Positions 1 to 64,000 of a stretch of 64,000 bases of DNA are shown piece by piece. Within the stretch, counting starts at the first letter, position 1; each line of letters starts with the position of its first letter. This DNA is from Cedecea neteri (lineage in GTDB: Bacteria; Pseudomonadota; Gammaproteobacteria; Enterobacterales; Enterobacteriaceae), in assembly GCF_000757825.1 (NCBI RefSeq), contig NZ_CP009451.1:2666001-2730000 (forward strand), in the 5' to 3' direction. The notes under the pieces are model-generated. The model was not told the DNA's origin. It did no database searches and saw only the letters and a program-made list of their open reading frames with translations. The position numbers were made by a program, and so were the translations under genes.

Positions 1-795
1 GATGTTGCGGGTCAGGGTAAAACCGTCCATTTCCGGCATCTCGATATCGGTCAGCACCAGGCCGATTTTATCGGTTATCGGCGTGCCGGAAGCTTTGGCA
101 TCGGCGGCAATAGCTTTGATTTTTTCCCAGGCCTCCAGGCCGGTGGCGTGCATGATGGCCGGAATGCCCATCCCTTTCAGGCCCTGCTCCAGCATCGAAC
201 GCGCGACTTTGGAATCTTCGGCAACGATAGCCACCGCGCCCGGCTTCAGGGTATAGATTTTCTCTTCAATCGCGGCAATGTTCACATCTCTCCCGGACGG
301 GATGATGTCATAGAGGATCTGCTCCACGTCCAGCACCAGCGCCAGGTCTTTACCGGTCAGCGGATCGTCAATATTGGCGATGCTGGTGATATTGCGGCTG
401 CTGACCCCGGCTTCGGCGGCGTGCACCTGGCTCCAGTCGAGGCGAATAATATTCTCCACGGACTCCACGGCAAAAGCCTGGGTGCTGCGGGCGTATTCGG
501 TGATCAGTAATAAATTTAAGCCAGTCTTAGGCGTGCAGCCGGTCACGGCGGGAAGGTCGATGACCGGGATAATCTGGTCGCGAATATTGGCCATCCCCAG
601 CAGCGGCGACTCCATGCCTGCGGCACGGTTAATCTTCGGCATGGGCACAATTTCACGCAGCTTAAAGACGTTGATGCCGTACAGCTCGGACTTGCTGTCG
701 TGCTGGCCTGTGCCTAAGCGGAACAGCAGCAGCTCGAACTTGTTGGATAACGCCAGGTTGGCCCTTTCATCGATATCTTTCTGAAAACTATCCAT
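1..795 (-). CDS. cheV: Chemotaxis coupling protein CheV (3' end outside the window)
   Basis: The visible 265 residues start MDSFQKDIDERA and form a CheW-like domain over roughly residues 10-160. A response-regulator receiver domain follows, with the acidic start in IVAEDSKVARSML and the phospho-acceptor Asp in LTDIEMPEMDGF. That domain order defines CheV, which links chemoreceptors to CheA and tunes signalling through its receiver. The C-terminal part of the receiver lies beyond position 1. A flagellar sigma-28-type promoter sits about 63 bp upstream of the start. CheV is found in Salmonella and many enterics but not in E. coli K-12. The identity is well supported by both domains. Confidence 0.93.
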   Translation of the reverse strand, partial: MDSFQKDIDERANLALSNKFELLLFRLGTGQHDSKSELYGINVFKLREIVPMPKINRAAGMESPLLGMANIRDQIIPVIDLPAVTGCTPKTGLNLLLITEYARSTQAFAVESVENIIRLDWSQVHAAEAGVSSRNITSIANIDDPLTGKDLALVLDVEQILYDIIPSGRDVNIAAIEEKIYTLKPGAVAIVAEDSKVARSMLEQGLKGMGIPAIMHATGLEAWEKIKAIAADAKASGTPITDKIGLVLTDIEMPEMDGFTLTRNI

Positions 796-857
796 TTTAA
801 CCTCAAGTGATAACCCGGCCTCAGAACCCAACCGTACGGAGTGAATGCTTGTATAAG

Positions 858-884
858 TTATCGGCAGCAGCAGGAAAAAATGAA
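858..884 (-). promoter_or_regulatory. Sigma-28 (FliA) type promoter for cheV
   Basis: Read on the minus strand, a perfect GCCGATAA -10 box is preceded at exactly 11 bp by TTCATTTT, which matches TAAAGTTT at 5 of 8 positions. It points at cheV, with a predicted start about 55 nt before the ATG. This places cheV in the late flagellar regulon. Confidence 0.75.
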
Positions 885-945
885 GGGAGAAGGTGAAATG
901 ATTTCGTTTAGAGGGAAGTGACTCCCTCTCAACGGATAGCGCTTA

Positions 946-1290
946 CTACTTCTTGTTCAGCATCGCTTTCAGGTCGGCAAATGGATTATAGGTCGCTTCG
1001 CCCACGTCCTTTTGCGCATCCTCGCCGGCAATCACCCTCGAGCCGTACTGGTCCGCTTCGGTGTATTTCGAATGCTCATGATCGTGGCAATACAGGCATA
1101 AAAGCTCCCAATTGCTGCCATCTTCCGGGTTATTGGTATGATCGTGATCCATATGATGAACGGTCAGCTCGCGCAGATTGGAATACACAAACTCGCGGGA
1201 GCAGCGGCCACACACCCACGGGAAAAGCTTCAGCGCCTTTTCGCGGTAGCCGCTTTCCAGCCGCGTATAGTTCTTGGGAATAATTGCCAT
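946..1290 (-). CDS. yajD: HNH endonuclease family protein YajD
   Basis: This 114-residue protein begins MAIIPKNYTRLESGYREKAL. It carries a compact HNH/zinc motif: CGRCSREF, then TVHHMDHDHTNNPEDGSNWELLC split over about 25 residues, then CLYCHDHEH. These are the metal-binding cysteine pairs and catalytic histidines expected for the fold. It matches E. coli YajD in length and sequence. The substrate and cellular role of YajD are not established. It sits alone between cheV and fhlA on the same strand, with about 150 bp on one side and 46 bp on the other. Its neighbours here differ from those in E. coli. Confidence 0.88.
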   Translation of the reverse strand: MAIIPKNYTRLESGYREKALKLFPWVCGRCSREFVYSNLRELTVHHMDHDHTNNPEDGSNWELLCLYCHDHEHSKYTEADQYGSRVIAGEDAQKDVGEATYNPFADLKAMLNKK

Positions 1291-1336
1291 GATTCAGGTT
1301 CCAGACAAAAAATGTAGGGTTATGCCCAGTTTCCGG

Positions 1337-3421
1337 CTAAAGCGCGTCTTTATCAATCCCCAGACGCTTCATCCGCGAAAGTAACGTGGTGCGCTTCAGC
1401 CCTAAACGCTGAGCCGCACCGCGAGGCCCGGCAACGACGCCGTTTGCCTCTTTCAGCACGCGCAGGATGCGCTGATACTCGTCTTCATCTTCACGTATCT
1501 CTTCGCTGGCGAGGCCAGACAGCGTTCGCTCAACTGACGGATGGTAGTCCACCTCCGGCAGCGAAAGATGCAGCACGTTGCCGCGCGTCAGCAGCACGGC
1601 GCGCTCAATCACGTTTTCCAGCTCACGCACGTTACCCGGCCACTCCATGCGGCTCAGGGCGCGCAGCGTTTCCGCCGGAATACTGTCGATGTTGCGGTTC
1701 AGGCGGCGGGCGATTTTAAAGGTGAAGGATTTCACCAGCAGAGGGATGTCCTCCGGGCGCTCGCGCAGCGGCGGCAGGGTGATAGGGAAAACGTTCAGCC
1801 GATAGTAAAGGTCGCTGCGGAACTCGCGGTCAGCCACCATCTCTTTCAGGTTACGGTTGGTGGCGGCTATCAGGCGCACGTCCACTTCCTGGACTTTATT
1901 GCTGCCGAGGCGCTCGAATTCCTGCTCCTGCAGCACGCGCAGCAGCTTGGGCTGAAGCTCAAGCGGCATATCACCGACTTCGTCCAGGAACAGCGAGCTT
2001 TTGTCCGCCAGCTCAAAGCGGCCGATTCGCTGATTATTGGCTCCGGTAAACGCCCCACGCTCGTGGCCGAACAAATCGCTCTCCAGCAGCCCGGCGGGCA
2101 TTGCGGCGCAGTTGATCTTCACCATCCGGCGGCCGTTGCGCTCGCTCAGGTTATGGATTGCGCGGGCAATCAGCTCTTTACCGGTGCCTGTTTCGCCGAG
2201 GATCAGTACGGTGCTGTCGCTGCTGGCGACCATCTCTACCTGTTTGAGCACGATAGACATCGCCTCGCCGCGGCCGATAATTTCGCCAAAATCGCTGTCG
2301 ACGTTATTAATTTGCTCGGTGAGATAGAGGTTTTCATCCACCAGGTTTTCTTTCAGGCGGTTGATTTCCTGATAGGCAAGGGCGTTATCCACCGCAATCG
2401 CGATACGTTCGGCAATCTGGCGCAGCAGCTTCAGGTTGGCCGGCGTAAAGCCCTGTTCGCTGCATTTTGCCAGCTTCAGCACGCCCAGCATATTGTTGCC
2501 AAACTTCAGCGGCAGCAGGCAAAGCATCTGCGGTTTGTTGTCCCACATCTCGAGCAGCATCCGCTCATACGGTGCCAGCTTGTCGCCGGGGCAAAGGTTG
2601 AGCAGCAGCATCTCGCCGCTTTTAAAGACCCGCTCCGAAAGGGTGCCGGTCTCAAGGACATCGCTCTGATCGTGAATCGGCGAGGCTTCATCAACAAAGT
2701 GGGTGGAATAGAGCGTGAGCCGCGACTTGCGGCTGCTTTTCAGCACAATGCTGATGGAATCAATGGCGAAGTGGTAGTGAATCTCGCGGGCAATCTCGCT
2801 TATCAGCTCGTCCAGATCCAGCTTCGACAGCACGGCGTTGGTGACGGCCACCAGAATGCGAAAGTCGTCGCGTTCGCGGCACAGCAGCTGATGATCGTGG
2901 CTCGAGTTAAGCCGGGTTTGGATCTGCTCGGTCACCAGGCCTACGATCTGCGCCAGGGTGTAAAGTCGGTTAAGTTCTTTTTCGGTCCAGGCATCCGCCC
3001 TGTCGCGAATAAATTCGCAGCCGCCGAAAATCTTGCCTTCTGAAGCCAGCGGCAGCAGGCCGTAGCGGCCAAAAGGGGCGTACAAATCAAGGCTCGCCAT
3101 CTGCGGCCAGGTTTCATCAAACTCCTGCTGGCTGCAAATTAGCGCCTCCGGGCGCGACAGCATGCGGCGCACCGGGCCGTTGGCCAGCGCCATTTCATCT
3201 TCGTAGTGCAGTCCCTTGCCGTGTTTATCCTTACCGTAAAAACTCACCCGTTGGTGCTGGGGATGGTAAAGCAGGATATTTACGCGATCGGCCAGCGCGC
3301 CCTGTTTCACCAGCTGCGTCAGGCTGCTGGCGAGTTCGTTGAGATCGGGCTGCTGCAGCAGCGTACGGGTAATATCAAATAACCCCTGCTGCCCGAGATC
3401 GCTCATCGGCGTGTATGACAT
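1337..3421 (-). CDS. fhlA: Formate hydrogenlyase transcriptional activator FhlA
   Basis: A protein of 694 residues (E. coli 692). The N-terminal half holds two GAF-type sensory regions that bind formate in the family. A sigma-54 AAA+ domain starts near residue 385, with Walker A GETGTGKE, the sigma-54 contact loop GAFTGA and Walker B LFLDEVGD. A C-terminal Fis-type helix-turn-helix follows in AAQRLGLKRTTLLSRMKRLG. FhlA hexamers activate the hyc, hyp, hydN and fdhF transcription units when formate accumulates anaerobically. It is the last gene of hypABCDE-fhlA, 109 bp after hypE, so it can amplify its own expression through the hypA sigma-54 promoter. No key motif is missing. Confidence 0.97.
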   Translation of the reverse strand: MSYTPMSDLGQQGLFDITRTLLQQPDLNELASSLTQLVKQGALADRVNILLYHPQHQRVSFYGKDKHGKGLHYEDEMALANGPVRRMLSRPEALICSQQEFDETWPQMASLDLYAPFGRYGLLPLASEGKIFGGCEFIRDRADAWTEKELNRLYTLAQIVGLVTEQIQTRLNSSHDHQLLCRERDDFRILVAVTNAVLSKLDLDELISEIAREIHYHFAIDSISIVLKSSRKSRLTLYSTHFVDEASPIHDQSDVLETGTLSERVFKSGEMLLLNLCPGDKLAPYERMLLEMWDNKPQMLCLLPLKFGNNMLGVLKLAKCSEQGFTPANLKLLRQIAERIAIAVDNALAYQEINRLKENLVDENLYLTEQINNVDSDFGEIIGRGEAMSIVLKQVEMVASSDSTVLILGETGTGKELIARAIHNLSERNGRRMVKINCAAMPAGLLESDLFGHERGAFTGANNQRIGRFELADKSSLFLDEVGDMPLELQPKLLRVLQEQEFERLGSNKVQEVDVRLIAATNRNLKEMVADREFRSDLYYRLNVFPITLPPLRERPEDIPLLVKSFTFKIARRLNRNIDSIPAETLRALSRMEWPGNVRELENVIERAVLLTRGNVLHLSLPEVDYHPSVERTLSGLASEEIREDEDEYQRILRVLKEANGVVAGPRGAAQRLGLKRTTLLSRMKRLGIDKDAL

Positions 3422-3530
3422 GTTTGCTTTCCATTGAAATGCCCCGCGGCGGGCGCAGGGCTAAAAGATTTTATTAATATAAATATTTTTTAAGTTTAGT
3501 CGGCGTGAGGTGATTGCGTACTGGCGCAGG

Positions 3531-4541
3531 TCAACAAATGCGCGGTAAGGGTTCAAAGTGCGGCAGGTCGAGGGTGCGTTTTACGCCGTAAAGCCCCGTC
3601 ACGCGCACGCCTTTACGCTCCACGACCTCACCTACGATCGTGGCCTGTTTGCCGCAGGGATGCTGCTGCAAAGCGTGTAGAACCGCAGCGGCAGACTCGG
3701 GGGAAGCGGCGATAACCAGCTTGCCTTCATTAGCAAAATTTAACGCATCCAGCCCAAGCAGCTCGCAAACTCCGCGCACCGCCGGGTTCAGCGGCAGTTG
3801 GTTTTCGCTGATTTCCATGCCGCAGCCGCTGGCGTCTGCAAACTCATGCAGAACGGCGTTTACGCCGCCGCGCGTGGCGTCCCGCAAGGCTTTTACGCCG
3901 GGAATATGAAGCAGTGGGGCAATCATTCGCGCCAGCACCGCGCAGTCGCTCTGTAGATCGCCGTCCAGGCCAAGCTTCTCGCGCAGGTTGAGAATAGTTG
4001 CGCCGTGATCGCCGAGCGTGCCGCTGACGATAAGCAAATCTCCGGCTGTAATCTGAGCCGCGCCCCAGTTAATGCCAGCAGGAATAGCGCCGATCCCGGC
4101 AGTGTTGATAAAAAGTTTGTCCGCCGCGCCGCGAGGCACGACTTTGGTGTCGCCGGTCACGATGGCGATATTTGCTGCACGGGCGGCCTTTGCCATGCTG
4201 GTGACCACGCGCTCCAGCGTTTCAAACGGCAAGCCTTCTTCGAGAATAAATCCGCACGACAGCCAGCGAGGCGTAGCGCCGCTCACCGCGACGTCGTTCG
4301 CCGTACCGCACACGGCCAGCTTGCCGATGTCGCCGCCGGGGAAAAACAGCGGGTCAATAACGTAGCTGTCGGTGGAAAATGCCAGCCGGTCGCCGCCGGC
4401 GGTAAGCTCCGCCAGGGAAAGTCGGGCCTGATCTTCCTGCTCTGCGAGCCAGGGGTTATCGAAGGCCTGCATAAACAGGCTGGCGATCAGCTGCTGCATC
4501 GCCTGGCCGCCGCTGCCGTGGGCCAGCTCAACGGTTTTCAT
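3531..4541 (-). CDS. hypE: Hydrogenase maturation protein HypE
   Basis: This is a 336-residue PurM/ThiL-like protein. HypE dehydrates the carbamoyl group delivered by HypF into a thiocyanate on its C-terminal cysteine, which supplies the CN ligands of the Ni-Fe site. The required C-terminus is present (PRIC, with Cys as the last residue). The N-terminal glycine-rich segment LAHGSGGQAM and the ATP-binding segment STDSYVIDPLFFPGGDIG are also intact. Its start overlaps the hypD stop by 4 bp, which indicates translational coupling. Its length equals that of typical enteric HypE. Confidence 0.97.
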   Translation of the reverse strand: MKTVELAHGSGGQAMQQLIASLFMQAFDNPWLAEQEDQARLSLAELTAGGDRLAFSTDSYVIDPLFFPGGDIGKLAVCGTANDVAVSGATPRWLSCGFILEEGLPFETLERVVTSMAKAARAANIAIVTGDTKVVPRGAADKLFINTAGIGAIPAGINWGAAQITAGDLLIVSGTLGDHGATILNLREKLGLDGDLQSDCAVLARMIAPLLHIPGVKALRDATRGGVNAVLHEFADASGCGMEISENQLPLNPAVRGVCELLGLDALNFANEGKLVIAASPESAAAVLHALQQHPCGKQATIVGEVVERKGVRVTGLYGVKRTLDLPHFEPLPRIC

Positions 4542-5659
4542 ACTTCACACTCCTGAGAACGGTACTGATACCACGCCGCGCAGGCTCCTTCGGAGGAGAC
4601 CATCAGCGCGCCAAAGGCGTTTTGTGGGTTGCAGCCGCTGCCGAACAGCGGGCATTGCTGCGGCTTGCAGCGCCCTGTAAGGACGTCGCCGCAGCGGGCG
4701 TTTGGGTCGTCGTAAACACGCTGAGGTTTGGGCTGGAAATGGTCTTCGGCGTCAAACTGACGGTACGCCTCGGTGAGCTGGACGCCGGAATCGCTGATAA
4801 CCCCCAGGCCGCGCCATTCGGCTTCGCCGCGAATCGTAAACACTTCGCTTATCGCTTTTTGCGCAAGCCTGTTGCCTTCTTCCGGCACTACGCGGCGGTA
4901 CTGGTTTTCTACCTCGCTGTGCTGCTGGATTTTTTGCTCCACCAGCATCAGCACGCCCTGCAGCAGATCGAGCGGCTCAAAGCCGGCTACAACAAGCGGC
5001 CGCTGGTGCTCAGAGGCGATAAAGTCATAGGCTTCGGTGCCAATCACCATGCTGACGTGCCCCGGCGCGAGGAAAGCGCCGATGCCGTTATCAGGCTGGG
5101 AAAGCAGGCTACGCAGCGTCGGGATCAGCGTGATGTGCTGGCAGAAGAAATAGAAGTTATCGATGCCCTGCGACTTTGCCTGCTGCAGGGTAATCGCCGT
5201 TGCGGGCATAGTCGTTTCAAAGCCGAGCCCGAAAAACACCACTTTGCGCTCCGGGTTCTGGCGCGCCAGGGTCAGCGCGTCCATTGGCGAGTAAACCACC
5301 CTGACGTCCGCGCCACGCGACTTCGCCTGCATCAGCGAGCCGTTTTTTCCCGGCACGCGCATTGCATCGCCAAAGGTGCAGAAAATCACCTCCGGATGGC
5401 TGGCTATCTCAATGCAGCTGTCGATTCTCCCCATCGGCAGCACGCAAACCGGGCAGCCTGGGCCGTGGATAAACTCGATGTTTTCCGGCAGCAGCTGGTC
5501 GAGGCCGAATTTAAAAATAGCGTGGGTATGGCCGCCGCAAACCTCCATGATGCGCAACGGGCGGGCTGCCGTGTAGTCCAGCAGCGGGGCGCGTACTTTC
5601 AGCGTCTCAATCAGCTGCATCACGCGTTCCGGATCTCGGTATTCGTCGACATAGCGCAT
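4538..5659 (-). CDS. hypD: Hydrogenase maturation protein HypD
   Basis: A 373-residue iron-sulfur scaffold on which, with HypC, the Fe(CN)2CO unit is assembled. The conserved motifs are visible: CGGHTHAIFKFGL near residue 41, GPGCPVCVLP near residue 66, and a C-terminal cysteine cluster CGDVLTGRCKPQQCPLFGSGC that binds the 4Fe-4S cluster. The start overlaps the hypC stop by one base and the end overlaps hypE by 4 bp, so it lies inside a tightly coupled hypABCDE unit. The family assignment is secure. Confidence 0.97.
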   Translation of the reverse strand: MRYVDEYRDPERVMQLIETLKVRAPLLDYTAARPLRIMEVCGGHTHAIFKFGLDQLLPENIEFIHGPGCPVCVLPMGRIDSCIEIASHPEVIFCTFGDAMRVPGKNGSLMQAKSRGADVRVVYSPMDALTLARQNPERKVVFFGLGFETTMPATAITLQQAKSQGIDNFYFFCQHITLIPTLRSLLSQPDNGIGAFLAPGHVSMVIGTEAYDFIASEHQRPLVVAGFEPLDLLQGVLMLVEQKIQQHSEVENQYRRVVPEEGNRLAQKAISEVFTIRGEAEWRGLGVISDSGVQLTEAYRQFDAEDHFQPKPQRVYDDPNARCGDVLTGRCKPQQCPLFGSGCNPQNAFGALMVSSEGACAAWYQYRSQECEV

Positions 5660-5919
5660 CAGCGATGCTCCTCGCCGTAGAGCAGGGCGCCGACGTCCGG
5701 CTCCACCTCGAACATGTTTTGCAGGGCATCGAGCGTGTCGCGCGCTTCGGCTTCATCAATGATGCTCATGGCAAACCCGACGTGGACCAGCACCCATTGC
5801 CCCACGGCGGCGTCGCCGACCAGGGTTAAATTCACGTCGCGCTGTACGCCGCAGACGTCCACTTTTGCGCTGCCGTCGGCCAGTCGCTCGACTATCTGGC
5901 CGGGAATGCCTATGCACAT
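5659..5919 (-). CDS. hypC: Hydrogenase maturation chaperone HypC
   Basis: A small 86-residue protein beginning [11 protein letters not shown]. Cys2, exposed after removal of the initiator Met, coordinates iron and binds both HypD and the hydrogenase large-subunit precursor. The paralogue HybG serves hydrogenase-2. Position inside hypABCDE and linkage to hycE make HypC, serving HycE, the better name. It overlaps hypB by 10 bp upstream and hypD by 1 bp downstream. Confidence 0.95.
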
Positions 5920-6773
5920 CGTTCCGCCTCCAGCCAGCTAAGCCACTCGTCCATTCCTTCGCCGCTGGTCGCAGAAACCAGAATAATTTTGATGTCCGGA
6001 TTGACCTCGCGGGCAAAGGCCAGGCATTTGTTGACGTCGAACTGCAGGTACGGCAGCAGATCTATTTTGTTCAGCAGCATCAATGACGCGGCGGCGAACA
6101 TATGCGGGTATTTGAGCGGCTTGTCTTCCCCTTCCGTGACCGACAGCACAGCGACCTTGTGGCGTTCGCCTAAATCAAAGCTCGCCGGGCACACCAGGTT
6201 GCCGACGTTTTCGATAAACAGCACGCCGTGCTGCTCAAGCGGCAGGCGCAGCATGGCATCGCGGATCATTTGGGCATCAAGGTGGCAGCCTTTACCGGTA
6301 TTCACCTGAATGGCCGGCGTCCCGGTTTCGCGGATGCGCGCCGCGTCGTTCACCGTTTGCTGATCGCCTTCGATAACCGCGCACGGCACTTTAGTATTTA
6401 GACGTTTTAGCGTTTCGGTGAGCAGGGTAGTTTTGCCTGAGCCGGGGCTAGACACCAGGTTCAGCACCAGCTGATTCTGGCTAGCAAAGCGTTCGCGGTT
6501 ATGGGCGGCGAGCTGGTTGTTTTTATCCAGCACGTTCAGCTCAATCTCCAGCATTTTGCGCTGCGTCATGCCCGGCGCGTGGGTGCCCGCCGCGCCGTGG
6601 CCGTAATGCAGGTCGCCCTGCTCGTCGGCCGTCGGGGCGAACTTGACGCCGGTTATCTGCTGCAGCGGGCGTGCCGCCGGGGCAAACGGGGCGCTGCGAA
6701 AGCCTGAGTGAGGATTACGCTCGTCCCCTTCAATATACAGGTTGCCTTCACCGCAACCGCAAGTGCTACACAT
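5910..6773 (-). CDS. hypB: Hydrogenase nickel incorporation GTPase HypB
   Basis: This 287-residue G3E-family GTPase inserts nickel with HypA. The N-terminus has the high-affinity metal motif [11 protein letters not shown]. The GTPase domain has a P-loop in [12 protein letters not shown] and the G4 motif NKIDLLP. No long histidine-rich stretch is present, so nickel storage through a poly-His tail is unlikely. The start overlaps hypA by 8 bp and the end overlaps hypC by 10 bp. Length and motif order match E. coli HypB. Confidence 0.97.
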
Positions 6774-7128
6774 GAGCTATCTCCTGATCGATTTCCAGAC
6801 GCTTAATCTGCATGCCGTCATCCGCCACGATGCGCAGGTTGCTGCCGTTACAGTTGGGGCAGCACTTCACGCGCTGGGTCAGCAACGTGACGAACTGCTG
6901 GCAGTCATGGCACCAGCATTCAGCTTCCTGCTGGTGGACATGAAGCTCGCAGCCTTCCGCCAGCGTGCCGCGGCAGACCAGATCAAAGCAAAACTCCAGG
7001 GCGCTGGTTTCCACGCACGAGAAGGCGCCGACTTCCAGCCAGACGCCGGTTACGCGGCGGGCGTTGTTCTGGCGGGCATGGCTTTCGATAAGTTCGACTG
7101 CGCGCTGGCAAAGGGTGATTTCGTGCAT
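6766..7128 (-). CDS. hypA: Hydrogenase nickel incorporation protein HypA
   Basis: A 120-residue nickel metallochaperone, first gene of hypABCDE-fhlA. The N-terminal MHEITL supplies the nickel-binding His2. The C-terminal half carries the structural zinc site as two cysteine pairs, CWCHDC and CCPNC. A GGAG ribosome binding site lies 5-6 bp before the ATG. A consensus sigma-54 promoter sits about 30 bp further upstream. It hands nickel to HypB and HycE. It is slightly longer than E. coli HypA (116 residues). Confidence 0.96.
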
Positions 7129-7158
7129 GGGGCCTCCGGGGTTAACTGGGGCTGGTAA

Positions 7159-7174
7159 TGCAAAGACGGTGCCA
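7159..7174 (-). promoter_or_regulatory. Sigma-54 promoter of the hypABCDE-fhlA operon
   Basis: On the minus strand the sequence reads TGGCAC-CGTCT-TTGCA. This is a full match to the -24/-12 consensus with 5-bp spacing. The predicted start is about 12 bp downstream, so the hypA leader is about 20 nt. Confidence 0.9.
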
Positions 7175-7186
7175 GGCCTTTTTTTT

Positions 7187-7381
7187 TGCCCCTCACCCCG
7201 GCCCTCTCCCCGAAGGGGCGAGGGAGAATTCTTTAAAGGAAAGGGAATGATTTATCCCCTCACCCTTGCAGGGAGAGGGTTCTCCAGTCCTGCTTTTTAT
7301 CCCCTCACCCTTGCAGGGAGAGGGTTCTCCAGCCCTGCTTTTTATCCCCTCTCCCTCCCAGGGAGAGGGTTAGGGTGAGGG
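7187..7381. repeat. Composite palindromic repeat array (CCCTCACCC/CCCTCTCCC family)
   Basis: The segment is made of CCCTCACCC and CCCTCTCCC arms facing GGGAGAGGG and GGGTGAGGG arms. Inside it a 45-bp unit is tandemly duplicated (7252-7296 and 7297-7341), with one base different. Related copies occur at 13185-13280, 18384-18520 and 55826-55848. It lies between the hypA promoter and the putative FhlA site. It is non-coding, and its single-stranded forms would fold strongly. Confidence 0.85.
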
Positions 7382-7410
7382 TAAAAAAATCCCGACACGA
7401 AAAGTCAAAG

Positions 7411-7437
7411 ATGACGAAATGACACGTCACCCGTCAT
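7411..7437. promoter_or_regulatory. Putative FhlA upstream activating sequence for hyc and hyp
   Basis: An inverted repeat ATGACG-N15-CGTCAT includes the half-site ACGAAATG of the described FhlA palindrome (CATTTCGT/ACGAAATG). It lies about 54 bp upstream of the hycA -24 box and about 240 bp from the hypA promoter. Location and half-site support FhlA binding. The exact bound bases are inferred. Confidence 0.55.
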
Positions 7438-7490
7438 TTTTCCGCCAACCATTTAACGAAAAAGCATTTAAATACAATGAATTAAAAACA

Positions 7491-7506
7491 TGGCACGAAA
7501 TGTGCC
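7491..7506 (+). promoter_or_regulatory. Sigma-54 promoter of the hyc operon
   Basis: TGGCAC-GAAAT-GTGCC is a perfect -24 element. The -12 element keeps the essential GC. The predicted transcript starts near 7518, about 25 nt before the hycA ATG. Confidence 0.85.
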
Positions 7507-7542
7507 TTACGGAGGGACAAGCATTAACAGAGTGAACAAAAC

Positions 7543-7998
7543 ATGAACATTTGGGAACTGAGCGAGAAAGCCGAGTATATCGCCGACAAGCACCAACGCC
7601 TGCTTTCGCAGTGGCATCATTACGGCAACACCCTGATTCAGGGGATCACCTTATCGAAAGCGAAGCTGCATCACGCCGTGGGCTGCAACCCGGACGAAAG
7701 CCTGCGCTTCTTCTTGTTTGACCACTTCGTCATTCAAATCAACCTCGCCGAAGGCTTTAACAGCCACACCATCGAGTACGCCATCGAACTGCGTGACGGC
7801 AGCGATAAAGTGCTGATTGCAAAGGCGACTATCGACGATGACGGGCTGATTGATAACGCCATCAGCAACCGCGACCGCGAGAAAGTGCTCGACCACTACC
7901 TGGAGCTTATCCGCCCGGTGTACGACAGCCTTTATCTGGCCGTGCAGCAAAACACCCCGCTGTCCATGACGCTGCTTCAGCAGTCCGCCGTGGCATGA
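7543..7998 (+). CDS. hycA: Formate hydrogenlyase regulatory protein HycA
   Basis: This 151-residue soluble protein (E. coli 153) begins MNIWELSEKAEYIADKHQRL. The conserved central part contains QGITLSKAKLHHA and GFNSHTIEYAIEL. HycA antagonises FhlA and damps expression of the formate regulon in E. coli. It has no enzymatic motif. It is first in the hyc operon. A GGAGGG run is 26 nt upstream, too far to act as its ribosome binding site, so initiation probably uses the weaker purine stretch nearer the ATG. Identity rests on sequence and on its position before hycB. Confidence 0.93.
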   Translation: MNIWELSEKAEYIADKHQRLLSQWHHYGNTLIQGITLSKAKLHHAVGCNPDESLRFFLFDHFVIQINLAEGFNSHTIEYAIELRDGSDKVLIAKATIDDDGLIDNAISNRDREKVLDHYLELIRPVYDSLYLAVQQNTPLSMTLLQQSAVA

Positions 7999-8086
7999 AG
8001 AGATTTGGGGTGTCGAGAACTGTCGAACCGGCAGCTTTTCGGCATGTTTTCGTCAAAAATGACGATCGTCACCTGAGGAAGAGCTG

Positions 8087-8692
8087 GTGAACCGTTTTGT
8101 AATCGCTGACTCAAAATTGTGTATGGGCTGCCATACCTGCGAAGCGGCCTGCGCCGAGACGCACCGTCTGCACGGCCTGCAGTCCCTGCCGCGCCTGAAA
8201 GTCATGCGCAACCTGAATGAATCTGCGCCGCAGATGTGCCACCACTGCGAAGACGCACCCTGCGCCGGGGTTTGCCCGGTTAACGCTATTACCCGCGTGG
8301 ACGGGGCCGTACAGCTGAATGAAAGTCTGTGCGTAAGCTGCAAACTTTGCGGTATTGCCTGCCCGTTCGGCGCCATTGAATTCTCCGGCAGCCGCCCGCT
8401 GCATATTCCCGCCAACGTTAACAGCCCGAAAGCGCCGCCTGCACCTCCGGCCCCGGCTCGCGTTAGCCCGCTGCTCGACTGGGTGCCCGGCGTTCGCGCT
8501 ATCGCGGTCAAATGTGACCTGTGCAGCTTCGATGAAAGCGGCCCGGCCTGCGTTCGCACCTGCCCGACCAAGGCGCTGCGCCTTATCGACAACAAAGACA
8601 TCGCCCAGGCCAGCAAACGTAAGCGTGAGCTGACGCTTGGTGCGTCGCTCGGCGACCTGACCCTGTTTACCCAGCCAGAGGCGAGAAAATGA
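8087..8692 (+). CDS. hycB: Formate hydrogenlyase ferredoxin subunit HycB
   Basis: A 201-residue polyferredoxin that carries electrons from FdhF to the hydrogenase module. It starts with GTG, preceded by GAGGAAGAGCTG. Four 4Fe-4S cysteine clusters are visible: CMGCHTCEAAC, CHHCEDAPCAGVCP, CVSCKLCGIACP and CDLCSFDESGPACVRTCP. Start choice follows the E. coli N-terminus MNRFVIADS. The stop overlaps the hycC start (ATGA). Confidence 0.97.
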   Translation: MNRFVIADSKLCMGCHTCEAACAETHRLHGLQSLPRLKVMRNLNESAPQMCHHCEDAPCAGVCPVNAITRVDGAVQLNESLCVSCKLCGIACPFGAIEFSGSRPLHIPANVNSPKAPPAPPAPARVSPLLDWVPGVRAIAVKCDLCSFDESGPACVRTCPTKALRLIDNKDIAQASKRKRELTLGASLGDLTLFTQPEARK

Positions 8693-10497
8693 ATGCTTTT
8701 CTACTGATTCACTGGGCGCTTTTGGGGTTTGTCGTTAGCGCCGTGTTAGCCGGAGTTCTTGCCTTTTCTAAGCCAGTTAGCGGATTTTTCGCCGGCGTTG
8801 GCGGCGCAATCAGCTCCGTGCTTTTGCTGGTCGCGGGCGCTCAGGCGCTGCTGGGCTTTAACGGCGACGCGCAAATCTGGCACTGGCACCTTCAGCTTAA
8901 CGCCTTTAACGGCGTCTGGCTGGTCACCGTGGCGCTCAGCGGCCTGTTCATCTCCCTGTTTAACTGCGCGTGGCATCGCCATCCTGAAATAAAAGCCAAC
9001 GGCCTGCTGATTAATTTAATCCTGGCGGCTAGCGTTGCGGCGCTGGTGGCCGACAACTTCGTCACCCTGGTGGCGATGGCGGAAATCATCTCTCTGGCAG
9101 GCTACTTCCTGACCGGCTGCCAGAAGTCCGGGCAGCTGTGGTTTGCGCTGGGCCGCCTCGGCACCGCGCTGCTGGTCATCGCCTGCTGGCTGATGTGGCA
9201 GCGCTACGGCACCCTGGGCTACGGTGAATTGCGTCATCTTGTCGCCGGTGCGCCGCTGCCTACGCCGGTGCTGATCCTCGCGCTGCTCGGCTTTGGGCTG
9301 CTGGCCGGGATTATTCCGCTGCACGGCTGGGTGCCGCAGGCGCATGCGAATGCCTCTGCTCCGGCAGCCGCGCTGTTCTCCGCCGTGGTGTTGAAGATTG
9401 GCCTGTACGGCATCATGTGCTTCTCGCTTATCAGCAACGTTTTGCCGCTGTGGTGGGGCGTGCTGGTGGTGGTGGTTGGCATGATCACGGCGTTTATCGG
9501 CGGGCTTTACGCGCTGATGGAGCACAACATCAACCGCCTGCTGGCTTATCACTCCCTTGAAAACATCGGCATTATTTTGCTGGGCCTGGGCTGCGGCCTG
9601 ATCGGTATCGCGCTGAATGAGCCGGTGCTGGTGGCGCTGGGCATGACCGGCGGCCTTTATCACCTGTTCAACCACAGCCTGTTTAAAACCACGCTGTTCC
9701 TCGGCGCTGGCGCGGTTTGGTTCCGTACCGGACACCGTGACATCGAGAAACTGGGCGGGATCGGTAAACGCATGCCGGTTATCTCGCTGGCGATGCTGGT
9801 CGGGCTGATGGCGATGGCCGCGTTGCCGCCGCTGAACGGCTTTGCCGGGGAATGGGTTATCTATCAGTCATTCTTCCGTCTCGGCAGCCTGCCGCTGTTT
9901 GTCGGCCGCTTTATCGGCCCGCTGCTGGCCGTTGGGCTGGCGATTACCGGCGCGCTGGCGGTGATGTGCATGGCGAAAGTTTATGGCGTCACTTTCCTGG
10001 GCGCGCCGCGTACCAAAGAAGCAGAAAACGCGAGCTCTGCGCCGTGGCTGATGAACGTGAGCGTAGCGTTACTGGCCGCGTGCTGCGTTGTGGCCGGTGT
10101 GGCTTCGCCGTGGCTGCTGCCTTTGCTTCAGCACGCCGTTCCGCTGCCGCTGCAAACGGCGCATACCGCTGTTTCTCAGCCAATGATGACGCTGCTGCTG
10201 GTCGCCTCTCCGCTGCTGCCGTTTATTTTGACGATCGTTTTCCGTGGCGAGCGCCTGCCAAACCGCTCTCGCGGCTCGGCATGGGTCTGCGGCTACGACC
10301 ATGAACAGGCGATGGTGATCACCGCGACGGGCTTTGCCCAGCCGGTAAAAGCGGCGTTCGCGCCTTTGCTTAAGCTGCGCCACACCCTGAACCCTGGGAA
10401 ATGGATGCCCGGCTGGCAGTGCGAGTGCCTGTCCGGCACGTTCCGCCGCCTGGCGATGGTTGAGCTGGCGGTCTTACTGGTGGCGATGGTTGCCTGA
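8689..10497 (+). CDS. hycC: Formate hydrogenlyase membrane subunit HycC (NuoL/M/N-like)
   Basis: A 602-residue, very hydrophobic antiporter-like subunit with about 14-16 predicted membrane segments (E. coli 608). Family landmarks include LHGWVPQAHANASAPAAALFSAVVLKIG, which here spans about residues 205-232, and the lysine-bearing helices of the Mrp/complex I antiporter fold. The segment MEHNINRLLAYHSLENIG is also typical. It anchors the peripheral arm, and a role in ion translocation is proposed for the family. It is translationally coupled to hycB and followed 9 bp later by hycD. Confidence 0.97.
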   Translation: MNAFLLIHWALLGFVVSAVLAGVLAFSKPVSGFFAGVGGAISSVLLLVAGAQALLGFNGDAQIWHWHLQLNAFNGVWLVTVALSGLFISLFNCAWHRHPEIKANGLLINLILAASVAALVADNFVTLVAMAEIISLAGYFLTGCQKSGQLWFALGRLGTALLVIACWLMWQRYGTLGYGELRHLVAGAPLPTPVLILALLGFGLLAGIIPLHGWVPQAHANASAPAAALFSAVVLKIGLYGIMCFSLISNVLPLWWGVLVVVVGMITAFIGGLYALMEHNINRLLAYHSLENIGIILLGLGCGLIGIALNEPVLVALGMTGGLYHLFNHSLFKTTLFLGAGAVWFRTGHRDIEKLGGIGKRMPVISLAMLVGLMAMAALPPLNGFAGEWVIYQSFFRLGSLPLFVGRFIGPLLAVGLAITGALAVMCMAKVYGVTFLGAPRTKEAENASSAPWLMNVSVALLAACCVVAGVASPWLLPLLQHAVPLPLQTAHTAVSQPMMTLLLVASPLLPFILTIVFRGERLPNRSRGSAWVCGYDHEQAMVITATGFAQPVKAAFAPLLKLRHTLNPGKWMPGWQCECLSGTFRRLAMVELAVLLVAMVA

Positions 10498-10506
10498 GGA
10501 ACTGAT

Positions 10507-11433
10507 ATGACTACGTTTTTATTTGCCCTGATCCAGGCGCTGGCGCTGTTTTTTGCCGCGCCGCTGCTGTCCGGCATTACCCGCGTGACGCGAGCCCGCC
10601 TGCATAACCGCCGTGGCCCCGGCGTGCTGCAGGAATACCGGGATCTGTTCAAGCTGCTGGGTCGCCAGAGCGTGGCGCCCGCCGCGTCCGGCTGGGTTTT
10701 CCGCCTGATGCCGTTCGTGATGGTTGGCGTGATGCTGACCATCGCCACCGCGCTGCCTGTGGTGACTATTGCCTCGCCGCTGCCGTCATTAGGTGACCTG
10801 ATCACCTTAATTTACCTGTTCGCCATCGCCCGCTTCTTCTTCGCCATCGCCGGGTTAGACACCGGCAGCCCGTTCACCGGGATTGGCGCGAGCCGCGAAG
10901 CGATGCTCGGCGTGCTGGTCGAGCCGATTCTGCTGCTTAGCCTGTGGGTGGCCGCTCAGGTTGCGGGCAGCACGCACATCAGCAATATCGCCGGGGCTAT
11001 TCACGCCTGGCCGGTGGCGCAAAGCCTGACGCTGGGGCTGGCCTTCGTCGCCTGCGCTTTCGCGACCTTCATTGAAATGGGCAAGCTGCCGTTTGACCTT
11101 GCCGAAGCCGAACAGGAGCTGCAGGAAGGGCCACTGTCTGAATACAGCGGCGCGGGTTTTGCGGTGCTGAAGTGGGGTATTTCCCTCAAGCAGCTGGTTG
11201 TTCTGCAAATGTTTGTCGGCGTGTTCCTGCCGTGGGGGCAAATGAGCGCCTTTAGCTGGGGTGGACTTGTTCTCGCCGTAGCGCTGGCCGTCGTCAAGCT
11301 GGTGGTGGGCGTACTGATTATCGCGCTGTTTGAAAACAGCATGGCGCGCCTGCGGATGCTGGAAACCTCGCGCATTACCTGGGCCGGTTTTGGCTTTGCC
11401 TTTTTAGCCTTCGTCTCCTTGCTGGCGGCGTGA
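10507..11433 (+). CDS. hycD: Formate hydrogenlyase membrane subunit HycD (NuoH-like)
   Basis: A 308-residue membrane protein (E. coli 307) with about eight hydrophobic segments, homologous to complex I NuoH. The quinone-site-like loop contains RARLHNRRGPGVLQEYRDL, and an acidic segment KLPFDLAEAEQELQEGP is conserved. It connects the soluble HycE/HycG/HycF arm to the membrane. It sits between hycC and hycE with short spacers. Confidence 0.97.
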   Translation: MTTFLFALIQALALFFAAPLLSGITRVTRARLHNRRGPGVLQEYRDLFKLLGRQSVAPAASGWVFRLMPFVMVGVMLTIATALPVVTIASPLPSLGDLITLIYLFAIARFFFAIAGLDTGSPFTGIGASREAMLGVLVEPILLLSLWVAAQVAGSTHISNIAGAIHAWPVAQSLTLGLAFVACAFATFIEMGKLPFDLAEAEQELQEGPLSEYSGAGFAVLKWGISLKQLVVLQMFVGVFLPWGQMSAFSWGGLVLAVALAVVKLVVGVLIIALFENSMARLRMLETSRITWAGFGFAFLAFVSLLAA

Positions 11434-11450
11434 TTTAAGAGAATTTATCG

Positions 11451-13160
11451 ATGTCTGAAGAAAAAATTGGTCAACAGTATCTCGCCGCGCTGCATCAGCA
11501 ATTCCCGAATGCCGTGCTCGACGAAGCCTGGCAGACGAAAGATCAAATCACCGTCACCGTGAAGCTCAACATGCTGCCGGACGTGGTGGAATGGCTTTAC
11601 TACCAGCAGGGTGGCTGGCTTTCGGTGCTGTTTGGGAACGATGAACGCCAGCTGTGCGGCAGCTATGCGGTGTATTACGTGCTGTCGATGGAAAGCGGCG
11701 TGAAGTGCTGGATCACCGTGCGTGTGGAAGTAGACGCCGACAAACCGGAGTTCCCGTCCGTCACGCCTCGTGTGCCTGCCGCCGTTTGGGGCGAGCGCGA
11801 AGTCCGCGATATGTACGGCCTGCAGCCGGTTGGCTTGCCCGATGAACGCCGCCTGGTGCTGCCGGACGACTGGCCTGACGATCTCTATCCGCTGCGTAAA
11901 GACAGCATGGATTACCGCCAGCGCCCGGCGCCGACCACCGACAAAGAGACCTACGAGTTCATTAACGAACTGGGCACGAAAAAGAACAACGTGGTGCCGA
12001 TTGGCCCGCTGCACGTCACTTCTGACGAACCGGGCCACTTCCGCCTGTTCGTCGATGGCGAAAACATTATCGACGCCGATTATCGCCTGTTCTACGTCCA
12101 CCGCGGCATGGAGAAGCTGGCGGAAACCCGCATGGGCTACAACGAAGTCACCTTCCTGTCCGACCGCGTGTGCGGCATTTGCGGCTTCGCCCACAGCACC
12201 GCCTATACCACCTCGGTCGAAAACGCGATGGGGATTGTGGTCCCGGAGCGCGCGCAGATGATTCGCGCCATCCTGCTGGAGGTTGAGCGCCTGCACAGCC
12301 ACCTGCTGAACCTCGGCCTGGCCTGTCACTTCGTGGGCTTCGACTCCGGCTTTATGCAGTTCTTCCGGGTGCGCGAAATGTCGATGAAGATGGCGGAGAT
12401 CCTGACCGGGGCGCGTAAAACCTACGGCCTGAACCTGATCGGCGGCATCCGCCGCGACCTGCTGAAAGACGACATGATCCAGACCCGCCAGCTCGCCCAG
12501 CAGATGCGTCGGGAAGTGAAAGATCTGGTGGATATTCTGCTGAGCACGCCGAACATCGAGCAGCGCACCGTGGGCATTGGCCGCCTTGACCCGCAAATCG
12601 CCCGTGACTTCAGCAACGTCGGCCCAATGGTGCGCGCCAGCGGCCACGCCCGAGATACCCGCGCCGACCACCCGTTTGTGGGCTACGGCCTGCTGCCGAT
12701 GGAAGTCCATAGCCTCGACGGCTGCGACGTGCTTTCCCGCCTGAAAGTACGCATCAACGAAGTCTTCACCGCGCTGAACATGATTGATTTTGGGCTGGAT
12801 AACCTGCCGGGTGGCCCGCTCGCCGTGGATGGTTTTACCTACATTCCAAACCGCTTTGCGCTGGGCTTCTCGGAAGCGCCGCGCGGGGACGATATCCACT
12901 GGAGCATGACCGGCGACAACCAGAAGCTTTACCGCTGGCGCTGCCGGGCGGCGACCTACGCCAACTGGCCAACGCTGCGCTACATGCTGCGCGGCAACAC
13001 GGTGTCGGACGCCCCGCTGATTATCGGCAGCCTTGACCCTTGCTACTCCTGCACCGACCGCATGACGGTGGTGGACGTGCGCAAGAAGAAAAGCCAGGTG
13101 GTGCCGTACAAAGAGCTGGAGCGCTACAGCATTGAGCGCACCAATTCGCCGCTGAAATAA
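11451..13160 (+). CDS. hycE: Hydrogenase-3 large subunit HycE
   Basis: This is the 569-residue precursor of the catalytic Ni-Fe subunit, the same length as in E. coli. The N-terminal ~170 residues are NuoC-like and the rest NuoD-like. Both nickel-binding cysteine pairs are present, RVCGICGFAH and DPCYSCTDR. The segment after CTDR is 32 residues long, matching the tail removed by HycI after Arg537 once nickel is inserted. The fused NuoC-NuoD arrangement is normal for group 4 hydrogenases. The gene is followed by a 149-bp spacer holding a palindromic repeat before hycF, instead of tight coupling. Confidence 0.98.
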   Translation: MSEEKIGQQYLAALHQQFPNAVLDEAWQTKDQITVTVKLNMLPDVVEWLYYQQGGWLSVLFGNDERQLCGSYAVYYVLSMESGVKCWITVRVEVDADKPEFPSVTPRVPAAVWGEREVRDMYGLQPVGLPDERRLVLPDDWPDDLYPLRKDSMDYRQRPAPTTDKETYEFINELGTKKNNVVPIGPLHVTSDEPGHFRLFVDGENIIDADYRLFYVHRGMEKLAETRMGYNEVTFLSDRVCGICGFAHSTAYTTSVENAMGIVVPERAQMIRAILLEVERLHSHLLNLGLACHFVGFDSGFMQFFRVREMSMKMAEILTGARKTYGLNLIGGIRRDLLKDDMIQTRQLAQQMRREVKDLVDILLSTPNIEQRTVGIGRLDPQIARDFSNVGPMVRASGHARDTRADHPFVGYGLLPMEVHSLDGCDVLSRLKVRINEVFTALNMIDFGLDNLPGGPLAVDGFTYIPNRFALGFSEAPRGDDIHWSMTGDNQKLYRWRCRAATYANWPTLRYMLRGNTVSDAPLIIGSLDPCYSCTDRMTVVDVRKKKSQVVPYKELERYSIERTNSPLK

Positions 13161-13184
13161 TTTTGATGCCTGGTCGGTGACTGA

Positions 13185-13280
13185 CCCTCACCCCGGCCCT
13201 CTCCCTGGAAGGGAGAGGGGGAAAACCTGCTTCGATCTGTCCCCTCTCCCCTCAGGGGAGAGGGTTAGGGTGAGGGGTTG
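13185..13280. repeat. Palindromic repeat between hycE and hycF
   Basis: Outer arms CCCTCACCCCGGCCCTCTCCC and GAGGGTTAGGGTGAGGGG face each other and enclose two hairpins, CCCTCTCCCTGGAAGGGAGAGGG (two perfect 9-bp arms) and CCCTCTCCCCTCAGGGGAGAGGG. It belongs to the same family as the hypA-hycA array. In mRNA it would form a strong structure inside the operon. Confidence 0.88.
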
Positions 13281-13309
13281 TTCTAAGACCAGGCAAACAA
13301 GGAAAACGC

Positions 13310-13852
13310 ATGTTTAACTTCATCAAAAAAGCCATCAAGGGCGGCGTGGCAACCGAGTCTTATCCGCTCCAGCCCATTGCCGTGGACCCGAATTTTCGCG
13401 GCAAGCCCGAGCACAACCCGCAGCAGTGCATCGGCTGTGCCGCCTGCGTTAACGCCTGCCCGTCCAATGCGCTGAGCGTTGAGACCGATCTTGCCGCCGG
13501 GCAACTGCAGTGGAGCTTTAACCTCGGGCGCTGCATCTTCTGCGGGCGCTGCGAAGAGGTTTGCCCGACTGCCGCCATCAAGCTTTCGCAGCAGTACGAG
13601 CTGGCGGTATGGAATAAAGCCGACTTCCTGCAGCAGGCCAGCTTCCCGCTGTGCAACTGCCGCGAGTGTGGCCGTCCGTTCGCCGTGCAAAAAGAGATCG
13701 ACTACGCCATTGCGCTGCTTGAGCACAACGGCGATTCCCGCGCGGAAAGCCGCCGTGGGGCATTTGAAACCTGCCCGGACTGCAAGCGCCAGCAAAGCCT
13801 GGTGTCGTCCGACCGGATCGACTTTAGCCGTCAGATGAGAGAGGCCAGCTAA
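13310..13852 (+). CDS. hycF: Formate hydrogenlyase iron-sulfur subunit HycF (NuoI-like)
   Basis: A 180-residue protein with two classical 4Fe-4S motifs, [12 protein letters not shown] and [12 protein letters not shown], plus C-terminal cysteine pairs in [10 protein letters not shown] and CPDCK that may bind zinc or another metal. It belongs to the electron-transfer wire of the soluble arm. The stop overlaps the hycG start (TAATG). Translation starts 29 bp after the palindromic repeat, with AAGGAA before the ATG. Confidence 0.97.
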
Positions 13853-14616
13853 TGAGTAACCTACTGGGGCCGCGCGACCACAATGGCATTCCGGTGCCGA
13901 TGACGGTGGACGAATCTATCGCCAGCATGAAGGCGTCGCTGCTGAAAAACATCAAACGCTCCGCCTACGTTTATCGCGTGGACTGCGGCGGCTGTAACGG
14001 CTGTGAAATCGAGATTTTCGCTACGCTTTCGCCGCTGTTCGATGCAGAACGTTTTGGCATTAAAGTTGTTCCGTCACCGCGCCATGCCGATATTTTGCTG
14101 TTTACCGGCGCGGTAACCCGCGCGATGCGCTCTCCGGCGCTGCGTGCCTGGGAATCGGCACCCGATCCTAAAATCTGTATCTCGTACGGCGCCTGCGGCA
14201 ACAGCGGTGGGATTTTCCACGACCTTTACTGCGTGTGGGGCGGCACCGACAAAATCGTACCGGTCGACGTTTACATCCCTGGCTGCCCGCCAACCCCAGC
14301 CGCCACGCTGTACGGCTTCGCGATGGCGCTTGGCCTGCTGGAGCAAAAAATTCACGCCCGCCCGGCAAGCGAGCTGGACGTAGAACCGGCAAAAATCCTG
14401 CATCCGGATATGGTGCAGCCGCTGCGCGTGCGCATCGATCGCGCCGCTCGCCGCCTGGCGGGCTACCGCTATGGTCGCCAGATTGCCGACAGCTACATGA
14501 CTAACCTGACGGCCGGAGGCGATGCTGTTCAGCAATGGCTGAGCGCGGAAAACGACCCACGCCTGACGGAAATCGTCACTAACCTTGAGCATCTGGTTCA
14601 TCAGGAGCGCGCGTAA
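13852..14616 (+). CDS. hycG: Hydrogenase-3 small subunit HycG (NuoB-like)
   Basis: A 254-residue subunit (E. coli 255) carrying the 4Fe-4S cluster nearest the Ni-Fe site. Cysteines appear in [12 protein letters not shown], in [10 protein letters not shown] and in PGCPPTP, matching the NuoB-type N2 cluster pattern. Start and stop both overlap neighbours by a base (TAATG), so hycF, hycG and hycH are coupled. Confidence 0.97.
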
Positions 14617-15026
14617 TGAGCGAGTCGGTGGTGTTCTGTCAGCTCAGCCGCAAGTTTGTCGACGAGAACGACAACACCCCGGCTGACGCCCAGCAGGTGG
14701 TCTACTACAGCCTGGCGATTGGCCACCATTTGGGGGTGATCGACTGCCTGAAAGAGAGCCTGGTTTGCCCGCTTGAAGCTTATCAGGCGTGGATAGCTAC
14801 GCTTGAGGCCGACGGCGAGGCCCGGCGCAAAATGAACGGCGTGCCGCGCTACGGTGAAATCGTTATCGACCAGAACCACGTGGTGATGCTGGCCCGCGCG
14901 TTTGATGCCGCTAAGCCGACGCAAACGGCTGAACAGCAGGGCTGGAGCCAGGCGCTGCTCGACATGCTGCAGGCCATTCAACAAGAACCCGCCATCTACC
15001 TGATGGTAAGGAGACGCTATGACTAA
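14616..15026 (+). CDS. hycH: Formate hydrogenlyase maturation protein HycH
   Basis: A 136-residue soluble protein that begins [14 protein letters not shown] and ends in YLMVRRRYD. HycH is needed for maturation of the HycE precursor but is not part of the finished complex. It has no recognisable catalytic motif. It starts on the hycG stop and overlaps hycI by 8 bp. Identification rests on sequence, length (136, as in E. coli) and operon position. Confidence 0.94.
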   Translation: MSESVVFCQLSRKFVDENDNTPADAQQVVYYSLAIGHHLGVIDCLKESLVCPLEAYQAWIATLEADGEARRKMNGVPRYGEIVIDQNHVVMLARAFDAAKPTQTAEQQGWSQALLDMLQAIQQEPAIYLMVRRRYD

Positions 15027-15498
15027 GGTACTGCTTTGCGTAGGCAACAGCATGATGGGTGACGACGGGGCTGGCCCGCTGCTGGCCGAGAAGTGTCAGG
15101 CTTCTCCGCAGGGCGACTGGGTGGTGATCGACGGCGGCAGCGCGCCGGAAAACGACGTGGTTGCTATTCGCGAACTGCACCCGGAACTGCTGCTGATTGT
15201 CGATGCCACCGACATGATGCTCAATCCCGGCGAGATCCGCGTCATCGACCCGGACGACATCGCCGAGATGTTTATGATGACCACCCACAACATGCCGCTT
15301 AATTATCTGGTCGATCAGCTTCAAGAGGATGTCGGCGAAGTGGTGTTCCTCGGCATTCAGCCGGATATCGTCGGTTTTTACTATCCGATGACGGAGGCGG
15401 TGAAAGCGGCAGTGGAGCAGGTTTACCAGCGGCTGGCGACGTGGTCCGGTTACGGTGGGTATGCCCAGCTGACGGCGGAAGAAACAGAAGGTCTGTAA
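15019..15498 (+). CDS. hycI: Hydrogenase-3 maturation endopeptidase HycI
   Basis: A 159-residue member of the HyaD/HycI protease family. It removes the C-terminal tail of HycE after nickel insertion. The nickel-sensing acidic residue in GNSMMGDDGAGP, a second Asp in LIVDATDMM, and the His in TTHNMPLNYL are all visible. Last gene of the hyc operon, preceded by AAGGAG. Confidence 0.96.
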   Translation: MTKVLLCVGNSMMGDDGAGPLLAEKCQASPQGDWVVIDGGSAPENDVVAIRELHPELLLIVDATDMMLNPGEIRVIDPDDIAEMFMMTTHNMPLNYLVDQLQEDVGEVVFLGIQPDIVGFYYPMTEAVKAAVEQVYQRLATWSGYGGYAQLTAEETEGL

Positions 15499-15500
15499 GT

Positions 15501-15523
15501 CACTAATGACATCGTCATTAGTG
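15501..15523. promoter_or_regulatory. Perfect palindrome, probable FhlA activating site for hydN
   Basis: CACTAATGAC-ATC-GTCATTAGTG has two perfect 10-bp arms with a 3-bp centre. It lies just after hycI and 65 bp upstream of the hydN -24 box. It shares ATGAC/GTCAT arms with the site upstream of hycA. No T-run follows, so a terminator is less likely. Confidence 0.5.
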
Positions 15524-15588
15524 TCGATGTCATCTACTTTTATTGATCCTTTCAATTCAATGCATTGAAATTATTGGTTTTTAATTTC

Positions 15589-15604
15589 TGGCACGGTTTG
15601 TGAA
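15589..15604 (+). promoter_or_regulatory. Sigma-54 promoter of hydN-fdhF-hypF-NiCoT
   Basis: TGGCAC-GGTTT-GTGAA has a perfect -24 element. The -12 half is degenerate (GTGAA against TTGCA). Position 40 bp before hydN and the analogous E. coli hydN promoter support it. Confidence 0.7.
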
Positions 15605-15643
15605 TAAGCCCCTGCGATAACACACTTATTGCAGGAGTTTATG

Positions 15644-16189
15644 ATGAACCGCTTCATCATTGCCGATTCGAGCAAATGCATCGGCTGTCGCACTTGTGAG
15701 GTGGCCTGCGTCGTCTCCCACCAGGAGAACCAGGACTGCTCGGCGCTGACCCCACAAACTTTCTTGCCGCGCATTCACGTCATCAAAGGCGTGAACGTAT
15801 CTACGGCCACCATGTGCCGCCAGTGCGAGGACGCGCCCTGCGCGAACGTCTGCCCTAACGGCGCCATCAGCCGGGACCAGGGCTTTGTGCACGTGATGCA
15901 GGAACGCTGCATCGGCTGCAAAACCTGCGTCGTCGCCTGCCCTTATGGCGCGATGGAGGTCGTCGTGCGGCCGGTGATCCGCAACAGCGGTGCCGGGCTG
16001 AACGTGATGGCGGAAAAAGCCGAGGCCAACAAATGTGACCTTTGCTACCACCGCGAGGCTGGCCCGGCCTGTCTGGAAGCCTGTCCGACCAACGCCATTC
16101 TGTGCGTTGACCGTAACCGGCTGGAACAAATGAGCGCGGAAAAACGTCGCCGCGCCGCGTTAGATGCCCCTGCGGCCCTGACCTTCTAA
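15644..16189 (+). CDS. hydN: Electron transport protein HydN
   Basis: This 181-residue polyferredoxin has four 4Fe-4S cysteine clusters: CIGCRTCEVAC, CRQCEDAPCANVCP, CIGCKTCVVACP and CDLCYHREAGPACLEACP. HydN serves FdhF activity, probably in electron transfer or maturation. The chosen ATG gives MNRFIIADSSKC, matching E. coli HydN, with CAGGAG at 6 bp. An in-frame TTG and ATG upstream would add only 3-5 residues. First of four co-oriented genes. In E. coli hydN is followed directly by hypF, whereas here fdhF lies between them. Confidence 0.95.
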   Translation: MNRFIIADSSKCIGCRTCEVACVVSHQENQDCSALTPQTFLPRIHVIKGVNVSTATMCRQCEDAPCANVCPNGAISRDQGFVHVMQERCIGCKTCVVACPYGAMEVVVRPVIRNSGAGLNVMAEKAEANKCDLCYHREAGPACLEACPTNAILCVDRNRLEQMSAEKRRRAALDAPAALTF

Positions 16190-16226
16190 TCCCTATGCAT
16201 TTCAACTTTTAACAGGTCTGTTACTG

Positions 16227-18377
16227 ATGAAAAAAATTACCAGCGTCTGCCCTTACTGTGGCGCAGGCTGCAAACTGAAACTGGTCGTCGAGAACAACAA
16301 AATCATTCGCGCCGAAGCGGCCGAGGGCGTGACTAACCAAAACGAACTCTGCCTGAAAGGCTACTACGGCTGGGATTTTCTTAACGACACCAAGCTGCTG
16401 ACCCCTCGTCTTACGCAGCCGATGATCCGCTACGAGAAGGGCGGCAAGCTGCAGCCTGTCAGCTGGGAAGAGGCGATTAGCTATACCGCTGCGCGCCTGA
16501 AGGCGATCAAAGAGCAGTTTGGCCCACGCGCCATTATGACCACCGGTTCCTCGCGCGGAACGGGGAACGAAACCAACTTCGTGATGCAGAAATTCGCCCG
16601 CGCGGTACTGAATACTAACAACGTCGACTGCTGCGCCCGCGTGTGCCATGGCCCTTCCGTTGCCGGGCTGCAGGCGACGCTGGGTAACGGGGCGATGAGC
16701 AACTCCATCGGCGATATCGAAAACTCCAAATGCCTGCTGGTGGTGGGCTACAACTGCGCCGACTCGCATCCTATCGTGGCGCGCCGGGTAATTAAGGCCA
16801 AAAGCAACGGCGCCAAAATTATCGTCTGCGATCCGCGCCGCATTGAAACCGCCCGCATTGCCGACCAGCATCTGCAAATCAAAAACGGCTGCAACATGGC
16901 GCTGGTAAACGCCTTTGGCTACGTGCTGCTGGAAGAGCAGCTGTACGACAAAGAGTACGTCGCCAAATATGCCGAAGGGCTGGATGCCTACCGCGAAACC
17001 GTGAAGGGGTATGCGCCAGAGGACGTCGAGCACCTGACCGGCATTCCCGCGCAGCAGGTTCGCCAGGCGATGCGTACATTTGCGGCGGCCCCTTCTGCCA
17101 CCATCATGTGGGGCATGGGCGTGACCCAGTTTGGCCAGGCTGTAGACGTGGTTAAAGGACTGTCCAGCCTGGCGCTGCTCACCGGCAATCTGGGCCGCGA
17201 AAACGTCGGCGTTGGTCCGGTACGCGGACAGAACAACGTGCAGGGCGCCTGCGATATGGGCGTGCTGCCTAACCAGTTCCCCGGCTACCAGGATGTGGTC
17301 GATCCCGAGGTTCGCGCGAAGTTTGCCAAAGCCTGGGGCATCGACCCGGCGGTGATGGATGACAAAGTTGGCGTGCGTATTACCGAAGTGCCGCACCTGG
17401 CGATAGAGGGCAAGGTTAAAGCCTATTACATCATGGGCGAGGATCCGCTCCAGACCGAAGCGGACCTGGGCCTGGTGCGCAAAGGGTTTGAGGCGCTCGA
17501 CTTCGTGGTGGTGCAGGACATCTTCATGACTAAAACGGCCGAAGTGGCGGACGTGCTGCTGCCGGCGACCTCATGGGGCGAGCACGGCGGCGTCTTTACC
17601 TGCGCCGACCGGGGCTTCCAGCGTTTTGAAAAAGCGATTGAGCCGAAGTACAACGTGAAGCGCGACTGGGAAATCATCAGCCTGCTTTCGACGGCGATGG
17701 GCTACCCGATGCGCTACGAAAACAACCAGCAAATCTGGGATGAGCTGCGCGAACTGTGCCCGCTGTTTTACGGCGTAACCTACGAAAAAATGGGCGATAT
17801 GGGGCACGTGCAGTGGCCCTGCCCGACGCTCGATCATCCCGGCACGCCGTATCTCTACAAGGGGAGCAAATTCGACACGCCGACAGGCAAAGGTCAGCTG
17901 TTTGCCGCCGCATGGCGCGCGCCAGCCGAAGTTCCCGACGACAGCTACCCGCTGGTGCTTTGCACCGTGCGTGAGGTCGGGCATTACTCCTGCCGCTCGA
18001 TGACCGGCAACTGTGCCGCGCTGCAAACTCTCGCCGACGAGCCCGGCTTTGTGCAAATCAACCCGCTGGATGCGGATGCGTTAGGTATTAAAGACCGGCA
18101 GATGGTTTGGGTAAGTTCGCGTCGCGGCAAGGTTATCAGCCGAGCCGACGTGAGCGATCGCATTAACAAAGGCTCCGTCTACATGACCTATCAGTGGTGG
18201 ATTGGCGCCTGTAACGAACTGACGCAGGATAATCTCGACCCGATCTCCAAAACGCCGGAAACCAAGTATTGCGCGGTGAAGGTTAGCGCGATTGAGGATC
18301 AGGCCTGGGCCGAGAACTACGCGCAAACGACCTACAACAGCATGAAGGCGCGGCTGCGCGAGGCGGTGGAAGCGTGA
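16227..18377 (+). CDS. fdhF: Formate dehydrogenase H, cysteine (selenium-free) form
   Basis: This 716-residue molybdo-bis-PGD enzyme (E. coli 715) oxidises formate to CO2 and passes electrons to HycB. The N-terminal 4Fe-4S motif [13 protein letters not shown], the Lys-bearing segment [11 protein letters not shown], and the active-site segments [10 protein letters not shown] and [15 protein letters not shown] are present. Residue 140, selenocysteine (TGA) in E. coli FdhF, is cysteine encoded by TGC at 16644-16646, and the adjacent catalytic His141 is kept. The frame is open throughout, so no recoding is needed. It lies 37 bp after hydN. Confidence 0.96.
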
Positions 18378-18383
18378 TTTTTA

Positions 18384-18520
18384 CCCTCACCCCGGCCCTC
18401 TCCCTCGAAGGGATAGGGGGAAGATCTGAGTCTGATGTCTCTCCTCGTTCAGAAATGGGAGAAGCTGTGGTTGAACTCGATCTGTCCCCTCGCCCCTATG
18501 GGGAGAGGGTTAGGGTGAGG
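18384..18520. repeat. Palindromic repeat between fdhF and hypF, overlapping the hypF start
   Basis: CCCTCACCCCGGCCCTCTCCC opens the element and GGGGAGAGGGTTAGGGTGAGGGG closes it (split arms, each shared with the copies at 7187 and 13185). The middle is diverged. The right arm runs into the predicted hypF ribosome binding site and GTG start, so the repeat marks the 5' boundary of the gene. Confidence 0.85.
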
Positions 18521-20773
18521 GGCACCGTACTCCGCATTCGCGGCAAAGTGCAGGGCGTTGGCTTTCGCCCGTTTGTCTGGCAAATCGCACAGCGCCTTAA
18601 GCTGGTGGGCGACGTCTGCAACGACGGCGAAGGTGTTGTGGTTCGCCTGGAGGCCAGCCCGGAAGCGTTTCTGGGCGAGCTTTACGCACATTGCCCGCCG
18701 CTGGCTCGCATCGACAGCGTGGTGCAGCAGCCCATGACCTGGGACGTTTTGCCTGCGGACTTTAGCATTCGCCACAGCGGCAGCGGCGCGATGGACACCC
18801 AAATCGTGCCGGATGCCGCCACCTGCCCCGAATGCCTGCGTGAGCTGAACGATCCCGCCGACCGCAGATACCGCTACCCGTTTATCAATTGCACCCACTG
18901 TGGGCCGCGCTTCACCATCATCCGCGCGATGCCTTATGACCGTCCGTCCACGGTGATGGCGGCGTTTCCGCTCTGTAAGGCTTGCGATGAGGAATATCGC
19001 AACCCGATGGACAGGCGTTTTCACGCTCAGCCGGTAGCCTGCCCGGACTGCGGGCCGCAGATTTTCTGGCAGCAGGGAGAGCAACGACTCGAGGGCGAGC
19101 TGGCGCTTGCACAGGCCGTTGCCGCGCTGCACGAGGGCAAAATCGTTGCGGTGAAAGGCCTCGGCGGTTTTCATCTTGCCGTGGATGCCCGTAACGATGC
19201 CGCCGTTGAACGCCTCCGGGCGCGTAAGCAGCGGCCTGCCAAACCGCTGGCGGTGATGATTGCTACGACCGAAGGGCTGCCCGAGCAGGCCGTGGCGCTG
19301 CTTTCAACTCCCGCTGCGCCGGTAGTGCTGGTGGCAAGCAACTGCCTGCATGGGCTGAGCGCTGCCGTAGCGCCGGGGCGGAATGAAATCGGCGTGATGT
19401 TGCCCGCCAATCCCCTCCAGCACCTGCTGGCGCAGGACTTCGGCGGCCCGCTGGTGATGACCTCCGGAAACCTGAACGGCAGACCGCCAGCTGTTGATAA
19501 TGCCCAGGCTCTTCAGGATCTTGAGGCTATTGCCGACGGCTTTCTGCTGCATAACCGCGACATTCTTCAGCGCATGGACGACTCCGTTGTGCGCCCCAGC
19601 GGCGAAATGCTGCGTCGTGCACGGGGCTTTGTGCCCGATGCACTGCCTTTGCCTGCGGGCTTTAAAGACCTGCCGCCGATTCTGGCGCTGGGCGGCGATC
19701 TTAAAAATACCTTCTGCCTGGTTCGCGGCGGGCAGGCGGTGCTCAGCCAGCACCTTGGCGATCTGGCTCAGGAAGGCGTGGAGGCTCAATGGCAGCGTTC
19801 GCTGGCGCTGATGAGCGAGATCTACGGCTTTACAGCTGAACATGTCGCGCTCGACGCTCACCCCGGCTACTGCAGCTCGCAGCTGGGGCGTGAAATGGCG
19901 CTGCCGGTCAGCGAAGTGCTGCATCACCACGCCCACGCGGCGGCCTGCCTGGCCGAACACGGCTGGCCGCTGAACGGCGGCAAGGTGATTGCCCTCGCGC
20001 TGGACGGCATTGGCTATGGTGAGGACGGCAAGATTTGGGGCGGGGAATGCCTGCTGGTGAATTACCGCCGCTGCGTACACCTTGGCGGACTGCCTGCCGT
20101 GGCTCTACCGGGTGGCGATTTGGCGGCCGTGCAGCCGTGGCGCAACCTGCTGGCGCAATGCGAGGCGTTTGTGCCCGGCTGGCAGCGCTATCCCGAAACG
20201 GAAGCTATCAGGGCGCAGAACTGGCAGCCGCTGGCTAGAGCCGTGTCACGCGGGGTTAACGCTCCGTTGGCCTCTTCTTGCGGACGTCTGTTTGATGCGG
20301 TTGCCGCCGCGCTTAACTGCGCGCCCTGGCAGCAAAGCTACGAAGGCGAAGCCGCCTGCCGCCTTGAGGTGCTGGCGCTGGAGGCGGGCCCCTGTTCGCA
20401 TCCGGTCACGCTGCCGTTGGTGAACGGTCATCTCGATTTCGCGGCGTTCTGGCGGCAGTGGTTTGGCTGGCAGGTCGAGGACGGCGCGCGGGCCTGGGCC
20501 TTCCACGATGCGCTGGCGAAAGGGCTTGCTGAGCTGGTTCGCCATCATGCGTTGCTGACCGGCGTAACCAACGTGGCCTGTTGTGGCGGCGTGCTGCACA
20601 ACCGTCTGCTGCGCGAGCGTCTCGCGTTCTACCTCTCCGATTTTAAAACTCTCTTCCCGATGCGGCTTCCGGCCGGCGACGGGGCGCTTTCCCTGGGGCA
20701 GGCAGTGGTTGCCGCTGCCCGCTATTTGAATCACCACAAGGATAAAAAAGATGTTAATGCGTGTTCTTCGTGA
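18515..20773 (+). CDS. hypF: Carbamoyltransferase HypF
   Basis: HypF makes the carbamoyl group for Ni-Fe cyanide ligands from carbamoyl phosphate and ATP. Domains in order are: acylphosphatase ([16 protein letters not shown] near residues 7-22); two zinc fingers ([11 protein letters not shown] with CTHCGPRF, and CKACDEEY with CPDCGPQ); a YrdC-like domain; and a Kae1-like domain with [14 protein letters not shown] and an ALDGIGYG metal/ATP segment. The GTG at 18515 gives 752 residues against 750 in E. coli, with a GGGAGAGGG ribosome binding site supplied by the palindromic repeat. The same frame stays open back to 18374, adding 47 repeat-derived residues if an upstream GTG or the ATG at 18455 is used. 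Confidence 0.93.
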
Positions 20774-21773
20774 CAATCCACGAGCCGGCCTGCTGCTGGC
20801 GATTTTAGTGGCGGCCAACTTTGCCGCATGGGCCTGGGCTCTGGTGGCGTTTAACCACAGCTCGGCGCTGATGGCGGCAAGCCTGCTGGCCTGGTGCTAT
20901 GGCCTGCGCCACGCGGTAGATGCCGATCATATTGCCGCGATTGATAACGTGACCCGCAAAATGATGCAGCAGGGAAAGCGCCCGTTTGGCGTGGGGGCCT
21001 GGTTCTCGCTGGGCCACTCCAGCATTGTGATTCTGGCTTCTGTCGCCATTGCGGCCACGGCGGCGGCTTTCCAGCAAAAAATGGACTGGTTCCACGACGT
21101 TGGCGGCGTTATCGGCACCGCCGTTTCTGCCTGCTTCCTGCTGGCGATGGCGCTGGTGAACCTCGTTATTTTACGCGGCGTGTGGCGCAACTTCCGCCAG
21201 CTTAAACGCGGCGAGCCGCTGGCGGCAGACGCGACGGAAATGACCGGCGGCGGCATGATGAGCTGGCTGTTTAACTCCGTTTTCCGCCTGATCGGCAAAA
21301 GCTGGCACATGTATCTGGTCGGTTTCCTGTTCGGCCTGGGCTTTGATACCGCCACCGAAATCGGCGTGCTGGGCATTTCTGCCGCCAGCGCGTCCAGCGG
21401 GATGTCTATCTGGTCGATTCTGGTGTTCCCGGCGCTGTTTGCCAGCGGCATGGCGCTGGTGGATACCCTCGACAACGTGATTATGGTTGGCGCTTACGGC
21501 TGGGCCTTCAACAAGCCGCAGCGCAAGCTTTACTACAACATGACGATTACCGGCACTTCTGTGGTGGTGGCGTTGTTTATCGGCGGCCTCGAGGCGCTGG
21601 GCCTGCTGGCGGACAAGTTCGGGCTTGAGGACGGTATCTGGTCGTGGGTTGGCGCGCTCAACGATAACCTCGGCAACGCAGGATTTGTCGTCGTCGGGCT
21701 GTTTATCGCCTGCTGGGGAATTTCGATGCTGAACTACCGCTGGAAAGGGTACGACGCTTTAGTGGTGAGATAA
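20751..21773 (+). CDS. Nickel/cobalt transporter of the NiCoT (HoxN/NixA) family
   Basis: A 340-residue inner-membrane permease with about eight hydrophobic helices. The NiCoT signature [14 protein letters not shown] is near residues 53-66, and the other conserved motifs [13 protein letters not shown] and [11 protein letters not shown] are intact. It overlaps the end of hypF by 23 bp and has AAGGAT 7 bp before the ATG. It is therefore co-transcribed with hydN-fdhF-hypF, which implies nickel supply for hydrogenase-3. The family also moves cobalt, so nickel preference is inferred from context. E. coli uses the unrelated NikABCDE importer. Confidence 0.9.
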
Positions 21774-21776
21774 AAA

Positions 21777-21799
21777 AACGGGGCCTTGAGCCCCGTTTT
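21777..21799. terminator. Bidirectional terminator between NiCoT and avtA
   Basis: AACGGGGC-CTTGA-GCCCCGTT is a perfect 8-bp stem followed by TTTTC. On the other strand an A/T run precedes avtA's 3' end. It serves the convergent NiCoT and avtA genes. Confidence 0.9.
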
Positions 21800-21812
21800 C
21801 TATTGCTGCTCG

Positions 21813-23066
21813 TTACCCGGCTTCCGCCCAGGCTCGCTCAATCTCTTCGGCCAGGATTTTCACCCCCGCCTCAATTTTTTCTGGCTCCGGCACATAGTTC
21901 ATGCGCATGCACTGGTGAGTGTGCGGCCACGGCTTATCCAGGCCTGGGAAGAAGTAATCGCCCGGCACCATCAGCACGCCGCGCTTTTTCAGGCGCTGGT
22001 ACAGCAGTTCGGTGGTGATAGGCAGGTCTTTAAACCACAGCCACAGGAAGATAGCGCCTTCCGGTTTGTGAATCAGGCAGCGCTCCGGCGACAGGTAGCG
22101 GCGAATAACGGCGATAGTTTCATGCACGCGCTGGTAGTAGAACGGCTTGATAACCGTCTCGGACAGGCGCAGCAGATCGTTACGCTTAATCATTTCGCAG
22201 GCCATAGCCGGGCCAATCCCGCCCGGCGCCAGGCTGATAATGCCGTTCATGTTGCCGATCGCGGAGATGATTTTCTCGTTCGCGATAATGATTCCGCAGC
22301 GGCTGCCCGGCAGGCCGAGCTTGGACAGGCTCATGCACAGGATGATGTTCGGGTTCCACAGCGGGCGGGCTTCGCTAAAGATAATGCCGGGGAACGGTAC
22401 GCCGTAAGCGTTATCGATAACCAGCGGAATACCGTGCTGGTTGGCCAGCGCGTCCAGCTTCATTAGCTCTTCATCGGTTATCACGTTGCCGGTCGGGTTA
22501 GTCGGGCGTGATACGCAAATCATGCCGGTATCTTCGCCGATATGCAGATGTTCGAAGTCAACGTGGTACTTAAACTGGCCTTCTGGCAGCAGTTCGATGT
22601 TCGGGCGAGTGGAGACAAACAGATCTTCTTCAAGCCCGGCATCCGCGTAGCCGATGTACTCCGGCGCCAGCGGGAAAAGCACCTTTTTGGTGCGGCCATC
22701 CGCATGACGTCCGGCGAAAAGGTTAAACAAGTAGAAAAACGCGCTCTGACTGCCGTTGGTTAGTGCAATATTCTGTGGTTCGATGTCCCAACCCAGTTCA
22801 TCGCGCAGCATTCCGGCAAGCAATTTTAGCAGTTCACTTTTCCCCTGCGGACCGTCGTAGTTGCATAGCGTGTCGGTCAGTTTGCCGCTGGCCAGCATCT
22901 CGGAAAGCAGCTGCTGGAAGTAGTCGTTCATCGCCGGGATTTGCGCAGGGTTACCGCCGCCAAGCATGATGGCGCCGGGCGTGCGCAGGCCGTCGTTGAG
23001 ATCCTCCATCAGGCGGGTAATGCCTGCATGGCGGGTAAATTTGTCGCCGAAAAGTGAAAACGTCAT
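21813..23066 (-). CDS. avtA: Valine-pyruvate aminotransferase AvtA
   Basis: A 417-residue fold type I PLP enzyme, the same length as E. coli AvtA. It interconverts valine/2-ketoisovalerate and alanine/pyruvate. The N-terminus is MTFSLFGDKFTRHAGITRLM. The PLP-binding lysine lies in MSLSKLGLPGSRCG, and ISRPTNPTGNV-type residues occur as VSRPTNPTGNVITDEE. It is monocistronic, convergent with the formate hydrogenlyase block and adjacent to malS as in E. coli. Confidence 0.96.
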   Translation of the reverse strand: MTFSLFGDKFTRHAGITRLMEDLNDGLRTPGAIMLGGGNPAQIPAMNDYFQQLLSEMLASGKLTDTLCNYDGPQGKSELLKLLAGMLRDELGWDIEPQNIALTNGSQSAFFYLFNLFAGRHADGRTKKVLFPLAPEYIGYADAGLEEDLFVSTRPNIELLPEGQFKYHVDFEHLHIGEDTGMICVSRPTNPTGNVITDEELMKLDALANQHGIPLVIDNAYGVPFPGIIFSEARPLWNPNIILCMSLSKLGLPGSRCGIIIANEKIISAIGNMNGIISLAPGGIGPAMACEMIKRNDLLRLSETVIKPFYYQRVHETIAVIRRYLSPERCLIHKPEGAIFLWLWFKDLPITTELLYQRLKKRGVLMVPGDYFFPGLDKPWPHTHQCMRMNYVPEPEKIEAGVKILAEEIERAWAEAG

Positions 23067-23261
23067 AACGTGGGTCTGCTGAATGCTTTTGAAAAGAGGC
23101 TAACCATAGCGCTACAAATAACGCCGTGCAAACCCGGTAAGCCTGGCCACTGTTGGTGAATATGCTGTGGGATTCGTGCTGTGTAGCAGGATATGTTGAA
23201 TGGCGGCGGCATCATTGATGCTGGCTCATATGATATTTTCTATGGGAAAACGGATGAAGTT

Positions 23262-23480
23262 CCGTTCACCTTGAGATCTGCTTCCCCTGCACTTTCAGCG
23301 CACGGTGAACGTGTCCGGGGGATAACGCCATCCCCCGAACAGCCCCGGCGCCCGGCGAGCTCATCGCCGCTAAAGCGGTAAACCCACCGGCTATCACCCA
23401 AACATTCGTGGTCGTTCCCGATTCGTTCCCGACGATCGCTCTCTTTCGCTGCTCCCGGCAGCTCAACCCCGCCTGAGTTG
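23262..23480 (-). repeat. Decayed, inverted copy of the structured repeat
   Basis: Read on the minus strand, this segment aligns with the 3' half of the copies at 23513 and 36297. It shares ACCGCTTTAGCGGCGAT, a CGGGGGAT/ATCCCCCG hairpin at the position of their 10-11 bp hairpin, GTTCACC pairing with GGTGAAC, and the terminal GTGAACGGAAC. The 5' half is only loosely similar. It lies head-to-head with the intact copy. Confidence 0.7.
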
Positions 23481-23512
23481 GGTCATAACCGGGGGCGATG
23501 AGAGCCGGGAAC

Positions 23513-23833
23513 AAGGGAGTGGCTGTAAGTCTTGAAGCGACAGTGATGTTCAGCGTGGCTGGGAACAAAAAGCGAGGCACGGTTCCGGCTTAAATCGCCT
23601 CCGTTTTCTCTCCGACTGGCCAGGGTCCGGACGTCGGGAACGGCCGGAGGCTGAGAGCGTCTGGAACGCATCTCAGCCGACCCAGGACTGGGAGATAAAA
23701 CGGAGGTCTGCCGCTTTAGCGGTCGATTTATTTGGCCGGGAGTCCGGGGTCTCGGGGAAGTGACGGTGACTTCCCCGAGTCGTTCACCGGTTCGGTGGTG
23801 ACATATGAAACCGAACTGGAAGTGAACGGAACC
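23513..23833 (+). repeat. Dispersed ~320-bp element, putative structured RNA (copy 1)
   Basis: This intergenic element is shared with 36297-36613. Stems visible by eye: P1 23585-23597/23724-23739; P2 23598-23613/23690-23706 with 15 of 16 pairs; an inner hairpin 23651-23676; CCGCTTTAGCGG at 23711-23722; an 11-bp perfect hairpin 23751-23779; and a closing stem CGTTCAC/GTGAACG at 23781-23787/23822-23828. P2 and the 23751 hairpin each show a compensatory change against copy 2. There is no convincing ORF and no T-run terminator. I do not recognise the family. Confidence 0.8.
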
Positions 23834-23863
23834 TTAGCCGAACTTAAATAGTCGATATGACGA

Positions 23864-25894
23864 CTATCGATTCCCCGCCCACACCACCATCACCTTGTCA
23901 TTGCCGCTGACCCGGCTAAAGGCATAGCCCTGTTTGACGCTTAACGTCGTTTGTTTTCCTGCGCCGATGGCCTGATGGCGGGCGCGGAACTGGCCCAGCG
24001 TCTGCCAGTGGGCAAGCGTTGCGGCCTGCTTGCTTGTGGCGTCCGGCCAGTTCATGTCCGAGCGGGTGCCCTGCAGCGGGTCAGACCCCGTTGGGCCAAA
24101 CGGTCTTTGCGTTTCATCGCCGTAGAAAATCTGTACCGCGCCTGGCGTGAGCAACAGCAGCTCCGCCGCTTTTTGTCCCCCTTCCCGGAACAGGCGGGTG
24201 TCGTGGGAGGACAGGTAGCTCAGCACGTTGAAGTGCTGGAGTTTGTCCGACATTTGTTGCCATGTGGGGGCAATCGTGGCCAGGCATTCCACCGCTTTGG
24301 CCGCCTGCTCCTGGTAGTCGAAGTTGATCATCGCGTCGAAGCCGTTCGCGTAGTAATCGCTTTTCATCACGCCGTGGCCCCAGGCTTCGCCCGTCATCCA
24401 GAACGGTGCATCATCGATTTTTTTGTCCGGGTTGGCCTGCTTCCATTCGGCTAATGCCGCACTGGACTGCATTTTTAATTGCTGCCAGGCCGCTTTTTCA
24501 ACGTGTTTTGCGGTATCTACCCTGAAACCATCAATGCCATAGTCACGTACCCATTGGCTAAGCCAGTGGCTCAGGTAGTCGCGAACGGTGTAGCCAGGTA
24601 TCACCTTCGCGGCGGTATCGGGCTTGTGGCGGTAAAATATCGGGAGTTCTGCCGGAGCGGTCGCTTCGGTTTTCAAATCGGGCAAGAAGGCGAGCGACAT
24701 AGTTAAGTCGTCGAAGCCAGGGTTGTCGTAATCGCCAATGTCCGTTCTGATCCAGGCCTTGCCCCACCACTTATCCCACGCGGCTTTGTCGCTAAAGTTG
24801 ATGTAGTCGTTAAAGCTGTGCCAGCTTTGGCCCGCCGCTGGCTTCCAGTCAGTCCAGCGCTCGCCGAGCGTTTTCCTGAGTTCCTCCCCTTTGAGATACA
24901 GCGCGCCAAACTGGTACTCCTGCATGTCGGCGAGCGTCGCATAGCCTGTGTGGTTCATGACAACGTCAAACAGAATGCGGATCCCGCGCCTGTGGGCTTC
25001 ATCCACCAGTTTGCGGAGCTCGGCTTCGTTACCCATGTTGGCGTCAAGCTTCGTCCAGTCCAGGGTGTAGTAACCGTGGTAGGCGTAGTGTGGGAAGTCG
25101 CCTTTGGTGCCGCCGCCCACCCAGCCGTGAATTTGCTCCAGCGGGGAGCTTATCCAGAGCGTGTTAACACCAAGCTGCTGCAGGTAATCCAGCCTGCTGG
25201 TGAGCCCCGCGAGGTCGCCTCCGTGGAAGGTGCCTATCTCCTGCATTCCGTCTTTGTGGCGGCCATAGCTGCTGTCGTTTGCAGGGTTGCCGTTTTCAAA
25301 ACGATCGGTCAGAACGAAGTAGACCGTCGCATTGTGCCAGCTAAACGGCGCTGGTTTTTCTACGGCTGCGGATTCCAGCAGCAATAAACCGTCGCTTCCG
25401 GCGGCAGGCATCAGCGTGATATGGCCTTGCTCAACTTTTGCCGTGCCTCCGCTGTAGAAATCACGCACCAGTGAACCTTCCGGGAAAGTACTGCTAACGT
25501 CGACGGTGAGTGGCTTTCCATCCCATTTAGGGCACTGCGCCACCGTCTGTTGAGGCTGGCTGCTGGCCTCGGGCTTAATGCTGAGCATCAGCGTGGGGGT
25601 ACCGCTGCGGGTATCTATCTGTGCCTGGTATTCTCCGGCTCGGAAAAGTCGCCACGCAGGCGCATCGCCTGAGCACGGCCTGAGTGAAAGAGCCTGATTA
25701 AGCTTGATGGTTTCTGCAGGCTGCCAGCATTGGTTATCTAGCTTCAGATTAAGCGGCAGCGAGCCTTTGGCCAGATGAGCGGTGCTGATGAACTGGCCCG
25801 GACCCGTTTCCTGAAAAGCAGGAAGTCCCGGTGCGGTCCAGCCTGCGTAAGCGAGGTAAGGCGTGAGTAAAAGACAGAGAGAGAACCGTTTCAT
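23864..25894 (-). CDS. malS: Periplasmic alpha-amylase MalS
   Basis: A 676-residue GH13 enzyme, exactly the E. coli length, that trims maltodextrins in the periplasm. The chosen start gives MKRFSLCLLLTPYLAYAG, a clear signal peptide, with AGGA 8 bp before the ATG. Upstream in-frame ATGs would add a non-signal extension. The catalytic segments are visible as DGFRVDTAKHV (nucleophile Asp), MTGEAWGHGV (acid/base Glu) and LSSHDTRLF. An N-terminal carbohydrate-binding-like region precedes the barrel. The 3' end lies about 30 bp from the structured repeat, and a short ATAGTCG/CGACTAT hairpin overlaps the stop codon. Confidence 0.96.
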   Translation of the reverse strand: MKRFSLCLLLTPYLAYAGWTAPGLPAFQETGPGQFISTAHLAKGSLPLNLKLDNQCWQPAETIKLNQALSLRPCSGDAPAWRLFRAGEYQAQIDTRSGTPTLMLSIKPEASSQPQQTVAQCPKWDGKPLTVDVSSTFPEGSLVRDFYSGGTAKVEQGHITLMPAAGSDGLLLLESAAVEKPAPFSWHNATVYFVLTDRFENGNPANDSSYGRHKDGMQEIGTFHGGDLAGLTSRLDYLQQLGVNTLWISSPLEQIHGWVGGGTKGDFPHYAYHGYYTLDWTKLDANMGNEAELRKLVDEAHRRGIRILFDVVMNHTGYATLADMQEYQFGALYLKGEELRKTLGERWTDWKPAAGQSWHSFNDYINFSDKAAWDKWWGKAWIRTDIGDYDNPGFDDLTMSLAFLPDLKTEATAPAELPIFYRHKPDTAAKVIPGYTVRDYLSHWLSQWVRDYGIDGFRVDTAKHVEKAAWQQLKMQSSAALAEWKQANPDKKIDDAPFWMTGEAWGHGVMKSDYYANGFDAMINFDYQEQAAKAVECLATIAPTWQQMSDKLQHFNVLSYLSSHDTRLFREGGQKAAELLLLTPGAVQIFYGDETQRPFGPTGSDPLQGTRSDMNWPDATSKQAATLAHWQTLGQFRARHQAIGAGKQTTLSVKQGYAFSRVSGNDKVMVVWAGNR

Positions 25895-26012
25895 ACGCAT
25901 CATCCTGTGGGGATTTATTGCGCAGTTTGCCACCGTTCAGACGGAGGGCGCTCATCCTGCGCCTACGTTATGCAGGGTGGAGCCGCAAGGGTGAGTGACG
26001 GCGTTAACGTTT

Positions 26013-26768
26013 TTATTTATTCGTCAGCCAGTGGCCGAAGTGCGCGGTCAGCGTATTGCGGGTGGCCAGTAGCTCATCGATCGTTTTGGTGAGCCTGGCG
26101 TTCAGGGTTTCACACTGCTCAAAACTGTAGTGGTTATCTGCCTGAAGGTTTGCCAGCTTTTCGTGTAGCTGGGTGACTTCCTCTTCCGCTTTGTAGCGCG
26201 CCTCCTGCTGGGTTTTTATCAGCTCGTCCGCGGCTTCCAGGCGCTGATACAGCTCGTTTTTTTCGCGTTGGTGAGTCTCCGCCAGCCCGGACCCGGACTC
26301 TTTCTGGCGGTTTAGCAGGCTTTTAAGCTCGTCAATTTCCCGCTGCATCACGCTGCGTACCAGGGCTGATTCTTTGAGGTGCATTTCCTGGCTGATATTC
26401 AGCGCTTTCTGGAGTTCTGCGACCTGTTTTTCATACCTGTGCAGGCGGGTGGTGGTTTCTGCTGTGTCGCCCTGAGCGGAACGCTGCTGGGCTTCACGCA
26501 ACTGGGCAAGCAGGCTGGCAGAGAGAGATTCTGCGTCTTTCAGGCGACGGAGGGTTTCCGGCGAGTCCTGGTAAACCGTTTTGGTCTGCGGCGGTTTTTC
26601 ACTGATGCGAACAAGATTAACGTTGACTAATGCCGCGCTAACCTCGGCCTGAATCTGCTCTTTGTTATGCGATTTCATGCGGTTGCATGCGCTGGCCAGG
26701 AAGCTGGCGGCTTCGTTGGCATTCGCCGTCGCAAAGGCTTTTTTTATCAGGTTCTGCACCAGGCTCAT
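26013..26768 (-). CDS. Coiled-coil protein with a DUF2786-like N-terminus, function unknown
   Basis: I do not recognise a named homologue. The 251-residue product begins MSLVQNLIKKAFATANANEA. Its first ~45 residues resemble the DUF2786 helical repeat (an alanine-rich helix with a conserved Glu-Ala pair). From about residue 70 to 235 it is strongly heptad-like, rich in Glu, Gln, Leu and Arg, and predicted to be a long coiled coil. There is no signal peptide or membrane segment. It lies between malS and bax, a junction with no such gene in E. coli K-12. Codon use resembles the neighbours. Confidence 0.75.
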   Translation of the reverse strand: MSLVQNLIKKAFATANANEAASFLASACNRMKSHNKEQIQAEVSAALVNVNLVRISEKPPQTKTVYQDSPETLRRLKDAESLSASLLAQLREAQQRSAQGDTAETTTRLHRYEKQVAELQKALNISQEMHLKESALVRSVMQREIDELKSLLNRQKESGSGLAETHQREKNELYQRLEAADELIKTQQEARYKAEEEVTQLHEKLANLQADNHYSFEQCETLNARLTKTIDELLATRNTLTAHFGHWLTNK

Positions 26769-27115
26769 GTTGCCAGTTTTCCTGTATCAAATGTTATTTG
26801 AGCGCCTTAACCCCGGTTGCACCTCTGCCAGGTTATTGCCGCCGCCACCTTAAAAATATAACCAATAATCTCACTCTCTAAACGCGGGAACAGCCCTCAG
26901 CAGTTCATTTTTTTCCTGCATCATGAACTGTGATTAACTCCCGAATTTTACAATACTTTTTATCACTATAAGAAGTTCATAGGTGACATTGTTTCGGAAT
27001 AGTACTATTTCTAAAGGTGCTCTGAGCGGTTAATTTTGATATAATTCGCACCTATTTTTCTAAAACCTTTTAAAAAATAAGGCACTGGAAACGATCGATC
27101 CGACCAGGAGAGCTA
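26769..27115 (+). promoter_or_regulatory. Intergenic region with the bax promoter
   Basis: This 347-bp A/T-rich spacer separates the divergent coiled-coil gene and bax. TGATATAAT at 27037-27045 is a perfect extended -10 element 70 bp before the bax ATG. No good -35 box is present at 17 bp, which fits an extended -10 promoter. Nothing else was recognised. Confidence 0.6.
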
Positions 27116-27952
27116 ATGATATCACCCCCATTCCGACGATTCGGGGCCGCGATACTCATGCTGCTGACCGTGGGCTTTTCAAGTCACGCGTTCGCCAGTA
27201 AACATGAGCCTAAATCGCACAGCAAGGCCCATATAACGAAAGTAAGCAGTAAAAAAGCGGTAAGTAGTAAGCTGGCAAGTAGTAAAAAAGAGTATTCTCG
27301 CAATAGTGAAAATGGTTCGCTTCCTGATTTGCGAAAATACCCTTCCGGGACACCAAGGAAAAAAGCGTTTCTCCGGACGGTCATGCCATATATTACCCGC
27401 CAAAATGCAGTGATAACTGCCGATCGTAACTGGTTGATTTCAAAACAGTACGAGAAGCGTTGGTCGCCGAGTGAGCGCACACGCCTGAAAGAAATCACCC
27501 AGCGGTATAAGGTAGCATGGCGCGGCAACACCAACCGCGTGCCGTGGAACACCCTGCTGGAGAAAGTCGACATTATCCCTACCAATATGGTGGCGACGAT
27601 GGCGGCGGCGGAAAGCGGCTGGGGGACTTCTAAGCTTGCCCGCAGCAACAACAACCTGTTTGGCATGAAGTGTACCAGGCGCCACTGCAACAGCGAGCCG
27701 GGCAAGGTCAAAGGCTACCTGCATTACGGTTCTGTGAATGAAGGCGTTAATGCGTACGTGGCGAATCTGAATACCCATCCGGCCTATTCTTCATTCCGTA
27801 AAGAGCGCGCTAAGCTGCGTAAAGCGGATCAGGAAGTGACGGCCAACAATATGATCCATAAGCTGAAAGGGTATTCAACCCGAGGCTCCAGCTATAATAA
27901 TTTCCTGTTCGCGATGTATCAGAGTAACCAGCGTTTCATGCTGCCGAATTAA
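27116..27952 (+). CDS. bax: Bax protein, glucosaminidase-fold (putative peptidoglycan hydrolase)
   Basis: A 278-residue exported protein with an N-terminal signal peptide ending near SHAFAS and a Lys/Ser-rich linker of about 55 residues. The C-terminal domain resembles bacterial N-acetylglucosaminidases, with the catalytic-type segment TMAAAESGWGTSKLARSNNNLFGMKC. E. coli Bax is 274 residues and of uncertain physiological role. AGGAG lies 5 bp before the ATG. It is convergent with xylR and shares its terminator, as in E. coli. Confidence 0.93.
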   Translation: MISPPFRRFGAAILMLLTVGFSSHAFASKHEPKSHSKAHITKVSSKKAVSSKLASSKKEYSRNSENGSLPDLRKYPSGTPRKKAFLRTVMPYITRQNAVITADRNWLISKQYEKRWSPSERTRLKEITQRYKVAWRGNTNRVPWNTLLEKVDIIPTNMVATMAAAESGWGTSKLARSNNNLFGMKCTRRHCNSEPGKVKGYLHYGSVNEGVNAYVANLNTHPAYSSFRKERAKLRKADQEVTANNMIHKLKGYSTRGSSYNNFLFAMYQSNQRFMLPN

Positions 27953-27976
27953 TTTTCATTGTCTGAATGAAATTAA

Positions 27977-28002
27977 ACAATGCCCTCTTCGGAGGGCATT
28001 GT
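27977..28002. terminator. Bidirectional terminator between bax and xylR
   Basis: ACAATGCCCTC-TTCG-GAGGGCATTGT is a perfect 11-bp stem with a stable TTCG loop followed by TATTT. It serves both convergent genes. Confidence 0.92.
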
Positions 28003-28013
28003 TATTTATGGCT

Positions 28014-29192
28014 TTAAACTAAAATTTCGCTAAATCTATCGCGATGCTCTTTTGGCGTGGCGTCGTACTCTTTTTTAAATACCGAATAGAAATATTGCAA
28101 AGACGGGTAGCCACACATCTGTGATATTTCATTGATAGATAAAGACGTTGAGATAAGCAGGCTTCTTGCCTTTTCCAGTTTCTCCGCATGAATCACCGCG
28201 TGAATCGTCTCTCCCACTTCTTCCTTAAAACGTTTCTCCAGGTTTGAGCGCGAGATCCCCACCGCATCCAGCACCTGTTCGACTTTTATGCCTTTGCAGG
28301 CGTGATTGCGAATGTAGTGCATGGCCTGGATCACCGCCGGGTCATGCAGCGAGCGATAATCCGTAGAGCTGCGCTCCACAACCCTGACCGGCGGCACCAG
28401 CACGCGCTGCAGCGGCAGGTTTTCGTGGTCCAGCAGGCGGTGCAGCAGTTTGGCGGCCTGATAGCCCATCTGGCGCGTGCCCTGCGCCACCGACGAAAGC
28501 GCCACCCGCGATAAATAGCGGGTCAGTTCCTCGTTATCGATGCCGATCACGCACAGCTTTTCCGGGACGGGAATATGCAGATGCTCGCAGACCTGCAGCA
28601 GGTGGCGGGCTCGAGCGTCCGTTACCGCAATAATACCGGTTTGCGGCGGCAGCGTTTGTACCCAGTCGGCGAGGCGATTCTGTGCGTGCTGCCAGTTCTC
28701 TGGCGCCGTTTCGATGCCCTGATAAACCACGCCCCGGTACTTCTCCTTCGCAACCAGCTGTCGAAAAGCGTGCTCGCGCTCTGTGGCCCAACGCTTGCCG
28801 CTCGAGCCGGGAAGCCCATAGAAAGCAAAGCGCTGGACGCCTTTCTCTTTCAGGTGCAGAAAAGCGCTTTCTACCAGCGCATGGTTGTCGGTGGCGATAT
28901 AGTGGACCGGCGGATAATGCTCCGGCGAGTGGTAGGAGCCACCAACGCCCACAATCGGGACTTCGGCGCCTTCCAGAAGGCGTTCAATTTCCCGATCGTC
29001 AAAATCGGCAATCACGCCGTCGCCCAGCCACTCTTTGATGTTATCGATGCGGGCGCGAAAGTCTTCTTCGATAAAAATGTCCCACTCCGATTGAGACGCC
29101 TGCAAATATTCCCCCACGCCTTCGACCACCTGCCGGTCATAGACTTTATTGGCGTTGAATAACAGCGTGATGCGATGACGTTTCTCAAACAT
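28014..29192 (-). CDS. xylR: Xylose operon activator XylR
   Basis: A 392-residue regulator, the E. coli length. The N-terminal ~280 residues form a LacI/periplasmic-binding-like xylose sensor (FEKRHRITLLFNANKVYDRQ at the start). The C-terminal ~100 residues are an AraC/XylS double helix-turn-helix with VEQVLDAVGISRSNLEKRF and INEISQMCGYPSLQYFYSVF. With xylose it activates xylAB and xylFGH. It is the last gene downstream of xylFGH, 110 bp after xylH. Confidence 0.97.
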   Translation of the reverse strand: MFEKRHRITLLFNANKVYDRQVVEGVGEYLQASQSEWDIFIEEDFRARIDNIKEWLGDGVIADFDDREIERLLEGAEVPIVGVGGSYHSPEHYPPVHYIATDNHALVESAFLHLKEKGVQRFAFYGLPGSSGKRWATEREHAFRQLVAKEKYRGVVYQGIETAPENWQHAQNRLADWVQTLPPQTGIIAVTDARARHLLQVCEHLHIPVPEKLCVIGIDNEELTRYLSRVALSSVAQGTRQMGYQAAKLLHRLLDHENLPLQRVLVPPVRVVERSSTDYRSLHDPAVIQAMHYIRNHACKGIKVEQVLDAVGISRSNLEKRFKEEVGETIHAVIHAEKLEKARSLLISTSLSINEISQMCGYPSLQYFYSVFKKEYDATPKEHRDRFSEILV

Positions 29193-29302
29193 GCTGATAG
29201 TTTCCCGTAGCTAGCCAGATGCCTGAATACCACAGCCGCGTGCCAGCCGGGGAACGTCGCCCCGGCATTGTGACCGTTTGCACGTTTTGCGCCGCTTGCG
29301 CA

Positions 29303-30484
29303 TCAGGCCCGGCGTTTGGTCGCGGAATCCATCCATACCGCCAGCAGCAAAATGGCCCCTTTCACGATGTACTGCCAGAAGGTGGGCACGTCCATCATGC
29401 TCATGCCGTTGTCCAAAGAGGCCATAATAAACGCCCCCATGACCGCCCCGGCGACGCTGCCGATGCCGCCCGCCAGGCTGGTTCCACCGATGACGCAGGC
29501 GGCAATGGCATCCAGTTCGGCGATATTACCGGCGGAAGGTGAACCCGCGCCGAGGCGTGAGCTTAGGATCAGCCCGGCAATCGCCACCATCAGGCCGTTT
29601 ATCGCAAATACCGCCAGCTTGGTGCGTTCAACGTTTATCCCCGACAGCCGCGCCGCGTCGATATTGCCGCCGATGGCGTAAATACGGCGACCAAACGCGG
29701 TGCGGGTGGCCATAAACATCCCGGCGAGCAGCAGCAGAGCAAGGAGCAGCACCGGCGTCGGAACGCCGCGATAATCGTTCAGCAGCCAGATTGCACCGAG
29801 CACGACCACGGCGGTGATCGCCTGACGGCCAACAACGCCGCCCGATGCCGGCGCAGCAAGGCCGAGCGCCTGGCGGCGTATGCGAAGCCGCCACTGCCAG
29901 GCAATAAAGGCCATCAGCCCCAGCACGCCCACGGTGAAGCCGATGCCGCCTGACAGATAGCTTTGCCCGATTTGCGACATTGCGCTGCTGGTCGGCGACA
30001 CCGTGGTGCCATTGGTAATGCCGATAAGAATGCCGCGAAACGCCAGCATGCCCGCGAGCGTGACGATAAACGACGGGACCTTGCGATAGGCAACCCACCA
30101 TCCGTTCCACGCTCCGAGGACCAGACCCAGGGCCAGCGTGACGACAATCGTGAGCGGCAATGGCCAGCCAAGCCAGACGTCAAAAATGGCCGCCACGCCG
30201 CCGAGCAGCCCCATCATTGAGCCCACCGAGAGGTCGATTTCGGCCGAGATAATGACAAACACCATGCCGACGGCCAGGATGCCGGTAATCGCCGTTTGCC
30301 GCAGCAGGTTAGACACGTTGCGGGCGCTCAAATAAGCCCCCTCCGTCTGCCAGGTAAAGAACAGCATGATGACGGCAATAGCGGCAATCATGACAAAAAC
30401 CTGCAGATTCAGCGATTTTAGCGCCCCAGGCAAGGCCCGGCCTGGTGGCGTCAGTTTCAGTTCAGACAAATTGCTTTTCGACAT
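29303..30484 (-). CDS. xylH: Xylose ABC transporter permease XylH
   Basis: A 393-residue inner-membrane permease with about ten hydrophobic segments (E. coli 393). The start [15 protein letters not shown] matches the E. coli N-terminus and has GAGGAG about 8 bp upstream. An in-frame ATG nine bases earlier is less likely. The CUT2 permease motif is visible in [17 protein letters not shown] and [20 protein letters not shown]. It overlaps xylG by 23 bp, which implies coupling. Confidence 0.97.
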
Positions 30485-32003
30485 GGGGGTCACTCCTCAG
30501 GGCGGCTTCCATGACCTTTTCCTGGGTCAGATTGTGGTTAATCAAATCGGCTTTAATGCGGCCCTCATGCATGACCAGCACGCGGTCGCTCAGGCCGAGC
30601 ACTTCCGGTAATTCAGAGGAGATGACAATGACGGCAATCCCCTGCTGCACCAGCTGATTAATAAGTTTGTAGATTTCGTACTTCGCGCCTATGTCGATGC
30701 CTCGCGTGGGTTCATCGAGTATCAGAATGCGTGGATTAAGCAGCAGACAGCGGGCAAGAATAGCTTTTTGCTGATTCCCACCGCTGAGGCGGCCAATGGC
30801 CAGGTCAGGCGATGAGGTTTTAACCTTCAGACGCTTGAGCGACTGCAGCATGCAGTTTTGCTCCTGAGCCTCGTCCAGGCTGCTCAATACCCCAGAGAAC
30901 TGACTTAATGCGGCAAGGGTGATGTTTTGCCCCACGGCCATCACCGGCACGATGCCGTCTTTTTTACGATCTTCCGGCACCATAGCAATGCCATGGGCAA
31001 TCGCTTGCTGGCAGGTATTGATATGCACTTGCTGACCGTCGATATAGACTCTGCCCTCCCAGCGGCCTGGCCAGACGCCAAACAGGCACTGAACCGCCTC
31101 GGTTCTTCCGGCCCCGACCAGCCCGGCAATACCCAGAATTTCCCCTTTGCGTAGGGAAAAAGAGGCATCGTTTACACGCTTAATGTGTCTGTTGACCGGG
31201 TGCCATGCGGTCAGTTGCTCCACGCGCAGGATCTCGTCGCCGGTTTGGTGCGGCTCGTTAGGGTAAAGCGCCGTCAGTTCCCGCCCTACCATCATCGTAA
31301 TGATGTCGTCCTCGCTCATCTGCTTAGCTTCACGAGTACCGATGGGCTGCCCGTCGCGAATAACGCAGATGGTGTCTGAAATGGCTTTTACTTCATTGAG
31401 CTTGTGGGAAATATAAATACAGGCGATGCCGTGAGCCTGCAGGTCGCGAATAATCCCGAGCAGCACGGCGGTTTCCTGTTCGGTGAGCGAAGCGGTGGGT
31501 TCGTCCAGAATCAGCAGCCTGACCTGCTTGTTCAGCGCCTTGGCGATCTCCACCAGTTGCTGCTGACCAAGACCTAAATCCCCCACGCGCGTATCCGGGG
31601 AAAGAGACAGGTTCACCTGGGCAAGCAGCTTCTGGCAGCGAAGCGTCATGGTGTCGAAGTCGAGCAGGCCGCGATGCGTAATCTCTGCCCCCAGGAAAAT
31701 GTTTTCCAGAACCGTAAGATGCTTAACCAGCGCCAGTTCCTGATGAATGATGGCGATCCCTTTTCGCTCGGTGTCGCGAATATGGCCTGCCTGCAGCAGC
31801 TCTCCCGCAAACCAGATTTCACCGTCGTAACTGCCGTGGGGGTAAATACCGCACAGCACTTTCATTAGCGTGGATTTGCCCGAGCCGTTTTCGCCACACA
31901 GCGACATCACTTCCCCGGCTTCAAGAGTCAGGCTCACGTTATCCACGGCTTTCACCGTGCCAAAGGCTTTGGTGATGTTTTTCATTTCCAACAAATGAGG
32001 CAT
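30462..32003 (-). CDS. xylG: Xylose ABC transporter ATP-binding protein XylG
   Basis: A 513-residue protein with two fused ATPase domains, as in all CUT2 sugar ATPases. The first has Walker [13 protein letters not shown] and signature [15 protein letters not shown]. The second has the degenerate Walker [13 protein letters not shown] and signature [16 protein letters not shown]. It energises xylose uptake with XylF and XylH. It lies 51 bp downstream of xylF in xylFGHR. Confidence 0.97.
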
Positions 32004-32054
32004 AAGCTCTCCTCCGGTTGAGCGAGAAGGCCCGCAAGCGCGCGGGCCCGTCGG

Positions 32055-33047
32055 CTACAGGTCGCTCTTTTTGTGGAAACCGTCGGCGATAACGGTGCTG
32101 TCGATATTGTTTTTTTCCACCTCAATAGGGGTTAAGAGGCGGGATGGAACATCCTTCAGGCCATTATTTAAGCTGGCATCCGTGGCTGGCTGCTTGCCTT
32201 CGCCTAATTCGACGGCAATTTCAGCGGCGGTATTTGCCAGTTTGGTAATGGGTTTATAGACGGTCATCGTTTGGGTGCCGGCAATAATACGTTTAATGCC
32301 CGCCAGGTCAGCATCCTGACCCGAAATCGCGACTTTCCCGGCCAGTCCTTGCGCGCTTAGTGCCTGGATAGCACCGCCTGCCGTGGCATCGTTAGACGCC
32401 ACGACCGCATCAATCTTGTTATTATTCGCTGTCAGAGCGTTTTCCATAATTTTCAGCGCGTTTTCCGGCAACCAGCCGTCAACCCACTGATCGCCGACGA
32501 CTTTAATTTTTCCTTCATCAATATAAGGTTTTAATACTTTCATCTGCCCGGCGCGGAATAATTTCGCATTATTATCCACCGGCGAACCGCCCATCAAAAA
32601 ATAATTACCTTGAGGCACTTTGCTTACAATGCTTTTAGCCTGTAATTCACCGACTTTTTCATTATCGAAAGAAATATAAAAATCAATGTCGGCATTATTA
32701 ATCATGCGATCGTAGGCGAGCACTTTAATGCCTTCGCGTTTCGCTTCTGCGACCACGTTGCTTAATACCTGGCCGTTGTAAGGAATAATAACTAATACAT
32801 CAACGCCGCGATTGATCATGTTTTCAATTTGCGACATCTGCGTTTCTTCGTTACCGTTGGCGGACTGGACAAACACTTTTGCCCCTAAGGATTCCGCCTT
32901 TTTTACAAAAATATCGCGATCTTTTTGCCAACGCTCCAGGCGCAGGTCGTCTATCGCCATACCGATTTTCACTTCTTTGGCGATACCGCTTACGCTGGTA
33001 AGAATGAGTGAGGCGCATAGCGTGAGTAAGAGGTTCTTTATCTTCAT
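32055..33047 (-). CDS. xylF: D-xylose-binding periplasmic protein XylF
   Basis: A 330-residue type I periplasmic binding protein with a signal peptide (MKIKNLLLTLCASLILTSVSGIA, cleaved near residue 23; listed here only as residues 1-23). The mature part shows MAIDDLRLERWQKDRD and DAVVASNDATAGGAIQAL, typical of the xylose binder. It is the first gene of xylFGHR and divergent from xylA across a 370-bp control region. Confidence 0.97.
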   Translation of the reverse strand: MKIKNLLLTLCASLILTSVSGIAKEVKIGMAIDDLRLERWQKDRDIFVKKAESLGAKVFVQSANGNEETQMSQIENMINRGVDVLVIIPYNGQVLSNVVAEAKREGIKVLAYDRMINNADIDFYISFDNEKVGELQAKSIVSKVPQGNYFLMGGSPVDNNAKLFRAGQMKVLKPYIDEGKIKVVGDQWVDGWLPENALKIMENALTANNNKIDAVVASNDATAGGAIQALSAQGLAGKVAISGQDADLAGIKRIIAGTQTMTVYKPITKLANTAAEIAVELGEGKQPATDASLNNGLKDVPSRLLTPIEVEKNNIDSTVIADGFHKKSDL

Positions 33048-33418
33048 ATTATTTTACCTGTAGGGGAAATGGCTTATAGGAGTAAAGAATGATTCATATC
33101 AGCAGACCCTGTAGATTGTTATCCGTATAGGCGTGACCATCAATTACAGATTTTTATCTTCGCGTTATGTTTTTTTGTTTAATCGTAAAAATATGATGGC
33201 GATCTAATTTAATATTGAATTGACGGCCTGTTGCACTCATTTATGGAAGGCGTTGCGCGATATTTTTTTATTATTTTAGTGGTTTTTTGCGAGGTGACGC
33301 ACATTTGGGTATTCTCTTAACCCCAGAGTGAAATAACGTAATTGAGCAACCGCCAGGGAGAATTCAGGATGAAATAACTCAATATCCTGACCGCTGTTTC
33401 CTGATGACGGAGTTAATT
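33048..33418. promoter_or_regulatory. xylA-xylF divergent control region with a CRP site
   Basis: TGCGA-GGTGAC-GCACA at 33288-33303 is a good CRP site and aligns with the known CRP site upstream of E. coli xylA. The sequence just after it (GAGTGAAATAACGTAATTGAGCAAC, in part) is also conserved with E. coli and holds the -10 region. XylR operators should lie here, but I could not delimit them. The xylF side is A/T-rich with no unambiguous promoter. Confidence 0.7.
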
Positions 33419-34741
33419 ATGCAAGCTTATTTCGACCAACTCGACCGCGTGCGTTTTGAAGGCCCGAAAACCACCAACCCACTGGCGTTTCGTCACTACA
33501 ACCCGGATGCATTAATTCTTGGGAAACGCATGGAAGAGCACCTGCGTTTTGCGGCCTGCTACTGGCACACATTCTGCTGGACGGGGGCGGACATGTTCGG
33601 CGTGGGGGCATTTGAACGCCCGTGGCAGCAGGCTGGAGACGCACTGGCGCTGGCGAAGCGCAAGGCTGACGTGGCGTTTGAGTTTTTCCAGAAACTTGGC
33701 GTGCCGTATTACTGTTTCCATGACGTCGACGTTTCACCGGAAGGCGCTTCTCTGAAGGAATACCTGAACAATTTCGCGCAGATGACGGAAGTCCTGGCGC
33801 AAAAACAACAGGAAAGCGGCGTGAAGCTGCTGTGGGGCACCGCTAACTGCTTCACTCACCCGCGCTACGGCGCCGGGGCGGCAACGAATCCCGATCCCGA
33901 AGTGTTCACCTGGGCGGCGACGCAGGTCGTGACGGCAATGAACGCCACGCATCAATTAGGCGGGGAAAACTATGTGCTGTGGGGCGGGCGCGAAGGCTAT
34001 GAAACCCTGTTGAATACCGACCTACGGCAGGAGCGCGAGCAGATTGGCCGCTTCATGCAAATGGTCGTTGAGCACAAGCATAAAATCGGTTTTCGCGGCA
34101 CGCTGCTTATCGAGCCGAAGCCGCAGGAGCCAACCAAGCATCAGTATGATTACGACGTTGCGACCGTTTACGGCTTCCTGAAGCAGTTTGGTCTCGAAAA
34201 AGAGATAAAGGTCAACATCGAGGCGAACCACGCGACGCTGGCTGGTCACTCCTTCCACCACGAAATCGCCAGCGCGATTGCATTAGGTATCTTTGGCTCG
34301 GTCGATGCCAACCGTGGCGATCCACAGCTGGGTTGGGATACCGATCAGTTCCCGAACAGCGTTGAGGAAAACGCGCTGGTGATGTATGAAATTCTGAAGG
34401 CCGGAGGATTCACCACCGGTGGCCTGAACTTCGATGCCAAAGTGCGCCGTCAGAGCACCGATAAATATGACCTGTTCTACGGCCATATCGGCGCCATGGA
34501 TACGATGGCACTGGCGCTAAAAATTGCTGCCCGCATGGTGGAGGATGGTGAGCTGGATAAACGCGTCGCGAAACGTTACGCCGGATGGAATAGTGAGCTG
34601 GGCCAGCAAATTCTTAAAGGTCAGATATCGCTCACGCAGCTCGCGCAGTACGCTGAGCAGCACAAGCTGGCCCCGCAGCATCAGAGCGGGCATCAGGAGC
34701 TTTTAGAAAACCTGATTAACCACTATTTGTTCGATAACTAA
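33419..34741 (+). CDS. xylA: Xylose isomerase XylA
   Basis: This 440-residue TIM-barrel metalloenzyme, the E. coli length, converts D-xylose to D-xylulose. The ATG at 33419 ([15 protein letters not shown]) has GGAG 6 bp upstream and matches the E. coli start. An in-frame upstream ATG would add five residues. The catalytic segment [11 protein letters not shown] and the metal-ligand segments [14 protein letters not shown] and [17 protein letters not shown] are intact. It is the first gene of xylAB. Confidence 0.98.
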
Positions 34742-34749
34742 ACTTGCCT

Positions 34750-34769
34750 GCGCCGCCGAAAAGCGGCGC
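34750..34769 (+). other. Stem-loop between xylA and xylB
   Basis: GCGCCGC-CGAAAA-GCGGCGC is a perfect 7-bp stem immediately after the xylA stop and before the xylB ribosome binding site. No T-run follows. It probably protects or processes the xylA 3' end and lets xylB be expressed at a lower level. Confidence 0.7.
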
Positions 34770-34786
34770 GATATTAAGGAGCTACC

Positions 34787-36241
34787 ATGTATATCGGCAT
34801 CGATCTTGGCACGTCGGGCGTGAAGGTAATCCTGCTGAGCGAAGCAGGCGAGGTGGTGGCTGCACACAGCGAGTCGCTGACCGTTTCCCGGCCTCACTCC
34901 CTTTGGTCCGAGCAGGATCCCGAACACTGGTGGCAGGCCACAGACCGCGCGATGCGCGCGCTAGGGGCGGAACGTTCTTTTAGCGGCGTAAAGGCGATTG
35001 GGCTTGCCGGCCAGATGCATGGTGCGACGTTACTGGACAGCAAACAGCGCGTGCTTCGCCCGGCCATTCTTTGGAACGATGGCCGCAGCGGCGAAGAATG
35101 TGCGCTGCTGGAAAGTAACGTTGAAGAGGCAAGAGCCATAACCGGCAACCTGATGATGCCGGGCTTTACCGCACCGAAGCTGCTGTGGGTCGAGCGCCAC
35201 GAGCCGGATATCTTTGCGCAAATCAATAAAGTGCTGCTGCCGAAGGACTACCTGCGCCTGAGGATGACCGGGGAATTTGCCAGCGATATGTCCGACGCGG
35301 CGGGCACGATGTGGCTGGATGTGGCAAAGCGCGACTGGAGCGACACGATGCTCGACGCCTGCCGCCTTTCTCGCCAGCATATGCCCGAATTGTTCGAGGG
35401 CAGCGAAATCACCGGCGTGCTGAAGCGCGATGTCGCTGAAAGCTGGAATATGCCTGCGGTGCCCGTGGTGGCTGGCGGCGGGGATAATGCCGCCGGGGCT
35501 ATCGGCGTCGGGATGGTAGACGCCGGGCAGGCCATGCTCTCGCTCGGCACCTCCGGCGTCTATTTCGCCGTAAGCGACGGTTTTCGCAGTAAGCCGGAAA
35601 GCGCGGTACACAGTTTTTGCCATGCGTTACCCAACCGTTGGCACCTGATGTCGGTCATGCTCAGCGCGGCTTCCTGCCTTGACTGGGCGGCAAAACTCAC
35701 CGGTCTGGGGAGCGTTCCGGCCCTGCTGGCGGCGGCGGAACAGGCTAACCCGGAGGCGGGCGTTATTTGGTTTCTGCCCTATCTTTCCGGCGAACGAACC
35801 CCGCACAACAATCCTCAGGCTAAAGGCACCTTTTTTGGCCTGACCCATCAACATGGCCCCGCCGAGCTTGCCCGTGCGGTGCTGGAAGGCGTGGGCTACG
35901 CGCTGGCGGACGGCATGGACGTTGTGCATGAATGCGGCATTACGCCCGACAGCGTCACGCTGATTGGCGGGGGTGCTCGCAGCCCGTACTGGCGGCAAAT
36001 GCTGGCCGATATCAGCGGTCAGGTGCTGGACTACCGCACAGGCGGCGACGTTGGGCCTGCTCTGGGTGCAGCTCGCCTGGCGCAAATCGCGCTCTCACCG
36101 GGGCAGCCTTTGCAGTCGCTGCTGCCCCAGCTGCCTCTCGAGCAAAGGCATCAGCCAGATTTTGCCCGGCATCAGCGCTACGCCGGGCGGCGTCAGGTGT
36201 TTAACCAGATTTATCAGCAGCTGTTGCCGCTGATGTCCTGA
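34787..36241 (+). CDS. xylB: Xylulokinase XylB
   Basis: A 484-residue FGGY-family kinase, the E. coli length, that phosphorylates D-xylulose to xylulose 5-phosphate. It begins MYIGIDLGTSGVKVILLSEA. The N-terminal phosphate motif, the substrate segment GLAGQMHGATLLD, the catalytic-region Asp in AGGGDNAAGAIGVG and the C-terminal LIGGGARSPYWRQMLAD are present. AAGGAG lies 6-7 bp before the ATG. No conventional terminator follows. The structured repeat begins about 55 bp after the stop. Confidence 0.97.
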   Translation: MYIGIDLGTSGVKVILLSEAGEVVAAHSESLTVSRPHSLWSEQDPEHWWQATDRAMRALGAERSFSGVKAIGLAGQMHGATLLDSKQRVLRPAILWNDGRSGEECALLESNVEEARAITGNLMMPGFTAPKLLWVERHEPDIFAQINKVLLPKDYLRLRMTGEFASDMSDAAGTMWLDVAKRDWSDTMLDACRLSRQHMPELFEGSEITGVLKRDVAESWNMPAVPVVAGGGDNAAGAIGVGMVDAGQAMLSLGTSGVYFAVSDGFRSKPESAVHSFCHALPNRWHLMSVMLSAASCLDWAAKLTGLGSVPALLAAAEQANPEAGVIWFLPYLSGERTPHNNPQAKGTFFGLTHQHGPAELARAVLEGVGYALADGMDVVHECGITPDSVTLIGGGARSPYWRQMLADISGQVLDYRTGGDVGPALGAARLAQIALSPGQPLQSLLPQLPLEQRHQPDFARHQRYAGRRQVFNQIYQQLLPLMS

Positions 36242-36296
36242 TAGCCGTTTTCCCAGTGAGGGAGAAGGCGTGCAAAGAAGCCCTGTTTCCAGGAGT

Positions 36297-36613
36297 AAGG
36301 GCGTGGCTGTAGGACTTGAAGCAACAATGACTTTCAGAATGGATTTGGGTCAAAAGCGAGGCTCGGTTCCGGCTTAAATCGCCTCAGTTTTCTCTCCGAC
36401 TGGCCGGGGTCCGGCCGTCGGGAACGGCCGGAGGCTGAGAGCGTCGGGAACGCATCTCAGGCGACCCAGGACTGGGAGATAAAGCTGAGGTTTACCGCTT
36501 GCGGCGATTTATTTGGCCGGGAGTCCGGGGCCTCGGGGGAGTGACGGTGACTCCACCGAGACGTTCACCGTCTCTGTGATGACATATAAAGCAGGGCTAG
36601 AAGTGAACGGAAC
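36297..36613 (+). repeat. Dispersed ~320-bp element, putative structured RNA (copy 2)
   Basis: This copy aligns end to end with 23513-23833. P2 pairs 36382-36397 with 36475-36490. Relative to copy 1, a C-G pair is replaced by A-U (A36386 with U36486) and a U-A by U-G. The hairpin 36532-36560 has a G-C where copy 1 has A-U. CCGCTTGCGG (36495-36504) has lost one matched pair. The closing stem ends in GTGAACGGAAC as in copy 1. It lies in the sense direction directly after xylB. Confidence 0.8.
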
Positions 36614-36776
36614 CTAAGTCCATCGTTCATAGAACGTATTTTGGGCTAAAAGACAGCCATTTAGAATGAGTGAAGATCGTCGTCTCAAACCAACACCATC
36701 CTGTCCTTTTTTGGTATCAGCGCTTGCGGAATCCCCTGCCAGAATGGTTTTAAGCAAACCAATGAGGAGTCCGAAT

Positions 36777-37319
36777 ATGTCACGTGCCGCGCTGATCAAT
36801 ATTGATACCCAACGGTCTTTCTTCCACCGGAATTACTGGCAAGAGGATGATGTGCCTGCGTTTCAGCAGGCGATGCTGGCGCTTATTGCCGGCTGCCAGC
36901 AGAAGGGCATACCGGTGGTGGATATCTTCCACGTGGATGAAGATGATGTTTTTTCGCTGAAATCCGGGTTTGTTACGCCGATGCCGTTTTTGCAGCATCA
37001 GGCAGCGGTCAGTTTCCAGAAACACGTTCATAACGCGTTTACCGATACCGGGCTGGATCATTGGCTCCGTACCCGAGACATCAACCACCTGATTATCTGT
37101 GGGATCCGCACCGAGCAATGCTGTGAAACCACCGCGCGCGTTGCCTCTGACCTGGGTTACCGGGTTTCTTTCGTGAGCGAAGCCATGCTCACCTTCCCGA
37201 TGACCTGGAAAGGCGTTACGCTGGACTCCGCCACCCTGCGCCACCGCACTGAAACCGTGCTGGCCGGGCGGTTCGCCGAAATACAAACCGTAGCCGAGTG
37301 TCTGGAGTCGCTGGAATGA
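36777..37319 (+). CDS. Isochorismatase-family cysteine hydrolase
   Basis: A 180-residue protein. The catalytic triad of the family can be placed: Asp in ALINIDTQRSFF, Lys in AVSFQKHVHNAF, and Cys in IRTEQCCETTARVA. The ATG with GAGGAG 7 bp upstream is preferred. The frame extends 37 residues further upstream but without homology or a good ribosome binding site. Its substrate is unknown. Its stop overlaps the next gene (ATGA), and such hydrolase plus GlxA-like regulator pairs are common in enterics. Confidence 0.87.
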   Translation: MSRAALINIDTQRSFFHRNYWQEDDVPAFQQAMLALIAGCQQKGIPVVDIFHVDEDDVFSLKSGFVTPMPFLQHQAAVSFQKHVHNAFTDTGLDHWLRTRDINHLIICGIRTEQCCETTARVASDLGYRVSFVSEAMLTFPMTWKGVTLDSATLRHRTETVLAGRFAEIQTVAECLESLE

Positions 37320-38239
37320 GTATTGGGGTCTGGTTTGTGGTGCTGCCGGGGATATTGTCCCTCGATCTGAGCGGCCCGGCGGAAACGCTGGGGCTGGCGA
37401 AGAACGCGTTTGATCTGCACTACATTGGGCCAGACCCCCAGGTTGAAACCTCCATTGGCCTGACCTTCAGCGGCATTCAGCCGCTACCTGAAAACCTTCC
37501 CCCCGGGAGCCTGCTGATGCTGCCCGGCGTGTACGATTCAAACCGTTTTTTTGCCACGCCGCAGGCGGAAGAAGTCCGGCGTTGGTTAACCCGCCTGCAG
37601 CCGCAAATTCACAGCCAGCAGCTTAACCTGATGTGCGTGTGCTCCGGGGCACTGCTGGCGGCACGAGCGGGACTGATGCACGGTATTCAGTGCACAACGC
37701 ATCATGACGTCCTTGAGCGATTGAAAGCGGCGGCCCCCGGCGCACAGGTCAAAGACAACCGGATTTTTGTTGAAGACCGGGGGATTTGGACCAGCGCCGG
37801 GATAACCTCCGGGATCGATCTTTCCCTGCATTTGATTAACCGCTACTGCGGCCCGAGGGTAGCGCTGGAGGTAGCCAGAGAGATGGTGGTCTGGTTCCGC
37901 CGCTCGGGCGACGACCCGCAGCTTTCACCCTGGCTTCGCTACCGGAATCATATTCATCCCGCCGTGCACCGTGCGCAGGATCTTCTTGCCGCATCTCCTG
38001 AAACGCCCTGGCCGGTACCGGAAATTGCCGACCGGGTTCACGTCAGCCCGCGGCACTTATCCCGCCTTTTTCAGCAGCATTTGGGGATTTCCGTGCGCGA
38101 CTATCTGGAACAGCTGCGGCTTGCGGTGGCGGAGCAACGGCTACAGCAGGGGCAGCGCCTCGAGCAGGCCGCCAGCGCCGCAGGATTTTCTTCCCCGCGC
38201 CAGCTGCATCGGGCACGGGGCAGAATGCGTGGCGCTTAG
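37316..38239 (+). CDS. GlxA/FtrA-like AraC-family regulator with DJ-1/PfpI domain
   Basis: A 307-residue two-domain regulator. Residues 1-165 form a DJ-1/PfpI-like domain with the nucleophile-elbow-like segment [16 protein letters not shown]. The C-terminal ~100 residues carry AraC helix-turn-helix motifs, [20 protein letters not shown] and [19 protein letters not shown]. The start is the ATG that overlaps the hydrolase stop (ATGA). It most likely regulates the preceding hydrolase gene. The inducer is unknown. Its 3' end overlaps the convergent wecH end by 4 bp. Confidence 0.88.
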
Positions 38240-39231
38240 CTAACCAGTTTTTTGCGGTCGAGTTTTCCAACGCCAACGGCCAGCAGCAGGCTGCCTGCCA
38301 GCGTTGCGCCGAAAATCCACAGAATATCCAGCACCGGCCAGTGGGTCAGTTGGATATCGTGTGTGCGCAAATAATGAATGATCAGCGCATGAAACCCGTA
38401 AATGCCCAGCGAGTAGCGCGAAATAAACGTCAGGCCGGGCAGCGGGCGCTGGTTCAGGCAGTTCTTCGCCACGACCAGCAGGCTGATGGCGGCAATAAAC
38501 ACCAGCGGGCCGCAATACACGTAGAAGGTTTCGGCGAAGTTCTGGTTGATTTCCAACTGCCGGTGGGTGCCCAGCGCAATCGACATGACGCAAATCACGA
38601 ACAGGCCGCCTGCCAGGCCGCTCACGCCTTTTCTTTGGGTATCGAACATGCCAATCGCCCGGCCTAGCAGGCCGTAAAGCACGTAATAAAAGGTGTCGCC
38701 GTTAATGTAGAGGTTAACGGGCAGCCAGCGCATATTGCCCAGCGTCTGCGGCACCGTGTTGGGGTTGGCCACCACGCCGAGCAGCACCATCAACCCAAGG
38801 ATTGTCACCGCGCTGACCTTCTTCACCTGTATCAGCGGCGAAAGCAGGTATATCACCATAATCGCGAAGAAAAACCACAGGTGATAGAACACCGGTTTTA
38901 CCAGGATGTAGCGCAGCGCAAGGCCGATGCTTATCGGGGTAAACAGCCAGATATAGAGCAGCGCAATGGCGCTATAAAACAGCAGGCAGCTGGCTATGCG
39001 TAGAAAATGGCGCTGCTGCGCGCTGCGTTCGCCAAAAAACAGATACCCGGAAATCATGAAAAACAGCGGCACGCTGACGCGTGAAGCCGAGTTCAGAACG
39101 TTTGAAAAATCCCAGCTAAAAGCGGTCACGGTATGTGGGTTGGTGATGTACCAGGTCGTGGTGTGGATCATAACCACCATCAGGCAGGCAATGCCCCGAA
39201 GGTTATCAATCCAGTTTATTTTTTGCTGCAT
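38236..39231 (-). CDS. wecH: O-acetyltransferase WecH (YiaH)
   Basis: A 331-residue acyltransferase-3 family membrane protein with about ten hydrophobic helices, the E. coli length. It begins [20 protein letters not shown], where the Arg-bearing first-helix motif is diagnostic. A conserved His follows in [12 protein letters not shown]. coli WecH O-acetylates enterobacterial common antigen. It sits next to ysaB and glyQ as in E. coli. Confidence 0.94.
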
Positions 39232-39377
39232 TCGTTCCCCTGAAGCCGCTTGTGTACCTGCGCCCGGAAATGTCTGAGTTTGCTCCGCGCATCTTGCTAT
39301 CCCCGCGACGGCTTCGCAAAATGCCGGACTCCACGGGGAGTATGAATAAGAAACCGAGTTTAACGCACTGGTAGCAA

Positions 39378-39719
39378 ATGATGATGGCAGAAAGAAAAAA
39401 TAGACTCCTCTTAAGCGCTTTTTTCGCGCTCATGCTCAGCGCCTGCAGCGCGCCACAGCAGGAAAGCCAGTCGGCAAAAGAGCGTCGGCCGATTGTTCAT
39501 ACCGGGACGATGGAGCTTGCCTGTAAAAACCAGGCCGCGTACCGCTACAACACGCAGCCGCAGCGCATCAACCTGTCTGAATTTAAACAGTACCAGGCCA
39601 GCTATGAAATGATGGGCAGCACCACCCGCAAAGAGGGATTTACCTGTTCGTTTGACGAAAGTGGTCAATTTTCACACCTTTCCAGCCGCGAAAACCTCAA
39701 CCAACGGGCAACAACCTGA
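39378..39719 (+). CDS. ysaB: Lipoprotein YsaB
   Basis: A 113-residue predicted lipoprotein with the lipobox LSAC at the end of a short hydrophobic signal. The mature part aligns with E. coli YsaB around [19 protein letters not shown] and [15 protein letters not shown], two segments each containing one cysteine that could form a disulfide. The C-terminus is about 12 residues longer than in E. coli. Function is unknown. It lies between wecH and glyQ as in E. coli. Three consecutive methionine codons precede or start the frame, so the exact start is uncertain by one or two residues. Confidence 0.87.
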
Positions 39720-39827
39720 CGCCTTTCCCGCTCACGGCCGTTCCGTTGCCGTGTTGATACAACTCGACCGCGTTTGCGTATATACTGGCCGCTTCTCTTA
39801 AATCCACCGAACGCGTGCGAATTCAAC

Positions 39828-40739
39828 ATGCAAAAGTTTGATACCAAGACCTTTCAAGGCCTGATCCTGACCTTACAGGACTACTGGGCTCGCCAGGGCT
39901 GCACCATTGTTCAACCTTTGGACATGGAAGTAGGCGCAGGCACCTCTCACCCGATGACCAGCCTGCGTGCCTTAGGCCCGGAGCCAATGGCCACCGCTTA
40001 CGTGCAGCCGTCCCGCCGTCCTACCGATGGCCGCTATGGCGAAAACCCGAACCGTTTACAGCACTACTATCAGTTCCAGGTGGTGATTAAGCCTTCCCCG
40101 GACAACATTCAGGAGCTGTACCTCGGGTCTCTGAAAGAGCTGGGTATGGATCCAACGATTCATGACATTCGCTTCGTGGAAGATAACTGGGAAAACCCAA
40201 CGCTTGGCGCATGGGGCCTTGGCTGGGAAGTGTGGCTTAACGGCATGGAAGTGACGCAGTTCACCTACTTCCAGCAGGTTGGCGGCCTGGAGTGTAAGCC
40301 GGTGACCGGCGAAATCACCTACGGTTTAGAGCGTCTTGCGATGTACATTCAGGGCGTAGACAGCGTTTACGACCTCGTGTGGAGCGACGGCCCGCTGGGT
40401 AAAACTACCTATGGCGACGTGTTCCACCAGAACGAAGTGGAGCAGTCCACCTATAACTTCGAATACGCCGACGTGGACTTCCTGTTCACCTGCTTCGAGC
40501 AGTACGAGAAAGAAGCGCAGCAGCTGCTGGCGCTGGAAACTCCGCTGCCGCTGCCGGCCTACGAACGTATTCTGAAGGCCGCTCACAGCTTTAACCTGCT
40601 GGATGCGCGCAAGGCCATTTCCGTGACCGAGCGCCAGCGCTACATTCTGCGCATTCGCACCCTGACCAAAGCCGTGGCCGAAGCCTACTACGCTTCTCGT
40701 GAAGCGCTTGGCTTCCCGATGTGTAATAAGAACAACTAA
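39828..40739 (+). CDS. glyQ: Glycyl-tRNA synthetase alpha subunit
   Basis: A 303-residue catalytic subunit of the alpha2-beta2 glycyl-tRNA synthetase, nearly identical to E. coli GlyQ. Class II motif 2 is visible in [20 protein letters not shown] (20 residues). The start [11 protein letters not shown] matches E. coli. An upstream in-frame ATG would add 18 residues without homology. It is followed 9 bp later by glyS. Confidence 0.98.
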
Positions 40740-40748
40740 GAGGCCGCC

Positions 40749-42818
40749 ATGTCTGAAAAAACTTTTCTGGTGGAGATCGGCACTGAAGAGCTGCCACCAA
40801 AAGCCCTGCGCAGCCTGGCTGAATCCTTCGCTGCTAACGTTACCGCCGAGCTGGATGCGGCCAACATCGCCCACGGCGAAGTAAAATGGTTTGCTGCTCC
40901 GCGTCGCCTGGCGCTGAAAATCGCTAACCTGGCGGCTTCTCAGCCGGATCGCGAAGTCGAAAAACGCGGCCCTGCGGTGTCTGCGGCGTTTGACGCCGAA
41001 GGCAAACCAAGCAAAGCCGCCGAAGGCTGGGCTCGTGGCTGCGGAATTACCGTTGACCAGGCCGAGCGTCTGGCGACCGACAAAGGCGAATGGCTGATGT
41101 ACCGCGCCCACGTGAAGGGCGAAAGCGTGCAGGCACTGCTGCCGAACATGATCGCCACTTCTCTGGCGAAGCTGCCGATTCCAAAACTGATGCGATGGGG
41201 CGCGTCCGACATTCAGTTCGTGCGCCCGGTTCACACCGTGACGCTGCTGCTGGGTGACGAGCTGATCCCTGCCACTATTCTGGGCATTCAGTCCGATCGC
41301 GTGATTCGCGGCCACCGCTTTATGGGCGAGCCGGAATTCACCATCGACAATGCCGACCAGTACCCTCAAGTCCTGCAGGAACGCGGGAAGGTCATCGCTG
41401 ATTACGAAGCGCGTAAAGCCACCATCAAACGTGATGCTGAAGAAGCCGCCCGTAAAATTGGCGGTAACGCGGACCTGAGCGAAAGCCTGCTGGAAGAAGT
41501 CACCTCGCTGGTGGAATGGCCGGTGGTGCTGACCGCGAAGTTCGAAGAGAAATTCCTGGCCGTGCCTGCCGAAGCGCTGGTTTACACCATGAAGGGTGAC
41601 CAGAAGTACTTCCCGGTTTACGACAACAGCGGCAAGCTGCTGCCAAACTTCATCTTCGTGACGAACATCGAGTCGAAAGACCCGGTGCAGATCATTTCCG
41701 GTAACGAGAAGGTGGTTCGCCCGCGCCTGGCGGACGCCGAGTTCTTCTTCAATACCGACCGCAAAAAGCGTCTGGAAGATAACCTGCCGCGTCTGGAAAC
41801 CGTATTGTTCCAGAAAGAGCTGGGCACCCTGCGCGACAAAACTAACCGCATCGAAGCGCTTTCAGGCTGGATTGCGGGCCAGATTGGCGCAGACGTGAAT
41901 CATGCAACCCGCGCTGGCCTGCTGTCCAAGTGTGACCTGATGACCAACATGGTGTTCGAGTTTACCGATACCCAGGGCATCATGGGCATGCACTACGCAC
42001 GTCACGACGGCGAAGCGGAAGACGTAGCGGTTGCGCTAAACGAGCAGTATCAGCCTCGCTTTGCGGGCGATGAACTGCCGTCTAACCTGGTGGCCTGTGC
42101 GGTGGCGATTGCCGACAAGATGGACACCCTTGCGGGCATCTTCGGCATTGGTCAGCATCCGAAAGGCGATAAAGACCCGTTCGCGCTGCGCCGTGCCGCG
42201 CTGGGCGTGCTGCGCATTATCGTTGAGAAAAACCTGCCGCTGGATCTGCAGACCCTGACCGAAGAAGCGGTTCGCCTCTACGGCAGCAAGCTGACCAACA
42301 CCAACGTGGTGGATGAGGTTATCGACTTTATGCTGGGCCGCTTCCGCGCCTGGTATCAGGAAGAAGGCCACGCGGTTGACACCATCCAGGCGGTGCTGGC
42401 GCGTCGTCCAACCAAACCGGCGGACTTCGACGCCCGCATGAAGGCGGTTTCCCACTTCCGTACTCTGGAAGCGGCGGCGTCTCTGGCGGCGGCTAACAAG
42501 CGTGTGTCCAACATTCTTGCCAAGTCCGATGAAGTGCTGAACGACATCGTGCATGCTTCTGTCCTGAAAGAGGCCGAAGAAATTCGCCTGGCGACTAACG
42601 TGGTTGTGCTGCGCGATAAGCTGCAGCCGTACTTCGCCGAAGGCCGTTACCAGGAAGCCCTGGAAGAGCTGGCCAATTTGCGCGAGCCGGTGGATGAGTT
42701 CTTCGACAAGGTAATGGTTAACGCGGAAGATAAAGATCTGCGTATTAACCGCCTGACGCTGCTGACCAAGCTGCGCGAGCTGTTCCTGCAGGTGGCGGAT
42801 ATCTCCCTGTTGCAGTAA
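40749..42818 (+). CDS. glyS: Glycyl-tRNA synthetase beta subunit
   Basis: A 689-residue tRNA-binding subunit, the E. coli length. It begins [20 protein letters not shown]. The HD-like region [13 protein letters not shown] and the C-terminal anticodon-binding-like domain are intact. It is co-transcribed with glyQ and followed by a strong terminator. In E. coli cspA lies downstream, whereas a chemoreceptor gene is found here. Confidence 0.98.
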
Positions 42819-42843
42819 TGGTTTAAAAGCTATACACCTTCAG

Positions 42844-42867
42844 AAACCCGCTTCGGCGGGTTTTTTT
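42844..42867 (+). terminator. glyQS terminator
   Basis: AAACCCGC-TTCG-GCGGGTTT followed by a T-run is a classical intrinsic terminator 26 bp after glyS. Confidence 0.95.
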
Positions 42868-42924
42868 ATTAATTTTTTTACTTTCAAATATCAATGGATT
42901 AACAAAAAGTCGCGCCAGGGTCGA

Positions 42925-42951
42925 TAAGGTAAATCTGCGCCGAACCGATAT
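42925..42951 (+). promoter_or_regulatory. Possible sigma-28 promoter of the chemoreceptor gene
   Basis: TAAGGTAA-N11-ACCGATAT matches the FliA consensus at 11 of 16 positions. A second -10-like box, GTCGATAA, begins at 42920. Either would place the downstream receptor in the flagellar regulon. Confidence 0.45.
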
Positions 42952-42989
42952 ATCTCATATCGGCCACTACTTCAGGAACGTTCGGCGCT

Positions 42990-44651
42990 ATGAAAAATAT
43001 CAAAGTTATTACCGGCATCGTGACTACGCTCGGGATTTTCAGCGTGTTGTTGCTGGTGACCGGGGCTCTGTTCTTCTCCTCCGTCAGCAGCGATCGCCTT
43101 AACTTCCAAAATACCGGCCTGCTTAACTACCAGCAACAGCAGCTTGGCGGCAGCTTCCAGACGCTGGTTGAAACCCGCGTCACCATCAACCGCGTGGCGA
43201 TTCGTGTCCTGAAAAATCAGCGCGATCCTGCCTCGCTGGAGGCGATGAACAAGCTGCTGACGAATGCTGGCGGGCTGCTGGTCGAGGCGCAAAAGCAGTT
43301 CAGCAACTACATGGATTCCGACGATGTGCCGGGCCAGGACAAAGCCATTGATGACAAAGCGGCCGCCAGCTTTAAGCAAATGCATGACGTCATGGCGCAG
43401 TCCATTCAGTTCCTGAAGGCCGATAACTACCAGGCCTACGGCAACCTTGATGCCCAGCAGGCTCAGGACGATTTCAAAGCCGTTTATGGCCAGTGGCTGA
43501 CCCAAAACACCCGTCTGCTGAAGGCCGCCAGCGCGCAGAACCAAAGCAGCTATACCGGTATGCTCTGGACGCTGGGCACCATTTTGCTGATTGTTATCGC
43601 CGCGCTGGTGGTTATCTGGCTGGGCCTGCAGCGCGTGCTGCTGTGGCCGCTAAAAACCGCGATGGGGCACATTCAGGCTATCTCGGAAGGGGATTTAACC
43701 CGCACTATCGACGCCGAAGGGCGCAGCGAAATGAGCCGCCTGTCTGCCGGGCTTAAATCCATGCAGCAGTCGCTGGCGAAGACCGTGAGCGTGGTGCGCG
43801 ACAACGCCGATTCCATTTACACCGGCGCCAGCGAAATATCTGCCGGCAGCAGCGATCTCTCCTCCCGCACCGAGCAGCAGGCGGCGGCCCTGGAAGAGAC
43901 GGCGGCCAGTATGGAGCAGCTTACCGCCACCGTGAAACAGAATACTGACAACGCGCGCCAGGCGACCGGTCTGGCGAAAAACGCCTCCGAAACCGCGCAG
44001 AAAGGCGGGCGAGTGGTCGATAGCGTGGTCAGCACGATGAACGAAATCGCCGAAAGCTCCGGCAAAATCGTGGATATCACCAGCGTTATCGACAGTATTG
44101 CCTTCCAGACCAACATTCTGGCGCTTAACGCCGCGGTAGAAGCTGCCCGTGCGGGCGAGCAGGGCCGTGGATTTGCCGTTGTTGCGGGGGAGGTCAGAAC
44201 GCTGGCCAGCCGCAGCGCGCAGGCCGCGAAAGAGATTAAAGTGCTGATTGAAAACTCGGTATCGCGCATAGATACCGGCTCAAGCCAGGTTCGCGAAGCC
44301 GGTGCGACCATGAAGGAAATCGTTTCGGCTGTCACCCGTGTGACCGACATTATGGGCGAAATTGCTTCCGCTTCCGAAGAACAAAGCAAAGGCATTGAGC
44401 AGGTGGCACAGGCGGTATCCGAGATGGACAGCGTGACCCAGCAAAACGCCTCGCTGGTGGAAGAGTCAGCTTCTGCCGCTGCAGCGCTGGAAGATCAGGC
44501 GAGCGAACTGCGTCAGGCTGTGGCGGTGTTCCAGCTTCAGCAGGCCGGAGGGCGTCGCGTGGAGCCAGTGCAGGAAAAACTGCGTCCTCAGCCGGCCATG
44601 TTAAAACCACAGGCAGCGTCGGCGGCCGATGCAAACTGGGAAACGTTCTGA
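42990..44651 (+). CDS. Methyl-accepting chemotaxis protein (Tsr/Tar type)
   Basis: A 553-residue transmembrane receptor. It has TM1 at about residues 8-30, a four-helix periplasmic sensor to about 190, TM2 at about 192-213, a HAMP domain, and a signalling hairpin with [20 protein letters not shown] (20 residues). It ends in NWETF, the CheR/CheB tether. Arg63, Arg68 and Arg72 occupy the Tar/Tsr alpha-carboxylate-binding positions. The Tsr/Tar QPTQ loop is replaced by DAQQAQDDF, so the ligand is probably a different amino-acid-like compound. Monocistronic between glyS and yiaG. Confidence 0.92.
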
Positions 44652-44670
44652 TCCCGGCGCTAAAATGACA

Positions 44671-44692
44671 AACCCCGCATCATAGCGGGGTT
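44671..44692. terminator. Terminator after the chemoreceptor gene
   Basis: AACCCCGC-ATCATA-GCGGGGTT followed by GTTTTC. It may also help terminate the convergent yiaG. Confidence 0.85.
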
Positions 44693-44716
44693 GTTTTCAA
44701 ACGCAGCAACGATTTT

Positions 44717-45004
44717 CTAGCTTATTAACTGCTTACTGAGGCCTGGATTGGCCTGAATCAGACGCATCAATTTCATTTCGGTGCTTGAGGGCTTGAGTCG
44801 TCTGGACTCCCATTCCTGCACCATCGTGACGCTAACCCCCATCGCCTGAGCAAAATCATCGATTTTTAGTCCGGTACTTTTACGTAGCTGCTCAAACTCC
44901 GAGAAGGCGCTGGGTTTCTGACTCAGGCTAATGACCTGATTATCTTTAAAAACAATCTGCTCAAGACTGCTAAGCAGCTCAACCATTGGATCTTTATATT
45001 CCAT
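44717..45004 (-). CDS. yiaG: XRE-family helix-turn-helix protein YiaG
   Basis: A 95-residue DNA-binding protein starting MEYKDPMVELLSSLEQIVF. The helix-turn-helix is in IDDFAQAMGVSVTMVQEWES. It matches E. coli YiaG (96 residues). GAGGAG about 6-7 bp upstream fixes this start over a longer frame. The targets of YiaG are not known. It lacks a toxin-like partner here, and its neighbours are yiaF and the chemoreceptor. Confidence 0.9.
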   Translation of the reverse strand: MEYKDPMVELLSSLEQIVFKDNQVISLSQKPSAFSEFEQLRKSTGLKIDDFAQAMGVSVTMVQEWESRRLKPSSTEMKLMRLIQANPGLSKQLIS

Positions 45005-45395
45005 TGAGAACTCCTCATAAATCACACAGCGAGAACGTGAACGCAAAGAAGCCTATTAACTGTAGCTGGATTTAAAGCGTGCGTAGGATCACGTTAGGGG
45101 CTAAACGTGCTGAAAAAAAATGCTTATGCGTTTCAGCTGAATGCCCAGTCGAAGTAAGCGTTTGAAAAGCTTCTGATGGTGGGCGTTAGTATAAATGTGT
45201 AAATAGTTATGCAAATCCTTAGCAAGCAAATCCAGCCTTTGTCCCGCAGGGCTTTTCGCGCGCTTTCTTCCGTCGTGGAAGAAGCATAAGAGATTATTGC
45301 GAAAGGGTATCTTGCGAAGGGCTGTTGGACTATTCTTAGCATCGTTATTGGGTGGCAATTTGCCAGGTAGTGCATTGGTGACAGGAGTAGAAATG
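45005..45395. other. Divergent yiaG-yiaF intergenic region
   Basis: About 390 bp with no gene I can support. It must hold the yiaG and yiaF promoters, but no box pair stands out. Short open frames on both strands have no recognisable products and no convincing ribosome binding sites. Confidence 0.5.
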
Positions 45396-46106
45396 ATGGC
45401 GACAGGTAAGTCCTGGTCTCGCTGGTTTGCGCCGCTGGCGGCGTTATTAATGGTGGTGAGCCTGAGTGGTTGCTTCGATAAAGAAGGCGACCAGCGTAAG
45501 GCGTTCATCGATTTTCTGCAAAACACGGCTATGCGTAGCGGCGATCGCCTGCCAACGCTGACGTCCGATCAGAAAAAACAGTTTGGCCCGCTGGTCTCCG
45601 ACTACGCCATTCTGTACGGCTTCTCCCAGCAGGTTAGCCAGGCAATGGACGAAGGAATGAAGCCGGTCGTGGATAGCGTGAACAGCATCCGCGCGCCGCA
45701 GGATTATATGACCCAGCGCGACGCGCTGCGCCAGGCTAACGGCTCGCTGAACGTCTTAGGTCAGCAGGTGCAAAATGCAAAAATGCAGGCCGACGGCGCG
45801 CTTGCGGCGCTGAAACAGCCTGACGATCTGAAAACCGTTTACTACCAGGTTTACCAGAAAGTGGTGACCGGCCCGGCGAACGCCATGGCGCCGCTGATCC
45901 CAGCCGCGCAAACCCTGACCCAGCAGCTGGTACAGGTGGGTGATTTTATCGCTCAGCAGGGGACTCAGGTTGGCTTTGCTAACGGCGGTATTCAGTTCCC
46001 GACTTCCCAGCAGGCAAGCCAGTACAACTCGCTGATTGGTCCGCTGTCTGCCCAGCATCAGGCGTTTACTCAGGCCTGGAGCGCGGCACAGACCGCAATG
46101 CAGTAA
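45396..46106 (+). CDS. yiaF: DUF3053 lipoprotein YiaF
   Basis: A 236-residue predicted lipoprotein (E. coli 236) starting MATGKSWSRWFAPLAALLMV, with lipobox LSGC and a mature start CFDKEGDQRKAFIDFLQN. The rest is helical and Gln-rich. AGGAG lies 8 bp upstream, and an adjacent ATG three bases earlier is an alternative start. Function is unknown. The order yiaG-yiaF-ghrB is as in E. coli. Confidence 0.93.
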   Translation: MATGKSWSRWFAPLAALLMVVSLSGCFDKEGDQRKAFIDFLQNTAMRSGDRLPTLTSDQKKQFGPLVSDYAILYGFSQQVSQAMDEGMKPVVDSVNSIRAPQDYMTQRDALRQANGSLNVLGQQVQNAKMQADGALAALKQPDDLKTVYYQVYQKVVTGPANAMAPLIPAAQTLTQQLVQVGDFIAQQGTQVGFANGGIQFPTSQQASQYNSLIGPLSAQHQAFTQAWSAAQTAMQ

Positions 46107-46121
46107 ATTTAGTAAGCTAAG

Positions 46122-46158
46122 AAAAGGCGGAGCGCTTAACGGCGACTCCGCTTTTTTT
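46122..46158. terminator. Terminator between yiaF and ghrB
   Basis: GCGGAG-N13-CTCCGC followed by seven T residues on the plus strand. The reverse strand also carries a T-rich tract after the stem, so it may act for the convergent ghrB too. Confidence 0.8.
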
Positions 46159-46176
46159 ATGGGCGTTAATACGGAA

Positions 46177-47151
46177 CTATTTCAGCACCTGCGGGTTCAC
46201 GCAGTTCACTTCCACCTTGCCGGTCAGCGCGGTAATCAGGTTTTCCACCGCGCATTCTGCCATGCCATAGCGGGTTTCATGGGTGGCTGAGCCGATGTGC
46301 GGCAGGGCCACCACGTTTGGCATGCCGAGCAGTGGGGAGTCCAGCGGCAGCGGTTCCTGCTCAAAAACATCCAGCCCGGCGGCGTGAATTTTCCCCTCTT
46401 CCAACGCCTGAATCAGCGCTTTTTCGTCAACCACCGGGCCGCGCCCGACGTTGATCAGAATGGCGGAGGATTTCATCTTCGCAATTTGCTCTGCGCCAAT
46501 CAGGTGGCGGGTTTCTTCGCTTAACGGCAGCAGGATACAAACGAAATCGGACTCTGCCAGCAGGGTGTCCAGGTCGCAATAGCGGGCGTTAAAACGCTCT
46601 TCCGCTTCTTTATGATGGCGACGGGCGTTGTACAGAATCGGCATGCTGAAGCCGAAGTGTGCGCGCTGTGCCAGCGCCAGGCCGATGCGTCCCATGCCCA
46701 GAATACCGAGCGTTTTATGGTGCACGTCGAAACCAAACCAGTCAGCGCCAATACTGCTTTGCCATTCGCCTACCTTCACGCGCTCGGCGACTTCCACCAC
46801 GCGGCGTGCGCTGGAGAGGATCAGGGCCATGGCGGTGTCGGCCACCGTTTCAGTCAGCACCGTCGGCGTATGCATCAGCACCACGCCGCGCTCGTTCAGG
46901 GCCTCCACGTTAAAGTTGTCGTAGCCGACAGAAACGGTAGAAGCCGCACGCAGCTTGGGCGTATTGGCCAAAAACGCGCCGTCGACTTTGCCGCCGGAGC
47001 CCAGGATACCTTCCGCGTTGGCAAAAAGCTCTGCGTTCGCTTTCACGGTTTCCGGGCTGATATCGTCAAGCTGGGTGACGGTAAAGTGGCTTTCAAGTCG
47101 GGACAGCAGGTTATCAGGCAGCGCCTTGTAGAGGATGACGGACGGCTTCAT
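46177..47151 (-). CDS. ghrB: 2-ketoaldonate/hydroxypyruvate reductase GhrB (KguD role)
   Basis: A 324-residue D-2-hydroxyacid dehydrogenase, the E. coli GhrB length. The NAD(P)-binding loop [16 protein letters not shown] and catalytic residues in [12 protein letters not shown] are visible. E. coli GhrB reduces glyoxylate, hydroxypyruvate and 2-ketogluconate. Here it is the last gene of a kguE-kguK-kguT-ghrB set, the order of Pseudomonas kguEKTD. It would therefore act as the 2-keto-6-phosphogluconate reductase. The start is 56 bp after kguT. Confidence 0.92.
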
Positions 47152-47207
47152 GAGATTCTCCGTTTTCGGTTAAACGCGAACCGGGCGACAAATCGCCCGG
47201 CGCGGGG

Positions 47208-48491
47208 TCAGGCGTGATGTGCGCCGGACGGTATTTGTTGATGGTTAGCAGGCTTAACAATCAGAGTAAGCCATACCGAGGCGAGCAGCGCCAGCCCCAT
47301 AAAGACATAGGACGCCGCCGGGCTGCCCGTGGCGCCGTTCAGGTAGCCCACAAACCAGGAGCCGACGAAAGAACCCAGCGCACCCATGCTGTTGATTAAA
47401 GCCATCGCCCCGCCGGCCACGTTCTTCGGCAGCATCTCCGGGATAATGGCGAAGAACGGGCCGTACGGGGCGTACATTGCTGCCCCGGCAATCACCAGCA
47501 GCGTATAGGACACCCAGAAATGGTTGGCCCCGACCAGCCATGAGCCCAGGAACGCCAGCGCGCCAATCAGCAGCAGCGGCCAGACGAACAGCTTCCGGTT
47601 TTGCATTTTGTCCGACGCCCAGGAGACGGCGATCATCGCGATAGTCGCGGCCAGGTAAGGTACGGAAGAGAGCCAGCCGACCTCCACCATCCCCATGCCC
47701 GCCGCACCCGCGCTGCGGATAATCGACGGTAGCCACAGCACGAAACCGTACACGCCGATGCTCCAGGCGAAGTACTGCATACACAGGATAACCACGTTAC
47801 GTGACCGGAAGGCTTCACCGTAGTTACGCACGGCTTTAATGCCTTCCTGTTCTTTTTGTAGCTGTGCCTGCAAGGCAGATTTTTCACCGTCTGACAGCCA
47901 GCCCACCTGGGCAGGTTTATCTTTTACCAGCATCCACCAGGCAAAAGCCCAGATAACCGCCGGGATCCCCTCGAAGATAAACATTTCGCGCCAGCCGAAG
48001 GCCTGAATCAGGTAGCCGGACACCACCGACATCCACAGCACGGTGACCGGGTTGCCGAGGATCAGGAAAGTATTGGCGCGGGAACGTTCGGACCTTGTAA
48101 ACCAGTTGCTGATATAAATCAGCATCGCCGGCATCACCGCCGCCTCAACCACGCCGAGCACAAAGCGAATGGCGGCCAGCATCGGAATGTTGCTCACCAT
48201 GCCGGTCAGCGAGGCGCAGCCGCCCCATAAGATCAGGCAGACGAAGATAAGTTTGCGCACGCTGCGGCGCTCGGCGTACATCGCCCCGGGGATCTGGAAG
48301 AAGAAGTAGCCGAGGAAGAACAGCGCGCCCAGCAGGGATGAAATCCCTTTGGTAATGCCGAGGTCATCGTTGATGCCCGCGGCGGAGGCGAAGCTGAAGT
48401 TGGCGCGGTCGAGGTAAGCCAGGCTATACGTGATAAACACGATAGGCATGATGTACCACCAGCGCTTCGGCGCGATTGTCTGGTTTTTCAT
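47208..48491 (-). CDS. kguT: Probable 2-ketogluconate transporter KguT (MFS)
   Basis: A 427-residue major facilitator of the anion:cation symporter family with 12 predicted helices. The family segments YLDRANFSFA in helix 1 and FLGYFFFQIPGAMYAERRS before loop 2-3 are visible. Sugar-acid anions are the usual substrates of this branch. Assignment to 2-ketogluconate follows from its position between a kguK-like kinase and a 2-ketoaldonate reductase. A hexuronate or other aldonate cannot be excluded from sequence alone. Confidence 0.78.
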   Translation of the reverse strand: MKNQTIAPKRWWYIMPIVFITYSLAYLDRANFSFASAAGINDDLGITKGISSLLGALFFLGYFFFQIPGAMYAERRSVRKLIFVCLILWGGCASLTGMVSNIPMLAAIRFVLGVVEAAVMPAMLIYISNWFTRSERSRANTFLILGNPVTVLWMSVVSGYLIQAFGWREMFIFEGIPAVIWAFAWWMLVKDKPAQVGWLSDGEKSALQAQLQKEQEGIKAVRNYGEAFRSRNVVILCMQYFAWSIGVYGFVLWLPSIIRSAGAAGMGMVEVGWLSSVPYLAATIAMIAVSWASDKMQNRKLFVWPLLLIGALAFLGSWLVGANHFWVSYTLLVIAGAAMYAPYGPFFAIIPEMLPKNVAGGAMALINSMGALGSFVGSWFVGYLNGATGSPAASYVFMGLALLASVWLTLIVKPANHQQIPSGAHHA

Positions 48492-48559
48492 GAGAGTGCC
48501 TCTATCTTGAGGTTAACCGTATCGCTTTGTCTGTAGGGTACAAAGCGATGGAGTCGGGT

Positions 48560-49495
48560 TTATTCGCCCAGTGCGCTTCGGGTCGGTAGACCTTCGCTGT
48601 CACCGATGACCTGTATCGCCAGTGAGCCGATTTTGTTGCCCCGGCTGACGGCCTGATGCAAAGATTTCCCTTCCAGCAGGGCGCTTATCACCCCGACCGC
48701 AAAGCCGTCTCCGGCACCCACGGTATCCACTACGTTGTCTACTTTTACCGCCGCGACCGCGCCTTTCTCGCCGTCTGCGGTTTTATACCAGGCGCCGTCC
48801 GCGCCGGTTTTTAGCACCACGACTTTTACGCCATGATGAAGATAAAAATCGGCGATCCCTTCCGGGGTGTTTTGCCCGGTGAGCACGATGCCTTCTTTCA
48901 CGCCGGGCAGCACCCAGTCGGCCTGGAAGGCCAGCTGGTTAAGCTGCTGTACCATTTCGGCTTCGCTGCGCCACAGTACCGGGCGCAGGTTAGGATCGAA
49001 GGAGAGCGTTTTGCCCTGCTGCTTCATCGTTTTTGCCGCGTGATTCAGCAGCTCCAGCGACGTGCCTGACAGGGCTGCCGCCACGCCGCTCAGGTGCAGA
49101 TGGCGCGCCGAGAGAAAGTATTCGCTGTTGAAGTCGGCCACCGACAGATGGCTGGCGGCGGAGTCCTTGCGGAAATATTCCACGATGGGATCGGTTCCAT
49201 CTTCGACTTTGGATTTGAGCTGAAAGCCGGTGCGGTATTGCTCGTCTACGGTGACGGCGCGGGCATCGATGTTTTCCTTCGCCAGCTGTTGCAGCACGTA
49301 GCGGCCAAAGGAGTCATTGCCTACGCGGCTTACCCAGCCGACGTTTAAGCCCAGGCGAGCCAGCCCTGTGGCGACGTTCAGCTCGGCACCTGCGGCGCGT
49401 TTAACAAAGTGTTCGGCGGCGGCCAGATCGCCGGTTTCGCTGGCGACGAACATCGCCATCGCTTCACCAATCGTGATGACATCCAGCTGATGCAT
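48560..49495 (-). CDS. kguK: 2-ketogluconate kinase KguK (PfkB family)
   Basis: A 311-residue ribokinase-fold sugar kinase starting MHQLDVITIGEAMAMFVA. The PfkB signature VDTVGAGDGFAVGV holds the catalytic Asp. It resembles 2-keto-3-deoxygluconate kinase KdgK, so KdgK activity is an alternative. Operon order favours phosphorylation of 2-ketogluconate at C6. It starts 2 bp after kguE and is coupled to it. Confidence 0.8.
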   Translation of the reverse strand: MHQLDVITIGEAMAMFVASETGDLAAAEHFVKRAAGAELNVATGLARLGLNVGWVSRVGNDSFGRYVLQQLAKENIDARAVTVDEQYRTGFQLKSKVEDGTDPIVEYFRKDSAASHLSVADFNSEYFLSARHLHLSGVAAALSGTSLELLNHAAKTMKQQGKTLSFDPNLRPVLWRSEAEMVQQLNQLAFQADWVLPGVKEGIVLTGQNTPEGIADFYLHHGVKVVVLKTGADGAWYKTADGEKGAVAAVKVDNVVDTVGAGDGFAVGVISALLEGKSLHQAVSRGNKIGSLAIQVIGDSEGLPTRSALGE

Positions 49496-49497
49496 GG

Positions 49498-50247
49498 TTA
49501 CTCCTCGCGTAGCAGATTGACGTAATGACGGGTTACCGCGACCAGGTCTCGCCCTTCCAGCGGAAACTCAATGCCGCGTGGGGCATCCACCGGCAGCATG
49601 TTCAGCAGCCCTTTCCAGTCAGAGCTGGCGTCATCCAGCGCCACGGCGCGGTAGTGGTTATGGTGGGCAACTGCCGTTTTCACGTGGATATAGCTGACGG
49701 AAGGCGCCAGGGCGTGCGCGGCCTGCTGTGGGGAATCATCCACCCATAGCCAGTTTGCCATGTCGAAAGTGAGCGTGACCGGCAGGTTGTGAACGTCACA
49801 GGCGGCCTGGAAGCGCTGCATTGGGGCCAGCTTTCCGCTGTCGGTTTGGTCGTTTTCCACCACCAGCGCGACGGGGCTTTCGCTAAGCCACTGCTTCAGC
49901 GTGTCGAACATCCGGGCGTGGTTAAACTGCCCGAGAGAGAGCTTGAGCCAGCGGGCGTTCAGCTGATGAGCCTCCTGTAACAGCGAAGGGATCAGCGGAT
50001 TCAGCTTGCCGTCGCCCGTGAACAGCGGCTCTGGCGCGGAATAGCAGGCTTCCAGCCCGTGCCGGGTGATTTCACCGGCCATCGTCGACAGAAAATCTAA
50101 CTGCGCGGAGGTGAACAGTTCGCGGCGGATCTCTACGCCGTCGGCACCTGCTTCGGCAATAATGGGCAGCAAGGCCTGCTGCCCGCCGAGGGCGGCAATG
50201 CGGTCGTGGCCGTAGGCGGCGGTGACGACGATAATTTTTCGCGACAT
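49498..50247 (-). CDS. kguE: KguE, xylose-isomerase-like TIM barrel protein
   Basis: A 249-residue sugar phosphate isomerase/epimerase-fold protein. Acidic and His residues that bind metal in this fold occur in GADGVEIRREL, ALVVENDQTDSG, LTFDMANWLW and SYIHVKTA. KguE is the first gene of kguEKTD. Its exact reaction is not firmly established. A perfect 14-bp PtxS-type operator lies 50 bp upstream of the ATG. Confidence 0.82.
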   Translation of the reverse strand: MSRKIIVVTAAYGHDRIAALGGQQALLPIIAEAGADGVEIRRELFTSAQLDFLSTMAGEITRHGLEACYSAPEPLFTGDGKLNPLIPSLLQEAHQLNARWLKLSLGQFNHARMFDTLKQWLSESPVALVVENDQTDSGKLAPMQRFQAACDVHNLPVTLTFDMANWLWVDDSPQQAAHALAPSVSYIHVKTAVAHHNHYRAVALDDASSDWKGLLNMLPVDAPRGIEFPLEGRDLVAVTRHYVNLLREE

Positions 50248-50296
50248 GGCGGTCTCCAGGGCGATAACAGCTAACTAACGATGTTATTACGCTAGA

Positions 50297-50310
50297 TGGA
50301 ACCGGTTCCA
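50297..50310. promoter_or_regulatory. PtxS-type operator upstream of kguE
   Basis: TGGAACCGGTTCCA is a perfect palindrome differing by one symmetric pair from the PtxS operator TGAAACCGGTTTCA described in Pseudomonas. It lies between ptxS and kguE, the expected place. Confidence 0.85.
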
Positions 50311-50360
50311 AAGAAAAGAACGCCAGTGCTAATTTTTGAGCGCCATCACGAACAAAAGAT

Positions 50361-51380
50361 TTAGCGGGAGGTGGAGCCGCGCACGATAAGCTCGCCGGAA
50401 AAGAGCTGCTCACGCACGGTTTCAGCGGTACCTTCAATGCGCCTCACAACCTGCTCCAGCGCGGCATAGCCTATCTGCCAGGTCGGCTGCTTCAGGGTGG
50501 TAATGCCAACGCCGGCAAGCTCTGCCCATTCCAGCTCGTCAAAGCCCAGCAGGCCGATATCGCTGCCCCAGCTCAGGCCGATGCGGCGCAGAGAGCGGGC
50601 AACCTGCAGGGTGAGTGCGCCGTTGGCGGAGATAACCGCTTTGCGCATCCCACGGTGGCGGGTGTGGAACTGGCGCAGCGTGTTGTCGATTAACTCTGCC
50701 TCATGCAGCGGCGTTTCGGCATTTTCGGCGATCACGCCGGGATAGCGCTCAAGCGTGCTACGAAATGCACGTAAGCGTTCATGGCGAGTATTCACCATGC
50801 CCAGCGGCTCACTCAGGAACAACATCGCCTCGAAGCCCTGCTCGATGAGGTGTTCGGTGGCGGTGGTTGCGGCCTGAATGTTGTCCAGCCCGACCATGTC
50901 GCAGGCAAAGCCTGGGATTTTACGGTCGATAAGCACCATCGGCAGCGCGGACTGCTGCAGGCGGTTGAGCCCTTCTTCACGCATCCCAACCGCGTTGACC
51001 ACGATCCCCTCAACCTGATAGCTGCGCAGCAGGTCGAGATAGTGCAGCTCCTGATCGACTTCGTTGTTGGTGTTACACACCAGCGGCGTGAAGCCTTTCT
51101 CGCGGCAGGCGGCTTCTATGCCGCTAAGCACGTCGACGGAATAGGGATTGGTGATGTCGGCAATGATCAGGCCGATGAGGCGGGTACGACCTCGTTTCAG
51201 TCCGCGGGCCATTTGGCTTGGGCGATAATCGAGATCGGCAATGGCACGCTCAATGCGGCCAAGGAGGTCGTCGGACAGCGCGTTTTGCTCGCCGTTAAGG
51301 TAGCGGGAGACGCTGGTCTTCCCGGTCTTCGCCGCTTTTGCGACATCGCTTATCGTAGGGCGCGCTGCCTTGCCGTTCAT
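50361..51380 (-). CDS. ptxS: LacI-family regulator, PtxS-like
   Basis: A 339-residue repressor starting MNGKAARPTISDVAKAAKTG, with the helix-turn-helix followed by the minor-groove hinge YRPSQMARGLKRGRTRLIG, then a periplasmic-binding-like sensor domain. GGAG lies 6 bp before this ATG. The open frame continues about 95 residues upstream, but that part is not LacI-like. PtxS represses kguEKTD and responds to 2-ketogluconate in Pseudomonas. Adjacency to the operon and to the matching operator supports that role. Confidence 0.85.
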   Translation of the reverse strand: MNGKAARPTISDVAKAAKTGKTSVSRYLNGEQNALSDDLLGRIERAIADLDYRPSQMARGLKRGRTRLIGLIIADITNPYSVDVLSGIEAACREKGFTPLVCNTNNEVDQELHYLDLLRSYQVEGIVVNAVGMREEGLNRLQQSALPMVLIDRKIPGFACDMVGLDNIQAATTATEHLIEQGFEAMLFLSEPLGMVNTRHERLRAFRSTLERYPGVIAENAETPLHEAELIDNTLRQFHTRHRGMRKAVISANGALTLQVARSLRRIGLSWGSDIGLLGFDELEWAELAGVGITTLKQPTWQIGYAALEQVVRRIEGTAETVREQLFSGELIVRGSTSR

Positions 51381-51639
51381 AGCCATCTCCAGAGGGGTAA
51401 CCCAGCGGAGAGTAACATATTTTTTTGCGGGGGAAAGGCGATGGCCGAGCATTATGCTGCGTTGGTTGAACACCTGAAATAATAAAAAAGAGTTTCTGCG
51501 AGACGGATTCCTGCTTTGCCAATGGCAGCTTTTTGGCTGCCGCAGCTCCCCATATTCTTGCCGCTTACCCTTCACAGATGCGCGGTTCTTTTGTTGCGCA
51601 TAGAGGAACATAACGGGAAAAGCCGCATTGACGCCTGAA

Positions 51640-51777
51640 ATGGCGTTTAAGCTTTCTATCGTCATTGGGAGTTCGCCCGATGTCTGGATGAAAATTCAGA
51701 GCGCTTTCAGCCTCGCTGAGGCCGAGAAGTCTGTGGATACGTCGCGCCTTCATCGTCTGGTTCAGGCGAGCATATAA
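51640..51777 (+). pseudogene. Remnant of a HigA-type antitoxin gene
   Basis: The 45-codon frame reads [20 protein letters not shown] and then a helical tail. This matches the C-terminal half of HigA/XRE antitoxins (PEMALRLS, LGSSPELWL). The upstream bases 51622-51639 continue the match in frame (AALTPE, giving GKAALTPE with two more codons). The preceding NGK codons are one base out of frame, and the helix-turn-helix half is not recognisable. No HigB toxin is present nearby. It is therefore a decayed fragment. Confidence 0.6.
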
Positions 51778-51780
51778 AAA

Positions 51781-51810
51781 AACCGACGCTCTCACGTCGG
51801 TTTTCTTTTT
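51781..51810. terminator. Terminator of the dpp operon
   Basis: AACCGACG-CTCTCA-CGTCGGTT is a perfect 8-bp stem with T-runs on both strands. It lies 24 bp after dppF. Confidence 0.9.
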
Positions 51811-51825
51811 TTACTGTTGGGGAAA

Positions 51826-52833
51826 TTAACGCAGTTCCCCGTTCACATCCTGATCGACAGCGAAACACGCCACCAGCTGGCCGTTGCCGTAATCCTTAAG
51901 CTGCGGCTGGAGCTGGGTGCATGGCCCGAAGCGACGGCTGCAGCGGGCGTTAAAGGCGCAGCCCGGCGGTGGGTTCAGCGGGCTTGGCAGCTCGCCGGTC
52001 AGCTTGATGCGTTCGCGGCGTTCGTCCGGGTTCAGACGTGGCGTAGCGGAAAGCAGCGCCTGGGTGTACGGGTGCAGTGGATTAGAGAAAATCTGCTCTT
52101 TACTGCCTTTCTCCACGCAGCGGCCCAGGTACATCACCATCACTTCATCGGCAATGTGCTCCACCACCGACAGGTCGTGGGAGATGAACACGTAGGACAG
52201 CCCCAAATCCTGCTGCAGGTCCATCATCAGGTTCAGCACCTGCGCCCGAACCGACACGTCCAGCGCGGACACTGGCTCATCGGCAATCACCACGTCCGGG
52301 TCAAGCATCAGGCCGCGGGCGATAGCGATACGCTGACGCTGGCCGCCGGAGAACATGTGCGGATAGCGGTCGTAGTGCTCGGTTTTCAGACCCACTTTCG
52401 CCATCATTTCCAGCGCTTTTTCACGGCGCTCGGCTTTGCTCAGCCTGGTGTTGATTTGCAGCGGCTCTTCCAGAATCTGCCCGACTTTTTTACGTGGGTT
52501 CAGCGAGCCGTACGGGTTCTGGAACACGATCTGAATTTTCTGGCGGCGCAGTTTTTCCGCTGAAACGTCCGGGACCAGCAGATCCTGGCCCTGGTAGTAC
52601 AGCTCCCCGCCGGTTGGGACTTCAATCATTGTCAGCAGGCGGCCAAGGGTGGACTTCCCGCAGCCGGACTCGCCGACGACCGCCAGCGTTTTACCGCGCT
52701 CAAGGGTGAAGCTCACGCCATCCAGCGCTTTCACCAGGCGTTCAGGGGCGAAAAAGCCCTTCTTCACCGGGTAGTGTTTTTTCAGGTCGATGGCCTGCAA
52801 CAGCGGTTGCGCGGCGGCCTGTTGGGTACTCAT
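51826..52833 (-). CDS. dppF: Dipeptide ABC transporter ATP-binding protein DppF
   Basis: A 335-residue ATPase with Walker [13 protein letters not shown], signature [15 protein letters not shown] and Walker [15 protein letters not shown]-terminal oligopeptide-transporter extension has the cysteine-bearing segment [19 protein letters not shown], typical of iron-sulfur-containing Dpp/Opp ATPases. It overlaps dppD by 4 bp. Last gene of dppABCDF. Confidence 0.97.
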
Positions 52834-53813
52834 AGGGTTGGCCTCCCGGCATCATCGAGTGGGTAGTGGCATTTGGACTGACGCCCGTCTGCCAGCATGG
52901 CGAGCTCCGGCTCTTCGCTGCGGCATTTGTCGGTGGCGTACGGGCAGCGCGGGTTAAGCAGGCAGCCGTTTGGTCGGTCGTACTTGCCCGGTACCACGCC
53001 CGGCAGCGAGGCCAGACGCGCTTTATCCTGTGCAAATTCCGGCAGCGCACGGAGCAGGGCCTGAGTGTACGGGTGGCGAGGCGCGCGGAAGATATCGTGG
53101 GACGAGCCCGCTTCCACTACCTGACCTGCGTACATCACGATGATTTTATGGGCGGCTTCGGCAACCAGCGCGAGGTCATGGGTGATCAGGATCAGCGCCA
53201 TGTTCTCTTTTTGCTGCAGCTCCAGCAGCAGCTCGATGATCTGCGCCTGAATGGTTACGTCGAGCGCGGTGGTCGGCTCATCGGCAATCAACAGCTTAGG
53301 ACGACAGGCAATCGCCATGGCGATCATCACGCGCTGGCTCATCCCGCCGGAGAGCTGGTGCGGGTAAACGTCGAGGCGCGAACCCGGATCGGGGATCCCC
53401 ACCTGCGTCAGCAGGTCGATAGCGCGCTGGCGGCGGGTTTTCTTATTACCGCCCTGGTGCACCTTAATGGCTTCCATAATCTGGAAACCGACGGTGTAGC
53501 ACGGGTTCAGACTGGTCATCGGGTCCTGGAAGATCATCGCCACTTCGGCGCCCACCAGGTTGCGGCGCTCTTTCTCAGAAATGCGCTTCAGGTCCCGGCC
53601 GTTGAACTCCAGTTTTTCCGGCATTACGCGGCCTGGGAAGTCGATAAGCCCCATAATCGCCAGCGAGCTGACGGATTTACCGGAGCCGGACTCCCCCACG
53701 ATGCCGACAACTTGCCCCTGATCCACGCTATAGCTGATGCGGTCAACGGCACGGAACGGTGCGTCTTCGTCGCCGAAATGCACCGATAATTTATCTACAT
53801 TTAATAACGCCAT
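52830..53813 (-). CDS. dppD: Dipeptide ABC transporter ATP-binding protein DppD
   Basis: A 327-residue ATPase with Walker [14 protein letters not shown], signature [15 protein letters not shown] and Walker [13 protein letters not shown]. The C-terminal cysteine cluster is present in [17 protein letters not shown]. It pairs with DppF to power dipeptide and haem-precursor uptake. It lies 10 bp after dppC and is coupled to dppF by an ATGA overlap. Confidence 0.97.
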
Positions 53814-53823
53814 CTCGAACCTC

Positions 53824-54726
53824 TTACTGCTTCAGTTTGGGATCGAGCGCGTCACGCAGACCGTCACCCATCAGGTTAAATGCCAGCACCGTCAGCAGGA
53901 TCGCAACCCCAGGGAAGGTCACAACCCACCAGGCACTCTGCGCGAACTGCAACACGTCGGCGAGCATGGTGCCCCACTCAGGTGTTGGCGGCTGCGCACC
54001 CATGCCGAGGAAGCCAAGGGCGGCCATATCGAGAATGGCGTTCGAGAAACCGAGCGACGCCTGAACAATCAGCGGCGCGAGGGTATTCGGGAAGATATTC
54101 ACAAACATCTGGCGAACCGGACCGGCGCCCGCAACACGGGAAGCGGTGACGTAGTCGCGGTTAACTTCCACCAACACCGCAGCGCGGGTTAAACGCACAT
54201 AGTGCGGCAGCGCAACGAAGGTCAGCGCCAGCGCGGCGTTACCGATAGACGGGCCGAAGATAGCCACCAGCACCAGCGCCAGCAGCAGGCTTGGCAGCGC
54301 CAGCATGATATCGACCACGCGCATGATGATGTTGTCGACCACGCCGCCGAAGTAACCGGCGACCAGGCCCAGCACGATGCCCATTACCAGCGACAGGACG
54401 ACCACCAGGCAGCCGACCAGCAGCGACAGGCGTGCGCCGTACATCAGGCGGGAGAGCACATCGCGGCCCACGTCATCGGTGCCGAGGATGTAGCTCCAGC
54501 TGCCGCCTTCCTGCCAGACCGGCGGGCGCAGCAGCGCGTCGCGGAACTGCTCTGCGGGCGCGTGAGGCGCGATGAAGTTAGCGAACACGGCGATGAAGAT
54601 CATTACGGCGACGTACACCAGGCCGATCACCGCCCCTTTATTACGTTTGAAGTAGTGCCAGAACTCCTGGAAAGGCGTCATCGGCTTGGGTGCTGCCACC
54701 ACTTTGTTTTCAGTCAGTTGCGTCAT
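53824..54726 (-). CDS. dppC: Dipeptide ABC transporter permease DppC
   Basis: A 300-residue permease with an N-terminal cytoplasmic segment ([20 protein letters not shown]), about six membrane helices and the EAA-like loop around [20 protein letters not shown]. It forms the membrane channel with DppB. It lies 9 bp after dppB. Length equals that in E. coli. Confidence 0.97.
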
Positions 54727-54735
54727 GATGGCCCC

Positions 54736-55755
54736 TTATTTCTTATGGCGTATACGCGGGTTCACCACGCCGTACAGCAGGTCTACCAGCAGGTTGACGA
54801 GGATAATCATCGTCGCCACCAGCAGCACGCCGCCCTGGACTACCGGGTAGTCACGACGCTGCAGGGCGTCGATGAGCCAGCGGCCAAGACCCGGCCAGGA
54901 GAAGATAGTTTCCGTCAGGATGGCACCCGCAAGCAGGGTTCCGACCTGCAGGCCGATTACGGTGACCACCGGCAGCATCGCGTTGCGCAGCGCATGGACC
55001 ACGATTACGCGCATACGCGTCAGGCCCTTGGCGCGAGCGGTACGGATGTAGTCTTCGCCCAGCACTTCCAGCATCGAGGAGCGGGTCATACGCACGATAA
55101 CCGCCAGCGGGATAGTGCCCAACACGACGGCAGGCAGAACCATGTGGGCTACGGCGTCAATAAAGTCGCCCGGCTCGCCCCAGATAGCGGTGTCTATCAG
55201 CGCAAACCCGGTGAGCGGCAGGGAGTCATCAAGGAACACGGTGTCGCTCACGCGCCCGGAAACCGGCGTCAGGTTCCAGTGCACCGAGACCAGCATGATG
55301 AGCATCATGCCCCACCAGAAAATTGGCATGGAGTAGCCGGTCAGCGCGAGGCCCACGGCGGTGTGGTCGAAGATAGAGCCACGCTTCACGGCGGCAAGTA
55401 CCCCGACCGGAATACCGACGGCAACGGCGAACATCATCGCGCAGATGCCGAGTTCCAGCGTCGCTTTAAAGCGTGGCACGAACTCGTCCCAGACCGGGAG
55501 GCGACTCTTTAATGAAATACCCAGATCGCCATGCATTACGCCCCAAATGTAATGGAGGTATTGCTGCCACATTGGCTTGTCGAGACCAAGCTCGGCCAGC
55601 AGCTGAGCATGGCGCTCAGGAGAAATACCGCGCTCTCCGGCCATGATCATTACCGGGTCTCCGGGGATCATATGCACGAAAGCGAAGGTGAGTAGGGTAA
55701 TACCTATAAACGTGGGGATGACTAACCCCAGTCGTCGGAGGATGAACTGCAGCAT
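54736..55755 (-). CDS. dppB: Dipeptide ABC transporter permease DppB
   Basis: A 339-residue permease starting MLQFILRRLGLVIPTFIGIT, with six predicted helices and the coupling loop TARAKGLTRMRVIVVHALRN (20 residues). It is separated from dppA by 110 bp carrying a palindromic repeat. Confidence 0.97.
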   Translation of the reverse strand: MLQFILRRLGLVIPTFIGITLLTFAFVHMIPGDPVMIMAGERGISPERHAQLLAELGLDKPMWQQYLHYIWGVMHGDLGISLKSRLPVWDEFVPRFKATLELGICAMMFAVAVGIPVGVLAAVKRGSIFDHTAVGLALTGYSMPIFWWGMMLIMLVSVHWNLTPVSGRVSDTVFLDDSLPLTGFALIDTAIWGEPGDFIDAVAHMVLPAVVLGTIPLAVIVRMTRSSMLEVLGEDYIRTARAKGLTRMRVIVVHALRNAMLPVVTVIGLQVGTLLAGAILTETIFSWPGLGRWLIDALQRRDYPVVQGGVLLVATMIILVNLLVDLLYGVVNPRIRHKK

Positions 55756-55825
55756 ATCCCGGATTCTCTGTAGTGACGGAAAGCCTGGTAACTGTTCCGT
55801 CTGTATTGCTCACAAATGTTTCCCC

Positions 55826-55848
55826 TCTCCCTTTGAGGGAGAGGGAAT
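55826..55848. repeat. Short palindromic repeat between dppA and dppB
   Basis: CCCCTCTCCCT-TTG-AGGGAGAGGG is a single hairpin core of the family seen in the formate hydrogenlyase locus. It occupies the place where intergenic stem-loops protect the highly expressed dppA message. Confidence 0.85.
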
Positions 55849-55865
55849 AAAGCACGTAACTTTTA

Positions 55866-57473
55866 TTATTCGACGGACACGTTTTCGAAGTGGTGTTTGC
55901 CCAGCGGATCGACCACGTAGCCTTTGACTTCTTTACGCACTGGCTCGAACACGGTGGAGTGAGCGATGATCAGCGCAGGCGCCTGATCGTGCATCACAAC
56001 CTGAGCCTGTTTGTACAGTTCAATACGCTTGTTGTGGTCGTCGGTTGCGCGAGCCGGCTGAATCAGGTCTTCAAACGGCTTGTAGCACCAGCGAGAGTAG
56101 TTAGAACCGTCTTTCGCCGCGGCACAGCTGAACAGGGTCGCGAAGAAGTTATCCGGATCCCCATTGTCGCCGGTCCAGCCCATCATTACGGCCTGGTGCT
56201 CGCCCGCTTTAGCACGCTTCAGGTACTCGCCCCACTCGTAGGTCACGATTTTGGCGGTCACGCCCACTTTCGCCCAGTCAGCCTGAATCATCTCGGCCAT
56301 GCGGCGAGCGTTCGGGTTATAAGGACGCTGTACCGGCATAGCCCACAGGTCAACGGTGAAGCCTTTATCCTGGCCCGCTTCTTTCAGCAGCGCTTTCGCT
56401 TTTTCAGGATCGTAGGTGTAGTCCTTCACGTCATCGTTGTAGCCCCACATGGTTGGTGGGATCAGGTTTTTAGCCGCGGTGCCCGCGCCCTGATAAACCG
56501 CTTTGATGATCGCTTCTTTGTTTACCGCGTAGGTCAGCGCCTGGCGCACTTTCACGTCGTCAAACGGCTTCTTCTCGGTGTTGAAGGAGAGGTAGCCCAC
56601 GTTCAAGCCGGCCTGTTCCATCAGATTGATGTTTTTGTCTTCTTTCATGCGGGCGATGTCAGCCGGGTTCGGGAACGGCATCACCTGACATTCGTTTTTC
56701 TGCAGCTTGGCGTAACGCACGGAAGCGTCTGGGGTGATGGAGAAGACCAGACGATCGATCTTCGGCTTGGCGCCCCAGTAGCCTTCAAAGGCTTTATACA
56801 GAATACGGGAGTCTTTCTGGTACTGCAGCAGCTGGAATGGGCCGGTACCGATTGGGTTCAGGTCGGTTTTTTCCGGGGTGCCGGCTTTCATCATGTTGTC
56901 GGCATATTCTTTAGAAAGAATAGAGGCGAAGTCCATGGCCATGTCCGCGAGGAACGGCGCTTCTGGACGTGCCAGCACGAACTGCACGGTGTTGTCGTCG
57001 ACTTTCTTGATTTCGGTAATCAGGTCAGGCAGGCCCATACCTTCGAAGTATTCATAGCTGCCGCCAGAAACTTTGTGGTACGGGTTGTCTTTGTTTTTCT
57101 GACGGTCGAAGGAGAACACAACGTCGTCGGCGTTAAAATCACGAGTCGGTTTGAAGTCTTTATTGTCCTGCCACTTCACGCCTTTACGCAGGTGGAAGGT
57201 GTAGGTTTTGCCGTCCGGGCTAACGTCCCATTTCTCAGCGAGGCCTGGGATGATTTCGGTGGTGCCGGTTTTGAATTCTACCAGTCGGTTATAAATTGGA
57301 ACGGAGCTGGCATCGTAAGTCGTGCCGGAGGTGAACAGCTGTGGGTTAAAGCCCTCTGGGGAACCTTCTGAACAGTAAACCAGGGTTTTGGCTTGTACGC
57401 TTGCTGCAACGGTCATGGCAACCAGGCTCAGACCAAATTTCAGCATCCCTGACTTCTTCAAGGAAATACTCAT
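55866..57473 (-). CDS. dppA: Periplasmic dipeptide-binding protein DppA
   Basis: A 535-residue type II solute-binding protein, the E. coli length. It has a signal peptide (MSISLKKSGMLKFGLSLVAM, then TVAASVQA) and a mature start KTLVYCSEGSPEGFNPQLF. The start is fixed by homology and GGAG upstream. The frame is open 42 codons further upstream, through the leader. It delivers dipeptides to DppBCDF and also serves dipeptide chemotaxis in E. coli. Confidence 0.98.
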   Translation of the reverse strand: MSISLKKSGMLKFGLSLVAMTVAASVQAKTLVYCSEGSPEGFNPQLFTSGTTYDASSVPIYNRLVEFKTGTTEIIPGLAEKWDVSPDGKTYTFHLRKGVKWQDNKDFKPTRDFNADDVVFSFDRQKNKDNPYHKVSGGSYEYFEGMGLPDLITEIKKVDDNTVQFVLARPEAPFLADMAMDFASILSKEYADNMMKAGTPEKTDLNPIGTGPFQLLQYQKDSRILYKAFEGYWGAKPKIDRLVFSITPDASVRYAKLQKNECQVMPFPNPADIARMKEDKNINLMEQAGLNVGYLSFNTEKKPFDDVKVRQALTYAVNKEAIIKAVYQGAGTAAKNLIPPTMWGYNDDVKDYTYDPEKAKALLKEAGQDKGFTVDLWAMPVQRPYNPNARRMAEMIQADWAKVGVTAKIVTYEWGEYLKRAKAGEHQAVMMGWTGDNGDPDNFFATLFSCAAAKDGSNYSRWCYKPFEDLIQPARATDDHNKRIELYKQAQVVMHDQAPALIIAHSTVFEPVRKEVKGYVVDPLGKHHFENVSVE

Positions 57474-58037
57474 TATTCTGCTCCAATTATGTGTCGTGTT
57501 GTGTTTTGTAACCGTCTGACCATTGTTATTTGTGGGTGGTCGGTACGGTGTGCCCGGAGGCAGTGGTGAGGCTAGCAGTTCCTTTCGCGAGTCATGCATG
57601 GAGGTAGCACAGACGGTCCGTAAATAGCTCCTCTCGTCCTACAATCTGTCAACAGATTAAGGAAACGTCAATACAGGTTACGGGGATTTACAAGCAAGGT
57701 GGGATTTAGCGGGCAAAGATTAAAAAAACCTTCAGGGGTCATTTCCAGCAGGGAAATTTATGCTACAGGCTTGTTACCAGAATATTACACTGATTAATTT
57801 GCAACCTACAGAGGGAATCGATTGCCTTGAATGGGTAAAATTTTGTGTTAAATGATGAATTGTTGCACGATTTATTTTGTGATCTGCATCGCTCACAGCG
57901 GAAAATGCTGTCTCCCATCATAAGCGACGGCGCAAAAAACCACGGTTTTCCATAACCAAACACGATGACTTAATGTGGCCTGGCAGAGGCCAAAATAGCA
58001 GAACCTGATGCGAATAAACCCGTGGGCTGAAGAGAAT
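57474..58037 (-). promoter_or_regulatory. dppA leader and promoter region with GcvB-like target
   Basis: On the minus strand CAAAACACAACACGACAC (57491-57508), 18-35 nt before the dppA ATG, is a CA-rich stretch like the one bound by the GcvB small RNA in E. coli dppA. A perfect TTGACA (57647-57652) could be the -35 box, but the -10 is weak at normal spacing. The remaining ~380 bp towards eptB hold no recognisable gene. Confidence 0.6.
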
Positions 58038-58064
58038 AAAACACCCCGCGATACGGAGTGTTTT
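58038..58064 (-). terminator. eptB terminator
   Basis: On the minus strand AAAACACTCCG-TATCG-CGGGGTGTTTT (one G-U pair) is followed by an A/T-rich tail, 28 bp after eptB. Confidence 0.85.
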
Positions 58065-58091
58065 ATTCAAATGCGTGCCGCAGTGAATCGG

Positions 58092-59774
58092 TTAGTTCAC
58101 GGCTTTATTTGGAACGTGACACCAGTTGTTGTTCTGGTTAATCCCGCCGTTGGGTGAGGTATACCCCAGGCAGCCGAGAATAGTGTCGTACAGCTCAACG
58201 TGGCGATGCGGCACCTTCATTTTTGCCTGTTCCTGCAGGTGTTTAAAGGACTCGGCGAACGTTGGGTTCTCCAGATACTTGTCCGAGGCCCAAATCATCA
58301 GCGGCACGCGGAACTGCTCTGGCGGAGCCATAGCTCGCGGCGTGCCGTGCAGGTGCATTGAGTCGCTGATGGACTCACCGTGATCCGCGGCGTAGAAAAC
58401 AATCGCCTTCTTATCGCGCACCTGGTCAATCACGCTGTCGATCATCGTATCGATGTACAGCACCGAGTTATCAAAGGCGTTGATCAGGTGTTCCTTTGAA
58501 CAACCTTTTTCGAGGTTGATGCACTCAGGCGTCCATTTCGCAAAGCTGCGCGGATAGCGCTGAGCGTAGGAGAAGTGAGAACCCTTGGTGTGCAGGATAA
58601 TAAGATGTTTGCCATCGGGGTTGCGATTGAGCGACTGCTTCATCTCATCCACTAACAGCATATCGTCCACGGTTTTACCGCGGTTACGAGGCTCAGCGGC
58701 AATTTGTTCGCGGAAGGCCAGGGTGTCCGGCATGGCATTTTTATAGAACCAGACTTCGCTCTGCATGGCGTACAGGTCGGAGCTAAAGCCCAGCTGTTTC
58801 AGGACCGCAAAAACATTCTGCTCTTTGAGGGTTCGCTGAGGGTTATCTTCAGCTCCGCCTTCGCGCACGAACATGCAGCGCAGCGAGAGTTTAGTGGCGG
58901 TATCGCAGGACTGGCCGCGAAAAGCGACCAGGTTTTTCTCTTTAGAGAGTTTTGGCGTGGTGTCGCGGTCATAGCCGAGCAGGCCCATGTGATCCCAGCG
59001 GGTTGTCTCGCCGATAATAAACACCACGTAGGTGTCATCCATGCCTGGCGGCGCGACGTAGGTGAATTTTTTCGTTGGGTTCATCAGAGAACCGTTACCG
59101 TCAGATTCGTCGGCCTGTGCCCAGGCAAACAGCCCCAGCGAGGAAACCCAGTTTACCGGAACATAGGAACTCGCCACGACGCCGCCGTAGCTTGCCATAT
59201 CTGTGGTTGAGCCGCGCTCATCGTTGGACTGTATTTCACCCAGCGTACGCAGCGGCGCCCAAACCAGTAAGCCTGCGCAGACGACGATAGCGATGTTTTT
59301 AATGCGTTGGCCAGGGGTTTTCAGCTGCTGAAGCAGCGTATCTTGTGACCTGTTCGTCCAGATCAGATACAGCGGTATAAGGCTAACCAGCACCATCCAG
59401 ATAGCGAAGTGATAGCCCACCACTTCTTTAGACAGGTCGATATCAGTGGTCATCACCGAGGCAATAATGCCGTAGCCGATCACCACGTTGAAGAAGGTCA
59501 TATAGTAGCTGGCGGCCACCGAGCAAAGCACTACAAAGGTAGCCAGCACGCGCCAGAGGTTGCGGCCAAAAATCGACAGCAGGCGGAACAGGAAAAACGT
59601 CACCAGCAGGCAGGCGAAAAACTCAGTTGCAGCGGCAAGGCCCTTCCAGGCGATGAAAACCTGTGCCCGGCTATCAAAGCGTTGATAGAAAACAGAAATA
59701 TTTAAAAACCAACCAATGTAGACCCCGAGCAGTAAACATAATTTCTGCTGGGACATTGTCTTAAAGTAATTCAT
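58092..59774 (-). CDS. eptB: Kdo2-lipid A phosphoethanolamine 7''-transferase EptB
   Basis: A 560-residue inner-membrane protein (E. coli 563) with five N-terminal membrane helices to about residue 180 and a periplasmic alkaline-phosphatase-like domain. The nucleophile Thr is in FIIGETTRWDHMGLLGYDRD (20 residues). Metal ligands are in YAADHGESISD and HLHGTPR. It adds phosphoethanolamine to the outer Kdo of LPS. Several cysteines of the soluble domain are kept. Its neighbours dppA and yhjX are the same as in E. coli. Confidence 0.96.
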   Translation of the reverse strand: MNYFKTMSQQKLCLLLGVYIGWFLNISVFYQRFDSRAQVFIAWKGLAAATEFFACLLVTFFLFRLLSIFGRNLWRVLATFVVLCSVAASYYMTFFNVVIGYGIIASVMTTDIDLSKEVVGYHFAIWMVLVSLIPLYLIWTNRSQDTLLQQLKTPGQRIKNIAIVVCAGLLVWAPLRTLGEIQSNDERGSTTDMASYGGVVASSYVPVNWVSSLGLFAWAQADESDGNGSLMNPTKKFTYVAPPGMDDTYVVFIIGETTRWDHMGLLGYDRDTTPKLSKEKNLVAFRGQSCDTATKLSLRCMFVREGGAEDNPQRTLKEQNVFAVLKQLGFSSDLYAMQSEVWFYKNAMPDTLAFREQIAAEPRNRGKTVDDMLLVDEMKQSLNRNPDGKHLIILHTKGSHFSYAQRYPRSFAKWTPECINLEKGCSKEHLINAFDNSVLYIDTMIDSVIDQVRDKKAIVFYAADHGESISDSMHLHGTPRAMAPPEQFRVPLMIWASDKYLENPTFAESFKHLQEQAKMKVPHRHVELYDTILGCLGYTSPNGGINQNNNWCHVPNKAVN

Positions 59775-60040
59775 GCAGGGTATCCTGGCGATATAAACAT
59801 ATTAGCGCTTATCAGACCGTGGGGTTCGAGCGTAGTTCTCTATGAGGGGTGAATTCAAAGAAAAATCTCATCTCCGCGTCAAAACTCAGCGGCGGCTAGT
59901 AGAGCACAGGATAAGAGGGATGTATCCAGATACGTGACGATCCGGCCCGTTATTTACAGTTGGCGCCTCAGATCTTTGATGGTGAGTTAATTACCTTACT
60001 TGTAGGCAGTGGCCCAATCCTGACCTGCGCTTCTGGAATA
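59775..60040. other. eptB-yhjX intergenic region
   Basis: The eptB promoter must lie in this 265-bp stretch before the yhjX terminator. I see no unambiguous promoter or gene in it. Confidence 0.5.
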
Positions 60041-60065
60041 AAAAAAGCCGCCCGAGTAGGCGGCT
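60041..60065 (-). terminator. yhjX terminator
   Basis: On the minus strand AGCCGCC-TACTCG-GGCGGCT is a perfect stem followed by six T residues, 25 bp after the yhjX stop. Confidence 0.93.
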
Positions 60066-60089
60066 GTATCTGCTGATTATCAGGAATAA

Positions 60090-61298
60090 TCAGGCGTGTG
60101 CGTGTTTGTGGTTCAGCGCTGTACGGGCTGGCTGACGAATCGTGGTGGAAATCGCCAGGGAGAGAATCAGCAGGGCGAAGATGACGCAGAAGGTGACGTA
60201 GAAGCCGCCAAACAGCGAGGCGATGATGGAGCCGCAGATGCTGCCGATACCGAAGCCCAGGTAAATCACGCCGTAGTTTTTAGTCAGGTTGTTCAGGCCG
60301 AAGAATTCGCTGACCAGAGAAGGGTAAACGGTGATGGTGCCGCCAAAGTTAAAGGCAACGCAGGCGATGGCCGCAAAGAACGTCATTTCGTTCAGCGGGG
60401 CAAACAGCAGGGCCGCCATACCGACCAGAGAAATCACCTGGCCAATCGTGATAACGCGAATACGGGCGATTTTATCGGACAGAATACCGAGGATAAGGCG
60501 GCCGCTCAGGTTAGCAATTGAGATAACGGTCACCGCGTTGGCGGCGGACATTGCATCCAGGCGCACCATGCCCTGCGCGATATCTTTTGCTACGCCGATA
60601 ACGTACAGGCCGCTCATGCAGGCGGTCAGGAACATCAGCGCCAGCATCCAGTACTGTGGCTGACGCATAGATTCCGCCAGGGTGAAGTCTGTTTTCGCCG
60701 CGCCGTTTGCGGTTTTGGTTTCCTGCAGCGGAGCATCTTTCATCATGGTGGCGCCGAACAGCACCATGACCATCGCCAGGCCGCCCCAAATCATAAAGGT
60801 GTTTTCGAGGCCGTAGGCCGCCAGCAGATGGGTATCAATATATTTAAAACCGAGGCTGCCGAGGCCATAGGCACCGATGGAGAAAGCAGAAATCAGGCCT
60901 TTGCGCTCCGGGAACCATTTCACGCAGTTAGACAGCGTCAGCAGGTAGCCTGCGCCGTCGGCCAGGCCGACCAGTACGCCTGCGGTGAGCCACAGCATCA
61001 TCAGGTTGTTGGCGTGCGCGGTGAAGAACAGACCGGCACCGAGCAGCACGCCTGCCGCCATGGTGACCTTACGCACGCCGAAGCGGTCCTGCAGTTTGCC
61101 CGCTATGGAAGAGGAGATGGCGAGGCCCAGGCTCAGCAGGCCGAAGGAGAAGGCGACCTGGCTGATAGGGGCGTCCAGCTTCTGGGACAGCGCGCTGTTG
61201 AACAGGCTCCAGGTATAAACGGAACCCAGTGCGAACTGGGTAATGATGGTCCCGATGAGGGTTAACCAGCGAGTACGGTTGTAGGTGGCAGTGTTCAT
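60090..61298 (-). CDS. yhjX: Pyruvate-responsive MFS transporter YhjX
   Basis: A 402-residue oxalate/formate antiporter-like MFS protein with 12 predicted helices, the E. coli length. Conserved segments include TIITQFALGSVYTWSLFN and CVKWFPERKGLISAFSIG. In E. coli yhjX is the main target of the pyruvate-sensing YpdAB two-component system. The matching tandem YpdB site lies 80 bp upstream here. The transported substrate is not settled. Confidence 0.95.
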   Translation of the reverse strand: MNTATYNRTRWLTLIGTIITQFALGSVYTWSLFNSALSQKLDAPISQVAFSFGLLSLGLAISSSIAGKLQDRFGVRKVTMAAGVLLGAGLFFTAHANNLMMLWLTAGVLVGLADGAGYLLTLSNCVKWFPERKGLISAFSIGAYGLGSLGFKYIDTHLLAAYGLENTFMIWGGLAMVMVLFGATMMKDAPLQETKTANGAAKTDFTLAESMRQPQYWMLALMFLTACMSGLYVIGVAKDIAQGMVRLDAMSAANAVTVISIANLSGRLILGILSDKIARIRVITIGQVISLVGMAALLFAPLNEMTFFAAIACVAFNFGGTITVYPSLVSEFFGLNNLTKNYGVIYLGFGIGSICGSIIASLFGGFYVTFCVIFALLILSLAISTTIRQPARTALNHKHAHA

Positions 61299-61377
61299 GG
61301 CAGATGTCCTGCGGATCTAAGGGAAGTTATCTGCCGCCTACGATAGCGAAGCGCCGTTTATTCCAGGAAAAAACGGC

Positions 61378-61408
61378 ATGAAATGCGTGGAGAACGGAAT
61401 GAAATGCC
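61378..61408 (-). promoter_or_regulatory. Tandem YpdB-binding site upstream of yhjX
   Basis: On the minus strand GGCATTTCAT-N11-CGCATTTCAT differs by one base from the described YpdB consensus (two GGCATTTCAT boxes 11 bp apart). It lies 80-110 bp before yhjX. The rest of 61299-61659 is A/T-rich and holds the divergent tag promoter, which I could not delimit. Confidence 0.88.
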
Positions 61409-61659
61409 TCTGAGGCGGTATGAACGGCCTCCACAATGCATGTTGAGTTCTGTTGGTTAGTGCTTGCTATCAATCTATTGTGCGTGATTGCTGTATATTA
61501 AATGTTAAATCATAAATGGGACATAGTTAACACTTTGCAAAATCATCAGTGCTAAATCACCTTTCTTTGATCTCGTTTAGGGTTGCGAAACGCCCCGGAT
61601 TCACTATTGTCAGATTGTGAATTTGCCCGCGGGTGCGGAAGGTGATGAGGGAGAACGAA

Positions 61660-62223
61660 ATGGAACGTTGTGGCTGGGTCACTCAGGATCCGCTGTATCT
61701 GGACTATCACGACAAAGAATGGGGCGTGCCGGTCACCGACGGGCAAAAGCTGTTTGAGATGATCTGTCTTGAAGGCCAGCAGGCAGGGCTATCGTGGATA
61801 ACCGTGCTAAAAAAACGTGAGAACTACCGCCAGCGCTTCAGGAATTTCGACCCTTATGCCGTCGCGCTGATCCAGCCGGAAGAGGTGGATGAGCTGATGC
61901 AGGACGCCGGGATTATCCGCCATCGTGGGAAAATTGAGGCCATTATCAATAACGCCAAAGCCTTTCTGGCGATGAAGGCCAACGGAGAGAAATTCCCCGA
62001 GTTCGTCTGGGCCTTCGTGGAGAATAAGCCGCAGATCTCGCATGCCGCCTCGCTCAGCGAAGTTCCAGCCTTTACGCCAACCTCAGATGCGTTGTCTAAA
62101 GCGCTGAAGAAACGCGGCTTTAAGTTCGTGGGATCGACAATCTGCTATTCGTTTATGCAGGCCTGCGGCCTGGTCAATGACCATGTGACGGGCTGCTTCT
62201 GCCACCCAGATTTTCGCCAATGA
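61660..62223 (+). CDS. tag: 3-methyladenine DNA glycosylase I (Tag)
   Basis: A 187-residue constitutive glycosylase, the E. coli length. The zinc ligands of the family are all present: Cys4 and His17 in the N-terminus MERCGWVTQDPLYLDYH, and His175 and Cys179 near the end. The segment LEGQQAGLSWITVLKKRENY is conserved. The ATG with AGGGAG at 6 bp is chosen over an upstream in-frame ATG. The stop overlaps yiaC (ATGA). Confidence 0.97.
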   Translation: MERCGWVTQDPLYLDYHDKEWGVPVTDGQKLFEMICLEGQQAGLSWITVLKKRENYRQRFRNFDPYAVALIQPEEVDELMQDAGIIRHRGKIEAIINNAKAFLAMKANGEKFPEFVWAFVENKPQISHAASLSEVPAFTPTSDALSKALKKRGFKFVGSTICYSFMQACGLVNDHVTGCFCHPDFRQ

Positions 62224-62666
62224 TCCGGCCCTTTAACGCCGGGGAAATGGATGCGCTGATGGCGCTCTGGCTTGAGAGCACCATCGACGGGCATCCGTTT
62301 ATCGCGGAAAGCTACTGGCATGAGAGCGTGAACCTGGTGCGCAATGTGTATATCCCGCAGTCAAAAACGTGGGTCTATTTGCATGAGCGGCAGCTGGTGG
62401 GGTTTATCAGCGTCATGGAGAAGCAGTTTATTGGCGCGCTGTTCGTGGCACCTTCCTGCACGGGGCAAGGCATCGGCGGCAAGCTGCTGGAGAAGGCCAA
62501 AGAGGAATACCCGGCCTTGACCCTCGAGGTGTACCAGAAAAATCGCCAGGCGGTACATTTCTACCACCGCCACGGCTTTCGCATAGAAGAAAGCGCGTGG
62601 CAGGAAGAGACGCAGCACCCGACGTGGATTATGGGCTGGCAGGCGGATCAAACGCCGTCACCGTAG
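62220..62666 (+). CDS. yiaC: GNAT-family N-acetyltransferase YiaC
   Basis: A 148-residue GNAT protein (E. coli 146). The acetyl-CoA loop is in [20 protein letters not shown], preceded by the strand GALFVAPS. E. coli YiaC is a protein lysine acetyltransferase. It is coupled to tag and overlaps the convergent bisC 3' end by 38 bp. Confidence 0.93.
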
Positions 62667-64000
62667 GCGCCGGACCGGTAAATTTCTCTGCCCAGACGAG
62701 GGAGTTGTTTGCCGCGCAGCCGTTAGCCAGCCGTGAAGACGGAATATCCATCGTGAGTACGTTAACCGCGCCGTTTTTGCACAGGTTATCTTCGTCCAGA
62801 TCGGGCCATGCACCCTGGTGGATACAGACCACGCCGGGCCTGATGCCGTCGGTAACCTGAGCGCCCACCAGGACCTGCCCGCGAGCGTTCCATACCCGCA
62901 CTAAATCTCCGTGCTCAATGCCGCGCGCTTTGGCGTCAATCGGATGCAGCGTAATAGGTTCACGTCCCGCTATCGCATACTGGTCGCGCAGCGCGGCGTA
63001 GTTTAGCTGGCTGTGCAGGCGGTGTGCTGGATGGGATGAGAGCAGCTGCAGCTGGCCGGAAGCAGCGTTGCCCTGCCATTCGTCAGGTGCCAGCCAGCTT
63101 GGATGCGGCGGGCAATCCTGGTAGCCAAAGCTGGCGATGCGCTCGGAATAGATTTCAATCTTACCGCTCGGCGTTTTGAGCGGGTTTGCTTCAGGATCTT
63201 CGCGAAAAGCTGAGAAGCGAATGAATTCAGCATTTTTCGCGTTTTCTGGCATTTCTATCAGCTGGTTAGCTTCCCAGAAGTCGTTAAATTCCGGAAGTTC
63301 GATCCGTTGGGCTGCGCCTCGTTGGCGGGCAATGTCATAGAAACTCTCCAGCCATTCAAGCTCGCTTTTTCCTTCACTGAACCGTTCTTTACCGCCGGTT
63401 TCCCATTTTTCACTCAGTTCAGCAAAGATATCAAAATCATTCCACGCCTCGCCCTGCGGGGAAACCACCTGCTTCATCGGCACAAGGTGTTGGTTACTGT
63501 AATCCCCGGTCATCGTCATGTCGTTTCGCTCGAACGAGGTGGTTACCGGCAGAACGATATCGGCGTGTTTTGCCGCCGCCGTCCAGAAACATTCGGAGAT
63601 AACGATCAGCTCCGGCTTCTGCCAGGCTGCGGCAAGACGGTTTGTGTCCTGATGATGGGTGAAGTTGCTGCCACCCGCCCACCAAAGCATGCGGAGGTCG
63701 GGGAAGGTGTGCTGTCTGCCGTTATGCTGATAGGCCACCCCTGGATTTTCCAGCGCCTCGACGATACGTGCCACGGGGATTTTTTCTACTGCGTCGGTGC
63801 CGCCAGCAAGCGAGCCCTGTAGCGAGCCGGGCACGGCCGCGCTACGTGTCGGGTTACCGCCGTTGGCAAAGTGATAGGAAAGACCAAAGCCGCCGCCAGG
63901 CGTGCCTATCTGGCCCAGCATCGCCGCCAGCGTGACCAGCATCCAGTGTTTTTGCTCACCGTATTGCTGGCGCTGCATGCCCCAACCGGCCATCAGCATG
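62629..64000 (-). CDS. bisC: Biotin sulfoxide reductase BisC (5' part outside the window)
   Basis: The visible ~457 C-terminal residues belong to a DMSO-reductase-family bis-PGD enzyme. Segments include [33 protein letters not shown] and a C-terminal cofactor-binding domain with [20 protein letters not shown]. BisC repairs biotin sulfoxide and methionine sulfoxide in the cytoplasm. The neighbours tag and yiaC are those of E. coli bisC. The catalytic Ser region lies beyond the window edge and was not checked. Confidence 0.92.

Follow-up and report, generated by a model that had tools for sequence, protein, structure and literature searches.

A folded inverted-repeat element of Cedecea neteri with features of a non-autonomous mobile repeat

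What kind of element is the repeated, folded intergenic sequence beside avtA in Cedecea neteri: a structured RNA, a DNA structure or something that moves? The window, that is, the whole stretch of 64,000 nucleotides analysed, holds the sequence in the interval between avtA (21813..23066, minus strand; named from annotated E. coli matches) and a second gene on the minus strand (23864..25933), which we take to be malS. An initial annotation, made from the letters alone, had described a unit of ~320 bp at 23513-23833 with a second copy at 36297-36613, and had read matched changes in its stems as selection on RNA or cruciform structure. The second copy is present and is 86% identical over query positions 1-325 by BLAST in the own genome. 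The positions given for the P2 stem (23598-23613 with 23690-23706), the P5 hairpin (23751-23779) and the hairpin CCGCTTTAGCGG (23711-23722) are exact. Side-by-side reading of both copies also reproduces the paired changes in P2 (C-G to A-U and U-A to U-G), the A-U to G-C change in the hairpin and the lost pair in CCGCTTTAGCGG. Covariation evidence from two copies alone is weak, and the analysis was extended to many copies from several genera. The results make it reasonably probable, in our judgement, that the sequence belongs to a non-autonomous, MITE-like mobile repeat with Tn5-type ends, which lies between convergent genes and whose propagating lineages keep its fold.

Architecture of the element

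An imperfect inverted repeat of ~590 bp contains the ~320-bp unit as its centre and right arm. The whole core (23251..23840), composed of two inverted arms and a centre, aligned as a single piece with other copies, and it is 62% self-complementary, end to end, when compared with its own reverse complement. The right arm, which is the 23513-23833 element minus its centre, occupies 23564..23840 on the plus strand; the helices of the left arm (23251..23509) run 5' to 3' on the minus strand. A covariance model of the right-arm core, built from 23 sequences and 156 positions, scores 197.2 bits at 23585-23740 (L001:1573-1728) and also matches the left arm (L001:1339-1496:-, 64.8 bits, E 6.5e-14; window 23351-23508 by offset). 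The left arm is an inverted, diverged copy of the right arm, with the same architecture on the opposite strand. The centre (23510..23566) consists of a 54-nt linker in the window copy and of a REP pair in other copies, and the sequence upstream of 23513 recurs together with right-arm copies. The bounds first drawn for the unit enclose a real right arm and centre and are too narrow, as they leave out the left arm at 23251-23509. A discrete 320-nt RNA gene was rejected as the unit, since the left arm and the ends are parts of the element, too.

Subterminal inverted repeats, both on the plus strand, lie at the left (GTTCCGTTCACC, 23259..23270) and at the right (GTGAACGGAAC, 23822..23832). The outer left end of the window copy is probably a degraded remnant at 23224..23250 (plus strand), as judged by eye against the outer ends of other copies. 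The second window copy (L020; 36303..36656, plus strand) has the centre and right arm, is missing its left arm and carries the outer right end CTAAAAGACAG at 36646-36656 (plus strand). Among the listed open frames, the element holds none beyond one of 104 amino acids.

Because RNAalifold recovered only two helices from 111 right arms, the arm structure was made by hand under the guidance of single-sequence folds. All its parts lie on the plus strand in the right arm. A closing helix, P1b/P1c (23585-23599 with 23724-23740), encloses the multi-branched arm core at 23585..23740. Within it stand the long P2 stem (23598..23706), with its inner hairpins P2b (23626..23648, loop CGGGA) and P2c/P2d (23649..23678, loop CTGGA in the window copy), and the hairpin P3 (23711..23722). 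These are followed by P5 (23751..23779), with a covarying stem and a loop, GACGGTG, that is constant within the genus, and by P6 (23781..23828), a stem with a hypervariable loop. Against dinucleotide shuffles, the right arm folds with z = -5.62 as RNA and z = -8.37 as DNA, the left arm on its own strand with z = -4.03, and the 590-nt core with z = -8.21 (MFE -295.9 kcal/mol). The shared multi-helix fold proposed for this repeated intergenic element is supported. Some arms (L243, L244 and L216; g20 and g90) contain an extra P2d-hairpin insert, which holds TCACAGGGATGTGA, a further GGA hairpin, as seen in g20.

Copies, ends and genomic position

In the own genome, 51 BLAST pieces fall into 40 loci, which carry the element whole or in part; all 40 were fetched, and none is without a piece. 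By coverage, 9 of the 40 have two complete arms; the others lack parts, and losses of single hairpins among incomplete copies are often sharp. The element occurs in all eight genomes analysed from the genus; G026 and G034 gave weak matches, and the other 49 of 59 returned genomes gave none in a search that scored the 12 top candidates of each genome. An exact 35-base piece is present in the named records Enterobacteriaceae bacterium RIT693, Enterobacter sp. Ag1 and Enterobacter sp. Cy-643. Within the family, 14 of 246 genomes, from 8 of 154 genera, have matches to the covariance model, and an order-wide draw gave matches in 4 of 295 genomes, all four from the own family. Arms again form divergent pairs, minus then plus, in the genera g90, g20 and g123, and one copy in g90 shares 92-97% identity with each of six other whole or long copies. 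A plasmid, phage or E. coli origin was rejected, as none of the three corresponding collections matched a 451-bp query. One locus of G009 (L231) has a pair of equally oriented arm copies beside a tandem run of GCAGACTTCCC units.

Orthologous places differ in whether they carry the element. By eye, the avtA-malS interval has it in the own genome, G002 and G006 and lacks it in G001, G003, G004 and G007; G005 is outside this comparison because a contig starts there. Downstream of xylB, the element is present in the own genome, is a short remnant in G006 and is absent from the other six genomes, again by eye. At these two places, species that lack the element have either a REP or a short spacer. 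In the draft genome G005, 6 of the 12 matches listed start at contig base 1, and the repeat therefore breaks this assembly. For annotators, the family is an unlisted one that breaks assemblies and fills dozens of intergenic regions in the genus.

Better copies are bounded overall by Tn5-like CTGTCTCTTA...TAAGAGACAG, with CTGTCTCTTA(GTC or TAC)ACA as the outer left end and TGTGACTAAGAGACAG as the outer right end; the corresponding ends in g90 are CTGTCTCTTAGTCACAAC and TCTGTATAAGAGACAG. These ends resemble what we take to be the Tn5 mosaic end, CTGTCTCTTATACACATCT. The same 19 letters serve as primer ends in an in vitro transposition method, according to a passage of PMC11075570. A degenerate end pattern matched 35 times in the genus, compared to twice for a reversed control, and 25 of 30 loci fetched from such matches carry an adjoining element match. 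Both ends were located in 16 copies with up to 3 mismatches allowed per end, at which threshold some end pairs may be wrong. No Tn5-like ends were seen by eye in the g123 elements.

Direct repeats of 9 and 11 bp are in excess at the flanks. The RIT693 copy (L176) lies between two perfect 9-bp repeats, CCCAGAGGG, inside a REP. Among nine lengths tried on 34 copies, flank agreement was best at 9 bp (p 0.0015), followed by 11 bp (p 0.0045). With copies from other genera included (44 in total), the values were p 0.001 at 9 bp and p 0.005 at 11 bp, and they became p 0.0065 and p 0.0035, respectively, when L176 was left out. A clear target duplication is absent at most flanks, and REP palindromes could mimic some direct repeats.

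The Tn5-type DNA-binding domain PF14706 was found in 0 of 8 genomes of the genus and 0 of 11 other carriers, with a positive E. coli control, so no partner enzyme is known. PF02281 was found in 0 of 8 genomes of the genus in a search that is uninformative because its positive control also gave nothing, and no transposase was recognised by eye among the listed open frames beside copies at 14 loci of other genera. The initial annotation saw no attached protein gene, which is true of the element itself and not of every locus: an IS110-family transposase gene (PF01548 and PF02371; copies 99.3-100% identical) lies in or beside 8 of the 40 own loci (L007, L029, L030, L085, L090, L091, L093 and L094). 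In the four of these that were read, L007, L030, L093 and L094, this gene occupies the place that the REP pair has in other copies. IS110-family elements are described in a passage of PMC1525189 as targeting REPs.

Convergent gene pairs flank most own copies. By a simple open-frame caller, and with one edge locus excluded, 26 of 39 are in convergent, 10 in tandem and 3 in divergent intervals, compared to 6 convergent among 35 window intervals of at least 30 bp (p 2e-5); both window copies sit in tandem intervals. The IS110 gene may be the neighbour at 7 of the 39 loci, and the convergent share is 21 of 32 when these are set aside. In raw counts, 17 of 40 own copies contain REP-like words, and 18 of 40 have them in the adjoining 120 bp. 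In the window, REP pairs of the CCCTCACCCC..CCCTCTCCC type are found at 7187-7387, 13184-13280 and 18378-18525. According to passages of PMC1525189, REPs are common between convergent genes, and Tn5 favours palindromic targets and is believed to favour the supercoiled DNA in such intervals. Such preferences would account for the convergent position without a host function.

Evolution of the stems

The location at gene 3' ends and the complexity of the fold, with its long-range helix, could also be those of a structured RNA for which mobility is secondary: each arm would be transcribed in its own sense, fold and act as a 3'-UTR element or a small RNA. We regard this explanation as rather unlikely, and the evidence that bears on it is mixed. 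Covariation across genera is real and agrees with it. The model-fitted alignment, of whose 76 rows 66 are distinct and a few are weak or antisense matches, gave 546 two-sided cells compared to 149.8 in shuffles. An alignment of 45 arms made from sequence only gave 247 compared to 95.9, a value that 0 of 500 shuffles reached, and slid controls of this alignment gave at most 113. In P1c, the helix that closes ~125 nt, 99.6% of cells are paired and 4 of the 6 pairs have two-sided changes (16 cells). The two-sided changes across genera, together with the pairing of P1c, indicate that the fold has been constrained over the long term. The larger alignment that the initial annotation had proposed as a check therefore bears out its paired changes.

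Within the genus, the signal is narrower. The arm core alone has 3 covarying pairs compared to 1.0 in shuffles, a weak result that 23 of 500 shuffles reach. The P5 stems exchange pairs on both sides around their constant GACGGTG loop, with 23 two-sided cells compared to 7.1 (0 of 500 shuffles); by other counts, P5 has 4 covarying pairs compared to 3.7 in shuffles and 9 pair types compared to 12.8.

Selection on one RNA strand should tolerate G-U pairs and not A-C mismatches. Watson-Crick pairs changed to GU in 54 events and to AC in 32 in the 111 right arms, and in 24 and 18 events, respectively, in the 76 left arms. The pooled ratio in the genus, 78:50 (binomial p 0.017), is in the direction expected for an RNA, yet RNase P RNA of the same family, analysed by the same method (29 of 30 loci from the best of 60 genomes, with one dropped by length), gave 54:8 (p 1.9e-4 versus 78:50). 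Pair-preserving changes, similarly, were 126 of 149 in RNase P RNA and 75 of 189 in the right arm. The GU:AC ratio was 8:5 in other genera and 54:55 at good pairs of the sequence-only alignment. A GU excess in the model-fitted alignment (33:9) leans to GU by construction and was discounted because it does not appear in the sequence-only alignment. Stems of young copies thus evolve unlike those of RNase P RNA, and these data do not show a one-strand RNA function.

Other observations also stand against a dedicated RNA. Among 45 orthologous pairs, stems change as often (310 of 5669 positions, 0.055) as ordinary unpaired positions (155 of 2685, 0.058). No promoter-like site was found in 23100-24000, the centre included. 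Rfam, whose scan the initial annotation had also proposed, gave no family at gathering score in the window and 14 carrier loci; a known Rfam family was rejected, as relaxed-threshold matches scored far under the gathering thresholds. The P6 loop at 23788-23821 is hypervariable, with 0.25 differing at orthologous sites compared to about 6% elsewhere in the arm. At first the stems had seemed better conserved than the loops; this impression was due to the P6 loop and was withdrawn, the rates being equal without it.

Alternatively, the repeat could act at the DNA level, by forming hairpins or cruciforms at the ends of genes like REP/BIME sequences, and have no RNA role. The near strand-symmetric tolerance of G-T and A-C mismatches, the DNA fold score (z = -8.37) and the REP-like sequence in or near own copies are all consistent with this. 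However, the best conserved long-range helix closes ~125 nt and is unlikely to form a cruciform, and conserved loop sequences would be left unexplained; we hold this explanation to be improbable. As to the initial proposal of selection on RNA or cruciform structure, the fold is kept, and the strand test speaks rather against an RNA dedicated to one strand. Template switching in imperfect hairpins or exchange between copies, either of which could give paired changes without fold selection, is very improbable as the explanation: orthologous copies do differ more than their flanks in 21 of 45 pairs, as if converted, and other genera have nearly as many two-sided (20) as one-sided changes (22) with few intermediates, but the long-range P1c, far from a short hairpin, has two-sided changes as well.

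The branches on which changes fall differ too. Two-sided changes are 13 of 48 on internal branches and 8 of 141 on terminal ones (p 1.8e-4), which we read as a fold that is kept by spreading lineages, with copies that may decay where they have landed. Any purifying selection leaves more broken pairs on terminal branches. Broken terminal pairs thus fit ordinary purifying selection too, and the branch contrast is no proof that only propagation needs the fold.

A mobile repeat and its relation to known systems

The mobile repeat that we favour would have worked as follows. Two structured arms in inverted orientation would form a non-autonomous repeat, bounded in the own genus and in g90 by putative Tn5/IS50-like (IS4-family) terminal repeats. 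An IS4-family transposase supplied in trans probably moved it, often to places beside REP hairpins and between convergent genes. Propagating lineages would have to keep the multi-branched fold (closing helix, P2 with two inner hairpins, P3, P5 and P6), and individual copies would decay after insertion. A landed copy is probably a passive hairpin in transcripts that read in from either side. Of this picture, the number of copies, their presence or absence at orthologous places, the ends and the paired changes were observed; the enzyme, the need of the fold for spread and any influence on transcripts are inferred. To our knowledge, a DDE transposase has no need for internal folding, which counts against this explanation.

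The loops offer a lead, not a result, for a role on read-through. GGA is present in 59 of 66 P2b loops and 59 of 65 P2d loops (distinct rows). In the own genus, the loop is a CNGGA pentaloop, mostly CGGGA, and the GGA letters are off consensus in 2 of 1020 cells, with the GGA-free P5 loop nearly as constant. There is no enrichment of GGA per whole arm (10.85 compared to 9.55 in shuffles). In g3, g108 and g123, several loops have the form ANGGAY closed by AC/GU, such as AC[AGGGAC]GU, AC[AAGGAU]GU and AC[ACGGAC]GU, in which N varies and GGA is fixed. CsrA sites, according to a passage of PMC7652899, have GGA in hairpin loops and at best an ANGGAN hexaloop closed by AC/GU. A mobile repeat family with a conserved three-way-junction RNA, whose two adjacent NGGA loops might bind a CsrA dimer on read-through, is an improbable proposition at present. 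If it is true, dozens of selfish copies would together serve a global regulator as an evolvable sponge, or as a 3'-end switch, dispersed over the genome.

The element shares with MITEs its multiple dispersed copies, the lack of a protein of its own and terminal inverted repeats; ends shared with an autonomous element did not emerge from the PF14706 search (0 of 19 carriers). Compared to Tn5/IS50 (IS4 family), its outer ends (CTGTCTCTTATACACATTT in RIT693) are like the mosaic end, and an excess of 9-bp direct repeats is found at its flanks, whereas it has no transposase gene and possesses internal structure. No description of the element was found in titles and abstract starts of the open-licence literature on bacterial MITEs and intergenic repeats.

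Compared to other enterobacterial repeats, the element exhibits several similarities and differences. First, MITEs such as ERIC, as described in part of PMC10969869, are likewise short, non-coding, dispersed, intergenic and near-palindromic and are likewise carried into transcripts at gene 3' ends. The description of ERIC as 127 bp in a passage of PMC2267715 sets it apart from an element of about 590-740 bp, and ERIC-type MITEs form one long hairpin where the element has two multi-branched arms. Second, REP/BIME sequences, in passages of PMC1525189 and PMC2817692, are likewise palindromic, between convergent genes and often in alternating orientation, while the unit of the element is about seven times longer, of other sequence and multi-branched. 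Third, the MRSC-65-2 motif, as a passage of PMC11109978 presents it, likewise has dozens of copies, covaries, is possibly mobile and has a structure perhaps relevant as DNA; it is a single long stem from diverse phyla, in contrast to a multi-branched arm pair from one family in these searches.

Finally, decoys of CsrA of the CsrB/RsmZ type have GGA in hairpin loops in common with the element, which has only two such loops per arm. Bacterial MITEs are usually regarded as transposon ends plus filler. In this element the filler folds into a complex structure, which can be recognised in eight genera of one family and carries compensating changes, and the element provides a test case for whether a spreading DNA repeat needs its fold or has been co-opted, at the ends of genes, as a device that works as RNA or DNA.
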